A stretch of 64,000 nt of DNA from Megamonas hypermegale. Its GTDB lineage: Bacteria; Bacillota; Negativicutes; Selenomonadales; Selenomonadaceae. The stretch's first letter is position 1; each line of letters starts with the position of its first letter. Under the pieces are notes generated by a model. That model made no database searches. It was not told the DNA's origin and saw only the letters and a program-made list of their open reading frames with translations. Positions 1 through 64,000 of this stretch are shown one piece after another. Both the position numbers and the translations under genes were made by a program. The DNA is taken from NCBI RefSeq assembly GCF_900187035.1, contig NZ_LT906446.1, positions 310,001-374,000 on the forward strand, written 5' to 3'.

Positions 1-1
1 A

Positions 2-862
2 GGTAAGACAATGCTTGCTCGCAGATTGCCATCGATATTGCCGAAGATGTCGTATCAAGAAGCGTTAGAAGTAACAAAGATTTATAGTATTGCTGGTTTA
101 TTATCGCGCAATGGAGGTTTAATCACACAAAGACCGTTTCGCAGTCCACATCACACTGTTTCTAGTATTGGCATAATCGGCGGAGGTAGTATACCAAAGC
201 CGGGAGAAGTAACACTAAGTCATAATGGTGTGTTGTTTCTCGATGAACTACCTGAATTTAGTAAAACGGCTTTAGAAGCTTTAAGACAACCTCTTGAAGA
301 TGGTGAAGTTTTAATCACTAGAGTAAATGCTTCACTGAAATTTCCGTCGCGCATGATTTTAGTAGCGTCAATGAATCCATGTCCATGTGGTTATAAAGAT
401 GACAAATTGCGTGAATGTACTTGCAGTGATTATGAAATAAAACGCTATACGCGGAAGATTTCAGGACCATTGTTAGATAGAATAGATATTCAAATTCAAG
501 TGCCACGAGTTCGTTATCAAGATTTTGCTACAAATGAGAAAGCTGAAACATCGAAGATAATTCGGCAGAGAGTGGAAAAAGCAAGACAATTACAATTAAC
601 GCGCTTTGAAAATTGCCATATATTTTGTAATGCACAGATGTCGCATGCTATGATTAAAGAATTTTGTCACCTAACTGATGAAGCTAAACAAATGTTGAAA
701 TTAGTTTTTGAACAAATGCGTTTAAGTGCCCGCGCTTATGATAGAATAATAAAAGTAGCGCAAACTATTGCTGATTTAAATAACAGTACTGATATTGAAG
801 GCAGTCATATTGCTCAAGCAGTACAATTTCGCAATAATTTAGCGTTAACGGAAAAATTTTAG
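2..862 (+). CDS. yifB: YifB/ComM-family Mg-chelatase-like AAA+ ATPase, 3' part
   Basis: The gene enters the window already open; the first codons in frame (from base 2) read GKTMLARRLPSILP, the tail of a Walker A motif, so the N-terminal Lon-like domain and the P-loop start lie outside. The Walker B region LFLDELPEF, the arginine-rich NRVNASLKFPSR-type loop and the cysteine pair in NPCPCGY are typical of the YifB/ComM family. In ComM of naturally competent bacteria this is a hexameric helicase that helps branch migration during DNA uptake; in Firmicutes the role is less clear. The C-terminal Mg_chelatase_C segment (RLSARAYDRIIKVAQTIADL) is complete and the stop at 860-862 is normal. It is followed 14 bases later by aroE, so the two are probably cotranscribed. 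The family call is firm; the cellular role is inference. Confidence 0.93.
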   Translation, partial: GKTMLARRLPSILPKMSYQEALEVTKIYSIAGLLSRNGGLITQRPFRSPHHTVSSIGIIGGGSIPKPGEVTLSHNGVLFLDELPEFSKTALEALRQPLEDGEVLITRVNASLKFPSRMILVASMNPCPCGYKDDKLRECTCSDYEIKRYTRKISGPLLDRIDIQIQVPRVRYQDFATNEKAETSKIIRQRVEKARQLQLTRFENCHIFCNAQMSHAMIKEFCHLTDEAKQMLKLVFEQMRLSARAYDRIIKVAQTIADLNNSTDIEGSHIAQAVQFRNNLALTEKF

Positions 863-876
863 AAAGTGGGTATGAA

Positions 877-1734
877 ATGTATACTGGAAAGACGAAAAAT
901 CTAGGCGTAATCGGTTATCCGATAAAACATTCTTTATCACCAGTAATTCAAAATGCAGCAATTGCAAAAGCTGGTCTTGATTATACGTACATCGCTATGC
1001 CTATAGCACCAGAAGATTTAAAAGTAGCTGTAGAAGGATTAAAAGCTATTAATTTTAGTGGTTTTAATGTGACAATACCGCACAAATTGGCAATCATGCA
1101 ATATTTAGATGAAATTGATGATACAGCTAAATTCATTGGTGCTGTTAATACTGTAAAAATAGATAATGGCAAATTATACGGTTATAATACTGATGTAATT
1201 GGCTTTATCAATCCATTATTAAAAGAAGGCTTTGATTTAAAAGATAAAACAGCTGTAATCTTAGGTGCTGGCGGAGCTTCACGCGCTATTATTTGTGGAC
1301 TAATAAAACATGGTGTAAAACGCATTGTAATAGGTGTTCGCAATCAAGCTAAAGGGGCAAAATTAGCTGAAGGATTTGCTGATTTAGTTTCTATTGAAGC
1401 TTTTGAATGGCATGATGAGAAGTTCGTTTCTTGGTTGATGAAGGCTGATTTACTTGTAAATACAACTCCTTTGGGAATGTTTCCTAATGTTGATAATATG
1501 CCTCCTGTCGATTGGGATAAAGTAAATAAAAATGCTTTTGTTTACGATATAATTTATACTCCAGCTGAAACACGTTTTTTACAAGAGGCAAAAAAACATG
1601 GTCATAAAATCTTAAATGGTGAACGAATGTTAGCTGAGCAAGGTGCAGCTTCATTGCGTTATTGGACTGGTGCTGATGTTGATGTCGATATCATGGTAAA
1701 GACATTGCGTGAATATTTAGCTACAAATAAATAA
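877..1734 (+). CDS. aroE: Shikimate dehydrogenase (NADP+)
   Basis: 285 aa, the usual size for AroE. It reduces 3-dehydroshikimate to shikimate in the chorismate pathway. The substrate-binding start GYPIKHSLSPVIQNAA, the catalytic lysine region NVTIPHK, the NTD motif (GYNTDVIGF) and the nucleotide-binding GAGGASRAI loop are all visible, as is the C-terminal GERMLAEQGAASLRYW. The ATG at 877 is preceded by a modest GTGGG at about 867. No other aro genes are near, so it looks like a solitary biosynthetic gene behind yifB. A terminator at 1773-1810 follows. Confidence 0.97.
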   Translation: MYTGKTKNLGVIGYPIKHSLSPVIQNAAIAKAGLDYTYIAMPIAPEDLKVAVEGLKAINFSGFNVTIPHKLAIMQYLDEIDDTAKFIGAVNTVKIDNGKLYGYNTDVIGFINPLLKEGFDLKDKTAVILGAGGASRAIICGLIKHGVKRIVIGVRNQAKGAKLAEGFADLVSIEAFEWHDEKFVSWLMKADLLVNTTPLGMFPNVDNMPPVDWDKVNKNAFVYDIIYTPAETRFLQEAKKHGHKILNGERMLAEQGAASLRYWTGADVDVDIMVKTLREYLATNK

Positions 1735-1772
1735 TTATAGTTAGTCTGCAAAATTCAGACCGTAATATCATA

Positions 1773-1810
1773 GATGTATAGGTGATAATAAGGCCTATAC
1801 ATCTTTTTTT
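1773..1810 (+). terminator. Rho-independent terminator after aroE, abutting pilB
   Basis: A 10-bp perfect stem, GATGTATAGG at 1773-1782 with CCTATACATC at 1794-1803, is followed by seven T residues (1804-1810). It ends only about 25 bases before the probable pilB start, so the pilus operon promoter must lie either inside or immediately after the hairpin, or read-through occurs. Confidence 0.85.
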
Positions 1811-1834
1811 ATCTTTATAATGCAGGTGATGTAT

Positions 1835-3106
1835 TTGCTTGAAAATTTACAAAACGATTTAGATGAAAGCATAGCCAAGATTAAAGAAAATTTGCAGATA
1901 AATACTCGCAATAGTTTTTTGCAGGGAAGTTTATCTAAATCACCTATAAATAAGTTGGCGGATTTGATAATCGATTATGCTGTTAAAATGTGTGCAAGTG
2001 ATATCCATTTTGAACCGCAACAGGATTATTTACAGATACGGTTTCGCATTGATGGTGTTTTATTGCTTGTATATAAAGTGCCACAACAAATTCAAATTCA
2101 ATTGATATCGTATTTAAAGCTCATGGCGGGTATGGATATTTCAGAAAAGAGATTACCGCAAGATGGAAGTATTTTATACACTAAAAAACGTTTAGATATA
2201 CGTGTATCAGTTATTCCTGTATTGTTCGGTGAGAAAATTGTCATGCGTCTTTTATCTAGTGATAGTAAAATATTATCCTTGTCACAAATGGGATTTAGTG
2301 TAGATAATTTGCATTTATTTAAGCGATTGATTAAATCTTCTAGTGGAATAATAACTATCACAGGTCCTGTAAATTCAGGCAAATCAACTCTTTTATACAG
2401 CGTGTTAAATTATTTAAATACGCAAAATGTCAATATAGTGACGATTGAAGACCCGATAGAAATGAAAATAAATGGTATAAATCAAATGCAAGTGAATTTG
2501 AAAGCTGGTATGGATTTTGCTAAAGGGCTTAGAGCTATATTGCGCCAAGACCCTGATATCGTGATGATTGGTGAAATTCGCGATGAAGCTTCGGCTAAAG
2601 AAGCTGTTAGAGCAGCTTTGACAGGTCATTTAGTTTTTACTACATTGCATACATCAAATGCTTTAGGCGCTGTTGCTCGCCTCATTGATATGAATGTAAA
2701 GCCTTCAATGTTATCAATAGCATTAGCTGGCAGTGTAGCGCAGCGTTTAGTGCGGAAAATTTGTCCAAAATGTAAAGAAGTTTATCAGCCTGAAGAAAAT
2801 TCATTAGAAGCGCTTTTATTGGGTAAGAAATTTCATGCAGGAATGAAATTATTTAAAGGTAGAGGGTGTAGTTTTTGTAATAATAGTGGTTATGTGGGAA
2901 GAATTGCTGTTCATGAAATTATGGTACTTGATGACAATATTAGAATGTTAATTGCTAAAGGTGAAATTGATTTAAAATTAAAAAGATTTTTAAATTTAAA
3001 TGGCATGAAGACATTATTAGACGATTGTTGTGAAAAAGTTTTGAGTGGAATTACAACAGCGCAAGAAGTGTGGCGGGTATTGAATGGAGTATATAAGTTT
3101 AGGTAA
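1835..3106 (+). CDS. pilB: PilB/GspE-type assembly ATPase
   Basis: Hexameric secretion ATPase that powers pilus extension at the inner membrane. Seen: the N2 region SDIHFEP, Walker A GPVNSGKST, the Asp box with TIEDPIE, Walker B IVMIGEIRDEASAKEAV, His box HLVFTTLHTSNA, and a four-cysteine zinc site (CPKC then CSFCNN). The long N-terminal N1 domain of classical PilB is absent, which is common in Firmicute ComGA/PilB. ATG codons exist at 1820 and 1829, but AGGTGAT at 1824-1830 sits four bases before a TTG at 1835, so I place the start there (424 aa). It overlaps pilT by 23 bases. First gene of the pilus operon. Confidence 0.93.
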   Translation: MLENLQNDLDESIAKIKENLQINTRNSFLQGSLSKSPINKLADLIIDYAVKMCASDIHFEPQQDYLQIRFRIDGVLLLVYKVPQQIQIQLISYLKLMAGMDISEKRLPQDGSILYTKKRLDIRVSVIPVLFGEKIVMRLLSSDSKILSLSQMGFSVDNLHLFKRLIKSSSGIITITGPVNSGKSTLLYSVLNYLNTQNVNIVTIEDPIEMKINGINQMQVNLKAGMDFAKGLRAILRQDPDIVMIGEIRDEASAKEAVRAALTGHLVFTTLHTSNALGAVARLIDMNVKPSMLSIALAGSVAQRLVRKICPKCKEVYQPEENSLEALLLGKKFHAGMKLFKGRGCSFCNNSGYVGRIAVHEIMVLDDNIRMLIAKGEIDLKLKRFLNLNGMKTLLDDCCEKVLSGITTAQEVWRVLNGVYKFR

Positions 3107-4100
3107 ATTTAAACAGATTTTAGAAAAAGCTATGATGATAAAAGCATCAGATATTCATATAAGTGCTGATAGTGCAGTTTATTTTCGGCGAAAAAATAAA
3201 TTAGAGATGGATTGTGAATATAGTTTTTCTAAAGATGAAATTATTGAGCTTTTAAAACAATTATTAAAGGCTTCTCAACAGGAAATATTGTTAAAAAATC
3301 ATACACTGGATTGTGCGTATACGTATAATCAAAGGCGTTTTCGTTTGAATATTTTTAAGGCAATGGGCAAATTTAATCTGGCTATACGCTTAATCAATAA
3401 AGATATTTTAAATATCGATACATTTGTGCGCAGTGATGTTTTGAAAAAGCAATTACAGAAAAATCATGGGCTCATATTGATTTGTGGGGCAACTGGCACA
3501 GGAAAGAGCACGACTTTGGCGGCAATGATTGACTATGTTAATAAATCTATTGTAAAGCATATAATCACTTTGGAAGACCCGATAGAATATGTATTTGAAA
3601 ATCGCAAGAGTTTAATTCAGCAACGCGAATTTAATGAGGACTTTTATGATTTCTCGCAAGCTGTAAAAATGGCACTTCGGCAAGACCCGGATATATTGAT
3701 GATAGGAGAAATACGTGATACTGCTACGATGAAAGCTGCGTTAGAGGCGGCAGAAACAGGTCATCTTGTTTTAGGCACGTTGCACGCTGGTTCAGCTATA
3801 GAAGCTGTAATGCGTATGGAAAGTTTTTTTATGCAAAATGAACAAAATGGTATATGTACACAAATTGCTCAGAGTTTAAACTGCATTGTTGTACAGCAAT
3901 TATTAGAGGCAGTAGATGGTGAACTTATTTGTTGTATGGAAATTTTATTGGCTTTGCCAGCAGTGAAAAATATAATTCGTCAGGGACAAAATCAGCAATT
4001 GATTTCGCAAATGCAGTTAAACAAGCAAAATGGCATGCAAACAATGCAAGATGGAATGAATTATCTTTTAGAGCATAAAATAATAAAAATGGGTAAATGA
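3084..4100 (+). CDS. pilT: PilT-type retraction ATPase
   Basis: 338 aa, the usual PilT size. It hydrolyses ATP to disassemble pili and drive twitching or DNA uptake. Seen: Walker A GATGTGKSTTLAAM, Asp box ITLEDPIEYVF, Walker B DILMIGEIRDTATMKAALEAAETGHLVLGTLHAGSA; the N-terminal SDIHIS motif is kept. The start codon overlaps the end of pilB in another frame, implying translational coupling. The C-terminal part after the AIRLRP-equivalent region is more divergent than in proteobacterial PilT. The next gene, pilC, starts one base after its stop. Confidence 0.92.
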   Translation: MEYISLGKFKQILEKAMMIKASDIHISADSAVYFRRKNKLEMDCEYSFSKDEIIELLKQLLKASQQEILLKNHTLDCAYTYNQRRFRLNIFKAMGKFNLAIRLINKDILNIDTFVRSDVLKKQLQKNHGLILICGATGTGKSTTLAAMIDYVNKSIVKHIITLEDPIEYVFENRKSLIQQREFNEDFYDFSQAVKMALRQDPDILMIGEIRDTATMKAALEAAETGHLVLGTLHAGSAIEAVMRMESFFMQNEQNGICTQIAQSLNCIVVQQLLEAVDGELICCMEILLALPAVKNIIRQGQNQQLISQMQLNKQNGMQTMQDGMNYLLEHKIIKMGK

Positions 4101-4101
4101 T

Positions 4102-5325
4102 ATGAAAAAATTTTTTTATAAAGCACGCGATAGTGCAACGGGTAGTGTAGTCAAAGGTTGTTTTAAAGCAGATTGTAAAGCGGAAGTTGCTGAGTACTTA
4201 AAACAAGAACAATATCTCATTATCAGCATAAATCATAATGATTTTATAAGTTTAAAGCAAAGTTTATTGCAGAAATTAAATAAGGAAAAGATAAAAACGC
4301 GAGATTTAATTATATTGTGTCGTCAATTATCTATCATGTTAGAAGCAGGCATCAATATAATAGAAGCAATATTGATTTTGCAACAGAATTGTTCAAATAA
4401 AAATATGCAAAAGTTTTTAGTTTTTACAACTGCTAAATTAAAAGAAGGAAATTCTTTTACTGATATTTGGCGACAAAAAGCGAATATCTTACCAGCATAT
4501 TTGTTAAATTCATTAAATGTTGCTGAAAATACAGGGATGTTACCAAGTGCATTGAGTTTATCTGCTGATTTTTTGGAAAAATTAGATGATGAACGGCAAA
4601 AAATTCGTCAAATCTGCATTTATCCAGCGTTTTTGTTACTCATATTGTTTGCTGTCTTAAATATCATGATTTTATTTGTCTTGCCAGCTTTTGCTGATGT
4701 TTTTCAGCGAATGAAAATACCTTTGCCATTTATAACACAATTGGTTTTTTCACTGGGATTGTTTATTAAAAATAATTATATGGTGCTTTGTGTAGGTGGT
4801 TTATCTTTAGGATTAATCATGGCTAAGTGTTGGCAAAAGGATATAGTCAAATATGAATTTTATAAATATGTATTGAGATTGCCTTTTATTGGTGACTTTA
4901 TGCAAAAGCTATTTTTATTGCAGATAAATCGACAATTAGAATTTTTAATTGGCAGTGGTATAGATATTGATGAAAGCTTTTCTATCATGATTGCAGGATT
5001 TAATAATAGTTATTTGAATAAATTGCTAAAATCCATTCAATATAGTTTAAGACAGGGATTTTCACTGTATACATCATTTAAAAATACACATTTAAATAAC
5101 AGTATTTTCATGGAATTGATTAATGTAGGCGAGCAAACAGGTATGTTAAAGGAAACGCTTCATTATAACAATGTATTTTTGAGTAAAGATGTGGATAATT
5201 TTATAGATGAATTTACAAAATTTTTAGAACCAATTTTAATGATTATAGTTGGTGCTGTTGTAGCTGTGTTTGTCATTGCCATTATTTTACCGTTATTTGA
5301 AATGAGCAGTAATATCGGTTTATGA
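4102..5325 (+). CDS. pilC: PilC/GspF inner-membrane platform protein
   Basis: 407 aa polytopic protein that couples the PilB/PilT motors to pilin insertion. It has the two repeated GspF domains (roughly residues 65-190 and 268-392), each with the conserved pattern LARQLSxMLEAGI, here LCRQLSIMLEAGINIIEA and LLQINRQLEFLIGSGIDIDE. Hydrophobic segments lie near 170-195, 210-230 and 375-400. Start ATG is immediately after pilT. Standard member, no missing parts seen. Confidence 0.94.
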   Translation: MKKFFYKARDSATGSVVKGCFKADCKAEVAEYLKQEQYLIISINHNDFISLKQSLLQKLNKEKIKTRDLIILCRQLSIMLEAGINIIEAILILQQNCSNKNMQKFLVFTTAKLKEGNSFTDIWRQKANILPAYLLNSLNVAENTGMLPSALSLSADFLEKLDDERQKIRQICIYPAFLLLILFAVLNIMILFVLPAFADVFQRMKIPLPFITQLVFSLGLFIKNNYMVLCVGGLSLGLIMAKCWQKDIVKYEFYKYVLRLPFIGDFMQKLFLLQINRQLEFLIGSGIDIDESFSIMIAGFNNSYLNKLLKSIQYSLRQGFSLYTSFKNTHLNNSIFMELINVGEQTGMLKETLHYNNVFLSKDVDNFIDEFTKFLEPILMIIVGAVVAVFVIAIILPLFEMSSNIGL

Positions 5326-5341
5326 GCAAAGGAGGATAATT

Positions 5342-5746
5342 ATGAAAAGAATTTTACGAGATGAAAAGGGTTTTACTTTGATTGAAATGATGATTGTTGT
5401 TGCTATAATTGCTATTTTATCAGCAGTAGCTATTCCTAAATTTAATGAATCTTTAGCTTTGACAAATACAACACGAGTTCAAGCCGATTTACAATCTTTA
5501 GATACAGCAATTGCTATGTATCGTTTGCAAAATGGTAAATATCCTAACGATTTAAGTGATTTAGATGATTATATAGATGTTGCCAGTGTACAAGCACCAA
5601 CTGGTGATGTGTATATTGATGGAGTTTTAACACCTAATTCTGATAATGAAAATTACACTTTGAGTTCTAATAAGCAAAATGCTGTTTTCATGGGAAAATT
5701 AAGAACGGATTTCAGCCAAAAAGCTACAACAAATAGTGAAGGTTAA
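5342..5746 (+). CDS. pilA: Major type IV pilin / GspG-like prepilin
   Basis: 134 aa prepilin with a short charged leader (MKRILRDEKG) and the processing site G|FTLIEMMIVVAIIAIL, including Glu at mature position 5. The following ADLQSLDTAIAMYRLQNGKYP resembles GspG-type pseudopilins and Gram-positive major pilins. A strong Shine-Dalgarno (AAAGGAGG at about 5329-5336) suggests high expression, as expected for the structural subunit. Prepilin peptidase encoded next would cut after Gly10. No cysteines are present, so no disulfide loop. Confidence 0.94.
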   Translation: MKRILRDEKGFTLIEMMIVVAIIAILSAVAIPKFNESLALTNTTRVQADLQSLDTAIAMYRLQNGKYPNDLSDLDDYIDVASVQAPTGDVYIDGVLTPNSDNENYTLSSNKQNAVFMGKLRTDFSQKATTNSEG

Positions 5747-5757
5747 TAAAGTTAATT

Positions 5758-6225
5758 ATGTTAAATTTTATTGATTATCTGTGTATATTATTACTTATTT
5801 ATATTGCTATTAAAGATATTACGTCATTTATTATTAGCAATAAAATTTTATGTGTTTTATTGGTATTAGCATTGATAAGACAAGTTTTATCAGTAAATTC
5901 GATAAATGATATGAAATTTTTATTATTGTGTAGTGTGATTTTGCTAGTTATTTTTAGTGTATTGTATTATGGCATAAAAAATTTTATGGGTGGCGGAGAT
6001 GTTAAATTGATTTTTGTATTGAGTATTTGGCTCGGTTATCCGCAAATTATCATAGCATTATATATAGCTTTTATTTTTGGCGGTGTATTTGCAGTGATGT
6101 ATTTGTTAATCAAGCAAAGAATGTACACAGTTAAAATTGCATTTGCTCCGTTTTTAGTTGTAGGTGCTGTAGTCAGTTTTTTTGTAGGTAGTAGATTATA
6201 CGATTTATGGTTGATATTAATTTAA
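5758..6225 (+). CDS. pilD: Prepilin peptidase, A24 family (short form)
   Basis: 155 aa integral membrane aspartic protease that cleaves prepilin leaders. The two catalytic aspartates are visible: Asp20 (in IAIKDITSFIISNK) and Asp81 in the GGGD motif (FMGGGDVKLIFVLSIWLG). It lacks the N-terminal cytoplasmic methyltransferase domain with its cysteine motif, so it resembles TadV/CpaA-type short peptidases, even though it sits in a type IVa-like operon. Six or so hydrophobic segments. It lies between pilA and the minor pilins, 11 bases after pilA. Confidence 0.88.
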   Translation: MLNFIDYLCILLLIYIAIKDITSFIISNKILCVLLVLALIRQVLSVNSINDMKFLLLCSVILLVIFSVLYYGIKNFMGGGDVKLIFVLSIWLGYPQIIIALYIAFIFGGVFAVMYLLIKQRMYTVKIAFAPFLVVGAVVSFFVGSRLYDLWLILI

Positions 6226-6232
6226 TAAGATT

Positions 6233-6676
6233 ATGTGGTATGCAGAAATTTTGCTTATGATTTATGTTATGGTTTTATTTTGTTCAGGTGCGTTTTTTTC
6301 TGATTTATCTAGTACGCAATATCAAGTAGATGCTGAAGCGGTTCGCCTTGCAAGTTGTTTAATGCAAGTACAAGAACGGTCGCGTAATTATCGTTATTTA
6401 GAAAATAATGATTTTCGTCCAATGTGTTACGTTTATAAAGATAAGTATGTTATTAAAAACAAGCAAGGTGAAGATAGTGAAATCTATTATTTGCCAAATG
6501 GTATACGTACAAATTTTTTTGATACGGCGAATTGTTATGTATTTAGACAAAATTCTTTATATGGAAATTTGCCAAATAAAACAATAAAAATATATAAAGA
6601 TAATGCCGTAAGATATATAATTATCAACCGCGTAGGCAGAATAAGAATTTCACGTTTTTATGAGGAGCCATCATGA
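6233..6676 (+). CDS. Minor pilin-like protein lacking a prepilin leader
   Basis: 147 aa. The N-terminus MWYAEILLMIYVMVLFCSGAFF is a hydrophobic pilin-type helix followed by a globular domain resembling GspH-class pseudopilins (SCLMQVQERSRNY). There is no leader and no G|F processing site: Met1 aligns with mature residue 1 and the glutamate falls exactly on position 5. The reading frame is open upstream only to a stop at 6218-6220, and no leader can be encoded there. Either this protein enters the membrane without processing or the leader was lost. It starts seven bases after the peptidase stop and overlaps the next gene by four bases. Confidence 0.7.
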   Translation: MWYAEILLMIYVMVLFCSGAFFSDLSSTQYQVDAEAVRLASCLMQVQERSRNYRYLENNDFRPMCYVYKDKYVIKNKQGEDSEIYYLPNGIRTNFFDTANCYVFRQNSLYGNLPNKTIKIYKDNAVRYIIINRVGRIRISRFYEEPS

Positions 6677-7053
6677 AGAATTTATTATTGCAATTAAAAG
6701 ATAATAATGGATTTGTAGCTATGGATATGCTTATCGTCATGGCTATAGTGATGGCTAGTGCTGTTGTGTGGTCATCGGCAAGTTTATTGATGAGTGCACA
6801 ACAGCAAAATTCTTATCGAACTGCAGCTATTTTTTTAGCACAAGGTGAACTTAATAAATTGGAATATGCTATTGAAAATAATGCAATATTAAATTTAGAG
6901 GCTGAAAATGTTGATTGCGGTGAACAACAATTTATTTTGCAAAAAGAAGTTATAGAGCAAGATGAGCAGTTTTTATTGAAAGTAAAGGTTGTATGGTATT
7001 ATGAAGACAATTTACAACAAGAACAACAAGAGCGCATTATTGTTAAAAAATAA
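6673..7053 (+). CDS. Minor pilin-like protein (prepilin site GFVAMD)
   Basis: 126 aa. A leader MKNLLLQLKDNNG precedes FVAMDMLIVMAIVMASAVVW, a class III prepilin signature with Asp instead of the usual Glu at position 5. After the helix a short globular part with QQQNSYRTAAIFLAQGELNKLEYA resembles PilV/GspI-type minor pilins. ATGA overlap with the preceding gene (6673-6676) and a GGAG (about 6662) before the start show coupling. Role inferred: part of the priming complex at the pilus tip. Confidence 0.75.
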   Translation: MKNLLLQLKDNNGFVAMDMLIVMAIVMASAVVWSSASLLMSAQQQNSYRTAAIFLAQGELNKLEYAIENNAILNLEAENVDCGEQQFILQKEVIEQDEQFLLKVKVVWYYEDNLQQEQQERIIVKK

Positions 7054-7597
7054 ACAGGGTTTTATTTTTGCTGATACTTTATTGATGGTGATTGCCGTTT
7101 GTTCTATGCTCATAACAGTTTTTGTAATAGCACATAGCATATTAAATTTTTTTGTTGATTATATTGATACATGGATGTTACAAAATGAAACGCGTCGTAT
7201 TTTTGAAGATATGGCAACAGAAATTGAATATGCAAGTATGGTTAAATATGCAGAGAAATCTTCAACAAATAAAGAATTGATAATTGAAACGTATCGGAGG
7301 ACTTCTGCACTGCCAAATGAATATTTAAAATGTTTATCATTTTTGCGTGAGGGACCGATAATGTATCGTAATGAATTATCTAAGCTAAATGAAAATGTTT
7401 ATACAGTACGTTCAACGCAACCGTTGAATAGTGAAAATTATTTTGGCACTAATAAAATGAATTTTACTGTAAACAAATTAGCTGATGATTTATATGAACT
7501 GGAAATTAATGGTTATTCATATACAACGGATAAAACTATTACACTACGCACTACTGTGATTAATCGCTCGGCAGGTGAATTTAGTAATGGTACATGA
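7001..7597 (+). CDS. Minor pilin-like protein (PilW/GspJ-like, site GFIFAD)
   Basis: About 198 aa from the ATG at 7001. The leader MKTIYNKNNKSALLLKNKQG is followed by FIFADTLLMVIAVCSMLITV, again a prepilin site with Asp at position 5. The larger globular domain with several NET/R and strand-like segments resembles GspJ/PilW. A TTG at 6989 is also in frame, but it lies directly on the AAAGG (6984-6988), so 7001 has the better spacing. It overlaps the previous gene by about 50 bases, an unusually long overlap for this operon. Confidence 0.72.
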   Translation: MKTIYNKNNKSALLLKNKQGFIFADTLLMVIAVCSMLITVFVIAHSILNFFVDYIDTWMLQNETRRIFEDMATEIEYASMVKYAEKSSTNKELIIETYRRTSALPNEYLKCLSFLREGPIMYRNELSKLNENVYTVRSTQPLNSENYFGTNKMNFTVNKLADDLYELEINGYSYTTDKTITLRTTVINRSAGEFSNGT

Positions 7598-8033
7598 TAA
7601 TAGGGGTTATTTTTCTGTAAGTGGCTTGATTATTTTGAGTATTATCAGCATTTTAATGTATTATCTGCATGATTTATATTCACAAGAGATGCAAACTGTA
7701 AGTGTTTTACAGACAAGTTATATTGCGCGCAATTTGACATTGAGTGAAGCTTCAAAAATTATCGCTTTATACACAGATGATAAAACTATTTGGAATGAGC
7801 ATTGTTTAGAAGCTATAGATGAATATGATTTATCAGATGGAATTTTAGTCGATGAGGTGCAGCAACAAAAAGCAAATTTAGGTATGGTATTATCTCGAGC
7901 GTATTTAGTGCATTATAAAGAAAATACGTATATTTTAGTCATTGAGAGCACTGTATTGGATATCACAAATCAAATATGTATTTATTTAACAAAGAAAGAT
8001 GATGAGCTTATTGTTGAACGTTGGGAACGTTAA
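7587..8033 (+). CDS. Minor pilin-like protein (PilX/GspK-like)
   Basis: About 148 aa from ATG 7587, which has GCAGGTG at 7572 upstream; a GTG at 7575 is an alternative. Begins MVHDNRGYFSVSGLIILSIIS: a very short leader, then a hydrophobic helix after Gly. There is no acidic residue at position 5, as is usual for PilX/GspK-type tip pilins that lack Glu5. The rest is short compared with GspK (about 300 aa). Overlaps both neighbours by 11 and 35 bases. Family assignment is by position and N-terminal architecture only. Confidence 0.6.
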   Translation: MVHDNRGYFSVSGLIILSIISILMYYLHDLYSQEMQTVSVLQTSYIARNLTLSEASKIIALYTDDKTIWNEHCLEAIDEYDLSDGILVDEVQQQKANLGMVLSRAYLVHYKENTYILVIESTVLDITNQICIYLTKKDDELIVERWER

Positions 8034-8843
8034 ATTTAAAAGTATCCATAAAGTAAGTAATGTATTCAAGCATAATTATGAACATTTTATATTGCTAAAT
8101 GTAAGTAAGGATATTGTGTATTTGTCGGAAATAATTTATGAGCAGAAAAAATCTACATATAAAATATTAGCTATATCGATTGAACAGCGCCAATATGATG
8201 ATGACCTTTTTTATCAGGAAGTTTTATATCATTTTTGTCGTGATAGAAATTTAAAGCAGTTGCCAGTGTTCATATCGCTGGATAACACATTACTTAAAGT
8301 AAAACAATTTAATTTTCCTCAAATGCCATTCAAGGATATACAAAAAGCAATTGATTGGGAATTAAATGATTGGAAAAGAGATTATGTTTATAATTACAGC
8401 ATAGAAAATACGGATATAGATAATCAAATAACAGTTTTTTTATTAGAAAAAAGCTATATTAATGATTGGTGGCAAATAATTAAAGAACAGAATTTACAGT
8501 TGGCATATATTTTTTATGCAAATGATACTGTAGTAAATGAATCTGATATAAAAATTGTGATTGACGATGATGAATTATTTTCTATTGTAAAAGAGGATGA
8601 ATTGCATAAAATTTATAATGCATTATATGTTTTAGCTAATCATAAAGAGATAATTTTAAACAAAGATTTTTGTCATTTAACGTATTTAAATTGGCGCAAT
8701 ATCAGTGTAGTGATAATTTTATTTTTATTGGTGATTAGTAGTTTTGTAATCGGTAATTCTGCATATACTTATTATAATTTGAAAGAGCAACAGAAAATTT
8801 TGTCAGAACAACTGTATTTAAAACAGGCAGATAAAGATTTGAT
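7999..8843 (+). CDS. PilM/PilN-like pilus assembly protein, 5' exon (split by IStron)
   Basis: Residues 1-281 plus two bases of the next codon. The N-terminal part (to about residue 215) resembles the actin-like PilM fold, with FPQMPFKDIQKAIDWELNDW matching the conserved PilM motif before its WE pair. It then has one membrane helix (ISVVIILFLLVISSFVIGN) and a coiled coil (NLKEQQKILSEQLYLKQADKDL), as in PilN or the membrane part of GspL, so it is a PilM-PilN fusion. Unspliced, the frame runs into the intron and stops at 8881-8883 (294 aa). Joining 8843 to 10691 gives AAA GAT TTG AT|A AAC GAG and a 388-aa protein whose coiled coil continues. Starts ATG ATG; overlaps the previous gene by 35 bases. 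Confidence 0.75.
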
Positions 8844-9305
8844 TATTGTGAGCCGCACACTTGTGATTTTAATCATGAGTTAGGCGAACAAAATAGTCAG
8901 TGTATATAGAAATATGTACGTAGAGATAGACTAAGATCTATCCAATACTGTTTGAATTGCTGGAAAGCCCTAAAGATATCTGAACTACAACGTAAACATG
9001 AAATAAAGTTAAACGTGAATGTGGCGAAAGCAGAAAAAATCAGATATATAGCATAAGGTTAAATCCTAAGTGTTGAAAAATGGACAATCAGCAGCGAAGC
9101 TCCGAATAGGAGAACGTTCAACGACTATTCCTCTTGAGGGAAGTACTCAGTAAGCTATTGACTGAGGAAGTGGACAGACTCTAACAGGTAAAGCTGAGAG
9201 ATAAGATATAGTCTGTGCCGTTACGAAAGTAACGGAAGTTCATAAGAGAACTGTATAGAAAGTAGCGTTTCTATATGAACGAGACCTCATAATACGACTA
9301 AAGCA
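8844..9305 (+). ncRNA. Group I self-splicing intron core (5' part of IStron)
   Basis: Signature elements seen: GTTCAACGACTATTCC (from 9114; R element) and AAGATATAGTC (9203-9213; S element) whose GACTA (9123-9127) and TAGTC (9209-9213) form P7. Directly after is a P9 hairpin, CCGTTAC GAAA GTAACGG (9218-9235), with a GNRA tetraloop. A stem CTCAGT/ACTGAG around 9148-9170 fits P8 or P7.1, and GGACAATCAGCAGCGAAGC (from about 9082) looks like the P3-P6 joining region. I could not assign P1 uniquely: UAAUCA (8870-8875) pairs across the junction but would put A opposite the last exon U, while GUUAG further on gives the expected U-G wobble. The intron continues across tnpB to 10690. Confidence 0.85.
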
Positions 9306-9332
9306 GAACCTACAGTTCTTGTATATGTTATT
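9306..9332 (+). repeat. 5' arm of long-range helix closing the tnpB loop
   Basis: Bases 9306-9332 are complementary at 24 of 27 positions to 10585-10611, just after the tnpB stop. The first 18 pairs next to the loop are continuous. In the folded RNA this would bring the two ends of the tnpB-bearing peripheral loop together and place the 3' splice site close to the intron core. Confidence 0.75.
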
Positions 9333-9469
9333 TAAAATAGGCAGTTAATATATAAACACTTGTTATATTGCTATACATATGTCATGATTATATTAAATGA
9401 TAGTATGGAAGTAATACGTGGTAAAGGATATATTTATTCATTAATTAGAAGAAAGAGTAAGTGTTTATT

Positions 9470-10579
9470 ATGGAAAAAGCTTATAAATTTAGGATATACC
9501 CTAATAAAACACAAGAAAGTTTACTTCAAAAAACTTTTGGCTGTGTACGTTTTGTATATAATCACTTTTTAGATAGAAGAATTAAAGCATATGAACAAAA
9601 TAAGAAAAATATAGGTTATAATGAATGCTCAAAAGAGCTTACTCAATTAAAAAAAGAAAAAAAGTGGCTTAAAGAACCAGATAAATCCTCTTTACAAAAT
9701 GCTTTAAAGAATTTAGATACAGCTTATAAAAACTTTTTTAATAAACAAAAAGCAGGCTTTCCTAAATTCAAATCTAAAAAGAATCGGTATAAATCGTACA
9801 AAACAAATATGACAAATAACAACATTGTATTTTTAGGAAATAAAATAAAATTACCTAAAATAGGTAAGATAAAAATAAGAGATAAATATTGCCAAATAGA
9901 AGGTAGGATTTTAAGTGCGACAGTATCACAGACTCCTAGTGGAAAATATTACGTTGCACTATGTTGTACAGACCTGCCTCAACCTGAATTCATCAAAACG
10001 AATAAATATGTCGGTTTGGATTTAGGAATAAAGGATTTTGTCATAACCTCAGATGCAGTAAAATATAATAATCCTAAATACTTGCAGAAATCATTGACTA
10101 GATTAGCTAAACTCCAAAGAGAGCTTTCTCGAAAAACAAAAGGAAGTTCAAATTGGGAAAAGGTTAGAGTAAAAGTAGCTAAATTGCATGATAGAATTGC
10201 CAATCAAAGACGCAATTTACTACATCAAGTAACATGTCAACTTATCAGAAACTACGATGTAATCTGTCTTGAAGATTTGCAAGTTGAAAACATGATGAAA
10301 AATCATAAATTAGCAAGAAATATAGCTGATGTCAGTTGGTCAGAGTTTATGAGACAACTAACATATAAAGCCAAATGGTTTGGCAGGGTTATTGTCAAAA
10401 TAGATAAATTTTATCCTTCAAGCCAATTATGTCATGTTTGTGGATACAAAAATACTGAAGTAAAAGATTTAAATGTTAGAAAGTGGAACTGTCCTAAATG
10501 TAAAACACATCACGATAGAGATGTAAATGCAGCTATAAATATTAGAGATGAAGGGTTAAGAATATTAAACATAGCTTAA
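9470..10579 (+). CDS. tnpB: TnpB RNA-guided nuclease (IS605/IS1341 type)
   Basis: 369 aa from ATG 9470; a GTG at 9461 is an alternative. TnpB is the compact RNA-guided DNA endonuclease ancestral to Cas12, which with its right-end RNA cuts empty donor sites to favour element retention. All catalytic parts look intact: Ruv[10 protein letters not shown] (Asp184), RuvC-II ICLEDL (Glu268), Ruv[12 protein letters not shown] (Asp351), and a four-cysteine zinc ribbon (Cys321, 324, 341, 344). The N-terminal [10 protein letters not shown] start and [10 protein letters not shown] segment are standard. It lies in a peripheral loop of the group I intron, so splicing and the mRNA/guide RNA share one transcript. 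Confidence 0.95.
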
Positions 10580-10690
10580 TCTTGAATAACATATACAAGA
10601 ACCGTAGGAACTATGGGGATAGCTCGGAGATACTGTATTCGTTAGAATACTTGACCGAGAACCCTGCGACTTTAGTCGTAGGAGGTTCAG
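10560..10690 (+). ncRNA. Putative omega RNA (right-end guide scaffold) of TnpB
   Basis: In IS605-type elements the TnpB guide RNA overlaps the end of tnpB and runs to the right end, with the guide taken from flanking DNA. Here the region contains the 3' arm of the long helix (10585-10611), a stem-loop GTATTC GTTA GAATAC (10634-10649) enclosed by CTCGG/CCGAG, and the terminal palindrome 10663-10682. The guide would begin at 10691 (AAACGAGCTTAAACAG), which is host exon 2. The 5' limit is a guess. Scaffold and intron 3' splice site overlap, so one RNA molecule should serve either splicing or guiding. Confidence 0.6.
10585..10611 (+). repeat. 3' arm of long-range helix closing the tnpB loop
   Basis: Partner of 9306-9332; see that entry. 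Begins six bases after the tnpB stop codon. Mismatches lie at one internal position and near the outer end. Confidence 0.75.
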
Positions 10691-11012
10691 AAACGAGCTT
10701 AAACAGCAAGAAAATACGATTAAACGAAAACAAAATGTACTGAAAACGATATATAAAAAAGATGTGAAATTTTATCCGTTAATGGTAAATCTAGGTACAA
10801 ATACTTTAGCAGATGTGAAACTCATGAATGTAGATGTTAAAGATAATAAAATAATATTAAGTGGTAAATCCAAAAATTATGCAGCTATATCGTCATATAA
10901 AACCCAGCTTGAACAGATAAAATTTATCAAAAATATAAAAATAAACGATACAAAATTAAATGAAGCAGATAATTTAATTGATTTTTCATTTTATTTTGAT
11001 GAGGTTAATTGA
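10691..11012 (+). CDS. PilM/PilN-like pilus assembly protein, 3' exon
   Basis: 106 codons plus one base completing the split Ile codon, ending at TGA 11010-11012. The exon starts NELKQQENTIKRKQNVLKTIYKKD, continuing the coiled coil of exon 1, then has a small globular domain (VNLGTNTLADVKLMNVDVKDNKIILSG and YAAISSYKTQLEQIKFIKNIKI) typical of the periplasmic PilN/fimbrial assembly domain. It has no credible start codon or Shine-Dalgarno of its own (the first possible initiator is GTG 10764 inside the domain), so it depends on splicing for expression. The PilO-like gene starts two bases after its stop. Confidence 0.75.
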
Positions 11013-11013
11013 T

Positions 11014-11547
11014 ATGACTAAACGAGATTATAAATATGCAATTATGGCAATCGGCATTATATTTGCATGGTTAATGATGATGTTTTTTTGCGTATATAAA
11101 CCATTATCAGGTTCTATAAATCAGATGAATGAGCAAATAAAACAGCAAAATTACGAATTAAATGAGATGGCAAATTTTATAGCGCTACATAATGATGATT
11201 TAAATATGTATCAAAAACAATTAAACACCAATCTCATGATATTAAATCAAAAATTGCCCGAAAAATTGATAACTGATGAATTAGTATCAAAATTAGGAGA
11301 TGTGGCACAGTTATCGAATGTAAAGATAACTTTATTAAAAATACAGCCTAGTAAAATGCAGGATAATTTAGCTATACAAAATATTGATGTAGCTTTGCAA
11401 GGAGATTATTTTTCATTATTATCGTTTTTGCGCAGTGTAAGTTTATTCCAATTTGTAACAACTATTCAGCAAGGCACGATGTTTGTAGAAAATGATAGTA
11501 TAAAATGTAATTTGACTTTACAAATTTATGCAGATAATTATAATTAA
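11014..11547 (+). CDS. PilO-like inner-membrane pilus assembly protein
   Basis: 177 aa from ATG 11014, which has GAGG at about 11000-11003. One N-terminal membrane helix (YAIMAIGIIFAWLMMMFFCVY) is followed by a coiled coil and a small ferredoxin-like domain with LVSKLGDVAQLSNVKITLLKIQPS, a pattern typical of PilO/GspM. In type IV pilus machines PilN and PilO heterodimerise in the periplasm, which fits the gene directly upstream. Last gene of the operon. No PilP or PilQ gene follows in this window. Confidence 0.75.
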   Translation: MTKRDYKYAIMAIGIIFAWLMMMFFCVYKPLSGSINQMNEQIKQQNYELNEMANFIALHNDDLNMYQKQLNTNLMILNQKLPEKLITDELVSKLGDVAQLSNVKITLLKIQPSKMQDNLAIQNIDVALQGDYFSLLSFLRSVSLFQFVTTIQQGTMFVENDSIKCNLTLQIYADNYN

Positions 11548-11563
11548 GTACAGACAAGGATTT

Positions 11564-11592
11564 TTGTTAATTCGTGTAGAATATTATATAAA
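11564..11592 (+). promoter_or_regulatory. Sigma-A-type promoter for cdaA operon
   Basis: TTGTTA (11564-11569), a 17-base spacer, then TATAAA (11587-11592). It lies in the 80-base gap between the pilus operon and cdaA. Predicted by eye. Confidence 0.55.
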
Positions 11593-11627
11593 TTAACTTT
11601 TAGCTTTATGGATAGGGGAATTTTTAT

Positions 11628-12449
11628 ATGCTGATACAGATACAAGGTCTTATAAAAACCATTGGTATATTGGATATCGTTGATATATTAATAGTAGCTT
11701 TTATTTTATATCGCGTATATAAAATGGTAGAAAATACAAGAGCAATAACTTTGACAAAAGGCTTGTTAGTTTTATTGGTTTTAACCATAGTAACAAGTTG
11801 GTTAGAGTTACATGCGATAAATTGGCTTTTACAAAAAATCGTTACATTGTTATTTGTAGCATTACCTATCGTTTTTCAGCCAGAATTGCGTAGAGCGTTA
11901 GAACACATTGGTGAAGGTAGATTTTTTAAACATTCAATGCTATTAAATTATGAAGAAGCCCGTTCCCTTGTATCCGAATTGACAACAGCAGTTATGAAAA
12001 TGTCATCTACAAAAACGGGAGCTCTAATTGTTTTAGAGCGCAATATAGGTTTAAATGATATCTGTGCTAGTGGTATTCAAATAGATGGTATAGTTTCATC
12101 TGAATTTTTACTAAATGTATTTATTCCCAACACACCTCTACACGATGGAGCAGCAGTTATTCGAGGTAATCGTCTTATTGCTGCTGGTTGTTTATTGCCA
12201 CTTACAGATAATCGGTCACTTAGTACAGAATTAGGTACTCGTCATCGTGCAGCTATTGGTCTTTCTGAACAGTGTGATGCTGTAATCGTCATTGTTAGTG
12301 AAGAAACAGGAACTGTTTCAGTAGCAGAATCGGGACGCATTTATCGTCATTTAGACGCTGACCAATTAAAACAGTATTTAATGCCAATCTTTTCACCTCG
12401 TAAAACGACAATTCAAGATGTGGTCTTAAAATGGAGGCAGAAGAAATGA
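11628..12449 (+). CDS. cdaA: Diadenylate cyclase CdaA (c-di-AMP synthase)
   Basis: 273 aa. Condenses two ATP into the second messenger c-di-AMP, which controls potassium and osmolyte homeostasis. Three N-terminal membrane helices (about residues 15-80) are followed by the DisA_N domain with the catalytic DGA (residues 173-175, LHDGAAVIRGNRLIAAGCLLPL) and RHR (205-207, GTRHRAAIG) motifs. GATAGGGG upstream of the ATG serves as Shine-Dalgarno. Gene order cdaA-cdaR is conserved in Firmicutes; the third usual gene, glmM, is not here: an FAD oxidoreductase follows instead. Confidence 0.97.
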   Translation: MLIQIQGLIKTIGILDIVDILIVAFILYRVYKMVENTRAITLTKGLLVLLVLTIVTSWLELHAINWLLQKIVTLLFVALPIVFQPELRRALEHIGEGRFFKHSMLLNYEEARSLVSELTTAVMKMSSTKTGALIVLERNIGLNDICASGIQIDGIVSSEFLLNVFIPNTPLHDGAAVIRGNRLIAAGCLLPLTDNRSLSTELGTRHRAAIGLSEQCDAVIVIVSEETGTVSVAESGRIYRHLDADQLKQYLMPIFSPRKTTIQDVVLKWRQKK

Positions 12450-13417
12450 TAAATTTTTTTAGAAAAAATCTTCCTGAAAAATGTTTAGCATTAATTGTTG
12501 CGATTGGATGCTGGATTTTCGTTATGAATGACCAAAATCCACAGATAGAAAATACGTATACTGTACCAATCAGCATAGCTAATGCTCCTGAAGGATATCA
12601 GATTTCCAAAGATGTGGAGACTGTAAAGGTGAGAGTACGTGCTCCGCGTTCATTATTTTCTAATGTAGATGAAACTAATTTTAAGGCTTATGTAGATTTG
12701 AATGGTGTAGAAAGTGGCACACATGAATTACAAGTACAGACTGTTTTACCGAGTGGATTTGAACTTGTTTCAGTTGGGCCAACTAAAGTGGCTTTAAATG
12801 TAGATAAGATTGAACAAAAGCAAATTCCTGTTCGTTTGAATTTATCGGGTATTCCTGGTGATGGAAAGGTAGTAGCAAGCGTTGACCAATCTTTACAAGA
12901 TATAACTATTGAAGGACCTGTTAGCATCTTAAATCAAGTTACAGCAGCTGTAGGGTATATTGGAGTTAACGGCAATACGGATAATTTCAGTGTAACTGTA
13001 CCACTTATTGCTGTAAATGATAAAGATAAAGAAATTGAAGGTGTACGTCTTTTACCAAAAACTGTCGATGTTTCTATAATTTTAGCACGTGGTTTAAATA
13101 CGAAAATCATTGATGTTAAACCAACTTTGATGTCTGATTTATCGAATGATTATATTTTAAAATCAGTTCGAGTTGAACCAGAAAAGATTGAAGTTAGTGG
13201 CAATATTGATATAATTGGTAATATGACATATCTTGCAACAGAAAATATTTCTTTAGCGGAAATGACTCAACCAACGAAGAAAACTGTTAAATTATTAATA
13301 CCAGATGGAGTTACGGCTTCTATTCAAGAAGTTACTGTTACTGTAGATATAATGAAAAAAGATACAGACACTACAAGTCATACTGTAACAAAGGAAACAG
13401 ATAATACAAAAAATTAA
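12446..13417 (+). CDS. cdaR: CdaR, YbbR-domain regulator of CdaA
   Basis: 323 aa. One N-terminal membrane helix (CLALIVAIGCWIFVMND) and an extracytoplasmic stretch with three to four YbbR repeats (for example NTYTVPISIANAPEGYQI and KQIPVRLNLSGIPGDG). Known to modulate the cyclase encoded upstream. The better start is ATG 12446, overlapping the cdaA stop as ATGA with GGAGG at 12433 in front; an upstream in-frame ATG at 12431 lies on that Shine-Dalgarno. The low-complexity Thr/Lys-rich tail (DTDTTSHTVTKETDNTKN) is probably unstructured. Confidence 0.93.
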   Translation: MINFFRKNLPEKCLALIVAIGCWIFVMNDQNPQIENTYTVPISIANAPEGYQISKDVETVKVRVRAPRSLFSNVDETNFKAYVDLNGVESGTHELQVQTVLPSGFELVSVGPTKVALNVDKIEQKQIPVRLNLSGIPGDGKVVASVDQSLQDITIEGPVSILNQVTAAVGYIGVNGNTDNFSVTVPLIAVNDKDKEIEGVRLLPKTVDVSIILARGLNTKIIDVKPTLMSDLSNDYILKSVRVEPEKIEVSGNIDIIGNMTYLATENISLAEMTQPTKKTVKLLIPDGVTASIQEVTVTVDIMKKDTDTTSHTVTKETDNTKN

Positions 13418-13431
13418 TAGAGGAAATACAA

Positions 13432-15030
13432 ATGATAAGAATAAAGAATTTTAACGTACCATTTAATGATGTATCTCCTATTGATGTTTTGGTAGCTAAG
13501 CGTTTAAAATTACCACCTCAGGCGATTTCTGAGGTGGTAATTGTGCGTAAAGGCATCGATGCCAGACGATATAAGGGAGCACCGATAAACTTTGTATATA
13601 TTTTAAATGTAAAAGTAAATTTAGCAGAAAAAAAGGTACTTGCTAAATTAAGACATGATAAAAATGTGGAAATAATTTCAGCAGAAAAGACTGAAGTTAT
13701 AAAGCCTACGAAAGTAAGTAAATATAGACCGATTATTGTAGGTTTTGGACCAGCTGGAATGTTTAGTGCATTAACTTTGGCAAAAAATGGCTATGCGCCT
13801 ATTGTTTTTGAACGAGGTGCTGATGTAGATACACGCCATCGCGATATTGAAGATTTTTGGCAAGGTGGAGCGCTTAAAAAAAATTCCAATGTGCAATTTG
13901 GCGAAGGCGGAGCAGGTACTTTCTCTGATGGAAAATTGACAACACGTATAAACGATAGTAAAATCAGCGATGTATTAGATGCCTTTGTAGAAGCAGGTGC
14001 ACCAGCAGAAATAAAATATTTGCATAAACCACATATCGGTACAGATATATTGCGAACAGTTGTAAAAAACATACGTAAAAAAATAATTTCACTTGGCGGT
14101 GAAATACATTTTAATTCATTGGTTACAGATATAATCATAAAAAATGATGCTGTTGTCGGTGTAGAAATAAATCATAAGGATAAATACGATTGTTCAGAAG
14201 TATTCTTCGGTATTGGGCATAGTGCTCGTGATACGTATAAAATGTTGTTTGACAAAGGTTTATCCATGCAGGCAAAACCGTTTGCTGTTGGTGTGCGCAT
14301 AGAACATCCGCAGGATTTAATAGATAAATCACAATACGGAGTAGATGCAGGAAATCCAATATTGCCCGTTTCAGATTATGCTGTAACGTATAATAATAAG
14401 CAGAAAGGACGCAGTGTATATTCGTTCTGTATGTGTCCTGGTGGACAAGTAGTAGCTGCTGCTTCTGAAATAGGTCGCGTTGTCGTAAATGGTATGAGTA
14501 ATTATAAACGTGATTCAGGTATAGCAAATAGTGCTTTGCTTGTAAATGTAACGCCTGATGATTTCGGTCATAATGTTTTAGATGGTATCGCTTTCCAGCG
14601 TCATTATGAAGAAATGGCATTTATCTGTGGCGGTAAAAATTACCATGCACCTGTGCAGACTGTTGGCGACTTTTTACAGCATAAAACAGGTTCTGATAAT
14701 TTCTTAACTGAGCCTACGTATAAACCTGGTATCACGCTTTGTGATTTACATGATTGTTTGCCAAATTTTACCACTGAAATGTTAGAAGAAGCTTTGCCGT
14801 ATTTTGATAAAAAAATTCATGGTTTTGCTGATGAAAAAGTTATAATGACAGGTGTAGAAATGCGTTCATCTGCTCCATGTAGAATTGTGCGCAATCGTGA
14901 TAACTACATGTCAATCAATGTAGCAGGTTTTTATCCAATAGGTGAAGGCGCTGGCTATGCTGGCGGAATTATGAGCGCTGCAGTTGATGGCGTAAATGCA
15001 GCTTATGCGTATTTAGAGGATAAAATTTAA
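13432..15030 (+). CDS. FAD-dependent oxidoreductase, COG2509 type
   Basis: 532 aa. An N-terminal alpha/beta domain of about 95 residues (RIKNFNVPFNDVSPIDVLVAKRL) precedes the FAD-binding GFGPAGMFSALTLAKNGYAPIVFERG. Then come the conserved FGEGGAGTFSDGKLTTR motif and the C-terminal YPIGEGAGYAGGIMSAAVDGVNAA. This family is widespread in anaerobes; its substrate is unknown to me. It follows cdaR after 14 bases and is probably cotranscribed. Confident on family, no function claimed beyond flavin redox chemistry. Confidence 0.92.
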   Translation: MIRIKNFNVPFNDVSPIDVLVAKRLKLPPQAISEVVIVRKGIDARRYKGAPINFVYILNVKVNLAEKKVLAKLRHDKNVEIISAEKTEVIKPTKVSKYRPIIVGFGPAGMFSALTLAKNGYAPIVFERGADVDTRHRDIEDFWQGGALKKNSNVQFGEGGAGTFSDGKLTTRINDSKISDVLDAFVEAGAPAEIKYLHKPHIGTDILRTVVKNIRKKIISLGGEIHFNSLVTDIIIKNDAVVGVEINHKDKYDCSEVFFGIGHSARDTYKMLFDKGLSMQAKPFAVGVRIEHPQDLIDKSQYGVDAGNPILPVSDYAVTYNNKQKGRSVYSFCMCPGGQVVAAASEIGRVVVNGMSNYKRDSGIANSALLVNVTPDDFGHNVLDGIAFQRHYEEMAFICGGKNYHAPVQTVGDFLQHKTGSDNFLTEPTYKPGITLCDLHDCLPNFTTEMLEEALPYFDKKIHGFADEKVIMTGVEMRSSAPCRIVRNRDNYMSINVAGFYPIGEGAGYAGGIMSAAVDGVNAAYAYLEDKI

Positions 15031-15056
15031 TAGTTTTTTAGAAAAGGATATGAAAG

Positions 15057-16277
15057 ATGAGAGAATTTACGAAAATAAAAATAACACCGAAAGGAGAACG
15101 TGCTGCTCGTCATGGTCATCCATGGGTATTTTGTGATGAAATAACTAATGTAGATGGTACGTATCAAAATGGTGATTTAGTTGATGTGTACAGCAGTAAA
15201 GATAAATACTTAGGTACAGGCTTTATCAATGATAATTCTAAAATTCGCGTGCGTATTATATCGACAAATGCCAATGATAAATTTGATGAAGCTTTTTGGC
15301 AGCGTAGAGTGCAATATGCACTGGATTATCGTCGCCAAGTCATGGGTGAAGATTTTAACAGTTGCCGTTTAATCTTTGGCGAAGCTGATAATTTTCCAGG
15401 ACTTACTGTAGATAGATTTGAAGATGTATTAGTAGCGCAAGTTTTATCTTTAGGTATTGAACAGCGCAAGGATATCATTTTTACAAAGATAATTGAAATA
15501 ATGCGCAGCTATGGCGAAGAAATTAATTGCTTATATGAACGTAATGATGTAAAAATTCGCAAGCTTGAAGGTATGGAAGAATACAAAGGCTTTTATAAAA
15601 GTCCATTATTTGATGAAAGCAAAGAACACACTACACTTGTAATCACAGAAAACGGCATAAAATACAATGTGGATGTAGAAAATGGACAAAAGACAGGATT
15701 TTTCCTTGACCAAAAATACAACCGTCGTGCTGTATCTCATATAGCTAAAGGCAGAAATGTATTAGATTGCTTTACACATACAGGCGCTTTTGCATTAAAT
15801 GCGGCAATGGGAGGGGCAAAATCTGTTATAGCTGTAGATATTTCTCAGGAAGCTGTAGATATGACGACAAAAAATATTGAGATGAATGGTTTAACTAATG
15901 TTAAAGCGATTAAAGCTGATGTATTCAATTTGCTCACTAAATTAATCGAAGAAAAGAATAAGGATTACGACTTTATAATCTTAGACCCACCAGCTTTTAC
16001 AAAATCTCATGCTACAGTGACGAATGCTTATCGTGGATATAAAGATATAAATTTACGCGCTATGAAGCTTTTGCCACGTGGCGGATATTTGGCAACTTGC
16101 TCTTGCTCTCATTTCATGAAAGAAGATTTATTTTTAAAAATGCTTCATGAAGCAGCAAGTGATGCTAAAATAACATTGCGTCAAATTGAAGCACGCCAAC
16201 AATCACCAGACCATCCTATTGTATTTGGCATACCAGAAACGTATTATCTTAAATTTTATTTATTCCAAATTGTATAA
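15057..16277 (+). CDS. RlmI-like 23S rRNA (cytosine-C5) methyltransferase
   Basis: 406 aa with an N-terminal PUA domain (ITPKGERAARHGHPWVFCDEI), a middle domain containing ENGQKTGFFLDQKYNR, and a class I SAM fold (VLDCFTHTGAFALNAAMGGAKSVIAVDIS). It has the DPPAF motif (FIILDPPAFTKS) and the Cys pair in TCSCSHFM. This matches RlmI/RlmK-L-type enzymes that methylate 23S rRNA C1962 in E. coli; the exact target here is inferred. Starts 26 bases after the oxidoreductase; a bidirectional terminator ends the operon. Confidence 0.92.
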   Translation: MREFTKIKITPKGERAARHGHPWVFCDEITNVDGTYQNGDLVDVYSSKDKYLGTGFINDNSKIRVRIISTNANDKFDEAFWQRRVQYALDYRRQVMGEDFNSCRLIFGEADNFPGLTVDRFEDVLVAQVLSLGIEQRKDIIFTKIIEIMRSYGEEINCLYERNDVKIRKLEGMEEYKGFYKSPLFDESKEHTTLVITENGIKYNVDVENGQKTGFFLDQKYNRRAVSHIAKGRNVLDCFTHTGAFALNAAMGGAKSVIAVDISQEAVDMTTKNIEMNGLTNVKAIKADVFNLLTKLIEEKNKDYDFIILDPPAFTKSHATVTNAYRGYKDINLRAMKLLPRGGYLATCSCSHFMKEDLFLKMLHEAASDAKITLRQIEARQQSPDHPIVFGIPETYYLKFYLFQIV

Positions 16278-16290
16278 TTGAGCAATAAAA

Positions 16291-16316
16291 AAACCTCAGG
16301 AAAATCCTGAGGTTTT
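16291..16316. terminator. Bidirectional terminator
   Basis: Stem AACCTCAGGA / TCCTGAGGTT with loop AAA, T-runs on both strands. It serves the methyltransferase (+) and sstT (-), which converge here. Confidence 0.93.
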
Positions 16317-16338
16317 TCTTTATATTTATTTTTATATA

Positions 16339-17592
16339 TTAAGCACGATTATGAGGAACCATATCAGCTACTTCAAGAGTACCTTCTTTAGCGCGAGCAG
16401 AGAATTCTGCTGTAGCTGTAAAGAGTACATCACTAGAACTGTTAAGTGCAGTTTCACAGGAGTCTTGAAGAACACCGATGATAAAGCCAACACCTACAAC
16501 TTGCATTGCAATATCATTGCTGATACCGAAAGAAGCGCAGGCAACAGGAATGAGGAGCAGCGAACCGCCGGCAACGCCGGAAGCACCGCAAGCGCCTACC
16601 GTAGCAACGATGGAGAGAAGCAGTGCTGTAGGCAAATCCACATGAACGCCGAGTGTATTGGCAGCTGCCAGTGACAGAACGGCAATCGTGATAGCTGCGC
16701 CGGCCATGTTTACAGTAGCACCGAGCGGAATGGAAATAGAGTAAATATCTTCATTTAATCCAAGACGTTTGCATAAGGAAAGATTTACCGGAATATTGGC
16801 TGCGGAACTGCGGGTAAAGAAAGCGTACAAACCGCTTTCACGCAGTGTAGCAAATACGAGCGGATACGGATTGCGGCGAGTGTGCAGAAATACGATAAGC
16901 GGGTTCATAACGAGAGCTACGAGGAAGAACGAACCGAGCAGTACGCCGAGCAGCTGAACATAACCCAAAAGCGCACCGAGACCGCTTGTGCCGACGGAGT
17001 TGGCAACAAGACCCATGATACCGAACGGAGCCAGGCGGATAACCCACTGTACGATTTTCGTAACAGCCTGCGCAAAATCATCCACCATTGCTTTCGTATT
17101 GTCGGAAGCGTGATGAAGTGCAATACCGGCAAGAATAGCCCATGCCAGAATACCGATATAGTTGGCATTAACGATAGCATTGACAGGGTTGTCCACAACA
17201 CTGAGCACCAGATTTTTTACAACTTCAATAATACCGCTCGGCGGAGCAACGGTAGTATCGGCAACCTGCAGCTGCAATACTGTCGGGAACAAAAACGACA
17301 TGCACACGCCGACCAGCGAAGCAAAGAACGTGCCGAAAATATACAGACGGATAATCGGCTTCATCGAACCGTTGGCATCCGCTTTTCTCTGCGCCATGGC
17401 GTTCATGACGAGAATAAATACGAGTACAGGCGCGATACCTTTCAATGCACGTACAAAGATATCACCTAAAATAGATACGGCCGGAACTGCCGCCGGAACT
17501 ACGAGCGCTATAGCTATACCGACGATAAGGCCGACAATGATAAGCTTTATTAAAGCCATTTCTAAATATTTTTTTCCAATACGACTTAACAA
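16339..17592 (-). CDS. sstT: Na+/serine-threonine symporter SstT (DAACS family)
   Basis: About 417 aa. Sodium-coupled uptake of serine and threonine; eight membrane helices and two hairpins expected. Seen: [40 protein letters not shown] and [19 protein letters not shown], the SstT versions of the DAACS substrate motifs. The longest reading frame starts at 17697, but SstT proteins start near [16 protein letters not shown] at 17602-17605 lies nine bases before a TTG at 17592, which I chose (ATG 17601 touches the GGGG). Odd feature: the central kilobase (about 16540-17560) is near 50-60% GC in two hand-counted lines, against about one third in neighbours. Confidence 0.93.
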
Positions 17593-17740
17593 ATAATACA
17601 TCCCCTTTAAATAAATAAATTTAAAAAGACAAATATACTTCTGATAGTATACATCAATTTTATAAAAATGACAAGTCATAAAATGATTAATATGCAAAAG
17701 TTGTATGACAATAGTTGTAATTAAGTTTTATTTTTATAAA

Positions 17741-17775
17741 AAACTCCAATATATTTATGTTAATATATTGGAGTA
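17741..17775 (-). terminator. Terminator of glycerate kinase gene
   Basis: ACTCCAATATAT / ATATATTGGAGT stem followed, on the minus strand, by a TTTTTTAT run. Confidence 0.85.
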
Positions 17776-17784
17776 GATAGGCTA

Positions 17785-18906
17785 TTATTTCAGGATACGT
17801 ATTAAATTATCCATTGTTATGGCTAGATTTTTTTCACTGTATTTGATAGCCTCTTCAAAAGGTAACGGTTTAGTATTGATGCTAAAAACAGCAGTTACAC
17901 CGGCAGTGTAAAGTTTATCAATATCATCATCTATACAGCCAACTATAGCGATTAAAGGAATATTATATTTTTTTGTGTAATCTGCAATGCCACTGATGAC
18001 TTTTCCTTGAATGGATTGATTATCGATTTTTCCTTCACCTGTAAATACATAATCAGCGTCTTTGATTAATTGGTCAAATTTTACTAAATTTAAAATGGAA
18101 TTTATGCCACTTTGAAGTTGTCCATTAAAAAAGCCGACAACACCTGCTCCCATGCCACCAGCAGCTCCAGCACCAGGTATATTTTCTACATCTTTATTTA
18201 AATCATTTTTAATTATTTGTGCCAAATGATGTAATCCTTTATCTAAAAGTTCTACTGTTTTTTTATCTGCGCCTTTTTGCGGGGCGAAGACATAAGCTGC
18301 ACCATTTATGCCACAAAGTGGGTTTGTTATATCACACATAGCGGAAAATTGTACATCAGAATATTTTTCTTTAAATGAAGCAATATCAATATGGTAAATA
18401 TCTTGCAGCGTTTTTCCAATAGGAATGAAAGCTTCACCATTTTTATTTGTAAATTTTATGCCAAGAGCAGCTGCCATTCCACAACCGCCGTCATTTGTAG
18501 CACTTCCGCCTAAGCCTAATAAAATTTTAGTGGCTCCGTTATCTATAGCATCTTTTATTAATTCGCCTACACCATAAGTAGAAGTGCGTTCAGCATGAAG
18601 ATTATTTTTTACTAAAGGCAGTCCAGCAGCAGCAGCCATTTCTATAATAGCGGTTTTATCGGGCAAAAGGCCGTAAAAAGAAGAAATATCTTCCATATAA
18701 GGTCCTTTTACAGTGATGAATTTTTTAGTGCCACCGGAGATTTTGAGCATAGCATCAACTGTTCCTTCGCCACCATCAGCCACAGGAATACTTATAATCT
18801 TAGAATTAGGCAGATGTTTTTTTATGACTTTTTCCATAGTAGTACAAATAGATTCAGAAGACATTGTACCTTTAAAAGAATCAGGAATTAAAATGAATTT
18901 TTTCAT
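17785..18906 (-). CDS. Glycerate kinase, GlxK/GarK family
   Basis: 373 aa, usual length. Phosphorylates glycerate (2- or 3-position depending on subfamily) to feed glycolysis. The N-terminal ILIPDSFKGTMSSESIC, the GLGGSATNDGGCGMAAALG motif, PGAGAAGGMGAGVVGF and the C-terminal FTGEGKIDNQSIQGK are all characteristic. GAGGTGATACC stands before the ATG on the minus strand. No other glycerate/glucarate genes adjoin it, so it is a single-gene unit with its own terminator. Confidence 0.95.
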   Translation of the reverse strand: MKKFILIPDSFKGTMSSESICTTMEKVIKKHLPNSKIISIPVADGGEGTVDAMLKISGGTKKFITVKGPYMEDISSFYGLLPDKTAIIEMAAAAGLPLVKNNLHAERTSTYGVGELIKDAIDNGATKILLGLGGSATNDGGCGMAAALGIKFTNKNGEAFIPIGKTLQDIYHIDIASFKEKYSDVQFSAMCDITNPLCGINGAAYVFAPQKGADKKTVELLDKGLHHLAQIIKNDLNKDVENIPGAGAAGGMGAGVVGFFNGQLQSGINSILNLVKFDQLIKDADYVFTGEGKIDNQSIQGKVISGIADYTKKYNIPLIAIVGCIDDDIDKLYTAGVTAVFSINTKPLPFEEAIKYSEKNLAITMDNLIRILK

Positions 18907-19138
18907 GGTATCACCTCAAAAATTACATTATTATAATAAGTAGAATATTATTATTTACTTTTGATTAGAAATATGTATTGTTTACAATCGATTAATATCG
19001 GTTAAATATACAAATTTTTGATTTAAATACATATAATAGGTACATTTTAACAAGTGTAGTAAATTACATATATTATACCTCTATTAATATGAAATTAGGT
19101 ATTAATAGATATTTTAAAAATTTATTTTACAAAAATGC
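18907..19138. other. Intergenic region between glycerate kinase and rplM promoter
   Basis: Divergent spacer, very AT-rich. It must hold the glycerate kinase promoter on the minus strand, where TATAAT occurs near 18928-18935, but I see no convincing -35 partner. No open frame or RNA recognised. Confidence 0.4.
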
Positions 19139-19167
19139 TTGACTTTACATGTCATTTACATTAAAAT
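19139..19167 (+). promoter_or_regulatory. Promoter of rplM-rpsI
   Basis: TTGACT (19139-19144), 17-base spacer, TAAAAT (19162-19167). Expected strong sigma-A promoter for ribosomal protein genes; start of transcription near 19174. Confidence 0.75.
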
Positions 19168-19174
19168 ATTTTCG

Positions 19175-19265
19175 TATGACGTTCGATGACGGCTTCCACT
19201 AGCCCCGGAACCGTGCAAAGGACATCTATTGCTAAAAAAATTAATTGAAAAATAGTTGAAAATTG
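19175..19265 (+). promoter_or_regulatory. Probable L13 leader (autoregulatory mRNA structure)
   Basis: The roughly 110-base untranslated leader holds a GC-richer, structured block, with GACGGCTTCC at about 19187, CCCCGGAACCGTGCAAAGG and a downstream TCTATTGCTA, in otherwise AT-rich DNA. Its position and the GGAACCGTGCAAAGG-like core fit the L13 leader class known upstream of rplM in Firmicutes, where L13 binds its own mRNA. Assignment is from memory of the motif, not a covariance search. Confidence 0.5.
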
Positions 19266-19284
19266 TACAGGGAGGGATATACAA

Positions 19285-19725
19285 GTGAAAACAACTTTCA
19301 TGGCAAACGCAGCAAATGTTGAACGTAAATGGTTCGTAGTTGACGCTGAAGGCCAGACAGTAGGTAGATTAGCTGCTGAAGTTGCAAAAGTACTTCGCGG
19401 TAAACATAAACCAACATTCACACCGCATGTTGACACTGGTGATTATGTCATCGTAGTTAACGCTGATAAAGTGGTATTCAGCGGTAAAAAATTAACTGAT
19501 AAAACATATTTCCGTCATTCTGGATATCCAGGAGGAACAACTTTCGTAACTCCTCAAAAAATGCTCCAGACTCAACCTGAAAAAGTTGTAGAAATGGCAG
19601 TTCGCGGCATGCTTCCTAAAAATAAATTAGGTGCTCAGATGTACAGAAAACTCAGCGTTTATGCTGGTCCTGAACATCCACATGCAGCTCAAAAACCAGA
19701 AGTTTTGGAATTAAATATTAGATAA
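19285..19725 (+). CDS. rplM: 50S ribosomal protein L13
   Basis: 146 aa. Early-assembly large-subunit protein. [28 protein letters not shown] and [31 protein letters not shown] are classic L13. Starts at GTG 19285 behind GGGAGGG (19270-19276). Cotranscribed with rpsI, 23 bases downstream, the usual pair in bacteria. Confidence 0.99.
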
Positions 19726-19748
19726 TACTTGGAAGGAGGAACAATAAA

Positions 19749-20138
19749 ATGGCAGTATCCTACTACGGCACAGGCCGCAGAAAGACTTCAGTTGCTAGAG
19801 TTCGTCTGGTTCCAGGTGAAGGCAACGTTGTAATTAATGGCCGTCATATTGATGAATATTTCGGTATTAAAACTTTAGACTTAATTGTAAAACAGCCTCT
19901 TAACTTAACTGAAACAGCTGATAAATATGATGTTATCGCTAACGTTCAGGGTGGTGGCCCTTCCGGTCAGGCTGGCGCAATTCGTCACGGCATTTCCCGT
20001 GCTTTATTAGAACTCGATGCTGAACTTCGTCCTGCTCTTAAAAAAGCTGGTTTCTTAACACGTGACCCACGTGAAAAAGAACGTCGTAAATACGGTCTCA
20101 AAAAAGCTCGTAAAGCATCCCAGTTCTCCAAACGTTAA
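19749..20138 (+). CDS. rpsI: 30S ribosomal protein S9
   Basis: 129 aa. Its basic C-terminal tail ([13 protein letters not shown]) reaches the P-site t[44 protein letters not shown] and [12 protein letters not shown] are diagnostic. GGAAGGAGG before the ATG. A terminator follows at once. Confidence 0.99.
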
Positions 20139-20163
20139 TCTTTTCGATTACAAAGAGAATACA

Positions 20164-20196
20164 AAGCTCACAATCATATGGTTGTGGGCTTTTTTG
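20164..20196 (+). terminator. Terminator of rplM-rpsI
   Basis: AGCTCACAA / TTGTGGGCT stem with loop TCATATGG, then TTTTTTGT. Confidence 0.9.
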
Positions 20197-20213
20197 TATT
20201 TTTAATAGCTTTA

Positions 20214-20242
20214 TTGAAGCTTTAGATTTTTTATGATATTAT
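20214..20242 (+). promoter_or_regulatory. Promoter of the Dcu transporter gene
   Basis: TTGAAG (20214-20219), 17-base spacer, TATTAT (20237-20242). Confidence 0.6.
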
Positions 20243-20287
20243 GTATAAATATAAAATTATTAAAATAAAGAAAAGAGGCTGATTAAA

Positions 20288-21604
20288 ATTATAAGTTTTT
20301 GGCTTGAGCTTGCTGTTATTGTCATTTGTTTGGCGATTGGTGGGCGATTTAGTGGAATTGGTCTTGGCGTGGCAGGCGGTTTTGGTCTTGCTATTTTGAC
20401 TTTGGGCTTTGGTCTTCCTGTTGGAGAAATGCCAACAAGCGTAGTATTTATTATCATGACTGTTATTACATGTGTGTCTTTATTGCAAGGTGCAGGCGGT
20501 CTTGATTATATGATATCTATGGCCGAAAAAATACTGCGAAAAAAACCTAGTGCTATTACTTTTTTAGGCCCATTAGTGTCCTACATATTTACAGTTATTT
20601 GTGGTACATCTTATGTTGCTTTTTCGGTATATCCAGTTATTGCAGAAATTGCAATTAATGCAAAAGTACGTCCTGAACGTGCAATGTCCATGTCAGTAAT
20701 TGCTTCTAATATGGCTGTTTGTGCTAGTCCTACAAGTGCAATAGCTGCTGCCATGATTGCTATTACTGCCTCTATTGGTGTTACACCACTTACCCTTTTA
20801 GCTGTGACTATACCTGCTTGTCTTTTAGGTGTATTAATTGGTTGTTTATTTGTTTATAAACGTGGTGCAGAACTTGCGGATGACCCAGAATTTAAACGCC
20901 GTGTGGCTACAGGACAATTTCAGGAAAATTATGTATTGGAAAGAAATTCTAATACAGCTACAACATCTGCAAAAGTTTCAGTAGCAATTTTTTTATTAGC
21001 AATTATTATTATCGTAGGACTGACTTCTCATCCCAATTTATTGCCCAATATTGGTCCGGGCGGAAAACCGATTTCTGTACCTACTCTTTTACAAATTACA
21101 ATGCTAGCTACAGGTGCTATAATCATGGTAGCTTGCCGTGTACCGCGTGATAAACTTGATTCAGGTTCAGTTTTTAAATCTGGTCTTGTTGGCGCTGTAG
21201 GTATTTTAGGTATTTCTTGGATGACGGATACTTTCTTTGGAACTCATTTAGATTTTATAACAGATGTTTTTGCTCAAACATTAATTCAACATCCAATGCT
21301 TTTTGGTGCAATGTTATTTGTAACTTCTATGGTACTTTATAGTCCAGCAGCAACAGCCGTGGCATTAATGCCAATTGGTGTATCATTAGGTTTACCTGCT
21401 GAAGTATTAGTTGGTTTAATTCCTGCTACATGTGCTGTATTTATCATCCCTGGTGGAGCACAAATCAGTTGTGTTGCTTTTGACCGTACAGGTACAACTA
21501 AGATAGGTCGCTTTGGATTTAATCATAGTTATTTAATACCAGGCATGGTATCACTCATAGCTTCTACGATTATATCCTTATTTCTTGCATATTTAATTTT
21601 CTGA
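20288..21604 (+). CDS. Anaerobic C4-dicarboxylate transporter, DcuA/DcuB family
   Basis: About 438 aa if started at 20288. Exchanges fumarate, succinate, malate or aspartate in anaerobic respiration. GIGLGVAGGFGLAILTLGFGLPVGE, FTVICGTSYVAFSVYPVIAEIA, SNMAVCASPTSAIAAAM and IIPGGAQISCVAFDRTGTTKIG are Dcu signatures. The longest reading from a usual start codon begins at TTG 20330, which would cut the first helix. Upstream in frame ISFWLELAVIVICLAIGG matches the Dcu N-terminus, with AAAGAGG (20272-20278) nine bases before an ATT at 20288; no ATG, GTG or TTG fits. An AUU start is therefore likely. Confidence 0.9.
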   Translation: MISFWLELAVIVICLAIGGRFSGIGLGVAGGFGLAILTLGFGLPVGEMPTSVVFIIMTVITCVSLLQGAGGLDYMISMAEKILRKKPSAITFLGPLVSYIFTVICGTSYVAFSVYPVIAEIAINAKVRPERAMSMSVIASNMAVCASPTSAIAAAMIAITASIGVTPLTLLAVTIPACLLGVLIGCLFVYKRGAELADDPEFKRRVATGQFQENYVLERNSNTATTSAKVSVAIFLLAIIIIVGLTSHPNLLPNIGPGGKPISVPTLLQITMLATGAIIMVACRVPRDKLDSGSVFKSGLVGAVGILGISWMTDTFFGTHLDFITDVFAQTLIQHPMLFGAMLFVTSMVLYSPAATAVALMPIGVSLGLPAEVLVGLIPATCAVFIIPGGAQISCVAFDRTGTTKIGRFGFNHSYLIPGMVSLIASTIISLFLAYLIF

Positions 21605-21617
21605 TATAAAATAACGT

Positions 21618-21666
21618 AAAAAGGCTTTAATTACTGATGAAATTCAGTTTTTAAAGTCTTTTTTTA
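21618..21666 (+). terminator. Terminator of Dcu transporter gene
   Basis: AAGGCTTTAA pairs with TTAAAGTCTT, then a T-run at 21659-21666. The loop is rather long. Confidence 0.7.
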
Positions 21667-21717
21667 TTGACTTGGAGTAAACTTCAAGCAGTATCTTATT
21701 TTAGAGGAGGTTTTATA

Positions 21718-22878
21718 ATGCAATTTCTTGGTTTTATAGGTTCGGTAATAAGTTTGATAATATTATTTGCGGCATCGGCAGCACCAATTCCGTTATATGC
21801 TAATTACACGGAATTGTTGAATTTAACAAAGGGACAATTATCATTTACAGCTGTTATGTATTTTATCGGTACAGTTATAGCTTTGATTTTTCTAGCACGT
21901 ATTTCTAATTTTTGTGGTAGAAAAATTGCCATTTATATTGTATTATTTTTAGGTATATTAGGTTGTTTATCGTTTGTATTTATAAATAGTACAGAATTTT
22001 TATTTTTAGGTAGATTTGTGCAAGGTTTGTCATGTGGTCTTGCTTCTAGTAGTGTAATAGCATTTATTATAGATAATGAACCTGAAAAATTAAAAGGTAT
22101 AGCAACATCTATCAGTAGTGCTGGACCAAATTTAGGTTTAGCAGTTGGTGCGATTGGTTGCGGATTTATTACACAATTTTGGGCGGATGATTTAAATTTT
22201 ATTTTTATATCATTGATTGCAAGTATGCTACTATGTTTTATTTTGATTTTTTTCAGCAAGGAAACGATGCCGTATCAAAGAGGCATTTTAAAATCCTTTA
22301 TACCTCAAATAAAAGCACCGCGTAATATTAGAAAATTGTTATTTCCTGCGGGTATGACTTTTATAGCAGGTTGGTCAATCGGTGGATTTTATCAAGCTTA
22401 TAGTGCTAGTATAGCTACACAAATTTTTAATTTATCTGATACGTTTATCGCTTCGATGGTGTTCATATCATTTATTGCACCGATTGCTTTGGGTGCAGCC
22501 TTGGCTAAAAGTATTACTGCTGTTAAAGCTCAAAGATATGGTATGCTAGGTTTTGTAATTTCTTTATCATTATTGTATATTTGTTTATTCAGCGATAATA
22601 TAATTTATTATTTCGTTGTTAATATTTTAGCGGGAATATTTGAAGGAATTATGTTTACAGGTAGTATGAAAAGTATTTTAGATGTAACGAATATAAAAGA
22701 CCGTGCAGGTGTTTTATCTTTGATTTATGTTATTGCTTACAGTGGAGCAGCGATACCTAATTTTATTGTGAGTCAAATAGCGTATTTATTTAATTTAACA
22801 CAATTGACCTTATGTTACGTTGTATTGTCAATTATTTGTTATATATTATTGTTATTTAGTACAAAAAATAATATATAG
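21718..22878 (+). CDS. MFS transporter
   Basis: 386 aa from ATG 21718, which has AGAGGAGG in front; the frame is open further upstream but without a ribosome site. Twelve hydrophobic segments are apparent. The signature RISNFCGRKIAIY corresponds to the MFS loop 2-3 motif, and GRFVQGLSCGLASSSVIAFI resembles drug or arabinose-efflux type carriers (YnfM/AraJ-like). Substrate unknown. Monocistronic, with a terminator downstream. Confidence 0.85.
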   Translation: MQFLGFIGSVISLIILFAASAAPIPLYANYTELLNLTKGQLSFTAVMYFIGTVIALIFLARISNFCGRKIAIYIVLFLGILGCLSFVFINSTEFLFLGRFVQGLSCGLASSSVIAFIIDNEPEKLKGIATSISSAGPNLGLAVGAIGCGFITQFWADDLNFIFISLIASMLLCFILIFFSKETMPYQRGILKSFIPQIKAPRNIRKLLFPAGMTFIAGWSIGGFYQAYSASIATQIFNLSDTFIASMVFISFIAPIALGAALAKSITAVKAQRYGMLGFVISLSLLYICLFSDNIIYYFVVNILAGIFEGIMFTGSMKSILDVTNIKDRAGVLSLIYVIAYSGAAIPNFIVSQIAYLFNLTQLTLCYVVLSIICYILLLFSTKNNI

Positions 22879-22919
22879 TGTCATTAGATTTTTATATCTA
22901 TGGCACATATATTGTTTTT
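22871..22919 (+). terminator. Terminator of MFS gene
   Basis: Imperfect stem ATATATAGTGTCATTAGAT / ATATCTATGGCACATATAT with loop TTTT, then TTGTTTTT. Just beyond it lies the left flank of the IS30 element. Confidence 0.75.
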
Positions 22920-22939
22920 ATATGATGGATTGTATAATG

Positions 22940-23966
22940 AAGTGCGACACCTAAAAAAATAAAAAACTCATTATGAATTTTCGTGTAAAATAAAGTTGCT
23001 ACACAAAACCTACACGAAAGGAAAATTCATAATGAGCTATCATCATCTTACCATATCTGAACGTATTCGTATAGAGGTTCTTTCTATTTTAGGTTATTCT
23101 ACTCGTTTTATTGCTAAATTTTTGCATCGCCATCATTCTACTATTGCTCGAGAACTATCTCGTAATAAATTTGAAAATGAATATGTCTCTACATCTGCTC
23201 ACAATAAATATCTTGAACGTCGTAAAAATTCTTCTCACTCTAGTAAATATAATGAATTTCTTTCTAATCTTATTTCTGAAAAATTACATGAAAATTGGTC
23301 TCCAGAACAGATTTCTAATGCACTTTTAAATGGTAAACTCTCCTTTAAAACTATTTATAATTGGATTTATATTGGTAAATTAAAAGGTATTTCACTTAAG
23401 AATTTACGACATAAAGGAAAACGTAGAAAAAAGGAAACACGTGGTAAATTCTTAATAGGAAACAGTATTACAACTAGACCAAAAGATGTAAAAAGTAGAA
23501 AAACTTTTGGACATTGGGAGTTAGATACCATAGTATCTAGTAGAGGAAAAGCTAAAGCTTGTTTAGCAACATTTGTAGAAAGAAAAACAAGATTTTATGT
23601 GGCAATAAAAATAAAAGATAGAACAGCCCCATCAATGCTAAAAGCAACAAAAAAGTTAGTGAAAGTACTACCAAAAAAGGCATTAAAAACATTTACAACA
23701 GATAGAGGAAAAGAATTTGCATGTTACAAAGAAGTAGAAAAATTAAATATAAAAGTATATTTTGCAGATGCTTATGCAGCATGGCAAAGAGGTAGTAACG
23801 AAAATTCAAATGGGTTATTAAGAGAATATTATCCAAAGAAAACAGATTTAGGACAAATATCTAATGATGATTTAATAAAAAAATTAATATTATTAAATAG
23901 TAGACCAAGAAAATGTTTAAATTGGGATAATCCATTTAATTTATTTTTAAAAGAAGTGTCGCACTT
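22940..23966 (+). mobile_element. IS30-family insertion sequence
   Basis: Core terminal inverted repeats AAGTGCGACAC (22940-22950) and GTGTCGCACTT (23956-23966) enclose one transposase gene. The repeats may extend outward to 22920 and 23986 (25 of 31 positions match). No clear target duplication at either candidate boundary. Inserted between the MFS gene terminator and the promoter of the sugar operon. Confidence 0.85.
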
Positions 23967-23973
23967 GGATTGA
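23032..23973 (+). CDS. IS30-family transposase
   Basis: 313 aa from ATG 23032 (GAAAGGAAAA upstream). N-terminal helix-turn-helix LTISERIRIEVLSILGYSTRFIAKFLHRHHSTIARELSRN. DDE catalytic residues appear in HWELDTIV, FTTDRGKEF and RGSNENSNGLLREYYPK. Looks full length and intact, so the element may be active. The stop lies seven bases beyond the core right repeat, a hint that the true right end is further out. Confidence 0.94.
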   Translation: MSYHHLTISERIRIEVLSILGYSTRFIAKFLHRHHSTIARELSRNKFENEYVSTSAHNKYLERRKNSSHSSKYNEFLSNLISEKLHENWSPEQISNALLNGKLSFKTIYNWIYIGKLKGISLKNLRHKGKRRKKETRGKFLIGNSITTRPKDVKSRKTFGHWELDTIVSSRGKAKACLATFVERKTRFYVAIKIKDRTAPSMLKATKKLVKVLPKKALKTFTTDRGKEFACYKEVEKLNIKVYFADAYAAWQRGSNENSNGLLREYYPKKTDLGQISNDDLIKKLILLNSRPRKCLNWDNPFNLFLKEVSHLD

Positions 23974-24020
23974 CAATTCATCATATCTAAAAAATGTTCA
24001 ATAAAAATATTCGAAAAATA

Positions 24021-24049
24021 TTGACTAGAGTTAATTTACATGTTATTAT
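24021..24049 (+). promoter_or_regulatory. Promoter of sugar operon
   Basis: TTGACT (24021-24026), 17-base spacer, TATTAT (24044-24049). The LacI-type operators lie just downstream, a roadblock or start-site arrangement. Confidence 0.7.
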
Positions 24050-24064
24050 ATCAATGTTGATTTT

Positions 24065-24080
24065 AGTAAAACGTTTTATT
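24065..24080 (+). promoter_or_regulatory. LacI-family operator O1
   Basis: AGTAAAACGTTTTATT, core palindrome TAAAACGTTTTA with central CG as in LacI/GalR operators. About 10 bases after the expected transcription start. Confidence 0.75.
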
Positions 24081-24112
24081 AATAAAATTGAAAATTGCTT
24101 TTTATTTTTGTG

Positions 24113-24138
24113 CATTAAGTAAAACGTTTTACTTAATG
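24113..24138 (+). promoter_or_regulatory. LacI-family operator O2, perfect 26-base palindrome
   Basis: A perfect palindrome of 26 bases centred on CG at 24125/24126; the inner 14 bases are GTAAAACGTTTTAC. It shares the core with O1, 48 bases away (centre to centre about 53), close to five helical turns, which would allow bridging by one tetramer or two dimers on the same face. Confidence 0.85.
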
Positions 24139-24223
24139 TAGGTAAAGGTGAAGAATAGATTTAAAATTTATTCGAACAGTTAATTTTATGTAGTATTTTA
24201 TAAAGAAAGAGAGCGTAGAAATT

Positions 24224-25519
24224 ATGGCTAAATTAATTCAATATGATGATGGTTATTTAAACAGAACCCCGATATTTCAATTCGTATTGTTATCTTGTTT
24301 GTTTGCTTTATGGGGAGGAGCAGCAAGCCTTAATGATATTTTAATTACGCAGTTTAAATCTATTTTTACTTTAAGTGATTTTGCTAGTGCTTTAGTACAG
24401 AGTGCTTTTTATGGCGGGTATTTTTTGATTTCTATTCCAGCTTCTGTTGTAATTCGTAAAACAACATATAAATTAGCAATTATGGTTGGTCTTATCTTTT
24501 TTATCGGTGGCTGTAGTTTATTTTTTCCAGCTTCAATGATGGCAACATATACGATGTTTCTTGTAGCTATCTTTGCTATGGCTATTGGTCTTGGATTTTT
24601 AGAAACAGCATCAAATACGTATAGTACAATGCTTGGTCCACGTAAATATTCTACACTTCGTTTAAATATTAGCCAAACATTTCAACCAATTGGTTCAGCA
24701 TCTGGTATTTTACTTGGTAAATATCTTGTGTTTCAAGAAGGCGATAGTTTAGCTTCACAAATGGCACAGCTCAGTCCAGAACAAGTGCATATGTTTAGAT
24801 TGCAAATGCTTCAACATACTTTGGAACCGTATAAAATTATTATTTGTGTTCTTGTAGCAGTATTTATATTATTTTTAATCACTAAATATCCTAAATGTAA
24901 AGTTAAATCAGCTGTTGATAATACAGTAGCAAAAGTTTCTTTAGGTGAAACTTTAAAATATCTTGCAGGAAATAATTTGTTCAAAAAAGGTATTTTAGCA
25001 CAGTTCTTATATGTAGGTATGCAGGTAGCTGTTTGGTCGTTTACAATTCGTTTAGCACTTGTTTTAATTCCACATATTAATGAACGTGAAGCAGCAGATT
25101 TTATGGTATTTAGTTTTGCTTGTTTCTTTGTAGGCAAATTTGTTGCTAACTTTTTGATGACGAAGTTCTCTGTTAACAAAGTGTTATTAGCATATTCTAT
25201 AATTGGTTGCATTTTAATTTTATATGTGGCATTCATGCCTAATTTAACAGCTATTTATGCTGCTGTAGCTATCAGTATTTTACTTGGTCCTTGCTGGGCA
25301 ACTATTTATGCTGAAACGTTAAAATCTGTAGAGAAAAAATACACTGAAACAGCAGGTGCTATCATTGTTATGTCCATTATCGGTGGTGCAGTTATGCCAG
25401 CAATACAGGGTTTTGTTTCAGATACAACAGGTTCAATGCAATTTTCATTCATTGTCAATTTCTTCTGTTTTGCGTATATAGGATATTATTTTTATCATAA
25501 GATAAAAATTGAACGATAA
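24224..25519 (+). CDS. FHS-family sugar/H+ symporter (FucP/GluP-like MFS)
   Basis: 431 aa. N-terminal PIFQFVLLSCLFALWGGAASLNDILITQFKSIF is the FucP/FHS pattern (normally FALWGFANNLNDILI). FYGGYFLISIPASVVIRKTTYKLAI and GLGFLETASNTYSTMLGPRK also match FucP. Probably proton-driven uptake of a monosaccharide. GAAAGAGAG precedes the ATG. First gene of an operon under the LacI operators, followed by an epimerase-like protein and a PfkB kinase. Confidence 0.9.
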   Translation: MAKLIQYDDGYLNRTPIFQFVLLSCLFALWGGAASLNDILITQFKSIFTLSDFASALVQSAFYGGYFLISIPASVVIRKTTYKLAIMVGLIFFIGGCSLFFPASMMATYTMFLVAIFAMAIGLGFLETASNTYSTMLGPRKYSTLRLNISQTFQPIGSASGILLGKYLVFQEGDSLASQMAQLSPEQVHMFRLQMLQHTLEPYKIIICVLVAVFILFLITKYPKCKVKSAVDNTVAKVSLGETLKYLAGNNLFKKGILAQFLYVGMQVAVWSFTIRLALVLIPHINEREAADFMVFSFACFFVGKFVANFLMTKFSVNKVLLAYSIIGCILILYVAFMPNLTAIYAAVAISILLGPCWATIYAETLKSVEKKYTETAGAIIVMSIIGGAVMPAIQGFVSDTTGSMQFSFIVNFFCFAYIGYYFYHKIKIER

Positions 25520-25544
25520 AATTGATTTTTTTAGAGGAGTTTAT

Positions 25545-26570
25545 ATGGTAAAAACTGAAATATTTTTAAAACGGGAATATTTTTCAGAAACAGCAACAAG
25601 TTTTTTACAAAATGATGAATTTAAGGTAAAATTATTTCGTTATCCTTCAGGAGTAGAAGCAATAGAACTTACTAATTCACGCGGTAAAATAGTAGTTCTT
25701 CCATATATGGGACAGATTATTTGGCGTGCTGAATTTGAGGGCATAGATTTAACGATGAAAAATATGTTTTCTCAGCCAAGACGCACACATAATATGCTTG
25801 ATACGTATGGTTGCTTTGCTTTTCATTCAGGAATACTTGCTAGTGGTTGTCCATCATCAGAAGATACTCACCCTATGCATGGTGAATTTTGCTGTGCTGA
25901 TATGGATAAAGTATGGCTTGAAATTGATGAAGATAGTGTAACTATTTGGGGCGAATATGAATATTGTCAAGGCTTTGGTTTTAGATATATAGCTCGTCCG
26001 CATGTTTGCTTAAAAGCTAAAGACAGTAAAATGACAATTGGTATGCAAGTTAAAAATACGACAAGTATCGAAATGCCACTACAATATATTTGTCATATTA
26101 ATTATGCTTATGTTGATAAAGGTGAGCTTTTCGCTAATATTCCAGATAGTGCATTTAAATTGCGCGAAAGCATCCCAAGTCATATAAAACCGTCAAAAGA
26201 TTGGTTTGTTTATACGGATGAGTTAAAGAAAATGCAAGCTAATGGACAAACTTTGACAAAATTGGGCAATCCTGAATTATATAATACAGAAATTGTATTT
26301 TTAGCAGATGATATCGATGAATATACAGACTTTGTAAATGCACAAATTCGTTCACCACAAGGTTATACTTTTGAAACAACTTTTTCTACTGAACAATTTA
26401 AGCATGCTATACGCTGGATTATGTACAATGGCGACCAGCAAGTTTCTTCATTCATTATTCCTGCAACAAGTAGACCAGAGGGATTTTTGGCTGCGAAAAA
26501 AGCGGGGCATCTAATTATGTTAAAACCAAATGAAACAAAATATTTTTCTGTTACAACTGGTTTAAAATGA
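25545..26570 (+). CDS. Aldose 1-epimerase-like protein (DUF4432 type)
   Basis: 341 aa from ATG 25545, with AGAGGAG in front (longer frame reaches back to 25509 without a ribosome site). The beta-sandwich galactose mutarotase fold is suggested by FRYPSGVEAIELTNSRGKIVVLPYMGQIIWRAEFEG, by HPMHGEFCCADMDKVWLE (His pair) and by QYICHINYAYVDKG. In sugar operons such proteins interconvert anomers of the imported sugar. Substrate unknown. Confidence 0.8.
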   Translation: MVKTEIFLKREYFSETATSFLQNDEFKVKLFRYPSGVEAIELTNSRGKIVVLPYMGQIIWRAEFEGIDLTMKNMFSQPRRTHNMLDTYGCFAFHSGILASGCPSSEDTHPMHGEFCCADMDKVWLEIDEDSVTIWGEYEYCQGFGFRYIARPHVCLKAKDSKMTIGMQVKNTTSIEMPLQYICHINYAYVDKGELFANIPDSAFKLRESIPSHIKPSKDWFVYTDELKKMQANGQTLTKLGNPELYNTEIVFLADDIDEYTDFVNAQIRSPQGYTFETTFSTEQFKHAIRWIMYNGDQQVSSFIIPATSRPEGFLAAKKAGHLIMLKPNETKYFSVTTGLK

Positions 26571-26596
26571 TAATATGATTTAAAGGAGGTTTTGGC

Positions 26597-27469
26597 ATGA
26601 AAATCTTAAATTTTGGTTCTTTAAATATTGATAAAGTGTATGCTGTTGATAGCATTGTTAAAGGTGGCGAAACGATTGATTCATTGAGTTTTGCTGAAAA
26701 TGTGGGCGGAAAAGGTTTAAATCAATCAATTGCTATTGCTAAAGCTGGTGGAAATGTATATCATGCTGGTTGCATCGGTAAAGATGGAGAAATATTACTT
26801 GATACATTAAAAGAAAATGGCGTGGATATTTCTTTGATAAAAACAGTTGATATAAGTAGTGGCCAAGCGATTATTCAAGTGGATAAAACTGGACAAAATT
26901 GCATTATTTTATATCATGGTGCTAATTATGCTGTGGATAAAAAATATATAGATGAAGTATTGGATAATTTCGGTGCAGATGATATTTTGATTTTGCAAAA
27001 TGAAATTTCTAATATCGATTATATTATCAAACAAGCTAAAGAAAAAAATATGAAGATATTTTTAAATCCATCGCCGATAAATGAAGCTTTAGAAAAATAC
27101 GATATTGCTTCATTAAATGGTATATTTGTAAATGAACATGAAGGCGCTTATTTAAGTGGCAAAGAAGAAGTTGCAGATATTTTGCAAGAATTATCCATTA
27201 AATATCCGGACTTAGAAACCGTTTTGACTTTTGGCGATAAAGGTGCATATTATCACTATAAAGATGAACAATTTTTTGTACCTGCATGCAAAGTGAATGC
27301 TGTGGATACAACAGCTGCAGGTGATACTTTTACAGGGTATTTTATAGCACTTAAACAGCAAAGAAAAACCGCTAGAGAATGTATGCAGATAGCTACAAAA
27401 GCTTCTGCGATAACTGTTACGCGTAAAGGCGCAGCCGTAGCTATTCCACAAGCTAAAGAAGTATATTGA
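26597..27469 (+). CDS. PfkB-family carbohydrate kinase (ribokinase-like)
   Basis: 290 aa. N-terminal NFGSLNIDKVYAVDSIVKGGETI and ENVGGKGLNQSIAIAKAGG match the first PfkB signature. The second, VDTTAAGDTFTGYFIAL, holds the catalytic Asp, with an Ala where many ribokinases have the first Gly. AAAGGAGG before the ATG. It likely phosphorylates the sugar brought in by the upstream permease. Ribose is possible but not proven, since ribokinases usually travel with ABC or RbsU carriers. Confidence 0.9.
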   Translation: MKILNFGSLNIDKVYAVDSIVKGGETIDSLSFAENVGGKGLNQSIAIAKAGGNVYHAGCIGKDGEILLDTLKENGVDISLIKTVDISSGQAIIQVDKTGQNCIILYHGANYAVDKKYIDEVLDNFGADDILILQNEISNIDYIIKQAKEKNMKIFLNPSPINEALEKYDIASLNGIFVNEHEGAYLSGKEEVADILQELSIKYPDLETVLTFGDKGAYYHYKDEQFFVPACKVNAVDTTAAGDTFTGYFIALKQQRKTARECMQIATKASAITVTRKGAAVAIPQAKEVY

Positions 27470-27538
27470 TTAGGCTAAGTAAGTTTAATATAATATAAAA
27501 AGACACGTTATATCATTAATAAATAAATAACATAAATA

Positions 27539-27607
27539 AACAGGGTAATACTTTATGTATTTAAAGTTAAAATTTAGCTTTATTTAGCATAGAGTATTAT
27601 TCTGTTT
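27539..27607 (+). terminator. Possible terminator between sugar operon and LacI gene
   Basis: AACAGGGTAATACTTTATG and CATAGAGTATTATTCTGTT form a long imperfect stem, followed by a short TT; the loop is about 30 bases. It would partly insulate the regulator gene. Confidence 0.5.
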
Positions 27608-27672
27608 TAAATGTGAATTGATATAATAATTGTGAAAGCTTGTGAAATACATAATAAAGGGGCAATGGTATA

Positions 27673-28692
27673 ATGAAATCGCGTGTTACAATTAAAGATA
27701 TAGCTAAAAAAACGGGTTTTTCTATAACAACTATATCGTTAGCTCTAAATAATAAAGCCTCTCATATACCACTTGAAACACGTTCAATTATCAATAAAGC
27801 GGCAGAAGAAATGGGTTATCGCCCTAATAAAATGGCAGTAGGTTTAGTAAAAAAGACAAGTAATATAGTTGGTTTTGTATTGCCTGATATACGCAATCAA
27901 TTTTTTTCTTATACGGCTAAGGTATTAGAAGATGAATGTCATAAATTTGGCTGGAATTTGCTTATTTGCAATACAAATAATAACTATGAACAAGAGATGC
28001 GCCATTTGAAAATGCTCTGTGATTACATGGTTGATGGAATTTTTTTGAGCATAGCGGCACGTAGTACAGAAGAAGAAGAGAGAAAAACACTGCAATTTTT
28101 AGAGGATAATAATATATCGTATTGTTTAATTGACCGCGATATGTTTAATATCGGCAAATATAAAGTCAGTGTAAATCATTTTGAAGGTGCCTATATGGTA
28201 ACGCAACATTTAATTCAGCTTGGTCATAAAAATATAGGATGCATAACAGGGCCGTTAGTGCTCGATGATGCAAGACAACGTTTAAATGGTTATAAACAGG
28301 CGATGAAAGATTATAATTTGCCTCTTAGAGATGATTTAATTTACTTTGGTGATTATTCTTTTGATAAGGGAAAAGCTGGTGGTTTATATTTAGCTGATAA
28401 AAAAGTAACAGCCATTTTTGCCTCTAATGATTTTTCAGCTATGGGTGCATTGTCAGGTATAAAAGAAGCCGGTTTGTCCGTGCCAGAGGATATTTCACTT
28501 GCGGGTTATGATGATATTGATTTTGTATCATTTTTAGAAGTACCGCTTACGACAGTTCGACAGCCAGTCAATGAAATTGGCAAGCGTGCAACTCAAATCA
28601 TACATGAAATCGTTCAAAATAATGATTGTGGTAAAAAAATCGAAATACTAAAACCTGAATTGATTGTACGAAAAAGTACGCGAAGAATATAA
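27673..28692 (+). CDS. LacI/GalR-family transcriptional regulator
   Basis: 339 aa. N-terminal HTH VTIKDIAKKTGFSITTISLALNNKASHIPLETRSII and hinge region YRPNKMAVGLVKKTS, then a periplasmic-binding-like sugar sensor (FASNDFSAMGALSGIKEAGLSVPEDISLAGYDDIDF). Likely the repressor acting at 24065-24138, given its location right after the operon. No copy of the AAAACGTTTT core is seen before its own start, so autoregulation is not evident. AAAGGGG stands 10-12 bases before the ATG. Confidence 0.93.
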   Translation: MKSRVTIKDIAKKTGFSITTISLALNNKASHIPLETRSIINKAAEEMGYRPNKMAVGLVKKTSNIVGFVLPDIRNQFFSYTAKVLEDECHKFGWNLLICNTNNNYEQEMRHLKMLCDYMVDGIFLSIAARSTEEEERKTLQFLEDNNISYCLIDRDMFNIGKYKVSVNHFEGAYMVTQHLIQLGHKNIGCITGPLVLDDARQRLNGYKQAMKDYNLPLRDDLIYFGDYSFDKGKAGGLYLADKKVTAIFASNDFSAMGALSGIKEAGLSVPEDISLAGYDDIDFVSFLEVPLTTVRQPVNEIGKRATQIIHEIVQNNDCGKKIEILKPELIVRKSTRRI

Positions 28693-28731
28693 AGAAAGCT
28701 CCTGCTTTTATTAAAGTAGGAGCTTTCTTTT
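28691..28731. terminator. Bidirectional terminator (lacI-type gene / nspC)
   Basis: GAAAGCTCCTGCTTT / AAAGTAGGAGCTTTC stem, T-run on the plus side and AAAG/TTTA on the other; shared by convergent genes. Confidence 0.9.
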
Positions 28732-28734
28732 CGT

Positions 28735-29877
28735 TTAAGATAATCTCATTTTAAAATCTTCATAACCAAAAGATTTAATTATTTCAACTGTATTATCTTC
28801 ATGCAATACTGCGATATCTGGCAGTGGCATGCCGTTAAAAGTATTATTTTTTACCATGGAATAAATTGCCATATCACAGAAAATGACTTTATCGCCAACT
28901 TTTAATGGTTTATCAAAGGAATAATCGCCGATGATATCGCCAGCAAGACAAGTTGGGCCTCCAAAACGATACGTAAAAGGCTTTTCATTTGGTTCACCTG
29001 CACCGATTACATTCGGTCGATAAGGCATTTCTAAGACATCGGGCATATGGCAAGCAGCAGATGTATCAAGTATGGCAATTTGAATATTGTTATCAATAAT
29101 TTCAAGAACTTCACTGACAAGCCAACCAGCATTGAGTGCTACTGCTTCGCCTGGTTCTAAATAGATTTCTAAATCGTACTTATCTTTCATATGATTAATG
29201 CAATCTATAAGCAAATTGATATCATAATCTTCACGTGTGATATGATGGCCGCCACCAAAATTGAGCCATTTTAAATCAGTTAAATATTTGCCGAATTTAT
29301 CTTCGATAGCTTGCAAAGTAGTCTTTAAATCATCAGAGTTTTGTTCGCATAATGTATGGAAATGTAAACCAGCTAAGCCTTCTGATTTGTCAGGTTTAAA
29401 ATTATCTAAAGTAACACCGAGCCTTGAACCTGGTGCACATGGGTCATAAATAGCGTGTCCTTCTTGCGTGGAACATTCTGGATTTACACGAATACCACAT
29501 TCTACGCCAGCTTTTAAGGCAATGTCTTTGTATTTTTTCCATTGTGCGAATGAATTAAAAATAATATGGTCACAAATTTGCACAAGTTCTGCAAAATCTT
29601 GTTCTTTATAAGCTGGTGAAAATACATGATTTTCTTTGCCTGGCATGAATTCATGTGCAAGTTTAGCCTCAAAAAGTCCGCTAGCTGTTGCACCAGATAA
29701 ATATTTGCCAATCATTGGATAAAAATAAAACATAGAAAATGCTTTTTGCGCTAATAAAATATGGCAACCTGTTTCATCTTGTACCATTTTTAAAACTTCT
29801 AGATTTTCGCGAAGTTTACGCTCATCTATAACATAGCTAGGTGTATTTACTGTTTGTAAAATATCTAAATTAGTCAT
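28735..29877 (-). CDS. nspC: Carboxynorspermidine/carboxyspermidine decarboxylase
   Basis: 380 aa. A PLP enzyme of the alanine-racemase fold that decarboxylates carboxy(nor)spermidine in the aspartate-semialdehyde-dependent triamine pathway. PLP-lysine region LAQKAFSMFYFYP, LNFGGGHHITREDYD, and the C-terminal TCLAGDIIGDYSFD with the catalytic Cys are visible. Its partner, carboxynorspermidine synthase, is in this window at 49732-50931, about 21 kb away and on the other strand. Single-gene unit with its own terminator. Confidence 0.95.
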   Translation of the reverse strand: MTNLDILQTVNTPSYVIDERKLRENLEVLKMVQDETGCHILLAQKAFSMFYFYPMIGKYLSGATASGLFEAKLAHEFMPGKENHVFSPAYKEQDFAELVQICDHIIFNSFAQWKKYKDIALKAGVECGIRVNPECSTQEGHAIYDPCAPGSRLGVTLDNFKPDKSEGLAGLHFHTLCEQNSDDLKTTLQAIEDKFGKYLTDLKWLNFGGGHHITREDYDINLLIDCINHMKDKYDLEIYLEPGEAVALNAGWLVSEVLEIIDNNIQIAILDTSAACHMPDVLEMPYRPNVIGAGEPNEKPFTYRFGGPTCLAGDIIGDYSFDKPLKVGDKVIFCDMAIYSMVKNNTFNGMPLPDIAVLHEDNTVEIIKSFGYEDFKMRLS

Positions 29878-30035
29878 TAATCCACTTCCTTATAATGTAT
29901 TTATATATTTCTAATATACTACGATAAAGATACTATTATCTATAAAATATTTTTTCCATAGCTTTGCATGGTTATTATAACATAAAATCTATTATAAAAA
30001 TATCAAGTTTAATAAATCGATTTTTTGAAAAAAAC

Positions 30036-30064
30036 GGTATCAGAATTTATCTGATATCACTAAT
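30036..30064 (-). repeat. Terminator-like hairpin, near copy of the tRNA-Ser terminator
   Basis: GGTATCAGA ATTTA TCTGATATC followed on the minus strand by CCGTTTTTTTC. Matches 33195-33223 at 25 of 29 positions in direct orientation, and the intervening 3.1 kb consists of mobile-element remnants. Confidence 0.6.
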
Positions 30065-30138
30065 GTTTGTCGCCGAATAGGTATGATAAAACCCATAGTT
30101 TAATAGGAAGTTGTTAAAATTTCTTAAAGAAAAGGAAA

Positions 30139-30194
30139 GAACCTCCGTATTACAATATAAGTGGTCTGGCAACCATATAAAGTATAGGAGGTTC
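30139..30194 (+). repeat. IS200-type left-end hairpin
   Basis: GAACCTCC (30139-30146) pairs with GGAGGTTC (30187-30194), just before the tnpA remnant. In IS200 such a structure sequesters the transposase ribosome site. Confidence 0.65.
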
Positions 30195-30200
30195 GTGTTA

Positions 30201-30281
30201 ATGAATGACATAAAAAGTTTATCACATAATGAGTGGAGATGTAAATATCATATTGTTTTTACACTAAAATATCGCAGATGA
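30201..30281 (+). pseudogene. IS200/IS605 tnpA remnant
   Basis: 27 codons ending in TGA: LSHNEWRCKYHIVFTLKYRR is the start of the Y1 (HUH) transposase TnpA. The rest of the gene, including the HUH pair and catalytic Tyr, is gone; a foreign AT-rich sequence follows directly. Dead remnant. Confidence 0.85.
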
Positions 30282-30300
30282 ATTATTTATATTATTAAAT

Positions 30301-31254
30301 TTAAATATTTAATTTAGTTTTTAACTGTTCTACTTCATTAATACTTAATTTAACACCTTTGGCTACAGTTTTAACATCTATACCTAATTTTAAAAAGTTA
30401 ATAGCGTTTTTAATTTTTTCTTCTTGTCTTCCTTGCTGTAAACCCTGTTGTAAGCCCTTTTGTAAGCCCTTTTGCAAGCCCTTTTGCAAGCCCTTTTGCA
30501 AGCCCTGCTGTAATCCCTGTTGTAAGCCTTGCTGTAATCCTTCTTCTTTAAATGCACTCATATATGAATAATAGTCTCTTATTGCTTTTTCTCTTTGTTC
30601 ATACGCTCTACGTTCTATTTTATTCTGTAAAAATGTATCTTCAAATTCTACTGCTTCTTTAATTGCTGGAGTTGTCATCGCTATTTCCTCCAATTCTTCT
30701 TTACTATATTTTCCTGAAAAATAAGCAATCCATGCTTCAGATGTTCTTATTTTTCTCATATCCTTTAAAGTAAATTTTGGCAATTCTAGAAAATGTATCT
30801 CTATATGGTCCGTAAGTTTTTTATGAGATTTAACATTTAATAGATTATAGATATTATGCCAGTCTTGCTCATCTTCTAAATAATCAAATGCTAATAGATT
30901 TATAGCTATAGCTTTCTTTAACTTTTTATATTCAGCACCTTTTTCTAATTGCTCTGAATACATCTTTGACCAATAATATAATGAACGTTCAGCCATTAAT
31001 TTAAATGGACAAACTTGCACTTCAATATCTACTTGTGTGCCATCATTCAAATCCGCTCTAATATCTAATTTAGATAATTTACCATCTAATGTTAATGGTT
31101 CATTATCTTTATCTAAAAAAGTTATGTCTGTAAAACAATTTTCATCATTTTTATTTAAAATCCCATTTAAAAAGCTAAGTGTTAAATTCTTTCTTTTTTT
31201 ATCTCCTAGAAGCTTTTTGAAGTATAAGTCATTCAATCTATTAAAATTTTCCAT
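30301..31254 (-). CDS. Rpn-family PD-(D/E)XK nuclease/transposase
   Basis: 317 aa from ATG 31254 (AAGGAG eight bases upstream; GTG 31263 is inferior). The Rpn family (recombination-promoting nucleases) has an N-terminal PD-(D/E)XK domain: FKKLLGDKKRKNLTLSFLNGIL, LDIRADLNDGTQVDIEVQ with the D and E-x-Q residues, and the RSLYYWSKMYSEQL segment. Around residues 240-285 is an array of about ten QQGL/QKGL tetrapeptides, then a C-terminal EEVKNAIN-type helix. The gene looks intact and sits among transposon debris. Function in the host is unknown; related proteins promote recombination or defend against phage. Confidence 0.88.
   Translation of the reverse strand: MENFNRLNDLYFKKLLGDKKRKNLTLSFLNGILNKNDENCFTDITFLDKDNEPLTLDGKLSKLDIRADLNDGTQVDIEVQVCPFKLMAERSLYYWSKMYSEQLEKGAEYKKLKKAIAINLLAFDYLEDEQDWHNIYNLLNVKSHKKLTDHIEIHFLELPKFTLKDMRKIRTSEAWIAYFSGKYSKEELEEIAMTTPAIKEAVEFEDTFLQNKIERRAYEQREKAIRDYYSYMSAFKEEGLQQGLQQGLQQGLQKGLQKGLQKGLQKGLQQGLQQGRQEEKIKNAINFLKLGIDVKTVAKGVKLSINEVEQLKTKLNI
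30431..30545 (-). repeat. 12-base tandem repeat array inside the Rpn gene
   Basis: On the plus strand roughly ten units of the type TTTTGCAAGCCC / CTGTTGTAAGCC. Encodes (Q-Q/K-G-L)n. Central units are nearly identical, indicating recent expansion by slippage; all units keep the frame. Confidence 0.85.
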
Positions 31255-31263
31255 GATACTCAC

Positions 31264-31608
31264 TCCTTACTTTATATTATATCAAAACTTTAAAATGGAT
31301 ACATAGAACTAAATCGATGTATATTTATATAGAAATCTTCATCATCATTTACTTTATATGCTTTAGCGATTTTCTTTATAATGAGTTTTATTATATCTTT
31401 TGAGGATAATTTCACTTTAGGAAATTTTTTACTGATGAAATCTACAACTTGATTATCATTTACAAAAACATCTAGTTTATATTTGGGATAGAAATATGGA
31501 TATTACAAGCATCTTCTTCGATTATCTTATAGATGAGTTTTATGAATTTTTAATGATATGAAAAAGTACTGCTTATATGATATGCACCCAAAATATTGGA
31601 CATATTAA
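31264..31608. other. Gene-poor stretch between Rpn gene and IS3 element
   Basis: Contains the Rpn gene promoter region (minus), the orphan coding fragment 31290-31502 and the left end of the IS3 element from 31583. Confidence 0.5.
31290..31502 (-). pseudogene. Orphan coding fragment without start codon
   Basis: A 70-codon open stretch on the minus strand ending in TAA (31290-31292), reading for example KLDVFVNDNQVVDFISKKF and KLSSKDIIKLIIKKIAKAY. It has protein-like composition but no ATG, GTG or TTG near its upstream end, where a stop at 31503-31505 cuts it. It seems to be the C-terminal end of a gene lost to rearrangement. I do not recognise the family. Confidence 0.45.
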
Positions 31609-32502
31609 TTAAGCTATTAATTGAGACTTAGTTCTGTATTCTACGGGACTAAGTCCTTTTAGTTTTATCTTTATTCGTTTTGTATTATAATATTTTATAT
31701 AAGATTTTAACTCTTTTATAAAATCTTCAACGGATTTAAATTTTTTTAAATAGAACAATTCGCTTTTTAGCAAACCAAAGAAATTTTCTATTACGGCATT
31801 ATCTAAGCAATTTCCTTTTCGGCTCATGCTTTGGATAATGCCTTTTTCTTTTAATAACTCCTGATATCTTCTATTCTGATACTGCCATCCTTGGTCTGAA
31901 TGTAGAATTATTCCTTTTGTTTCTTTTATCTTTCTTGTTGCATCTTTTACCATATCTAATACTTGCTTTAGTATTGGTCTTTTCGATATTTTATAACTTA
32001 TTATTTCTCCGTTATATAAATCTATTATTGGTGATAAGTATATTTTTTCATTACATAATGCAAATTCTGTTACATCTGTTGCCCATTTTTCGTTTGGTTT
32101 TGATGCTTTGAAATTTCTATTTAATATATTTTTAGCTATTTTCCCTTCTTGCCCTCTATATGATTTATATTTCTTTGCTCTTACTTTGCATGTTAAATTT
32201 TCTTCTTTCATCAATCTCATAACTACTTTATGGTTGACTTTTATTCCTTGTTTATGCAGCTGCAAAGTTACTCTTCTATATCCATATCTTCCATGATTTT
32301 TATTACAAATATTATGAATTAATGTTTTTAATCCTTTATATTTGTCTTCTTTTGATAATTTTTTTAATGCATCATAATATGTGCTTTTAGCTAATTTTGT
32401 ATAGTTTAATAGGGCTTTTAGAGTATATTTTTTCCTTAATTTAGCAATTACTAAAACTAGTGTTTTCCTTCCTTTTCCCATTGCTTCATTAAGGCATGCC
32501 AC
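31609..32502 (-). CDS. IS3 transposase OrfB (DDE integrase)
   Basis: 297 aa, IS150/IS3 type. HTH_21 segment YGYRRVTLQLHKQGIKVNHKVVMRLMKEENL, then the rve integrase core with DDE residues in WATDVTEF, LHSDQGWQYQ and KGNCLDNAVIENFFGLLKSE. The first codon in this frame is GTG at 32502, directly after the slippery site, so it is made mainly as an OrfAB fusion. Appears intact. Confidence 0.94.
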   Translation of the reverse strand: MACLNEAMGKGRKTLVLVIAKLRKKYTLKALLNYTKLAKSTYYDALKKLSKEDKYKGLKTLIHNICNKNHGRYGYRRVTLQLHKQGIKVNHKVVMRLMKEENLTCKVRAKKYKSYRGQEGKIAKNILNRNFKASKPNEKWATDVTEFALCNEKIYLSPIIDLYNGEIISYKISKRPILKQVLDMVKDATRKIKETKGIILHSDQGWQYQNRRYQELLKEKGIIQSMSRKGNCLDNAVIENFFGLLKSELFYLKKFKSVEDFIKELKSYIKYYNTKRIKIKLKGLSPVEYRTKSQLIA

Positions 32503-32969
32503 TTTTTTAATAGGTCATTTTCCATCCTTAATTGATAAACTTCTTGTTCTAATTGTTCAACATAAGAAAGTTCTTTTTTAGGTTTGTTAACTTTGTTTTT
32601 AGATTTAGATTTTTTCATAGATGGTCTACCTCGTTTCTTAGAAACTAAGCCAGAAAATCCATAAGAACTATACAATTTTTCCCATGTAGAAATTGTACCA
32701 GTATTAGGAATGGAAAATTTGGCTGCTGTTTGATTTAATGATAAATGATGTAGCCATTTATATTCAATAACTTTTTGCTTAAAGATAGGAGTATATTTAC
32801 GATTTTTATGAAGAAGTTGTGAGATGCCACCATTTTCATAATGAAATATCCATCTACGAAGAGAAGCTGTGTTTGGCATGTTTAGAATTTTAGCTACATG
32901 AGAAATAGAATCTCCTTTTAAAACCATTTTAATTGCTTTAACTTTAAATTCATTTGAGTATTTAGTCAT
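32457..32969 (-). CDS. IS3 transposase OrfA (HTH protein)
   Basis: 170 aa from ATG 32969 with GGAGGT upstream. Two helix-turn-helix units (YSNEFKVKAIKMVLKGDSISHVAKILNM and KQKVIEYKWLHHLSLNQTAAKFSI), a basic linker with GRPSMKKSKSKNK and a leucine-zipper tail (YVEQLEQEVYQLRMENDLLKKW). A slippery heptamer A AAA AAG (minus strand, 32508-32502) near its end would move ribosomes -1 into OrfB. Confidence 0.92.
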   Translation of the reverse strand: MTKYSNEFKVKAIKMVLKGDSISHVAKILNMPNTASLRRWIFHYENGGISQLLHKNRKYTPIFKQKVIEYKWLHHLSLNQTAAKFSIPNTGTISTWEKLYSSYGFSGLVSKKRGRPSMKKSKSKNKVNKPKKELSYVEQLEQEVYQLRMENDLLKKWHALMKQWEKEGKH

Positions 32970-33192
32970 AAAAAAACTGCACCTCCAAAAGTTGTTTTTT
33001 TGTCCAACTTTTGGGGTGCAGTTCAAAGTGGAGCTATTAAAAGCTTTAAAATTAATCGTATAAGTGTTGATGAGTATAAAAAAAAAACAAGCTCAAATAA
33101 GTTAAAGATATTTTCAAATACAAATTTTATTTATATTAATAGCATATTTTTCTATGAAAATTTTTGTTATTGCCTGCCCTAAAAACAAAAAA

Positions 33193-33223
33193 GCGATATC
33201 AGATTTTCTCTGATATCGCTAAT
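33193..33223 (-). terminator. Terminator of tRNA-Ser
   Basis: GCGATATCAGA TTTTC TCTGATATCGC, a strong 11-bp stem followed on the minus strand by TTTTTTG. Twelve bases downstream of the tRNA 3' end. Confidence 0.88.
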
Positions 33224-33233
33224 ATATGCAAAA

Positions 33234-33322
33234 TGGCGGAGTGAGAGAGATTCGAACTCTCGCACGGTTACCCGTCTAACGATTTAGCAAACCGTCCTCT
33301 TCAGCCTCTTGAGTATCACTCC
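33234..33322 (-). tRNA. tRNA-Ser (anticodon GCU)
   Basis: 89 bases including an encoded CCA. GGAGTGATACTCAAGAGG start, anticodon loop TTTGCTAAA (GCT) with stem ACGG/CCGT-type pairing, long class II variable arm (GTTAGACGGGTAACC) and T-arm GAGAGTTCGAATCTCTC; acceptor stem GGAGTGA/TCACTCC. Reads AGC/AGU serine codons. Lies at the right edge of the mobile-element patch. Confidence 0.97.
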
Positions 33323-33391
33323 ATTAACTTGCTTAATTATTATACAATAAGTTATATAATATTGCAAGTATTGGTACGATAAAATTTGATA

Positions 33392-34105
33392 TTAATTTTT
33401 ATTTGTTAATGTTGATATTAGTTTTACTAAGGAATAGTTGCTATTTTTTATTTTATCAATTACATTGTGTAAATTATCGACTAATAGTATTTTTCCTTTA
33501 TCCATGAAAACAACTTTTTTACATTGTTCAATATTATCTAAGTGAGATGTTGTTACAATTACTGTTATTTTGTGTTGATTAATTTGTTTTAATAAAAGCC
33601 ATAACTCATCTTCAAATGTTTTATTTAAATTTAAATCATTAGGAAATTCGACTAATAAAGTCAAAGGCTTATATACTAAAATTACGGCTAAAGATAATTT
33701 TAGCTTTTGTTCAATAGGTAAATCACCAGCTAAAAGATTTTTTACATTATCGAGTTTTGTGAAATTTAAAATTTTATTAGTAATAAAAGTAGCTTGTTCG
33801 TCAGAAATTTCATGTTTTTTAGCAGATAAAAGAATGTTTTTTTCAACTGTAAGATTTTTGTACCAATTGATATCTTTTGATAAATAACCTATATGCATGA
33901 ATTGTTTATATGGTAATTTATGGTCAATTAGTACATATCCGTAATCAGGTTTAACAAATCCTGCGATAATTTTCATTAAAGCAGTTTTTCCTGCTCCCTT
34001 AAAACCAACAATTTCAACGAAATCACCATCGTGTATGACTAAATTGCAATTATTTAATATTTTTAATTGCCCAGAAGATTTATTAATGTTATTTACTTCA
34101 ATCAT
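33392..34105 (-). CDS. Degenerate orphan ABC-transporter ATPase
   Basis: 237 aa from ATG 34105 (GAGGAG nine bases upstream; ATG 34114 touches it). Has Walker A GFKGAGKTAL and a switch His (TTSHLDNIE). However, the ABC signature LSGGQ is replaced by LPIEQKLKLSLA, and Walker B LLLDEP reads LLVEFPN, with Val in place of the Mg-binding Asp. No permease or substrate-binding gene adjoins it, and AT-rich DNA surrounds it. Either a non-catalytic half of a heterodimer whose partner is elsewhere, or a gene in decay. MlaF/FtsE-like by overall pattern only. Confidence 0.8.
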   Translation of the reverse strand: MIEVNNINKSSGQLKILNNCNLVIHDGDFVEIVGFKGAGKTALMKIIAGFVKPDYGYVLIDHKLPYKQFMHIGYLSKDINWYKNLTVEKNILLSAKKHEISDEQATFITNKILNFTKLDNVKNLLAGDLPIEQKLKLSLAVILVYKPLTLLVEFPNDLNLNKTFEDELWLLLKQINQHKITVIVTTSHLDNIEQCKKVVFMDKGKILLVDNLHNVIDKIKNSNYSLVKLISTLTNKN

Positions 34106-34114
34106 AAGAATCAT

Positions 34115-34425
34115 CTCCTCACACTATATACGTAATATTTGGAGTAAAAATCCTTACTTAATTTTATCCAAAGTATTGTGAAATTCCTAGCTTTAATAAT
34201 GGATATATAAGATATATACATTAAATTTACATAAGTATTTAAGAGTGGATAAACATTACAAGAAAAGGATATTTTGACTATTATTTATTAGGATACTCAG
34301 TTTTGGCATGGGAATTATTAAGCACTTTTAGACAAATATATTAATTGACAATTTTATTATCGCATATATATTTTTGTACTACAATCGACAAAGTAAAAAG
34401 AGCTGTTGAAACATATCTATAAGAA
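34115..34425. other. Intergenic region upstream of the orphan ABC gene
   Basis: About 310 AT-rich bases, no reading frame with a credible start, no RNA recognised. It presumably contains the promoter of the minus-strand ABC gene; I see no clear -35/-10 pair. Confidence 0.4.
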
Positions 34426-34460
34426 AAAGGAACAGATAAAGTGGAAATATCTGTTCCTTT
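34426..34460 (-). terminator. Terminator of the pduO-ndk group
   Basis: AAAGGAACAGATA / TATCTGTTCCTTT stem, followed on the minus strand by TTTTTCTTAT. Confidence 0.88.
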
Positions 34461-34465
34461 AAATT

Positions 34466-34963
34466 CTATAAGTCATCTTCAATTCGCATTAATAGGAATG
34501 CTAAATCGGATAAACGATTTAAATAGACCTTTATATTAGGATTTATTTCTTCTTCATCTGCTAAAGATAAAACTTCTCGTTCGGCACGACGAACTGTTGT
34601 TCTGACTAAATCTAAAAATGCACCAGCTTTTGTTTTGCCTGGCATAATAAAAGCTTTTATTGGTGGCAATTTAGCTTCTGTTTCATTGATTACAGCTTCA
34701 ATTTCATCAATAGTATCTTGGGTGATGTAATATTTATCTGTAATACTTGCTAAATCAGCCATTAATTTTAAATTAGTTTGTTCAAGTTGAAGCAGTAAAT
34801 CCTGAATTTCTTTCTTTTCACTGAAGGCACGTGCTAAGCCAAGTGTTGAAGTTACTTCATCTACAGTTCCATAAGCTCTAACACGTAAGGAATTTTTGGC
34901 TACACGCTGACCTGTATATAAAGATGTTGTGCCTTTATCACCTGTTTTTGTACAAATTGACAT
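34466..34963 (-). CDS. pduO: ATP:cob(I)alamin adenosyltransferase, PduO type
   Basis: 165 aa. Transfers the adenosyl group of ATP to Co(I) corrinoid to make coenzyme B12. TKTGDKGTTSLYTGQRVAKNSLRVRAYGTVDE and VRTTVRRAEREV are the PduO ATP-binding motifs. Next to ndk, 15 bases apart. Nearby radical-SAM protein 37243-39087 belongs to a family with a B12-binding-like domain. Confidence 0.93.
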   Translation of the reverse strand: MSICTKTGDKGTTSLYTGQRVAKNSLRVRAYGTVDEVTSTLGLARAFSEKKEIQDLLLQLEQTNLKLMADLASITDKYYITQDTIDEIEAVINETEAKLPPIKAFIMPGKTKAGAFLDLVRTTVRRAEREVLSLADEEEINPNIKVYLNRLSDLAFLLMRIEDDL

Positions 34964-34978
34964 AATTACTCCTTTTAA

Positions 34979-35437
34979 TCAATCTCCATCAAATACGCTG
35001 AAATCGATATCATGATTTGGTTGATAAATTTCAGTTTCACTGAAGAATACATGAACTTCGCGTTCTGCACTTTCTGGACTATCAGAAGCATGAACGGAAT
35101 TTACTGTTTTAGATAGTGCAAAATCTGCACGTATAGTGCCGGGTGCTGCTTTTTTAGGGTCAGTTTTACCATGAATTTCACGAACTCGTTCAATAACATT
35201 TTCGCCTTCAACTACTAAAGCGACAATTCTATCTGTAGCCATGAAATCGACTAAACGTTGGTAATAAGGTTTACCTACATGTTCAGCATAGTGTTTTGAA
35301 GCTATGCAATCATCCATTTCTAACATGCGCATAGCGACAATATCAAATTTTTCACGTTCATAACGGTCAATAATATTACCAATATGATAATTAACTACTG
35401 CATCAGGTTTTATCAATACCAACGTTCTTTGTCTCAT
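34979..35437 (-). CDS. ndk: Nucleoside diphosphate kinase
   Basis: 152 aa from ATG 35437 (RQRTLVLIKPDAV; upstream in-frame MFI lies on the ribosome site GGAG). Balances NTP pools by a phospho-His intermediate: catalytic His in NSVHASDSPESAEREVHVFF. Full length. Confidence 0.96.
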   Translation of the reverse strand: MRQRTLVLIKPDAVVNYHIGNIIDRYEREKFDIVAMRMLEMDDCIASKHYAEHVGKPYYQRLVDFMATDRIVALVVEGENVIERVREIHGKTDPKKAAPGTIRADFALSKTVNSVHASDSPESAEREVHVFFSETEIYQPNHDIDFSVFDGD

Positions 35438-35452
35438 AATAAACACTCCTAT

Positions 35453-35971
35453 TTATTTTTCATTTTCTTCATTTTTGTAGTTCTGTGCTAAAAGATTATA
35501 GTGAATAGCAGATTCATGTAAAGCATCAATTTCATCTTCTCTTAATGCTCTGATTACTTTAGCAGGTGTGCCATAAATCATGGAATTGTTTGGCAATTTT
35601 TTGTGTTCTGTAATGAGTGTACCAGCACCAACTACACTATTATGACCAACTTCACCATAGCCGAGCAAGATAGCTCCCATGCCGATGAGTGTATTATCAC
35701 CGACTTTGCTACAATGAATTACAGCGTTATGACCAATCGTAACATAGCTACCAATATGAATTGGAGCATCAGACATTACATGAACTGTGACATTATCCTG
35801 AATATTTGTATAATCACCAACTATGATTGGCTGTAAGTCGCCACGAAGGACAGCTCCAGGCCAAACAGTACTGTGTTCACCGATAGTAACATCACCGATA
35901 ATTACAGCGCTAGGATGAACAAGTGCTGTTTTTGCTATTTTTGGTGTATGTGATTTATAAGTGTAAATCAT
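35453..35971 (-). CDS. Gamma-class carbonic anhydrase-like protein
   Basis: 172 aa left-handed beta-helix with hexapeptide repeats (VIIGDVTIGEHSTVWPGAVLRGDLQPIIVGDYTNIQDNVTVHV). The three zinc-binding His are in VHVMSD and GHNAVIHCSKVG. Family includes YrdA/PaaY and archaeal Cam; enzymatic activity is not guaranteed. Same strand and close to ndk. Confidence 0.92.
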   Translation of the reverse strand: MIYTYKSHTPKIAKTALVHPSAVIIGDVTIGEHSTVWPGAVLRGDLQPIIVGDYTNIQDNVTVHVMSDAPIHIGSYVTIGHNAVIHCSKVGDNTLIGMGAILLGYGEVGHNSVVGAGTLITEHKKLPNNSMIYGTPAKVIRALREDEIDALHESAIHYNLLAQNYKNEENEK

Positions 35972-35997
35972 TAAAATTCCTCCGGTTTATAGTAGTT

Positions 35998-36378
35998 TTA
36001 TTTTACAACCATAACAGGTATAGGAGAATCTTCAATAACTTTTTGACTTACACTACCGATTAATGCACCTTTGAAAATACCAAGACCACGGCTACCCATT
36101 ATGATGATATCAGAATTAGTTTCTTGTGCAACTCTGATAATTGCTTTTGGTCTTGAGCCTGTTTCTACATGTTTTGTTGCAGAAACACCTGCTGGTAATT
36201 TTTCCCAAATACGGTCAAAAACGATTTCACTAGGGATATGTTCATTAATATGGCTAGCAACATATACGAATTCTAATGAAGCTTTTGCTTTTTCAGCCAT
36301 ATCTATTGCGCGGTCAACAGCTTTGCATGCATTGTCAGAACCATCTACTGGAACCAAAATTTTATTTATTTTACCCAT
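35998..36378 (-). CDS. Universal stress protein, UspA family
   Basis: 126 aa, slightly shorter than typical. Starts INKILVPVDGSDNACKAVDRAID; ATP-binding loop GSRGLGIFKGALIGSVSQKVI is kept (G-2x-G-9x-G-S), so it likely binds ATP. AAGGAGG upstream of the ATG. Confidence 0.93.
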   Translation of the reverse strand: MGKINKILVPVDGSDNACKAVDRAIDMAEKAKASLEFVYVASHINEHIPSEIVFDRIWEKLPAGVSATKHVETGSRPKAIIRVAQETNSDIIIMGSRGLGIFKGALIGSVSQKVIEDSPIPVMVVK

Positions 36379-36540
36379 GATAAAATCCTCCTTATAATAA
36401 AACGTAGAGTATAAATTCTATTTGTTATATTATTATTTTTCGCTATATCTTTAAAAATCCCTTTTTTTCTGATTATAAAATAAAAAAATAGTTCGTCTTT
36501 CTATAAAAAAATGAAAAACGAACTATTAGATGTTAATTTA

Positions 36541-37224
36541 TTAATCGTTATCTATCAAGGATTTACCTTTGCTGTATAAGCCTGTACGACAAATTAAAGC
36601 TTGCTCTATTGGTAGATTTGCTGTAAATTTATCGTTTAATACTTCCAAAATTTCATTTGGTTTTGCGGTTCCTGTAGATGTGATTTTTATATTCATGTTT
36701 AATTTTAAATTGTTTTTTTCTGTAGAGAATGTGATTTTTTTCGGCAAATATTGTTTTATCTCAATTTCTTTGCGTTTTTTTGGTGTTTCACGAACGATGA
36801 CGATTTCTGACATTTTATTGAATTCATCTAAAGTGTTTTGCAATTTGGAAGCATCATCATAAATTGGTAAAGTTATTTCATAAGAAGCTTCATCGACAAT
36901 AGACATCAAAGCTTTAGAGCGTAAATCAATTTGTTTTACCTGTAAAAGCTTTACTCCTGGTGGCAATGCTTTGCGCAATTTATCAAATACTTCTGGCTGA
37001 CACATATCCTTTTTTAATTCTAAATCCATGTATTCGCAAGTGCTAGTGATGCCAACAGATAAGGCAGAAGCAAATGCAATTTTCATATGAGGATTGAACC
37101 CTTCTGAATAAGCGGCTGGCAGATGAGCACGACAAATTGCTCTTTGCATCAGTGCTGCAAAATCGAGATGAGAAATATATCTTACTGGTTCTCCTTTTGT
37201 GATTTCTAAACGATATTTTATCAT
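36541..37224 (-). CDS. Radical-SAM-associated DUF2344 protein (TIGR03936)
   Basis: 227 aa. YRLEITKGEPVRYISHLDFAALMQRAICRAHLPAAYSEGFNPHMKIAFASALSVG is the diagnostic start of this family, which nearly always sits beside or is fused to the TIGR03960 radical-SAM protein, as here (18 bases downstream on the minus strand). The molecular function is not established to my knowledge; a tRNA or metabolite modification pair has been suspected. Confidence 0.92.
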   Translation of the reverse strand: MIKYRLEITKGEPVRYISHLDFAALMQRAICRAHLPAAYSEGFNPHMKIAFASALSVGITSTCEYMDLELKKDMCQPEVFDKLRKALPPGVKLLQVKQIDLRSKALMSIVDEASYEITLPIYDDASKLQNTLDEFNKMSEIVIVRETPKKRKEIEIKQYLPKKITFSTEKNNLKLNMNIKITSTGTAKPNEILEVLNDKFTANLPIEQALICRTGLYSKGKSLIDND

Positions 37225-37242
37225 TTATACAACTGCCTTTCT

Positions 37243-39087
37243 TTATTTTATCGTATCCATATCTGTACCAAGTACTGGACAGATACCGCAACCATTACAA
37301 TTATCATGGCGACAATCTTTTGTTAATTCGCCTTTTAATGCTTTTTCATATTCTCTTTGCAAGAATTTTTTGCTTACGCCTGGTGTAGTGTGTTCCCATG
37401 GTAATTTTTCTTCAAATTTATATTCACGCATATTGTAGAAATATGGGTCAATATCACATTTTTTGAAAGCATTCATCCAAACATCATATTTAAATTCTTC
37501 GCTCCAACCGTCAAATTTTGCGCCATCTTTCCATGCTTGATAGATGACTTTGCTGAGTCGTCTATCGCCACGGGAAATAACACCTTCTAATTCACTGGTA
37601 GTGGCTGTATGGTAGTTGAATTGAACAGCGCGGTCAGTGATATGTGATTTTAATAATTGTTGTTTGCGTTGGAATTCTTCAATTGTATTTTGTGGGAACC
37701 ATTGGAATGGTGTAAATGGTTTTGGTACGAAGCAAGATACACTGACAGTTACTTTAATATCACGTCTTTTTGTGATATAGCGGTATAATTTAGCTACTTT
37801 TGAACCGAGTTCTGCAATGCCGATGATATCTTCATCTGTTTCAGTAGGAAGCCCCATCATGAAATACAGTTTAACTGTCTTCCAGCCATGGCGGAACGCT
37901 GCGCCTGTTGCTTCCATCAAGTTTTCTTCTGTAACGCCTTTGTTGATGACATCGCGCAATCTCTGTGTACCAGCTTCAGGAGCAAATGTCAAACCGCTTT
38001 TGCGTACTTGTTGGAGTTTATGCGCAAGGTCAATGGAGAAACTGTCTATGCGCAATGATGGCAAGGAGAAGGATACTTTTTCATCTTTGTAGTCTTCTAA
38101 TAAATCATCGACTAATTCATTTAAACAACTGTAATCGGCAGAGCTTAAAGAAGTCAAAGACATTTCATTATAACCTGTGTTATCGAGCATTTCTTTAGCT
38201 ATAGTGCGCAATCTATCAGCTGTGCGTTCACGTACAGGGCGATAAGATATGCCAGCTTGGCAGAAACGACAACCGCGTGTACAGCCACGGAATAATTCGA
38301 GCATTATGCGGTCATGTACGATTTCAATGTATGGAAGTACAGGTTTTTTTGTAGCAAAGGAATTGCGGAAATCTTTGATAATGCGTTTGTAGATTACAGG
38401 TTTTGCTTCATCTACAAGTGGCGTTATATCTTTAAATGTATTGTCTTCATTGTAGTGAACTTCATATAAAGAAGGAACGTATATACCATCAAGTTTCGCC
38501 ACTTCACGTAAAAAGCCTTTTCTGCCACCTTTTTTGCCGTTATCTTTCCATTTTACGAAAGTATCTACAACTTCATTTAATACTTCTTCACCTTCACCGA
38601 TGATGAAGAAATCAAAGAAATCGGCAACTGGTTCAACATTATAAACGCATGGGCCACCGCCAACTATAAATGGTTCATCATCTGTGCGGTCTTTTTGCCA
38701 AGCAGGAATACCAGCTAAATCAAGCATATTGAGCACATTTGTATAAATCATTTCGTACTGCAAGGAAAATCCGACAAAATCAAATTCTTTGAGCGGAGTA
38801 AAAGATTCTAATGTATAAAGTGGTATATTATTTTCACGCATTTTGCTTTCCATATCAAGCCATGGAGCATAGACGCGTTCTGCTGCTGTGTCTTCGCGTT
38901 CATTTAATACTTCATATAAGATTTTTAGTCCGAGATTGGACATACCAACTTCATAAACATCAGGCATAGAAAGAGCAAATAAGCATTTCATTTGAGCATG
39001 ATTTTTATGAATAGCATTTAGTTCCCCGCCAGTATAACGAGCAGGTTTAGTTACCGATTGTAAAATAGACGGCTTTATATTAATCAA
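37243..39087 (-). CDS. B12-binding-domain radical SAM protein (TIGR03960)
   Basis: 614 aa. N-terminal cobalamin-binding-like region (FALSMPDVYEVGMSNLGLKILYEVLN) followed by the radical SAM core with the cluster motif CTRGCRFCQAG. The C-terminal tail HDNCNGCGICPVLG adds Cys that may bind a second cluster. Partner of the DUF2344 protein downstream. Substrate unknown. Confidence 0.93.
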   Translation of the reverse strand: MINIKPSILQSVTKPARYTGGELNAIHKNHAQMKCLFALSMPDVYEVGMSNLGLKILYEVLNEREDTAAERVYAPWLDMESKMRENNIPLYTLESFTPLKEFDFVGFSLQYEMIYTNVLNMLDLAGIPAWQKDRTDDEPFIVGGGPCVYNVEPVADFFDFFIIGEGEEVLNEVVDTFVKWKDNGKKGGRKGFLREVAKLDGIYVPSLYEVHYNEDNTFKDITPLVDEAKPVIYKRIIKDFRNSFATKKPVLPYIEIVHDRIMLELFRGCTRGCRFCQAGISYRPVRERTADRLRTIAKEMLDNTGYNEMSLTSLSSADYSCLNELVDDLLEDYKDEKVSFSLPSLRIDSFSIDLAHKLQQVRKSGLTFAPEAGTQRLRDVINKGVTEENLMEATGAAFRHGWKTVKLYFMMGLPTETDEDIIGIAELGSKVAKLYRYITKRRDIKVTVSVSCFVPKPFTPFQWFPQNTIEEFQRKQQLLKSHITDRAVQFNYHTATTSELEGVISRGDRRLSKVIYQAWKDGAKFDGWSEEFKYDVWMNAFKKCDIDPYFYNMREYKFEEKLPWEHTTPGVSKKFLQREYEKALKGELTKDCRHDNCNGCGICPVLGTDMDTIK

Positions 39088-39109
39088 TTACAACGTCCTT
39101 TCTTCATGA

Positions 39110-39150
39110 AAAAAGCTGCTGCTTAGACAAATCCAAGACAGTAGCTTTTT
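39110..39150 (-). terminator. Terminator after coiled-coil gene
   Basis: AAAAGCTGCTG and CAGTAGCTTTTT arms with a 17-base loop; T-run on both sides. It separates the 39162-39641 gene from the radical-SAM gene. Confidence 0.75.
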
Positions 39151-39161
39151 ATACATATAAA

Positions 39162-39641
39162 TTATTCTTTTTCTTCCGATTTATCTTCTGGTTTTGTTTC
39201 AATATTCTTTAGCCCTTCTTTGGCAGCTTGAATATTGTTCATTACATTTTGTACATATATGCCCATATGGTCAAAAACTTGCTGAGCATATTCAATAGAA
39301 TCATTGCGCATAGCCTCAGATTGAGCATATGTTTTATTTAAAATATCTTTAGCTTTAGATTGAGCGGCTAAAGTTATTTCATCTTCAGAAGCTTTTTTCT
39401 GTGCATATGCTTTAGCTTGTTCAATGATGTTTTTAGCTTCTGCGCGTGCATCTTCGATGATTTTATCTCGATTTTGCGTGATTTCTTCTGCTTCTTTTAG
39501 AGCAGAAGGCCATTCTTTACGAATGTCATCAATGAGGCGAACGAGCTTATCTTCTTCGATTAAGCATTTATTAGTGAATACTAATCGAGAAGAATTAGTT
39601 ACTAAATCTTCTAGCTCATGAATTGATTTTATAATATCCAT
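39162..39641 (-). CDS. Coiled-coil protein, DivIVA/V-ATPase-E-like, hypothetical
   Basis: 159 aa. Almost wholly charged helix: EEAEEITQNRDKIIEDARAEAKNIIEQAKAYAQ and AQSKAKDILNKTYAQSEAMRNDSIEYAQQVFDHM resemble the stalk helices of DivIVA-like or ATP synthase b-type proteins. No membrane segment or enzymatic motif. Proteins like this adjoin coaD/rsmD in related genomes, and may act in division or envelope organisation; that is inference only. Confidence 0.75.
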   Translation of the reverse strand: MDIIKSIHELEDLVTNSSRLVFTNKCLIEEDKLVRLIDDIRKEWPSALKEAEEITQNRDKIIEDARAEAKNIIEQAKAYAQKKASEDEITLAAQSKAKDILNKTYAQSEAMRNDSIEYAQQVFDHMGIYVQNVMNNIQAAKEGLKNIETKPEDKSEEKE

Positions 39642-39679
39642 TATAATCCAACCTTTGAAATTTTATATTGTAAGAAAGA

Positions 39680-40159
39680 TTATTTTTTTACTTTGGCATG
39701 GATAGCAGCTTCTACACATGGCGGTACGAGTGCTGAGATATCTCCGCCAAATTGTGCTAACTCACGTATTGCTGATGAAGATACATGATAATAACGATTA
39801 TCTGTAGTTAAAAAGATATTTTCAATATCTGGAGCCATACTTTTAATCAGCATAGCACGTGGAAATTCATACAGAAAATCATTGGCATCACGTAATCCAC
39901 GCACAATTACATGTGCATCTTTATCATGAGCATAATCAGCAAGTAATCCATCAAATGCATCTACAGTGATATTAGGTATTCCCTTTGTAGCTTCTTTTAA
40001 AAGTGCTACGCGTTCTTCAACTGTAAATAAAGGCTTTTTGTGAACATTGTTGAAAACGCCAACAATAACATTATCAAACATTTTTGTTGCACGTTTGAAT
40101 ATGTCGATATGTCCATTTGTAACAGGGTCAAAGCTGCCAGGACAAATTGCAGTTATCAT
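39680..40159 (-). CDS. coaD: Phosphopantetheine adenylyltransferase
   Basis: 159 aa, standard length. Makes dephospho-CoA. Nucleotidyltransferase motif GSFDPVTNGHIDIFKRA and ISSSAIRELAQFGGDIS-type end (here VSSSAIRELAQFGGDISALVP). Follows rsmD by three bases, the usual rsmD-coaD pair. Confidence 0.97.
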   Translation of the reverse strand: MITAICPGSFDPVTNGHIDIFKRATKMFDNVIVGVFNNVHKKPLFTVEERVALLKEATKGIPNITVDAFDGLLADYAHDKDAHVIVRGLRDANDFLYEFPRAMLIKSMAPDIENIFLTTDNRYYHVSSSAIRELAQFGGDISALVPPCVEAAIHAKVKK

Positions 40160-40162
40160 ATT

Positions 40163-40738
40163 TTATTCCTCACTTTTAACCATTTTAGTATTTTCATAAA
40201 TACTTATTTGTGTTGTTGAACCGTATTTTTGACGACGCAACAATGAAAATTCTTCATATTTATCTGGTAAAATATCTTCAAGAGCGTGTTCCATAATAAT
40301 TATACCATCATCACTTAATACAGGGTATTCATGCAAAATCTGCAAGCTTTTCATACATAATTCTTTGTGATATGGTGGGTCACAGAATATTATATCAAAT
40401 TTCATCTTGTTTTGATGAAATTTTTTTATTGCCATGAAAATATCAGATTTTAAGATAGTAGCTTTATCATTTAATTTAGTATGAGCTGTATTGAATTTTA
40501 TGATGGAAATACTTTCAAGTGCCATATCAACCATGGTGGCATGACTAGCACCTCGGCTGAGTGCCTCTAATGCTAGATTGCCTGTACCAGAAAACATATC
40601 TAAAACGTTTTTATCATAGACGAAAGCACCTAAAATATTAAAAAGCGATTCTTTTATTCTATCAGCCGTAGGACGCGTATTTTGTCCCTTTGGTGCTTTT
40701 AACTTTGCACCGCGGGCTGAACCTGTAATAATTCTCAT
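40163..40738 (-). CDS. rsmD: 16S rRNA (guanine966-N2)-methyltransferase
   Basis: 191 aa. RIITGSARGAKLKAPKGQNTRPTADRIKESLFNIL is the RsmD start; SAM site VLDMFSGTGNLALEALSRGA; catalytic DPPY (IIFCDPPYHKEL). Overlaps the nadE stop by four bases, so translation is coupled. Confidence 0.96.
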   Translation of the reverse strand: MRIITGSARGAKLKAPKGQNTRPTADRIKESLFNILGAFVYDKNVLDMFSGTGNLALEALSRGASHATMVDMALESISIIKFNTAHTKLNDKATILKSDIFMAIKKFHQNKMKFDIIFCDPPYHKELCMKSLQILHEYPVLSDDGIIIMEHALEDILPDKYEEFSLLRRQKYGSTTQISIYENTKMVKSEE

Positions 40739-42633
40739 GCAGTTTCACCTAAAAGTTTAGCTTTAAGCTGTTTATATGCTCTTGTATAATATGCGCCATT
40801 TTGAGATTCACGGTGGTCAAAACCGTAAGCTCTGCGACTTATGGCAAGAATTGGTGGAGCTTGAATGCGTTTTGCAATAGCCATACCAGTGAATAAATTC
40901 CACCAGCGTTCAAGGTCAGCGATGAATTCTTTAGCAGTTGAGAAGTATTTTGCCACTAAACCTTTTTCACAGCCGATATGTTCTTCAAGTGTATTTTCAC
41001 TGTACCAAGTAAGAATATCTTCTGGTGTTACTTTTTGCCAGCTTTCGACAAAAGAACGGAATAAATAGTCATGGTATGGATATTTTATTGGGTCACCTTT
41101 GCCTGCGTCAACGTCTTGTTCAGCAGAAAGTTCAGCACTAGGTATGATATCGATAATTCCCTGTGGAATTACTTCGCGTTTATAAACTTCCTTATTTAAA
41201 TAACGCGCTAAATCGTATACTTGATGTTTCCAAAGGTCAGCAAGTGCTGCTAAAAATCCTGATTGGTCGCCGTATAATGTAGAATAACCTACTGTTGTTT
41301 CAGCTTTATTAGCATTGCAAGTGAAGCCACCACCGATAGCTGCTGACATACCAGCAAGAATGCGAGCTGAGCGGTCACGTGCTTGAATATTTTCTTTAAC
41401 GAAAGACGAAATAGTTAAGTGATTTACGTTTTGAGTTGTTAAATCGACTACATCTGTATGTTCAAATTGATTTACAGTAAAATCAACGACTTCTTGAATT
41501 GGCACGATAGCGTATTGACAGCCGAGGTTATGCGCTAATTGGCTGGATAAACCTTTTGTCGTTTCAGAATTGAATTTACTAGGCATATTGATTAAAGTTA
41601 CATTATCTTTACCTATAATATTTACATATAAAGCAGAAGCTACAGCTGAGTCGATACCGCCTGATATACCGATGACGACTTTTTTCATATGAATATCTTT
41701 TAAGAATTTTTTAATACCGTAGCTGAGTGCTTGGTAAATATTAGAAATATCATCATTTTGTGGAATAGGAAGCGGAGTATAATCTTCATTGCTGTTTAAA
41801 TTTATATAATTATTTTTTCCGCTATAAGCTGGGCAACAAGCGATGATATTACCATTTTTATCGTATACAGTGCTAGAACCATCAAAAGTATATATGGTTT
41901 TACCATTGTTTTGAATACCAATATTGTTGACATAGATAAGTGGGACTTGATTGTCTTTTGCTTGTTTAGAAAATACGCGATGACGCTTATTATTTTTGCC
42001 AAAAGTATAAGGAGATGCTGAAATATTGATGAGCATATCCAATTTATAATTTTTGCACAAAATATCTATTGGTGAAAAATTATAATCATCACTCCAACCA
42101 TCTTCACATAATATACAACCTAAATTTAATTCTTGTCCTTTGATATTTACCTTCATTGGTGATAATAAATCATCTACAGAAGTATCAAGTTCATCAGCTA
42201 AACTTTGTAAACTATAAAAATAACGACTATCATCAAATTCGCGATAATTTGGGAAAAGCGTTTTTATAGCAAAAGGATATGGTGATTTTTCTGGTTGAAT
42301 TAATTTACCTTGGTAAGCTGCATATAAAGCATTGTACTTACGTACACGTCCGTCCGTATTTTTTTTCTGCCAATCAACAGCAATATTACCAAAAATAATG
42401 CAGATATCATTTGATTGTGCGATGATATCTTCGCCGTAGGATAAACAATCTTTTAAATAGGAAGTTTGTTCCCATGTATCACCGAGCAAATAGCCAGGAA
42501 TGACCATTTCTGGGAATATGATGATATCAGCATTATTTGCTTTAGCTTCATTTATAGCCTGAAGCATTTTAGAAAAATTGAGGTCAGGATGACCTGGTTC
42601 AACTTCAATTTGGCTGAAACAGATTTTTAACAT
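40735..42633 (-). CDS. nadE: Glutamine-dependent NAD+ synthetase
   Basis: 632 aa from ATG 42633, with AAAGGCGG upstream; in-frame codons to 42654 lie on that site. N-terminal nitrilase glutaminase (Glu in IIFPEMVIPGY, Lys region EKSPYPF, Cys in GCILCEDGWSDDYNF) joined to the NAD synthase domain with ISGGIDSAVASALY and TVGYSTLYGDQSGFLAALADLWK. Converts deamido-NAD to NAD with ammonia from Gln. Upstream of rsmD-coaD. Confidence 0.96.
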   Translation of the reverse strand: MLKICFSQIEVEPGHPDLNFSKMLQAINEAKANNADIIIFPEMVIPGYLLGDTWEQTSYLKDCLSYGEDIIAQSNDICIIFGNIAVDWQKKNTDGRVRKYNALYAAYQGKLIQPEKSPYPFAIKTLFPNYREFDDSRYFYSLQSLADELDTSVDDLLSPMKVNIKGQELNLGCILCEDGWSDDYNFSPIDILCKNYKLDMLINISASPYTFGKNNKRHRVFSKQAKDNQVPLIYVNNIGIQNNGKTIYTFDGSSTVYDKNGNIIACCPAYSGKNNYINLNSNEDYTPLPIPQNDDISNIYQALSYGIKKFLKDIHMKKVVIGISGGIDSAVASALYVNIIGKDNVTLINMPSKFNSETTKGLSSQLAHNLGCQYAIVPIQEVVDFTVNQFEHTDVVDLTTQNVNHLTISSFVKENIQARDRSARILAGMSAAIGGGFTCNANKAETTVGYSTLYGDQSGFLAALADLWKHQVYDLARYLNKEVYKREVIPQGIIDIIPSAELSAEQDVDAGKGDPIKYPYHDYLFRSFVESWQKVTPEDILTWYSENTLEEHIGCEKGLVAKYFSTAKEFIADLERWWNLFTGMAIAKRIQAPPILAISRRAYGFDHRESQNGAYYTRAYKQLKAKLLGETA

Positions 42634-42743
42634 ATAATGACCGCCTTTATGCAAATTAATTTTCTTTGTAAATATTTATGGTATAACAATATCACGAATT
42701 ACCTTTATTTACAAGTAATCATACAAACAAATAAATAAAATGC

Positions 42744-42773
42744 TTGCAATATAAAATATTTATGTGATATAAT
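42744..42773 (+). promoter_or_regulatory. Promoter of rpmB
   Basis: TTGCAA (42744-42749), 18-base spacer, TATAAT (42768-42773), preceded by TG-like context. Leader of about 60 bases to the ATG. Confidence 0.65.
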
Positions 42774-42842
42774 GTTAACACTGTGTTTTTGAAAATAACC
42801 TAGTAATTTTTCTATCTTCCAGTAATTAAGGAGGTGTGCTCG

Positions 42843-43031
42843 ATGGCAAATGTTTGCGAAATCTGCGCTAAAGGCGAAAGAGCAGGTATGAATGTAAGCC
42901 ATTCTCATTTAAAAACAAAACGCACTTGGAAACCAAACATTCAGCGCGTACGTGCTGTTGTTAACGGTGAAGTTAAACGTGTTAATGTTTGCACTAGCTG
43001 CATGCGTTCTGGTAAAATCCAACGTGCTTAA
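42843..43031 (+). CDS. rpmB: 50S ribosomal protein L28
   Basis: 62 aa. ANVCEICAKGERAGMNVSHSHLKTKRTWKPNIQRVRA is L28. Two CxxC pairs (CEIC, CTSC) show the zinc-binding form. AAGGAGGTG before the ATG. Confidence 0.98.
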   Translation: MANVCEICAKGERAGMNVSHSHLKTKRTWKPNIQRVRAVVNGEVKRVNVCTSCMRSGKIQRA

Positions 43032-43050
43032 TGGTCTACGGACATTATAA

Positions 43051-43090
43051 AAGATAAGCTGCTTATGAATAAGTGGCTTATTTTTTTTAT
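43051..43090 (+). terminator. Terminator of rpmB
   Basis: GATAAGCTGCTTAT / ATAAGTGGCTTATT with GU pairs, then eight T. Confidence 0.8.
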
Positions 43091-43164
43091 TGTCATGCTA
43101 ATGATTGTTTAATGATATAATTATTTAAATAAATTTTCATCTAAAACTTTAGGAGGTTACTTCA

Positions 43165-44418
43165 TTGGCTTTTTCTAAAAAAATCATTGAATTAAAACAG
43201 CAGGCACTTGCAAAATGCAAAGATTATTTTGCTCGTCCTGATGAAATTGCAGAAATAAATACATTGAAAATTCTCGATGCTATGCGCAAAGTAAAAGTAT
43301 CCGAAGCTCATTTCAATACAACTTCTGGTTATGCTTATGATGATATCGGCAGAGGCAAATTAGAAGAATTATATGCTGAAGTATTTAAAGCAGAAGCTGC
43401 TTTAGTGCGCACTCAGTTCGTTTCTGGTACACACGCTTTGGCTACAGTTTTATTTGGTATCTTGCGCCCAGGTGATGAACTTATCTATATTACAGGTGCA
43501 CCGTACGATACTATGCAGACTGTTATCGGTTATGCAACAGATAGCCCAGGCTCTTTAAAAGAATTTGGCATTTTGTATGATGAAGTTCCTCTTAATGCAG
43601 AAGGTAGAGTCGATTTTGAAGTAGCAAAGACAAAAATCACTGCTAAAACTAAAATGGTAGTAATTCAGCGTTCTTGCGGTTATATGATGCGTCCAACACT
43701 TAGCATTGATGAAATCGGCGAAATCTGTAAATTCGTTAAATCCATAAATCCAAACTGCATTTGCTATGTAGATAACTGTTATGGTGAATTTACAGATACA
43801 AGAGAACCAATTGAAGTCGGCGCAGATATCATGGCTGGTTCACTTATAAAAAATCCAGGTGGCGGACTTGCTCCAACTGGTGGATATATTGTTGGTAAAA
43901 AAGAATTAGTAGAACTTGCTTCTTATCGCATGACAGCTCCTGGCATGGGGGCAGAACTCGGTGCTTCCTTATCTAACAATCGCTTATTATTTCAAGGTTT
44001 ATTCTTAGCACCGCACGTTGTAGCTCAAGCTGTTAAATCTGCTATATTTGCCGCTGCTTTATTCGATATGATGGGCTTTAAAACATTGCCAGCACCACAG
44101 ACACCACGCAATGATATCATTCAAGCTATTGAATTGGGCTCTAAAGAAAAACTTGTTGCTTTCTGTCAAGGTATTCAAAAATATTCTCCAGTAGACTCCT
44201 TTGCAGCTCCAGAACCATGGGATATGCCGGGTTATGAAGACCAAGTCATCATGGCTGCTGGAACATTTGTACAAGGCGCTTCTATTGAACTTAGTGCTGA
44301 TGGTCCTATCCGTGAACCGTACAATGTATATCTTCAAGGCGCACTTACCATGGAACATTCTCTAATCGCTATCATGGGTGCAGCTCAAGCTATTGAAGAC
44401 TTAAATAATAAAGAATGA
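43165..44418 (+). CDS. PLP-dependent enzyme, methionine gamma-lyase family (YnbB type)
   Basis: 417 aa. Fold-type I aminotransferase-like protein of the so-called aluminium-resistance group: FNTTSGYAYDDIGR, TQFVSGTHALATVLFGILRPGDELIYITG, DNCYGEF and the PLP-lysine region MAGSLIKNPGGGLAPTGGYIVG. Likely a C-S lyase, substrate uncertain. Starts at TTG 43165 behind AGGAGG. Followed by a strong terminator. Confidence 0.92.
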   Translation: MAFSKKIIELKQQALAKCKDYFARPDEIAEINTLKILDAMRKVKVSEAHFNTTSGYAYDDIGRGKLEELYAEVFKAEAALVRTQFVSGTHALATVLFGILRPGDELIYITGAPYDTMQTVIGYATDSPGSLKEFGILYDEVPLNAEGRVDFEVAKTKITAKTKMVVIQRSCGYMMRPTLSIDEIGEICKFVKSINPNCICYVDNCYGEFTDTREPIEVGADIMAGSLIKNPGGGLAPTGGYIVGKKELVELASYRMTAPGMGAELGASLSNNRLLFQGLFLAPHVVAQAVKSAIFAAALFDMMGFKTLPAPQTPRNDIIQAIELGSKEKLVAFCQGIQKYSPVDSFAAPEPWDMPGYEDQVIMAAGTFVQGASIELSADGPIREPYNVYLQGALTMEHSLIAIMGAAQAIEDLNNKE

Positions 44419-44436
44419 TTATATAGATGAGATAAC

Positions 44437-44468
44437 AAAAAAAGCGCGTTTTTTTACGCGCTTTTTTT
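44437..44468 (+). terminator. Terminator
   Basis: AAAAAAAGCGCGT / ACGCGCTTTTTTT, symmetric, usable on both strands. Confidence 0.95.
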
Positions 44469-44729
44469 GTGTGTATATATTATATTGGAGAGCTAAGGAA
44501 AAGCTTGTATTTAATATAACATAATTGATAATAATTTTCAATATCTATTTTATATTTTTTTTGATAATTTTTTTCAATTAAATTTATTAGCTGGATTAAT
44601 TATGAATTTCTTGTTATTATCTAGTTAGGATGATATTAAATAGTACAATTAGATAATTAAATATGATACAATACTTCTTGCTTATCTTTCAAACGTAACA
44701 GAAAAATAATTTTACAGGAGGATTTTATT
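44469..44729. other. Intergenic region before the YitT gene
   Basis: Very AT-rich, no reading frame. TACAAT at 44667-44672 could be a -10 element, but no matching -35 is evident. Ribosome site CAGGAGG lies at about 44715-44721. Confidence 0.4.
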
Positions 44730-45677
44730 ATGATTGGGCGGTATTTTAAGCTTTTTTTACGTTCTTTGATTGGTAAAACCAGTTATGTAATGGAGAGTCA
44801 TTTTGGCCGCTATCTAAAAATTTTTATTGGTTCACTTATTGCTGGTTTGGGATATAGCACATTTATTATACCGGCGAAATTATTAGCAAGCGGTTTGAGT
44901 GGTATTGCTGTAATTGTTTATTACTTGCTTGATTTACCAATTGGTTTACAACTTATTATCTACAATATACCTATTGTGTATATTGCGTATAAAGTTTTTG
45001 GCAAATTATATGCAATAGATACGATTATTGGTACTGTCATGCTGTCTGTCGCTATTGATGCTACAAGTTTTATCGGCAGTTATAATCTTGTAGAAGACCC
45101 TATTTTAAATTCTGTATTTGGTGGCGTGTTGGTAGGTATTGGCTGTGGTATTGTATTTAGAGCTAATTCTAATGGCGGCGGTTTTGATGTACTCGGTGCT
45201 GTTATTAAGAAATATTATTCGCTCGATTTAGGTACAGTGGTATTTGGTTTTAACCTTATTATTATTTTAGTGGGTATTGTACTGTTTAATGTTTCTATCG
45301 GTCTATATACATTGATTAATATGTATATAGTGGGCGAAATTACTAATAAAGTAGTAGCTGGTTTTAATCGTAAAAAACTAGTGATAATTATGTCCCCATT
45401 TTCTGAGCTTATAGGCTGGACGATTATACAACATATTGGACGCGGCGTTACTTTCCTTCATGGTGAAGGAGCTTACAGCCATAAAAATCAGAAGGTAATT
45501 TTTGCAGTGGTGAGCTTGACACAAGTAAGTAGAGTTAAACTCATAGTCAATGCTTTAGACCCTACAGCTTTTATGATTATCACGGATACTTCAGAAGTTG
45601 CCGGTCGAGGTTTTACTATTAAAATGCCAACTCATCCTAATGAGGATATGAATACGCAGAAATTAAAAGGATTATAG
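44730..45677 (+). CDS. YitT-family membrane protein
   Basis: 315 aa. Five to six N-terminal helices (IFIGSLIAGLGYSTFIIPAKLLASGLSGIAVIVYYL; GLVVGIGCGIVFRANSNGGGFDVLG-like) and a C-terminal DUF2179 domain (GRGVTFLHGEGAYSHKNQKVIFAVVS). Widespread Firmicute protein of unknown transport or sensing role. Compared with most members it has an N-terminal extension of about 25 residues before the first helix. Confidence 0.9.
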   Translation: MIGRYFKLFLRSLIGKTSYVMESHFGRYLKIFIGSLIAGLGYSTFIIPAKLLASGLSGIAVIVYYLLDLPIGLQLIIYNIPIVYIAYKVFGKLYAIDTIIGTVMLSVAIDATSFIGSYNLVEDPILNSVFGGVLVGIGCGIVFRANSNGGGFDVLGAVIKKYYSLDLGTVVFGFNLIIILVGIVLFNVSIGLYTLINMYIVGEITNKVVAGFNRKKLVIIMSPFSELIGWTIIQHIGRGVTFLHGEGAYSHKNQKVIFAVVSLTQVSRVKLIVNALDPTAFMIITDTSEVAGRGFTIKMPTHPNEDMNTQKLKGL

Positions 45678-45726
45678 GTTTGCCTTTGTTAACCTAAATT
45701 TGCAGTAGAAAAAGGATAGATATTGG

Positions 45727-46506
45727 GTGGCCGAAAAATTAAAATTATATGGGTTTAATAATCTTACAAAATCTTTAAGTTTTAATATTTATGATGTTTG
45801 TTATGCTAAGACTCCACGAGAACAACATGATTATATAAAATATATTGACCAGCAATACAATTCTGAACGATTGACAAAAATATTGACGAATGTAGCGGAA
45901 ATGATAGGTGCTAGAGTGCTTAATGTTTCCAGCCAAGACTATGACCCGCAAGGTGCTAGTGTGACCATTTTATTAGCTGATGAAAATATGAGACCTTGCA
46001 AAAGTGATAGCGAAGAAAGGGCAGAAATAATCTTAGCTCATTTGGATAAGAGCCATATCACAGTGCACACTTATCCAGAATACCATCCTGAAACGAGTAT
46101 TGCTACATTTAGAGTGGATATTGATGTTTCTACTTGTGGCGAGATTACACCGCTTAGCACGCTTGATTATTTGATAGGCAAATTTGATTCGGATATAATA
46201 ACGATGGATTATCGCGTACGCGGTTTTACGCGTGATGTACGTGGTAGAAAATTGTTTATGGACCATAAAATAACATCTATTCAGGATTATATTATGCCGG
46301 ATACGCTTTTGAAATATGATGCTGTAGATATAAATGTATATCAAGCGAATTTATTTCATACTAGAATGTTGATAAAAGAATTAGATTTAAGTAATTATCT
46401 GTTTAACACAGATATTTACGAAATTCCTCCAAAAACACGTTTGATTATAAATAATAGATTGCGCCAAGAAATGATAGAGATATTTAGTGGCAGCAATGTT
46501 TTTTAA
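45727..46506 (+). CDS. speD: S-adenosylmethionine decarboxylase proenzyme, E. coli type
   Basis: 259 aa. Pyruvoyl enzyme that makes decarboxylated SAM, the aminopropyl donor. [17 protein letters not shown] contains the self-cleavage site between Lys108 and Ser109, and the following [16 protein letters not shown] and [19 protein letters not shown] match the E. coli-class enzyme rather than the short Bacillus SpeH. GTG start at 45727 with AAAAGGA upstream. First gene of a five-gene polyamine operon. Confidence 0.95.
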
Positions 46507-46532
46507 ATATAATATAAGGGCTGGTGATATTA

Positions 46533-47984
46533 TTGGATAGACAAGCACAAAAACGTATGCCTGTATATGAGGCTTTGAAAAAATTTAAAAAGATGAGAAT
46601 TGTTCCATTTGATGTTCCTGGACATAAAAGGGGACGAGGAAATAAAGCTTTATTAGATTTTTTGGGTGAAAAATGTTTATCCGTAGATGTAAACTCCATG
46701 AAACCATTGGATAATTTGTGTCATCCTGTATCAGTGATAAAGGAAGCGGAAGAGCTTGCTGCTGATGCGTTTGGCGCAGAACATGCTTTTTTTATGGTTG
46801 GCGGTACGACGTCAGCTGTACAAACAATGATTTTAACGGCCTGCAAACGTGGTGATAAAATTATTTTACCACGCAATGTGCATAGAAGTGCTATAAATGC
46901 TATGATACTTTGCGGAGCTGTGCCTATATATATAAATCCACAAATGGATAAACAGTTGGGAATTTCCCTCGGTATGTCCGTTGATGATGTAAAAAAAGCT
47001 ATAAAAGAAAACCCTGATGCAAAAGCTGTCTTAGTGAATAATCCAACTTATTATGGAATTTGCTCCAATTTGTCGGAAATAATAAAAGTGGCACATGAGC
47101 ATAATATGTTGGTTCTCGCTGATGAAGCACATGGCACACATTTTTATTTCAATCATCGTTTGCCACAGGCAGCAATTCATGCTGGTGCTGATATGGCGGC
47201 TGTAAGCATGCATAAATCAGGTGGTTCATTGACACAGAGTTCATTTTTATTGATTGGCAAAAATGTAAAAGCGGGCTATGTTCATCAGATAATAAACCTC
47301 ACACAAACGACGAGTGGCTCATATTTGTTGATGTCGAGTCTTGATATTTCACGTTCTAATTTAGCTGTATACGGCAGTGAAATATTTGATTTTGTAATTG
47401 ATTTAGTAGGTTATGCGCGCCATGAAATAAATAATATCGGCGATTATTACGCTTATGCTGATGAAAAGATAAATGGCGATAGCGTATATGATTTTGATAT
47501 AACGAAACTTGCCATATACACACTGCCTATCGGTCTTGCTGGCATTGAAGTTTATGATATATTGCGCGATGAATACGATATTCAAGCAGAATTTGGCGAC
47601 ATCGGCAATTTGCTTGCATACGTATCAGTTGGTGATAGAGCAAAGGATATCGAACGCCTTGTAAGTGCGTTGGCTGAAATACGCCGCAATTATAAAAAAG
47701 ACCATAAGGGAATGTTAGAGGCAGAATATATCAGTCCAAAAGTAATCTGTGCACCGCAAGATGCTTTTTACAGTGATAAAGAGTCCTTACCACTTGATGA
47801 AAGTTGCGGTAGAGTCTGCAGTGAATTTGTAATGTGTTATCCTCCAGGTATTCCAATTTTAGCACCGGGAGAATTAATAACACCGGAAATATTAGAGTAT
47901 ATTCATTATGCTAAAGATAAAGGCTGTTCTATGACTGGCCCTGAAGATATGGAAATTAAACGATTAAATGTTATTAAGGAGTGA
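46533..47984 (+). CDS. speA: Orn/Lys/Arg decarboxylase, fold-type I (SpeA-like)
   Basis: About 483 aa. PLP enzyme; VPFDVPGHKRGRGN, FMVGGTTSAVQTMIL, ADEAHGTHFYFN and the PLP-lysine AAVSMHKSGGSLTQSS are typical of the small Firmicute arginine/lysine decarboxylases. With agmatinase downstream, arginine is the likely substrate (arginine to agmatine). Start uncertain: GTG 46524 or TTG 46533; the GGTGAT at 46523-46528 four bases before the TTG favours the latter, the same layout as pilB here. Confidence 0.9.
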   Translation: MDRQAQKRMPVYEALKKFKKMRIVPFDVPGHKRGRGNKALLDFLGEKCLSVDVNSMKPLDNLCHPVSVIKEAEELAADAFGAEHAFFMVGGTTSAVQTMILTACKRGDKIILPRNVHRSAINAMILCGAVPIYINPQMDKQLGISLGMSVDDVKKAIKENPDAKAVLVNNPTYYGICSNLSEIIKVAHEHNMLVLADEAHGTHFYFNHRLPQAAIHAGADMAAVSMHKSGGSLTQSSFLLIGKNVKAGYVHQIINLTQTTSGSYLLMSSLDISRSNLAVYGSEIFDFVIDLVGYARHEINNIGDYYAYADEKINGDSVYDFDITKLAIYTLPIGLAGIEVYDILRDEYDIQAEFGDIGNLLAYVSVGDRAKDIERLVSALAEIRRNYKKDHKGMLEAEYISPKVICAPQDAFYSDKESLPLDESCGRVCSEFVMCYPPGIPILAPGELITPEILEYIHYAKDKGCSMTGPEDMEIKRLNVIKE

Positions 47985-47991
47985 AAGATAA

Positions 47992-48852
47992 ATGGATTTA
48001 TGGTTCAGCGAGTTTCATACACCGTATGTTAAATTCTCGATACAGATAGACAAACAGCTTTATAGTGAACAGACTGAATTTCAACGCATTGATATTTTAG
48101 AGTCCAAGGAATTTGGTCGAATGATGGTATTAGACGGCTATGTAATGCTGACAGAAAAAGATGAATTCATTTATCATGAAATGATTGTGCATGTGCCGAT
48201 GGCTGTACACACTAATGCAAAACGCATTTTGATTATCGGTGGTGGCGATGGTGGTGCAGCACGTGAATTAATGCGTTATAAAAATGTAGAGTCTGTCGAT
48301 TTAGTGGAAATAGATAAACGCGTTGTCGATATTTCTCGCGAATTTTTGCCAAAAACAGCATGCGGTTTTGATGATACGCGAATACATCTATTTTTTGAAG
48401 ATGGACTTAAATTCATTCGCCATTGCGAAAATGAATACGATTTGATAATCGTAGACTCTACAGACCCATTCGGCCCTGGTGAAGGTTTATTTACAAAAGA
48501 ATTTTATGGCAATTGTTATAAAGCTTTGAAAGAAGATGGCATCATGGTAAATCAGCATGAAAGCCCATTTTATGATGAAGATGCTTTTGCTATGCAAAGA
48601 GCTCATCAGCGCATTGTAAAATCTTTCCCTATAAGCAGAGTATATCAAGCTCACATTCCAACATATCCATCTGGTCATTGGCTATTTGGTTTTGCTTCTA
48701 AGAAGTATCACCCAACACTTGATTTTGATGCCAAAAAATGGAATGATTTAAAACTTAAAACACGATATTACAATGCTAATTTGCACAATGCTTCATTTGC
48801 TTTACCAAATTATGTAGAGGAGTTAATGGAAGATGTTGAAGAAAAACATTGA
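47992..48852 (+). CDS. speE: Spermidine synthase
   Basis: 286 aa. Aminopropyltransferase: LWFSEFHTPYVKFSIQIDKQLYSEQTEFQRIDI, the SAM-like motif IIGGGDGGAARELMRY and the catalytic VDSTDPFGPGEGLF. Uses decarboxylated SAM from SpeD and putrescine. Overlaps speB by 20 bases, so the two are translationally coupled. Confidence 0.96.
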   Translation: MDLWFSEFHTPYVKFSIQIDKQLYSEQTEFQRIDILESKEFGRMMVLDGYVMLTEKDEFIYHEMIVHVPMAVHTNAKRILIIGGGDGGAARELMRYKNVESVDLVEIDKRVVDISREFLPKTACGFDDTRIHLFFEDGLKFIRHCENEYDLIIVDSTDPFGPGEGLFTKEFYGNCYKALKEDGIMVNQHESPFYDEDAFAMQRAHQRIVKSFPISRVYQAHIPTYPSGHWLFGFASKKYHPTLDFDAKKWNDLKLKTRYYNANLHNASFALPNYVEELMEDVEEKH

Positions 48853-49702
48853 GACTTTTTTAGGCTGTGATAAGGAATTTGAAGAAGCTAAAATCGTTTT
48901 GTTCGGAGCACCTTTTGATTCCACTACTTCATACCGCCCTGGTACGCGCTTTGCCAGCCGTACTATGAGAGCTGAATCATATGGACTTGAAACGTATAGT
49001 CCTTATCTTGATTTAGATTTAGAGGATGCTGCTGTTTTTGATGGCGGAGATTTAGAACTTCCGTTCGGTAGCGTGGAAAATGCTTTAGAAGATATCGAAG
49101 AGTTCACACAAAAAATCATTGATTGCGATAAATTGCCGTTGATGATTGGCGGTGAACACCTTGTTACACTCGGTGCTGTTCGCGCTGTAGCTGCTAAATA
49201 TCCTGATTTGCACATAGTTCATTTTGATGCTCATGCTGATTTGCGAGATGATTATCTCGGCGCTAAATTATCCCATGCTACAGTGCTTCATCGCGTTTGG
49301 AATATCGTTGGCGATAATAAAATTTTTCAGTTTGGCATTAGAAGTGGCGATAAATCAGAATTTGTCTGGGGCAAAGACCATGTGAAGACACAGCGTTTTA
49401 ATTTTAATAATTTAAAAGAAACTGTGATGGCTTTAAAAGGAAAACCTGTTTATTTTACAGTTGACCTTGATGTGCTTGATGCAGCTGTATTCCCAGGTAC
49501 AGGCACTCCAGAAGCTGGCGGTGTTTCCTTTGATGAACTTCGCTGTGCTATGAAACTTGTAGCTGAAAACTGCAATATCGTGGGCACAGACATGGTGGAA
49601 CTTTCTCCGCCGTATGACCAAAGCGGTATATCTACAGCTACGGCTTTAAAATTACTGCGTGAATATTTATTGGCTTTAGATTATAATATAAATAACAAAT
49701 AA
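48833..49702 (+). CDS. speB: Agmatinase
   Basis: 289 aa ureohydrolase with a binuclear Mn site: GGEHLVTLG, HFDAHADLRDDY and FTVDLDVLDAAVFPGTGTPEAGG carry the metal ligands. Cleaves agmatine to putrescine and urea. Start ATG 48833 lies inside the end of speE. Confidence 0.95.
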   Translation: MLKKNIETFLGCDKEFEEAKIVLFGAPFDSTTSYRPGTRFASRTMRAESYGLETYSPYLDLDLEDAAVFDGGDLELPFGSVENALEDIEEFTQKIIDCDKLPLMIGGEHLVTLGAVRAVAAKYPDLHIVHFDAHADLRDDYLGAKLSHATVLHRVWNIVGDNKIFQFGIRSGDKSEFVWGKDHVKTQRFNFNNLKETVMALKGKPVYFTVDLDVLDAAVFPGTGTPEAGGVSFDELRCAMKLVAENCNIVGTDMVELSPPYDQSGISTATALKLLREYLLALDYNINNK

Positions 49703-49731
49703 AAATTATTATAAAAGGGGGAATTTGCCAA

Positions 49732-50931
49732 ATGGGTAAAGCTCTAATTATTGGTTGTGGTGGCGTAGCAAGTGTTACTATCCATAAATGCTGTCAAAAT
49801 AGTGATGTATTTGAAGAAATTTGTATTGCTAGCCGTACAAAAAGTAAATGTGATGCGTTAAAAGAAAAATTAAGTGGCGGTAAAACAAAAATTACAACAG
49901 CTCAAGTTGATGCTGATGATGTAAATCAGCTCATCAATCTCATCAATGAAGTAAAACCAGATGTAGTTATCAATCTTGCACTTCCTTATCAAGATTTGAC
50001 AATTATGGATGCATGTCTTGCAACGAAAGTTCATTATCTTGATACTGCAAATTACGAACCACTTGATACTGCAAAATTTGAATATAAATGGCAATGGGCA
50101 TATCGTGAACGTTTTGAAAAAGCTGGTATCACGGCTGTTCTTGGTTGCGGTTTTGACCCAGGTGTAACAGGTGTATTCTCCGCTTATGCTATGAAACATC
50201 AGTTTGATGAAATCAACTATATTGATATTCTCGATTGCAATGCTGGTGACCACGGTTATCCATTCGCTACAAACTTCAATCCAGAAATCAATATTCGCGA
50301 AGTTTCTGCAAATGGTAGCTATTGGGAAAATGGCAAATGGGTAGAAACAAAACCTATGGAAATAAAACGCGTGTACAATTTCCCTGAAGTTGGCGAAAAA
50401 GACATGTACTTGCTTCACCATGAAGAACTTGAATCCTTAGGTTTAAATATAAAAGGCATTAAACGTATTCGCTTCTTCATGACTTTTGGTCAATCTTATT
50501 TGACACATTTAAAATGTCTTGAAAATGTAGGCATGACTTCAATTGAACCTATTGATTTTGAAGGTCATAAAATTGTGCCACTTCAATTCTTAAAAGCTGT
50601 ATTACCTGACCCAGCAAGTCTTGGTCCTCGTACTGTTGGTAAGACAAATATCGGTTGTATTTTCCAAGGCAAAAAAGATGGCAAAGATAAAGTATATTAT
50701 TTATACAATGTTTGCGACCATCAAGAATGCTATAAAGAAGTTGGTTCACAAGCAGTTTCTTATACGACTGGCGTACCTGCAATGATTGGTGCAATGCTTA
50801 TCATGAACGGTCAATGGAGAAAACCAGGCGTATATAATGTAGAAGAATTCGATCCAGATCCATTTATGGATGCACTTAATAAATGGGGACTTCCTTGGAA
50901 AGAAAGCTTTAACCCTGATTTAGTAGAATAA
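49732..50931 (+). CDS. Carboxynorspermidine synthase (saccharopine dehydrogenase family)
   Basis: 399 aa. Rossmann start KALIIGCGGVASVTIHKCC, then DVVINLALPYQDLTIMDAC and GFDPGVTGVFSAYAM. This is the CASDH/LYS9-like group that condenses aspartate semialdehyde with putrescine or diaminopropane; its product is decarboxylated by NspC (28735-29877). Placed as last gene of the spe operon with AAAGGGGG upstream. Terminator follows. Confidence 0.93.
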   Translation: MGKALIIGCGGVASVTIHKCCQNSDVFEEICIASRTKSKCDALKEKLSGGKTKITTAQVDADDVNQLINLINEVKPDVVINLALPYQDLTIMDACLATKVHYLDTANYEPLDTAKFEYKWQWAYRERFEKAGITAVLGCGFDPGVTGVFSAYAMKHQFDEINYIDILDCNAGDHGYPFATNFNPEINIREVSANGSYWENGKWVETKPMEIKRVYNFPEVGEKDMYLLHHEELESLGLNIKGIKRIRFFMTFGQSYLTHLKCLENVGMTSIEPIDFEGHKIVPLQFLKAVLPDPASLGPRTVGKTNIGCIFQGKKDGKDKVYYLYNVCDHQECYKEVGSQAVSYTTGVPAMIGAMLIMNGQWRKPGVYNVEEFDPDPFMDALNKWGLPWKESFNPDLVE

Positions 50932-50945
50932 TATATTTTTAATAA

Positions 50946-50985
50946 AAAGCAAAAAGTAGATTTTTAATTTACTTTTTGCCTTTTT
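50946..50985 (+). terminator. Terminator of polyamine operon
   Basis: GCAAAAAGTA / TACTTTTTGC stem followed by CTTTTTT. Confidence 0.88.
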
Positions 50986-51013
50986 TATTAATGATTAAAG
51001 AAGGTTATATTTT

Positions 51014-51814
51014 ATGATAGATTTTTTGGGAAATTTATTTTGGAATTTTTTGCTTGCAAACTGGGTAAATATGGCGTTAATAATAGTTGGAACTTCGGCA
51101 ATATTCGTCTATATTTGGCAAGAGCGGGGAAAAACTAAAGATTATGCTTCTATGATTGTTTTGCAAATAGATGAGTTACAAGAAAGAATGCAACAAATTC
51201 AATCATATATAACTGATGATGGATTAAATTTTAAAGCTTTTTATGAGTCTTTACCATTAATGAATGAAAATTATTGGGATAGATATAAGCATGTTTTTAT
51301 TAGGAAAATAGATAATAAAAGTTATCATAATATTAATAAATTCTATCAATATGTGTTATCTATTAAAGAACAACAAGAGTTATTGAGAAATTTGCAAAAA
51401 AATTATTTTTTTCTTAAGCAACAAGCTATAACTAATACTGAATTTTCTTATATAGATAGAATTATTAGTGCGACAGAACAAAGCATAATTTCACCTGATT
51501 TGGTAGAAAAATCTAAAAATGATTTTCTAAAAGAAAATAAAAATGAAAATTTAAATCAATTTGTTGGAAAAGTTTTAGAGCAAATATCTTTAAATAATTT
51601 AAATAATAATTTAGATGTTTTTTGGAGTGCGTACAATCAGAAGAGAAATAAGTTTTTAGGAATTATGAATAATAATCAAGCTTTAACAGATTATTCTCCA
51701 CTACAAATATCTCAAACAATAAAAAGTATATTAAAACAGTATTCTATGCTAGAAATTACAGGAACAGAAGGCTATAGAAAATTACGTAAAATTGCTAAAA
51801 TGACAGATAAATAA
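51014..51814 (+). CDS. Membrane-anchored coiled-coil protein at the RM locus, unknown
   Basis: 266 aa. One N-terminal membrane helix (NWVNMALIIVGTSAIFVYIW), then a cytoplasmic helical region rich in Gln, Asn and Lys with coiled-coil stretches (QIDELQERMQQIQSYI; LLRNLQKNYFFLKQQA). No enzymatic motif. It directly precedes the R-M fusion gene by 19 bases, so it is probably cotranscribed. I do not recognise the family; a defence accessory role is inference from location. Confidence 0.75.
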   Translation: MIDFLGNLFWNFLLANWVNMALIIVGTSAIFVYIWQERGKTKDYASMIVLQIDELQERMQQIQSYITDDGLNFKAFYESLPLMNENYWDRYKHVFIRKIDNKSYHNINKFYQYVLSIKEQQELLRNLQKNYFFLKQQAITNTEFSYIDRIISATEQSIISPDLVEKSKNDFLKENKNENLNQFVGKVLEQISLNNLNNNLDVFWSAYNQKRNKFLGIMNNNQALTDYSPLQISQTIKSILKQYSMLEITGTEGYRKLRKIAKMTDK

Positions 51815-51833
51815 CTTGACAGTGAGGTAAAAA

Positions 51834-53807
51834 ATGAATATAGAAGACATTCTTAATGGTAGTAAATATAATTTAACACAATTTAGTCAAGAAAGTATTA
51901 CATCTTTATTAGAACGAGTTATTGAAAAAAATAATAAGGGAAAACCTGCTTTATATGTGGAATGTTTAATACGAAAAAAGCTTATCATGTTAAAGCCAGA
52001 AGAAATAGTTCGTCAATTATATATAGATAAATTAAATAAACAATATGGATATCCACTTAATCGTATGGCTGTTGAATATGTTGTTTCTTTTGGTAGAGAA
52101 AAGAAAAAAGCTGATATTGTTATCTTTGATAAAGATAGAAAGACTGCGCCATATATTATAGTAGAATTAAAAAAACCTAAATTAAAAGATGGAAAAGAAC
52201 AATTAAAATCATATTGTAATGCAACAGGTGCGCCTATTGGTGTATGGACTAATGGAGAACAGATTTCATTTTATAACAGAAAAGATCCTAATTATTTTGA
52301 AGATATACCAAATATTCCATCTGTGGATGAAAGTTTAGCAGATATTTTAACAGAACGATGGACTATTGATACATTAATACAGAAAGATAAATTAGTGCAA
52401 GAACGTAAATCTTTAAAGGATTTAATTCTTGAAATGGAAGATGAAGTTTTAGCAAATGCTGGTGTTGATGTTTTTGAAGAAGTTTTTAAGCTAATATTTA
52501 CTAAATTATTTGATGAATTACAAAGCGGTAGAGATAAAAAGCGAGTATTACAGTTTAGAAACTATGGTTATACAGAAACAGAATTAAAAGAAAAAATTCA
52601 AAATTTATTTGAACAAGCCAAAAATAAATGGGAAGGTATATTTGGAGAGTCTACAAAAATAGAATTAACAGGTTCACATTTATCCGTTTGTGTATCTAGT
52701 TTGCAAGACGTAAAATTATTTAATTCTAATCTTGATGTAATAGATGATGCTTTTGAATACTTGATGAGTAAGAGTCAAAAAGGTGAAAAGGGACAATATT
52801 TTACACCACGTTATGTTATTGAAATGTGTGTTAGAATGTTAAATCCTACCGAAGATGAAAATATGATTGATACAGCTGCTGGTAGCTGTGGATTTCCTAT
52901 TCATACAATATTTTATGTTTGGAAACAGATTTTGCGAGAAAAAGGCATAAAGCAGAGTAATTTATTTACATCAGAAGAAAAACCTGTTGAATGTACAGAT
53001 TATGTAAATGAACATATTTTTGCAATAGATTTTGATATAAAATGCGTTCGAGTAGCTAAAATGTTAAATCTTATAGCAGGAGATGGAAAAACGAATGTTC
53101 TTCACTTAAATACTTTAGATTATGAACGTTGGGACGAAGTTACAAAAGAAGAACAATGGACAGATACCTATAATGAAGGTTGGAAAAAATTAAAAAAATT
53201 AAGGTCTATAAAGAATAGCAATCAATTTTTTAACTTTGATATTTTAATGGCTAATCCACCTTTTGCTGGTGATATTAAAGAAAGCAAGATGATATCTTGT
53301 TATGAACTTGGTAAAAATGCTAAAGGAAAAATGCAAAGTAAAGTAGGCAGAGATATTTTATTTATTGAAAGAAATCTAAATTTCTTAAAGCCTGGCGGAA
53401 GAATGGCTGTAGTATTGCCACAAGGACGTTTTAATAATAGCGGTGATAAATATATTAGAGATTATATTGCAAAACATTGTCGTATTCTTGCTGTTGTAGG
53501 TTTGCATGGAAATGTATTTAAACCGCATACAGGTACTAAAACATCGGTTCTTTTTGTGCAAAAATGGGATAATGAACTTTGTCCATATAAAGAAGATTAT
53601 CCAATTTTCTTCGCTACCATGCAAGAACCTAGTAAAGATAATTCTGGTGAAAAAATATATGTAACCAAAGACGGAAAACCTGTATTAGATACACATGGGC
53701 ATCTTATTGTAAAACACGATTTATATAATCATGATGGATTAACACAAGATGGTATAGCAGAAGCTTTTATTGAATTTGCGAAAAAGGAAAAACTAAGTTT
53801 TTTCTAA
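51834..53807 (+). CDS. Restriction-modification fusion: PD-(D/E)XK N-terminus plus N6-adenine methyltransferase
   Basis: 657 aa. Residues about 60-145 form an HsdR-N-like nuclease: Glu81 (AVEYVVSF), Asp94 (KKADIVIF) and Glu111-x-Lys113 (IVELKKPK). Residues about 300-560 are an HsdM-like methyltransferase with QYFTPRYVIEMCVRML, motif I DTAAGSCGF (346-354) and motif IV NPPF (474-477). The layout resembles the A subunit of BcgI-like type IIB enzymes, which cut and methylate with one chain plus a separate S subunit. No HsdR translocase is present. GAGGT before the ATG. Its stop follows a U UUU UUC heptamer directly; see the junction entry. Confidence 0.9.
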   Translation: MNIEDILNGSKYNLTQFSQESITSLLERVIEKNNKGKPALYVECLIRKKLIMLKPEEIVRQLYIDKLNKQYGYPLNRMAVEYVVSFGREKKKADIVIFDKDRKTAPYIIVELKKPKLKDGKEQLKSYCNATGAPIGVWTNGEQISFYNRKDPNYFEDIPNIPSVDESLADILTERWTIDTLIQKDKLVQERKSLKDLILEMEDEVLANAGVDVFEEVFKLIFTKLFDELQSGRDKKRVLQFRNYGYTETELKEKIQNLFEQAKNKWEGIFGESTKIELTGSHLSVCVSSLQDVKLFNSNLDVIDDAFEYLMSKSQKGEKGQYFTPRYVIEMCVRMLNPTEDENMIDTAAGSCGFPIHTIFYVWKQILREKGIKQSNLFTSEEKPVECTDYVNEHIFAIDFDIKCVRVAKMLNLIAGDGKTNVLHLNTLDYERWDEVTKEEQWTDTYNEGWKKLKKLRSIKNSNQFFNFDILMANPPFAGDIKESKMISCYELGKNAKGKMQSKVGRDILFIERNLNFLKPGGRMAVVLPQGRFNNSGDKYIRDYIAKHCRILAVVGLHGNVFKPHTGTKTSVLFVQKWDNELCPYKEDYPIFFATMQEPSKDNSGEKIYVTKDGKPVLDTHGHLIVKHDLYNHDGLTQDGIAEAFIEFAKKEKLSFF

Positions 53808-53845
53808 ATAACCCACCATTTGACGAAGAAAAATATAATCGTTTA
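53774..53845 (+). other. Candidate -1 frameshift junction between R-M and S genes
   Basis: The heptamer T TTT TTC (53798-53804) is in the zero frame of the R-M gene and is followed at once by TAA. A -1 slip would read CTA AAT AAC CCA CCA, giving LSFF-LNNPPFDEEKYNRLMSGLE and an uninterrupted fusion to the S protein. The S frame is open back to 53774. The S gene ATG (53846) lacks a clear Shine-Dalgarno (only AAGAAAAA, 15 or more bases away). Confidence 0.5.
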
Positions 53846-55243
53846 ATGAGTGGGTTAGAATGCAGTGAAATATATTTTAATAATATACATGATAATTTAT
53901 TTAGATTAGAAGCTGAATATTATAAAAAAATATATTTAAGCATAGAGAAAAAACTAGCTAATTATAATGAGTTAGGTATGTATGTTAACTCAATAAATTG
54001 TGGACCATTTGGTTCAAGTTTATTAGATGATAAGTATGAAATAAATGGTGTATTAGTTGTTAGACCTTTTAATTTAAAACAGCTTACAATAGAAAACGAA
54101 AATTTAGTATATATTTCAGAAGAAACATTGCATGATAACAACTTAAAAAAATATGGTAGAAATACAGTACTTTTTTCTAGAGTGGGAGATATAAAAATAG
54201 GGGTATCTAATAGAGATAATATAACTATCAGCCCTAATATTATTGCAGTTTCTTTGAAAAATGAATTCTTGGCAAAATATGTAGCGGTATTTTTTTATAC
54301 TAAATATGGTTTTTTACAAATAAAAAGGCAGTTAAAAATATCTGCTCAACCGACTATATCAACAAATGTTATAGAAAAATTGAAAATACCATTTTTTGAT
54401 AAGTTGGTGGATAGGATAATTTCTAAATTAGATATTACTGAAAATTTAATGCAACAAGCAAATAAAGCTTATTTAAAAGCTGAACAATTATTAGTAAAAG
54501 AATTAAATATAAAAATAGAAAATAATAGTAATATTAATATAAAATCATTTAATAATTCTTTTAGTAATAGTGGACGTTTAGATGCTGAATATTATTTAGC
54601 TAAATATGAAGCTTTACAAAAAAATATATATAAATATCCTAAAAAAGGAAATATATGTTCTATAATAACATTACAGGATAAAAATATAACACCTAAAGAT
54701 AATAAAAAATATAAATATATAGAATTAGCTAATATTGACAATATAGGAAATATAATTGATTGTACAGAAGATTTTGGAGTGAATTTACCAACAAGAGCAA
54801 GAAGAATTGTTCATACAGGAGATGTGATTGTTTCATCAATTGAAGGTTCTTTAAATAAGTGTGCATTGATAACAGAAGAATTTGATGGAGCTTTTTGTTC
54901 TACTGGTTTTTTTGTAATAAAATCGGGAATATTTACATCAGAGACACTTTTAGTTTTATTTAAATCAGAAATATTGCAGAATTTAATGAAAAAAGGTTGT
55001 TCGGGTACTATTTTAACAGCAATAAGTAAAGAAGAATTTGAGAAAATTTGTATACCTATTTTAAATGATAATATACAACAAAAAATTACTTGTTATATAA
55101 AGCAATCAAAATTATTATATAATCAAAGTAAATTATTGTTAGAAGCTGCTAAAAAATCTGTAGAAATTGCTATTGAACAAAATGAAGATATTGCTCTAAA
55201 TTATCTTCAAGAACAATCAGATAATATTTTGAATAATAATTAA
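53846..55243 (+). CDS. Specificity subunit (HsdS-like) with two target-recognition domains
   Basis: 465 aa from ATG 53846. The first TRD (about 45-185; NSINCGPFGSSLLDDKYEINGVLVVRPFNL) and second TRD (about 260-410; ITPKDNKKYKYIELANID) are each followed by a helical spacer (KLKIPFFDKLVDRIISKLD and KICIPILNDNIQQKITCYIKQSKLLYNQSKLLLEAAKK). This is the standard two-half S architecture recognising a bipartite DNA sequence. More AT-rich than flanking genes. It may be produced as a fusion with the R-M protein by frameshift. Confidence 0.88.
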   Translation: MSGLECSEIYFNNIHDNLFRLEAEYYKKIYLSIEKKLANYNELGMYVNSINCGPFGSSLLDDKYEINGVLVVRPFNLKQLTIENENLVYISEETLHDNNLKKYGRNTVLFSRVGDIKIGVSNRDNITISPNIIAVSLKNEFLAKYVAVFFYTKYGFLQIKRQLKISAQPTISTNVIEKLKIPFFDKLVDRIISKLDITENLMQQANKAYLKAEQLLVKELNIKIENNSNINIKSFNNSFSNSGRLDAEYYLAKYEALQKNIYKYPKKGNICSIITLQDKNITPKDNKKYKYIELANIDNIGNIIDCTEDFGVNLPTRARRIVHTGDVIVSSIEGSLNKCALITEEFDGAFCSTGFFVIKSGIFTSETLLVLFKSEILQNLMKKGCSGTILTAISKEEFEKICIPILNDNIQQKITCYIKQSKLLYNQSKLLLEAAKKSVEIAIEQNEDIALNYLQEQSDNILNNN

Positions 55244-55256
55244 TATATTTAATAAA

Positions 55257-55281
55257 AAGCCGAAACTTCATAGTTTCGGTT
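55257..55281. terminator. Bidirectional terminator (S gene / DUF1624 gene)
   Basis: GCCGAAAC TTCATA GTTTCGGT stem with T-run on plus and AAAAAGC side giving T-run on minus. Confidence 0.92.
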
Positions 55282-55283
55282 TT

Positions 55284-56012
55284 TTATAATGCGATATTTA
55301 GCAGGGAATATATTATTGGCTGGTGTAGCAGATAGATTATTAAAGATTTTTTGCCGAGGTAATTTAAAAAAGGTGATAGTTTTTTCTCAAAATATGATAA
55401 GAGTTTATGATTGCAGCAATATTGATAAGCATAATAACCGCTTATAAATAAAAATATCCATGGCAGTATCGGAAAATAATCGGCTGAGGTGAAATCATCA
55501 TGAGGAAAACCCAGATAAGCGGTGAAATGGTTGGTATAGATTTTGTCGGGAAGTTGGATTTTATAAAAAGGAAAACCGATATAACCGCGGGTAATCTGTC
55601 TGAAAAAGATGAAGAAAAATGAACTTAATAAAAAGCCTGTTAGGGGTTTTAAATGAGATAATATTTTGTGCAGTAGTATTATAATTAATGTAGCGGAACC
55701 TAAAAAAGTCAGAATACCGAATATAATTGTGTTTTTTGGTGTGAAGATATATGTAACTAAGCTGATTGATAAACCGCAGATAAAGATTAAAGCGCCGCGT
55801 TTTATGTGATTGTGGCTGAGTTGCCAGCAAAATCCTGATATAAAAATAAAGGAAATGCAAATAAATTGTTGCCAAATATAAAATAAATTCGGCAGGGTAT
55901 TATCTATAACGGAAAAGATATATATTAAATCCCAAATGAAATGGTAGCCTATCATATTTAGAAGGCTAAAACCTCGCAAGGTATCTAATAGTTCATAGCG
56001 TTTTTTATACAT
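55284..56012 (-). CDS. DUF1624 / heparan-alpha-glucosaminide N-acetyltransferase-like membrane protein
   Basis: 242 aa, about seven membrane helices. RYELLDTLRGFSLLNMIGYHFIWDLIY carries the conserved DxxRG motif and the His seen in this acyltransferase family, and FLNYLGKKSLIIYLLHQPIIY is the conserved end. Probably transfers an acyl group to an extracytoplasmic sugar; substrate unknown. A single gene between two terminators. Confidence 0.88.
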   Translation of the reverse strand: MYKKRYELLDTLRGFSLLNMIGYHFIWDLIYIFSVIDNTLPNLFYIWQQFICISFIFISGFCWQLSHNHIKRGALIFICGLSISLVTYIFTPKNTIIFGILTFLGSATLIIILLHKILSHLKPLTGFLLSSFFFIFFRQITRGYIGFPFYKIQLPDKIYTNHFTAYLGFPHDDFTSADYFPILPWIFLFISGYYAYQYCCNHKLLSYFEKKLSPFLNYLGKKSLIIYLLHQPIIYSLLNIAL

Positions 56013-56056
56013 AAAAAATAAAAATCCTTTATAAAATTAAATAGTGATAAATAAAA

Positions 56057-56099
56057 ATGTTGAAATCAGAGAGAGTTCTCCAATTTCAACATTTTTTAG
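56057..56099. terminator. Terminator downstream of leuS
   Basis: TGTTGAAAT / ATTTCAACA stem with a 17-base loop, T-run on both strands. Confidence 0.85.
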
Positions 56100-56113
56100 T
56101 TTATATATTGTTA

Positions 56114-58585
56114 TTAGCCTTTTACTACAATGTTTACAAGTTTTTGTGGTACGCTGATTACTTTAACGATAGTTTTACCTTCGATTAAGCCTTTGATTTT
56201 TTCATCAGCAAGTGCTTGTTCTTGTTGTTGTTCACGAGTTGCAGTAGAAGCAATCATGATTTTAGAACGTACTTTACCATTAACTTGAACAACTACTTCA
56301 ACTTCATCAGCAACAGTTGCTTTTGGGTCAAATGTAGGCCAAGTTGTATGATGTACACTGCCTTTTTGACCGATTTGTTGCCAGAGTTCTTCAGTAACGT
56401 GTGGAGCAAATGGTGCTAAGAGTTTAATCAAGTTGATAACAACTTCGCGAGCAAGACCAGCATTTAAGTTGCCATCTTTGAAAGTATAGAACGCATTTAC
56501 AAGTTCCATGATTGTACTGATAGCAGTGTTGAATGTGCCACGAGTGCCGATATCTTCTGTTACTTTTTGAATTGTAACGTTTAAGATACGGAATAATTCT
56601 TTTTCTTCTTTAGTTAAAGCATTTTTATCAAATGGCTGATTTTCTTTTACTTTATCAGCATAGGAGAGAACAATTCTCCAAACACGCTGAATGAAACGCC
56701 AAGCACCTTCTACACCTTGGTCACTCCATTCGAGGTCACGTTCTGGTGGAGCAGCGAATAAGATGAAGACACGAGCTGTATCAGCGCCATATTTTTTGAT
56801 GATTTCTTCTGGGGATACTACATTGCCTTTTGATTTACTCATTTTAGAACCATCTTTGATAACCATACCTTGAGTTAAGAGGTTTGTGAATGGTTCATCA
56901 AAGTTTACAAGACCAGCGTCTTTTAAGACTTTAGTGAAGAAACGGGAATAGAGCAAATGCAAAATAGCGTGTTCGATACCGCCGATATATTGGTCAACTG
57001 GGAGCCAGTAATCTACAGCTTCTTTAGAGAATGGCATTTTGTCATTGTGTGGGTCAGCATAGCGCATATAATACCAAGAAGAACAAATGAATGTATCCAT
57101 AGTATCTGTTTCACGTCTTGCAGGGCCACCGCATTTTGGACAAGTGCAGTTGACAAATTCTTCGGATTGAGCAAGTGGAGAAGTAGCACCAGTTTCAAAT
57201 TTAACGTCTTTTGGTAATTTAACAGGTAAATCTTCTTCAGGTACGAGAACTTCACCGCAATGAGGGCAGTAAATTACTGGAATTGGTGCACCCCAATAAC
57301 GTTGACGGGAAATGAGCCAATCGCGTAAACGGTAATTTACATGACGTTCACCGAGTTTGTTTTCTTCGAGCCAATCAATCATAGCTGTGATAGCTTTGCG
57401 ATTGTTCATGCCGGTGAATTGACCAGAATTTACGAGTACACCATCATCAACGTAAGCATTTTCCATTGTTTCAAGTGTGAGGGAATTATCTTTATTCTGG
57501 ATAACAATTTTCATTGGTAAATTGTATTTTTTAGCGAACATGAAGTCACGTTCATCATGAGTTGGAACACCCATAACAGCACCAGTACCATATTCATAGA
57601 GAACATAGTTTGTTACCCATACAGGTACTTTTTCGCCGTTGAATGGATTTATAGCATAAACGCCAGTGAACATACCTTTCTTTTCAGATTCGCTGGAAGT
57701 ACGTTCGATTTCGTTCATGTTGTGAACTTCTTCAATGAATTTTAAAATTTCTTGTTCGTTTTCTTTGCCTTTGATGAATTTTTTTACAAGTGGATGTTCA
57801 GCTGCTAAAACTACATAAGATACACCGAAAACGGTATCAGGGCGAGTTGTATAAACTGAAATCTTTTCATTGTATTCTGGTACATCAAAGCTGAATTGTG
57901 CGCCTTCACTTCTGCCAATCCAGTTATCCTGCATGATTTTTACGCGGTTTGGCCAACCTTTGAGTTTGTCGAGGTCTTTTAAGAGTACATCAGCGTAATC
58001 TGTGATTTTTAAGAACCACTGTTCAAGGTCTTTTTTTACAACAGTGGAATCGCAACGCCAGCATTTGCCATCGATAACCTGTTCATTTGCAAGTACAGTA
58101 TGGCAAGTTTCGCACCAGTTAGCGGAAGCTTTTTTCTTATAAGCGAGACCTTTTTTATAGAATAATTCAAAAAGCCATTGTGTCCATTTATAATAATCTT
58201 CATGGCAAGTAGCAACTTTTCTATCCCAGTCATAGGAAAGACCCATTTCTTTTTGCTGGCGAGTCATGTTTGCCATGTTGTCTTCTGTCCAATCGGAAGG
58301 ACGAACGCCGTGTTTGATAGCAGCATTTTCTGCTGGCATACCGAAAGCATCAAATCCCATTGGGTGAAGTACATTAAAGCCGTTCATGGTTTTGTAACGA
58401 GCGATAACATCACCGATGGAATAGTTGCGAACGTGTCCCATATGTAGATTTCCAGAAGGATAAGGGAACATTTCAAGTACATAATATTTTGGTTTACTTG
58501 GGTCGTTTTTAATCTGATAAGCATTAGTTTCGTCCCAGATTTTTTGCCATTTTTTTTCAATGGTCTGTGGACAATATTTTTCCAT
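56114..58585 (-). CDS. leuS: Leucyl-tRNA synthetase
   Basis: 823 aa, standard bacterial length. Class I: HIGH-type motif in [16 protein letters not shown] and KMSKS in [18 protein letters not shown]. The CP1 editing domain ([30 protein letters not shown]) is intact. Zinc-like Cys clusters [21 protein letters not shown] and [16 protein letters not shown] present. Transcription is controlled by a T-box with Leu specifier upstream. Confidence 0.98.
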
Positions 58586-58616
58586 AATAAAACACTCCTG
58601 TAAAATTTTTAAGCAA

Positions 58617-58825
58617 TAAAAAAGCCCCTGGCAATATATGCCAGGGACGAATTAATCGCGGTACCACCCTGATTGACAGATAGCTGTCCTCTTAAAATCT
58701 TAACGGGATTAGCGGCAACAAGTGCTCCTCCACAGCGAGTTCAACCATAAAGCTATAGGCTCACATCAACCGCCTATTTTCTGAAAAGACTTTACAAAGT
58801 TTACTACTCTGTATCAAGGGATTTA
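58617..58825 (-). promoter_or_regulatory. T-box riboswitch of leuS (specifier CUC, Leu)
   Basis: On the minus strand: stem I with AGTAG at the 5' side, a specifier region TTGAACTCGC whose CTC (58739-58737) reads Leu, the T-box core AGGGTGGTACCGCG (58670-58657), then the terminator CCTGGCA TATA TGCCAGG followed by GGCTTTTTT (to 58617). Uncharged tRNA-Leu would stabilise the antiterminator and allow leuS expression. Confidence 0.95.
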
Positions 58826-58929
58826 TTATAACTATACAATTATAGACAAATATCATTATACTTAGCAACTACATTAAAGTCAAGAATAAGTATAGCAATA
58901 AAAATCAGCATTTAATTTAAAGCTAAAAT

Positions 58930-60090
58930 TTAAATGTAAGATTGTATTGTATAGTAAAGACCAAAGATAAGACCGATGAATGCACATACTTTATAAATGG
59001 CATTATTTTTAATATGGTTGCGGAATAAAAGCAAGATTACTGTAACCATAAATGGTGGACAAATTGTAGTTAAAATCGGTACAGCTAAATTGATTATAGA
59101 TGTGAGACCGAGATTACATAATGAAGCACTGATTAAGATGTTTATTACAATCCAAGTTTGATATTTTATTTTGCCATTGGAAATTTTTTCAAAGAAATAT
59201 GCTGTTGCTCCAGCAAGACCGATAGCTGTTGTAAGGCAAGCAAAGCCAACGATAATACCGAGAATAAGTGTACCTGTGCTACCGAGTAAATGGCGTGTGA
59301 TAGCGACAATGAGCTGAGCTTGGTTTAAGTCATGACTTATGACTTGGCTAGAAGTTGCTCCAAGATAAGCAAGTCCGCCATAAATAGAGCAAAGCAAAAG
59401 ACCTGCAACAATACAAATATAAATGATAGCTTTTAATTGTACTTTGTGGTCAGTGTAACCTTTGAGGCGAAGTGTATTGAGCATTACAATACCAAAACCA
59501 ACAACGGCTAAAATGTCCATTGTTTGATAACCTGCAATAACACCATCTTGTGCTACTGTAGAAGATAATGGTGGTGCAATTTCACCAATAGGGTTTACAA
59601 TACCTGCTATGATTAAGATAAATGTACAAATGACAAGTATTGGTGTTAAATATTTACCGATTATATCAACAAAGCGAGTCGGGCGAATTGTCGTTATAAA
59701 TACAATGGCAAAAAAGATAATGGAAAAAGCCAATAATGAGATTTTATCAGTAAATGGTGCGATACTCATTTCAAAGGTAGTAGCGGCAGTACGTGGTGGA
59801 GCAATCAATACACCTGTACATAAAATAATAATGATATTTAAAATTCTACCAGGGATTTTTCCAATAGCATCTTCAAGTGCTGTGATACTACCTCCACCGA
59901 GTACCATGGCATAAATACCAACACAGGAAAGAAATACTTCAACGAAGATAAAGCAAGAAAAGCCGGTCAACCATTCATCTCCAGAAGTCATTCCTAAATG
60001 TGGCGGGAAAATTAGATTTCCAGCGCCAAAGAACATAGAAAATAAAGCAAATCCGATTACGATTACATCACGTGTTTTAATTTTTTGCAT
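58930..60090 (-). CDS. brnQ: Branched-chain amino acid carrier, BrnQ/LIVCS family
   Basis: 386 aa. Sodium-coupled import of Leu, Ile and Val. RDVIVIGFALFSMFFGAGNLIFPPHLGM is the LIVCS start; FACLTTAIGLAGATAYFFEK is conserved. Somewhat shorter than the usual 430-450 aa, with the last helices missing, but ends in a normal hydrophobic segment. Upstream of, and on the same strand as, leuS and its T-box, though separated by 100 bases and the T-box leader. AAAGGAC precedes the ATG. Confidence 0.93.
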   Translation of the reverse strand: MQKIKTRDVIVIGFALFSMFFGAGNLIFPPHLGMTSGDEWLTGFSCFIFVEVFLSCVGIYAMVLGGGSITALEDAIGKIPGRILNIIIILCTGVLIAPPRTAATTFEMSIAPFTDKISLLAFSIIFFAIVFITTIRPTRFVDIIGKYLTPILVICTFILIIAGIVNPIGEIAPPLSSTVAQDGVIAGYQTMDILAVVGFGIVMLNTLRLKGYTDHKVQLKAIIYICIVAGLLLCSIYGGLAYLGATSSQVISHDLNQAQLIVAITRHLLGSTGTLILGIIVGFACLTTAIGLAGATAYFFEKISNGKIKYQTWIVINILISASLCNLGLTSIINLAVPILTTICPPFMVTVILLLFRNHIKNNAIYKVCAFIGLIFGLYYTIQSYI

Positions 60091-60278
60091 AAAAAAGTCC
60101 TTTCTGTAAATTTTTGTAACGTATAACGTAAATAACCATATTTCTATATTATATAGGTGAATTAATCTTTACACAACAGAAAATGTGTAAATTTGTAATT
60201 TTTTTATGATTTTTTGGACAAATATAACTGTAAATGTTTTTCTACAGAAAAATAATAAAAAGGAGCTATATTGCTCCT

Positions 60279-60710
60279 TTAAAATCGTATAAGTGATTTT
60301 TCTTTTGCTTGGCGGGCAAGTTCAGATAATGTAATGCTATCTAAATAGCCATTTATCACTTTTTTTAACCCTAGCCAGAATGGTTGCACAGTGCAAGTAT
60401 CAGCACGAGTACAAGCAATATGATTTTTTTTCAAACAATCAATAGGTGTTAAGTCTCCTTCAGCAGCACGAAGAATATCACCTGCTGTATATTGCATACT
60501 GGATTTTGCTAGTAAATAACCACCATTGTTTCCACGTACACTTTTTACCAATTTAGCTTTTATGAGAAGAGCGATAATTTGCTCCATGTATTTTAAGCTG
60601 ATATCTTGGCGAGCGGCAATATCTTTTAAAGGAATGGGACTGCCGTTGTCGTTTACAGCTAAATCAATCATTGTTCGTAGAGCGTAACGACCCTTAGTAG
60701 ATATTTTCAT
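60279..60710 (-). CDS. Rrf2-family transcriptional regulator (IscR/CymR-like)
   Basis: 143 aa. Winged helix KISTKGRYALRTMIDLAVN... IPLKDIAARQDISLKYMEQIIALLIKAKLVKSVRGNNGGYLLAK, then a Cys cluster CLKKNHIACTRADTC (C-x7-C-x5-C) that could bind an iron-sulfur cluster as in IscR. No isc or suf genes are in the window, so its targets are unknown. GAGGTGA upstream of the ATG. Confidence 0.93.
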   Translation of the reverse strand: MKISTKGRYALRTMIDLAVNDNGSPIPLKDIAARQDISLKYMEQIIALLIKAKLVKSVRGNNGGYLLAKSSMQYTAGDILRAAEGDLTPIDCLKKNHIACTRADTCTVQPFWLGLKKVINGYLDSITLSELARQAKEKSLIRF

Positions 60711-60770
60711 AAGAATTCACCTCATCTCTATAAATATTTTACTATTAAAATACTAGGAAATCAATTACTA

Positions 60771-60800
60771 TTGCTAGAGCGTTTTGAGAAATGATATAAT
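60771..60800 (+). promoter_or_regulatory. Promoter of lepA-hemW
   Basis: TTGCTA (60771-60776), 18-base spacer, TATAAT (60795-60800). Confidence 0.6.
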
Positions 60801-60833
60801 TATATGAAATAAAAATTTAACGGAGGTAGTAAT

Positions 60834-62630
60834 TTGGACGCAAAACATATTAGAAATTTTTCCATTATAGCACATATTGACCATGGAAAGTCTACATTAG
60901 CGGATAGATTAATTGAATATACAGGTACGCTCACTGAGCGTGAAATGGAAGCACAAGTTTTGGATAATATGGATTTAGAACGTGAACGCGGTATCACCAT
61001 AAAAGCCCAGACTGTGCGCCTACATTATAAGGCAAAAGATGGCGAGATTTACGAACTCAATTTAATTGACACACCGGGCCACGTTGACTTTAACTACGAA
61101 GTATCTCGTAGCTTAGCGGCGTGTGAAGGTGCATTGCTCGTTGTCGATGCTACGCAAGGTGTAGAAGCTCAAACTCTTGCCAATGTGTATTTAGCACTAG
61201 AACATGATTTAGAGATAATTCCAGTTATCAACAAAATTGATTTACCAAGTGCTGAACCTGAAATGGTAAAACAAGAAATTGAAGATATCATCGGACTTGA
61301 TACTTCTGATGCTGTGCTCGCCAGCGCTAAGACTGGTATCGGCATTGAAGATATTTTGGAACAGATTGTACAAAAAATTCCGGCACCACCAGCTGATAAT
61401 GATAAACCATTAAAAGCACTCATTTTTGACTCATACTTTGATGCGTATAAAGGCGTAATCGCTCATATTCGTGTCGTAGATGGCATGATTAAACCTGGTA
61501 TGAGATTAAAAATGATGGCTACAGGCAAAGAATTTGAAGTAACAGATATTGGTTGCTTCCGTCCTGCTCCAGTAAATATAAATATGTTAGAAAGTGGCGA
61601 AGTTGGTTTTGTTGCAGGTAGTTTGAAAAATGTGCGTGATGTACGTGTCGGTGATACGATAACTGCTGCTAATAATCCAGCTGATGAAGCACTTCCAGGT
61701 TATCGTGGTGTTACACCAATGGTTTATTGTGGTCTTTATCCAGTTGATAGCTCTGATTATGAAAATTTAAAAGATGCTTTGGAAAAATTGCAATTAAATG
61801 ATGCGGCATTGACTTTTGAACCAGAAACATCAATTGCGCTCGGCTTTGGTTTTCGTTGCGGTTTCTTAGGTCTTTTGCATATGGATGTTATTCAAGAACG
61901 TTTGGAACGCGAATATAAATTAAAACTCATAACTACAGCACCAAGTGTTATTTACCATGTATATAAAACGAATAAAGAAATGGTAAAAATTGATAACCCT
62001 GCTTCTATGCCACCACCAACTGAAATTGAACATATTGAAGAACCATATGTAAAAGCGACTGTCATTGTACCAAATGATTATGTTGGCCCTGTTATGGAAA
62101 TTTCTCAGGATAAACGCGGTGTATTTAAGACAATGGATTATCTCGATGTGAACCGTGTAATGGTTGTATATCACATTCCGCTTAGTGAAATCATCTATGA
62201 TTATTTTGATAAATTGAAATCAGCTACACGTGGATATGCTTCACTTGATTATGAATTGACTGATTATCAGCCATCAAAACTTGTTAAATTGGATATTTTG
62301 CTCAACGGTGAACCAGTCGATGCACTTTCTACTATTGTACACGTTGATAGAGCTGCTAGCCGTGGTCGTCAATTAGCTGAAAAACTTAAAAATATAATTC
62401 CGCGTCAAATGTTTGAAATTCCAATTCAAGCTGCGGTGGGCAATAAGATTATCGCTCGTGAAAACGTTCGCGCAATGCGTAAAGACGTATTGGCAAAATG
62501 TTATGGCGGGGATATCACTCGTAAACGTAAATTGTTGGAAAAACAGAAAGAAGGTAAAAAACGCATGAAGGCAGTAGGTTCTGTAGAAGTTCCACAAGAA
62601 GCTTTCATGGCGATTTTAAAAATAGACTGA
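60834..62630 (+). CDS. lepA: Elongation factor 4 (LepA) GTPase
   Basis: 598 aa. Translational GTPase that acts on stalled or assembling ribosomes. G1 AHIDHGKST, switch [13 protein letters not shown]3 DTPGHVDF, G4 NKIDLPSA; C-terminal [29 protein letters not shown] is LepA-specific. TTG start at 60834 with GGAGG upstream. Stop overlaps the hemW start (TGATG). Confidence 0.98.
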
Positions 62631-63775
62631 TGAAAAATTTTGGAATGTACATTCACATTCCGTTTTGCAAACAGAAATGTTTTTATTGTGATTTTGCTTC
62701 AGTTAAATCAAGTAAAGATGATAATTTACTTTATAAACAGTATATAGAAGCTCTTTGTCAGGAAATAGTTCTCTATCGGGAATTGTTTCCTGATATTTGT
62801 CTTGATACAATTTATTTTGGCGGTGGAACACCTTCTATCTTGTCAGCTGATTTAATAAAAAAAGTGCTTGAAACAGTAAGTGAAAATTTTAAGTTCAATA
62901 GTAATTGCGAAATCACTTTAGAAGCAAATCCAGGTACAGTTGATGGAGAAAAACTAAATTCATTAAAGCAAAACGGAATAAATAGGCTCAGTTTTGGGGT
63001 ACAAGCAGTACAAGATGAGTTATTGAAAAAAATAGGGCGTATTCATACGATAGAAGAAGCAGACTTGGCGATAGATTTAGCTAAGAAAGCTGGCTTTAAT
63101 AATATAAGTGTTGATTTGATGTATGGATTACCTAGTCAAACACTAGAGATGCTAGAGCAAAGCGTACAATGGGCTGTGCATAAAGATATACAGCATATTT
63201 CTATTTATGGTTTACAGATAGAAGATGGCACTGTTTTTGGTAATTTATACGATAAAGGAAAATTGATTTTGCCAGCAGAAGAAGACACAGAAATGATGTA
63301 TGATTATTTGACGCAGAAATTGCCTAAATATGGCTATAGAAGATATGAAATTTCTAACTTTGCTATACCGAATTTTGAAAGTAGGCATAATCTTTCTTAT
63401 TGGCAAGATAAGCCGTATCTTGGTTTAGGTGCTGGGGCGCATGGATATTATGGCGATAAAAGGGTACAAAATCCTTTTGATATAAAAATGTATATAAACA
63501 AATGTAATCAAAAAATATTCCCATATGAAGCAGAAGAAAATGTGGATAAAAAAGCGCATATGGAAGAATTTTGTTTTTTAGCCTTGAGAACTATATGGGG
63601 TATAAATAAACAAAAATTTAAGGATACATTCAATGAAGATATTCATAAAATATACAAAAATATAATATTAAAATTGATAAAAAAAGGTCTTTTAAAAGAA
63701 ACAGATGAAGCAATATATTTAACTTCAAAGGGTATGAAATTTGGAAATATAGTGTTTAGTGAATTTTTATTATAG
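62630..63775 (+). CDS. hemW: HemW, radical SAM heme chaperone
   Basis: 381 aa. Radical SAM cluster CKQKCFYCDF (Cys13, 17, 20), GGGTPSILS, and the conserved GLQIEDGTVFGNLYDKG and YRRYEISNFAIPNFESRHNLSYWQDKPYLGLGAGAHGY. Often misnamed as coproporphyrinogen III oxidase, but the CxxxCxxC motif lacks the extra Cys of HemN. Coupled to lepA by one-base overlap, the conserved Firmicute order. Confidence 0.96.
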   Translation: MKNFGMYIHIPFCKQKCFYCDFASVKSSKDDNLLYKQYIEALCQEIVLYRELFPDICLDTIYFGGGTPSILSADLIKKVLETVSENFKFNSNCEITLEANPGTVDGEKLNSLKQNGINRLSFGVQAVQDELLKKIGRIHTIEEADLAIDLAKKAGFNNISVDLMYGLPSQTLEMLEQSVQWAVHKDIQHISIYGLQIEDGTVFGNLYDKGKLILPAEEDTEMMYDYLTQKLPKYGYRRYEISNFAIPNFESRHNLSYWQDKPYLGLGAGAHGYYGDKRVQNPFDIKMYINKCNQKIFPYEAEENVDKKAHMEEFCFLALRTIWGINKQKFKDTFNEDIHKIYKNIILKLIKKGLLKETDEAIYLTSKGMKFGNIVFSEFLL

Positions 63776-63788
63776 TATATATGTTGTC

Positions 63789-63814
63789 AAGGGCTGGGAA
63801 ACCAGCCCTTATTC
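63789..63814 (+). terminator. Terminator of lepA-hemW
   Basis: AAGGGCTGG GAAA CCAGCCCTT followed by ATTCTTT; strong 9-bp stem with a GNRA loop, short T-run. Confidence 0.8.
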
Positions 63815-63977
63815 TTTACAAAGATGGGATTTAGTTATATAATTAATTCGAAAGTGTTAAGGTTTCGGAATTTATATTTTATGAGTTGTTTTTATGGACG
63901 GAGCGTCATTTTTTAGTTAATAAATAATAGTTGAATACTATAAATATACAATAATTTAATATTTGGAGGTGCTATTT

Positions 63978-64000
63978 TTGGCAAGGGAAGTTCAAAAATT
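63978..64000 (+). CDS. Start of a gene cut by the window end
   Basis: TTG at 63978 behind GGAGGT (63965-63970), reading MAREVQK before the window ends. Genome order in Firmicutes would predict hrcA here, but no CIRCE operator is seen in 63815-63977 and eight codons are too few to identify it. Confidence 0.5.

What the first reader, a model, noticed from the sequence alone, without database searches (positions are those of the whole stretch)
53774..53870. U UUU UUC slippery heptamer and immediate stop joining R-M and S genes
The heptamer is in the correct zero frame, is followed directly by UAA, and the S frame is open across it so a -1 slip yields one R-M-S chain of about 1136 aa. The S gene start has no clear ribosome site. 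A T6 tract is also prone to replication slippage, so it could equally be a phase-variation switch between split and fused forms.
Basis: partly seen in the sequence, partly recalled or inferred. Interest (0 to 1): 0.7.

Follow-up and report, generated by a model that had tools for sequence, protein, structure and literature searches.

The report
Ribosomal slip makes restriction enzyme pair
At the end of a bacterial restriction-modification gene the ribosome is apparently programmed to slip back one letter, so that one message yields both the cutting/methylating protein and a longer version carrying its DNA-reading part; the same signal is found in relatives from many bacterial phyla, even where the two genes are already one.

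Summary
Confirmed and strengthened. The window has U_UUU_UUC (53798-53804) in the zero frame of an R-M gene, UAA directly after, and S open in the -1 frame. A strong hairpin (53809-53857, -19.2 kcal/mol, z -6.2) starts 4 nt after the heptamer and covers the first S-frame AUG; SD-like AAGGA lies 9 nt upstream.

Of 106 non-redundant relatives, 84 of 87 split loci keep a zero-frame heptamer (60 U-type, 24 G GGA AAR), a zero-frame stop within 0-9 codons and an open -1 frame. All 19 native R-M-S fusions keep the heptamer in mirror layout: the -1 frame stops at once (18 TGA; one a codon later). The stem exceeds what the protein demands and covaries. Before S codon 20, 1 of 84 split loci has a start codon with a Shine-Dalgarno.

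Best explanation: programmed -1 ribosomal frameshifting making RM and RM-S from one gene, probably to supply the 2RM:1S ratio of Type IIB enzymes (inferred). Phase variation is not supported: a non-homopolymeric heptamer serves in 24 loci and the phase is constant in 84 of 84. Eight searches of an open-access library found no report of such frameshifting in R-M genes. No protein was measured.

The parts
51834..53807 (+). RM gene, 657 aa: PD-(D/E)xK endonuclease domain (HSDR_N_2) plus N6-adenine methyltransferase; zero frame, ends at TAA 53805-53807
   Evidence: Pfam PF13588 and PF02384; PADLOC PDLC03034 1114 bits; D94, E111, K113 and NPPF kept in 105-106 of 106 relatives
53784..53788 (+). SD-like AAGGA, 9 nt before the heptamer; proposed upstream stimulator
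   Evidence: read; SD-like in 41 of 60 U-type split loci against 25.5 expected from synonymous shuffles, z 4.8
53798..53804 (+). slippery heptamer U_UUU_UUC in the zero frame
   Evidence: equivalent heptamer in 103 of 106 loci
53805..53807 (+). zero-frame UAA stop directly after the heptamer
   Evidence: zero-frame stop 0 or 1 codon after the heptamer in 78 of 84 split loci, 7 or 9 codons in the other 6
53809..53857 (+). stem-loop starting 4 nt after the heptamer; its 3' arm covers the first S-frame ATG (53846-53848)
   Evidence: -19.2 kcal/mol, z -6.2, 0 of 200 shuffles as good; stem above the synonymous null at P<=0.05 in 102 of 103 loci, window P 0.003; covariation in relatives
53805..53861 (+). 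start of the -1-frame reading after the slip (LNNPPFDEEKYNRLMSGLE), homologous to the in-frame linker of native fusions; no ATG/GTG/TTG in it before 53846
   Evidence: motif F[NDS]xx[KRHEY][YFLH] in 80 of 84 split and 19 of 19 fused loci
53774..55243 (+). S (specificity) open frame, -1 relative to RM; two target-recognition halves inferred from matches along both halves
   Evidence: NCBIfam MAD5-like E 3e-23; PADLOC Specificity_I E 5e-23 over 70-473; PDB 3okg_A and 5ybb_D, E about 3e-17, second half; no Pfam match at E<=0.001

Best explanation
The RM-S junction is a programmed -1 ribosomal frameshift cassette. Ribosomes translating RM reach U_UUU_UUC; an SD-like sequence just upstream and a hairpin just downstream make some of them re-pair one base back. 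Those that do not slip stop at UAA and release RM (657 aa); those that slip read on through S and release RM-S (about 1136 aa). S is thus made mainly or only as the tail of RM-S. In native fusions the layout is reversed: no slip gives RM-S, a slip gives RM through an immediate -1 stop. Both layouts give the same two products, so selection appears to maintain the pair RM plus RM-S; the likely use is to build a 2RM:1S complex from one gene. Shown here: heptamer, frames, stops, stem, covariation, SD-like enrichment in U-type split loci, lack of S start sites. Inferred: that slipping occurs, how often, and the 2RM:1S purpose.
For: 84 of 87 split loci: zero-frame heptamer, zero-frame stop 0-9 codons on, -1 frame open at least 115 codons. 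19 of 19 fused loci: same heptamer with a -1 stop at codon 0 (18) or 1 (L080). Two heptamer classes interchange (10 changes on the tree among three states, 'none' included) and split/fused changes 4 times; L108, outside the set, has C CCU UUU, L109 and L110 have U7. First Phe codon TTT in 79 of 79 U-type loci against 51.2 expected. Stem of at least 12 bp starting 3-6 nt after the heptamer: 85 of 103 against 6 of 2,120 control places; 68 cells with changes on both sides against 23.7 in shuffles (0 of 500 reach it) and 2-16 in slid structures. SD-like enrichment in U-type split loci, z 4.8. Coding constraint in the -1 frame before any start: loop entropy 0.83, 0.84, 1.49 at codon positions 1, 2, 3 in 62 split loci; the first possible start lies after the conserved motif in 73 of 80. 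All heptamers found except L120's fall in the classes named most efficient in E. coli, H_HH.U_UU.Y and V_VV.A_AA.R (PMC4066793, passages); G_GGA_AAG is called highly shift-prone (PMC5009743, passages).
Against: No protein or ribosome-profiling data. 3 of 87 split loci lack the heptamer (L054, L056, L064); L120 has U UUU UUG, no stem (P 0.75) and a non-S frame. Five other S frames end inside the locus after 115-311 codons (L003, L055, L067, L069, L071). U_UUU_UUU is reported as much less shift-prone than A_AAA_AAG in E. coli (PMC5009743, passages), and G_GG.A_AA.A, used by L072, is called inefficient in one passage of PMC4066793. SD-like signal absent in G-type loci (1 of 24, 1.7 expected), z 1.9 in fused loci. 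Two covariation measures do not beat the shuffles (136 and 149 of 500), and the window is not in that set. Loci are related, so counts are not independent; 15 of the 19 fusions are one clade.
Confidence: 0.92

Rival explanations
1. Termination-reinitiation (translational coupling): ribosomes stop at the RM stop and restart S at a nearby ATG or TTG, as stated for EcoKI hsdM-hsdS; the heptamer is incidental.
For: Coupling is stated for EcoKI (PMC3510504, abstract and passages). The window has an ATG 38 nt after the stop; the first possible start is TTG in 67 of 84 split loci. E. coli and Klebsiella records annotate S as a separate gene.
Against: 1 of 84 split loci has a start with an SD before S codon 20, 21 of 84 have an ATG there; in the window the ATG lies in the stem; -1-frame coding constraint precedes the start; heptamer and phase are conserved, and native fusions keep heptamer plus -1 stop, which coupling does not need. 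Coupled S genes look different: 5 of 5 split relatives of about 30% identity (L114, L124, L125, L136, L137) end in ATGG-stop with a purine-rich SD-like stretch before the ATG; two of this genome's three other type I junctions, the two examined, have an ATG overlapping the M stop.
Confidence: 0.05
2. DNA-level phase variation by slipped-strand mispairing in the T6 tract, switching between split and fused forms.
For: T-runs of 6-8; L056 and L064 carry T5 with S in +1.
Against: G GGA AAR replaces the T-run in 24 of 87 split loci; constant phase in 84 of 84; the fused loci have T-runs of 7 (18) or 6 (1), lengths also common in split loci, and differ from them in the bases after the run. The one other genome of the window's genus has no close homologue, so strains could not be compared; three E. 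coli copies identical to the Klebsiella one are weak evidence.
Confidence: 0.03
3. Transcriptional slippage: RNA polymerase adds or drops a U, giving mixed mRNAs.
For: T-runs of 6-8 in 79 of 106 loci; transcriptional frameshifting is known in bacteria (PMC4256274, search listing).
Against: Unlikely at G GGA AAG; needs neither zero-frame register, nor a hairpin 3-6 nt on, nor an SD-like sequence. Runs are short.
Confidence: 0.04
4. Sequencing error or decayed gene.
For: Frame breaks in long genes are often errors.
Against: Same break in 84 of 87 split relatives, from eight named phyla (labels from record titles, many of them MAGs) plus plasmid, phage and viral-contig records; catalytic residues kept in 105-106 of 106; the window genome is one 2.23 Mb contig.
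Confidence: 0.005

Closest known systems
dnaX (tau/gamma) and IS3/IS911 -1 frameshift cassettes
   Same: heptamer, downstream structure, upstream SD-like sequence; dnaX too exists in both layouts, the slip shortening the product in E. coli and lengthening it in some bacteria (PMC4066793, passages)
   Different: in a restriction-modification gene; U_UUU_UUY or G_GGA_AAR instead of A_AAA_AAG; the stem starts 3-6 nt on, where 5-8 is called general; products are RM and RM-S
Type IIB enzymes BcgI and BsaXI (RM + S)
   Same: endonuclease and methyltransferase in one chain with an S partner; RM.BsaXI is the best PDB match; 2RM:1S for both (PMC3874165 and PMC11997821, passages)
   Different: S here is predicted to be a frameshifted tail of RM; no biochemistry for this family
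Single-chain Type IIB enzymes AloI, CjeI, TstI (RMS)
   Same: native fusions of this family have the same domain order
   Different: a review calls the 1RM:2TRD ratio of AloI/CjeI a mystery (PMC3874165, passages); here the fusions keep a signal that should also make free RM. TstI is a homotetramer (PMC4027205, passages), so free RM is not needed everywhere. The genes of AloI, CjeI and TstI were not examined
EcoKI hsdM-hsdS and its engineered M-S fusion (Type IMS)
   Same: frame break between M and S (1-nt overlap); the artificial fusion needed extra HsdM in vitro (PMC3510504, abstract and passages)
   Different: coupling at an overlapping start codon; no slippery cassette in the passages seen; R is a separate gene
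MADS MAD2/MAD5
   Same: NCBIfam and PADLOC matches along RM and S
   Different: far below the equivalog cut-offs (316.4 of 720 and 82.4 of 400 bits)

Membership tests
Programmed -1 ribosomal frameshift cassette | X_XXY_YYZ heptamer in the zero frame at a frame change | tested here: met
   window U_UUU_UUC; 103 of 106 loci
Programmed -1 ribosomal frameshift cassette | downstream RNA structure a few nt after the heptamer | tested here: met
   starts 3-6 nt on in 101 of 103
Programmed -1 ribosomal frameshift cassette | upstream SD-like stimulator (optional) | tested here: met
   present in the window; enriched in U-type split loci (z 4.8), not in G-type, weak in fused
Programmed -1 ribosomal frameshift cassette | conservation of signal and second frame | tested here: met
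Programmed -1 ribosomal frameshift cassette | frameshift product observed | not testable with these tools
   needs reporter or proteomics
Type IIB (BcgI-like) R-M | endonuclease and methyltransferase in one chain, two-TRD S | tested here: met
   two Methylase_S stretches in fusions L094 and L117; for the window's S the two halves are inferred
Type IIB (BcgI-like) R-M | (RM)2S assembly, cleavage on both sides of a bipartite site | not testable with these tools
   no biochemistry
Type I R-M | HsdR with helicase/translocase | tested here: inconclusive
   RM chain has only HSDR_N_2, no helicase; most neighbouring genes were not scanned
Phase-variable R-M | tract length varies between relatives or strains, altering the frame | tested here: not met
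   constant phase in 84 of 84, G-type in 24; exceptions L056 and L064; strains of the window species not available
MADS (MAD2/MAD5) | NCBIfam equivalog cut-offs | tested here: not met
   316.4 of 720 and 82.4 of 400 bits

The most novel reading that the evidence does not exclude
A clade of Type IIB-like restriction-modification genes, found in records of at least eight phyla, uses one frameshift signal, in two mirror layouts, to make RM and RM-S in a set ratio, so that a heterodimer RM/RM-S gives the 2RM:1S enzyme from a single gene. Moves between split and fused genes (at least four on the tree) kept the dual output, which would mean that selection sees the ratio and not the gene arrangement.
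Probability: 0.6. Interest if true: 0.85.

Novelty: new variant of a known kind. Interest (0 to 1): 0.77.

Why it matters
It would add a broad and testable family of -1 frameshifting in bacteria, in defence genes, with a natural contrast of slip-extends and slip-truncates layouts. For this clade it would offer an answer to how a fused R-M-S enzyme obtains the second RM unit that a two-TRD design needs. It also suggests that annotation of S as an independent gene, as in the E. coli and Klebsiella records seen, misses how it is made.

Tried and rejected
Rfam over the whole window gave only a T-box. E. coli genomes by DNA: no match with the window sequence; 3 of 5,426 genomes with the Klebsiella copy. 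Phylum sample: 3 of 398 genomes, the window's own included, at E<=1e-150, so the family is patchy.

Distant relatives of about 30% identity, looked at as controls: five of five split ones (L114, L124, L125, L136, L137) have an ATG overlapping the RM stop and no heptamer near it. Five of five long fusions (L111-L113, L134, L135) do carry A_AAA_AAA in a Lys-Lys-Lys stretch of the linker, with a -1 stop 3-12 codons on, but no stem (P 0.8-1.0); L115, a shorter fusion, has heptamers elsewhere in the linker (-1 stops after 6 and 1 codons), no significant stem. In L134 a chance-looking UUUUUUU with an immediate -1 stop also lies 50 codons into the linker. Whether A_AAA_AAA there is functional I cannot tell; it may be Lys codon preference. 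I first took these as cassette-free and corrected that. L108-L110 were left out of the 106 because a long insert cut the alignment.

A first regex for the covariation set matched 0 of 103 and was corrected to 77 of 103; the 26 with other spacing, the window included, are not. Two papers were not held (the second is the GeneTack database paper, the first I took to be an earlier survey of disrupted ORFs); the GeneTack supplement could not be read, so an unnamed cluster there is possible. Literature searches whose listings and abstract starts showed no frameshifting in R-M genes; passages of PMC3711429, of the first 300,000 characters of PMC5009743, of PMC4066793 and of PMC6456624, which only mentions frameshifting at rare codons in general. 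Structure prediction was not run.
Full report
WHAT IS THERE. The RM gene 51834-53807 ends ...AAA AAG GAA AAA CTA AGT TTT TTC TAA; T_TTT_TTC lies at 53798-53804 in the zero frame and the S frame, -1, is open from 53774 to 55243. RM has an HSDR_N_2 endonuclease domain and an N6-adenine methyltransferase domain; D94, E111, K113 and the NPPF motif are kept in 105-106 of 106 relatives, so both activities are probably intact. S matches type I specificity subunits and MAD5-like models and PDB chains 3okg_A and 5ybb_D, though no Pfam model at E<=0.001. RM's best PDB match is the Type IIB enzyme BsaXI.

RELATIVES. One scan of genome contigs kept 80 of 289 relatives. Genomes of the window's family gave 30 loci (141 of 189 genomes have a match at E<=0.001, most of them far weaker than the window's own family), the own genome five, the phylum sample one more, the class search three, plasmids two, phages one, viral contigs four, E. 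coli three. Of the 129 loci then held plus the window I kept those at least 55% identical whose alignment reached residue 640: 106 after removing 8 duplicates; one search lists 12 dropped, and loci without a match at 1e-20 fell out unlisted.

SPLIT LOCI. 87 of 106 have a stop at the end of RM. Of these 84 have a zero-frame heptamer there: 60 U-type (U UUU UUU, U UUU UUC, and one U UUU UUG, L120) and 24 G GGA AAR. In these 84 the zero-frame stop follows at codon 0 (35), 1 (43), 7 (5) or 9 (1), and the -1 frame stays open for at least 115 codons; in some it runs to the end of the locus, in L003, L055, L067, L069, L071 and L120 it ends inside it after 115-311 codons. L120's -1 frame is not S. Three split loci lack the heptamer: L054 has AGAGGGG before a GTG, which looks like ordinary initiation; L056 and L064 have T5 and S in +1, unexplained.

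FUSED LOCI: THE MIRROR. 19 of 106 are native R-M-S fusions. All 19 keep the heptamer at the same place, and in the -1 frame a stop comes at once (TGA, 18) or after one codon (L080). A slip would therefore give RM. On a protein tree built without the last 20 residues the split/fused state changes 4 times and the heptamer state (U, G, none) 10 times (quick method, some weak and long branches). Fifteen of the 19 fusions are one clade, so independent origins are few.

NOT CHANCE. In the same M genes U6Y occurs at 14 and GGGAAAN at 16 of 70,075 codon positions. The first Phe codon is TTT in 79 of 79 U-type loci against 51.2 expected from each gene's usage. The codon before it ends in T in 79 of 79 (AGT 73, TCT 5, ACT 1), whereas 1,318 of 3,553 Ser codons in these genes do. 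The loci are related, so probabilities are not to be taken at face value.

HAIRPIN. The best uninterrupted stem starts 3-6 nt after the heptamer in 101 of 103 loci. Stems of at least 12 bp: 85 of 103, against 6 of 2,120 random places in the same genes. Against synonymous recoding of the S frame P<=0.05 in 102 of 103 and <=0.01 in 87 of 103; window P = 0.003. On 77 gapless junctions (76 distinct) 96.1% of cells pair, against 37-63% when slid, and 68 cells have changes on both sides against 23.7 in shuffles (0 of 500 reach it); the numbers of pairs with a double change and of further pair types do not exceed the shuffles (136 and 149 of 500). The window, whose linker is one codon longer, is not in that set; its own hairpin folds at -19.2 kcal/mol, z -6.2.

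SD-LIKE SEQUENCE. In the window AAGGA ends 9 nt before the heptamer. U-type split loci: 41 of 60 against 25.5 expected; fused 9 of 19 against 5.6; G-type 1 of 24 against 1.7. G_GGA_AAG is called highly shift-prone and U_UUU_UUU much weaker than A_AAA_AAG in E. coli (PMC5009743, passages), so a helper kept only at the weaker heptamer makes sense; this is inference.

NO INDEPENDENT START. Before S codon 20, 21 of 84 split loci have an ATG and 1 of 84 has any ATG/GTG/TTG with a four-base SD. A motif shared with the fused proteins is read in the -1 frame in 80 of 84 split and 19 of 19 fused loci; in 73 of those 80 it precedes any possible start. In the loop the third S-frame positions vary most (entropy 0.83, 0.84, 1.49; 62 split loci). 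In the window the first ATG lies within the stem.

CONTROLS. Five of five split relatives of about 30% identity have an ATG overlapping the RM stop behind a purine-rich stretch, as do, by ATG at the stop, the two examined of this genome's three other type I junctions. Five of five long distant fusions have no stem and no immediate -1 stop at the junction but do carry A_AAA_AAA in the linker with a -1 stop 3-12 codons on; this is either Lys codon preference or a weaker relative of the same device. Relatives with a long insert keep it: L109 and L110 U7 plus stop, L108 C CCU UUU plus TGA.

MECHANISM AND LITERATURE. Sharma et al. (PMC4066793, passages) measured the heptamers in E. coli; the classes named most efficient include H_HH.U_UU.Y and V_VV.A_AA.R, which cover all found here but L120's, although another passage calls G_GG.A_AA.A (L072) inefficient. 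They say that structures generally start 5-8 nt downstream and that SD-like elements occur upstream. dnaX is known in both layouts. BcgI is 2RM:1S and the ratio in fused AloI/CjeI is called a mystery (PMC3874165, passages). An engineered EcoKI M-S fusion needed added HsdM in vitro though it worked in vivo (PMC3510504, abstract and passages). TstI, a homotetramer of a single chain (PMC4027205, passages), shows that free RM is not needed everywhere. From these I infer that RM plus RM-S serves a 2RM:1S assembly; this is the weakest step.

NOVELTY. Eight full-text searches and passages of frameshift surveys showed no programmed frameshifting in R-M genes; supplements and subscription papers were not seen.

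Noticed in passing
L056 5046-5165 and L064: Two Bacteroidales loci have a T5 tract with S in the +1 frame but keep the GCCCC...GGGGC arms; whether S is expressed is unclear.
   Followed up: partly
L054: Heptamer absent; S has a GTG behind AGAGGGG, an apparent turn to ordinary initiation.
   Followed up: partly
L120 (IMG/VR contig): U UUU UUG with a -1 frame encoding a 295-residue protein with a weak EVE-domain match (E 0.01, below cut-off) instead of S; no stem.
   Followed up: partly
L111-L113, L134, L135: Distant R-M-S fusions (about 30% identity) carry A_AAA_AAA in a Lys-Lys-Lys linker stretch with a -1 stop 3-12 codons on, without a stem; possibly a related device.
   Followed up: partly
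L108-L110: RM proteins with an insert of very roughly 165-185 residues before the C-terminal end; a heptamer directly or one codon before the stop is kept.
   Followed up: partly
window 51014-51814: 266-aa ORF ending 19 nt before RM; no Pfam or PADLOC match and no homologue in the other loci fetched.
   Followed up: partly
L116 7386-8177, L126-L128 4925-5716: In the Klebsiella and E. coli copies S is followed by a one-base-overlapping gene of unknown function.
   Followed up: no
window 58640-58826, - strand: T-box leader upstream of the 823-aa ORF 56114-58585, which looks like leucyl-tRNA synthetase (recalled).
   Followed up: no
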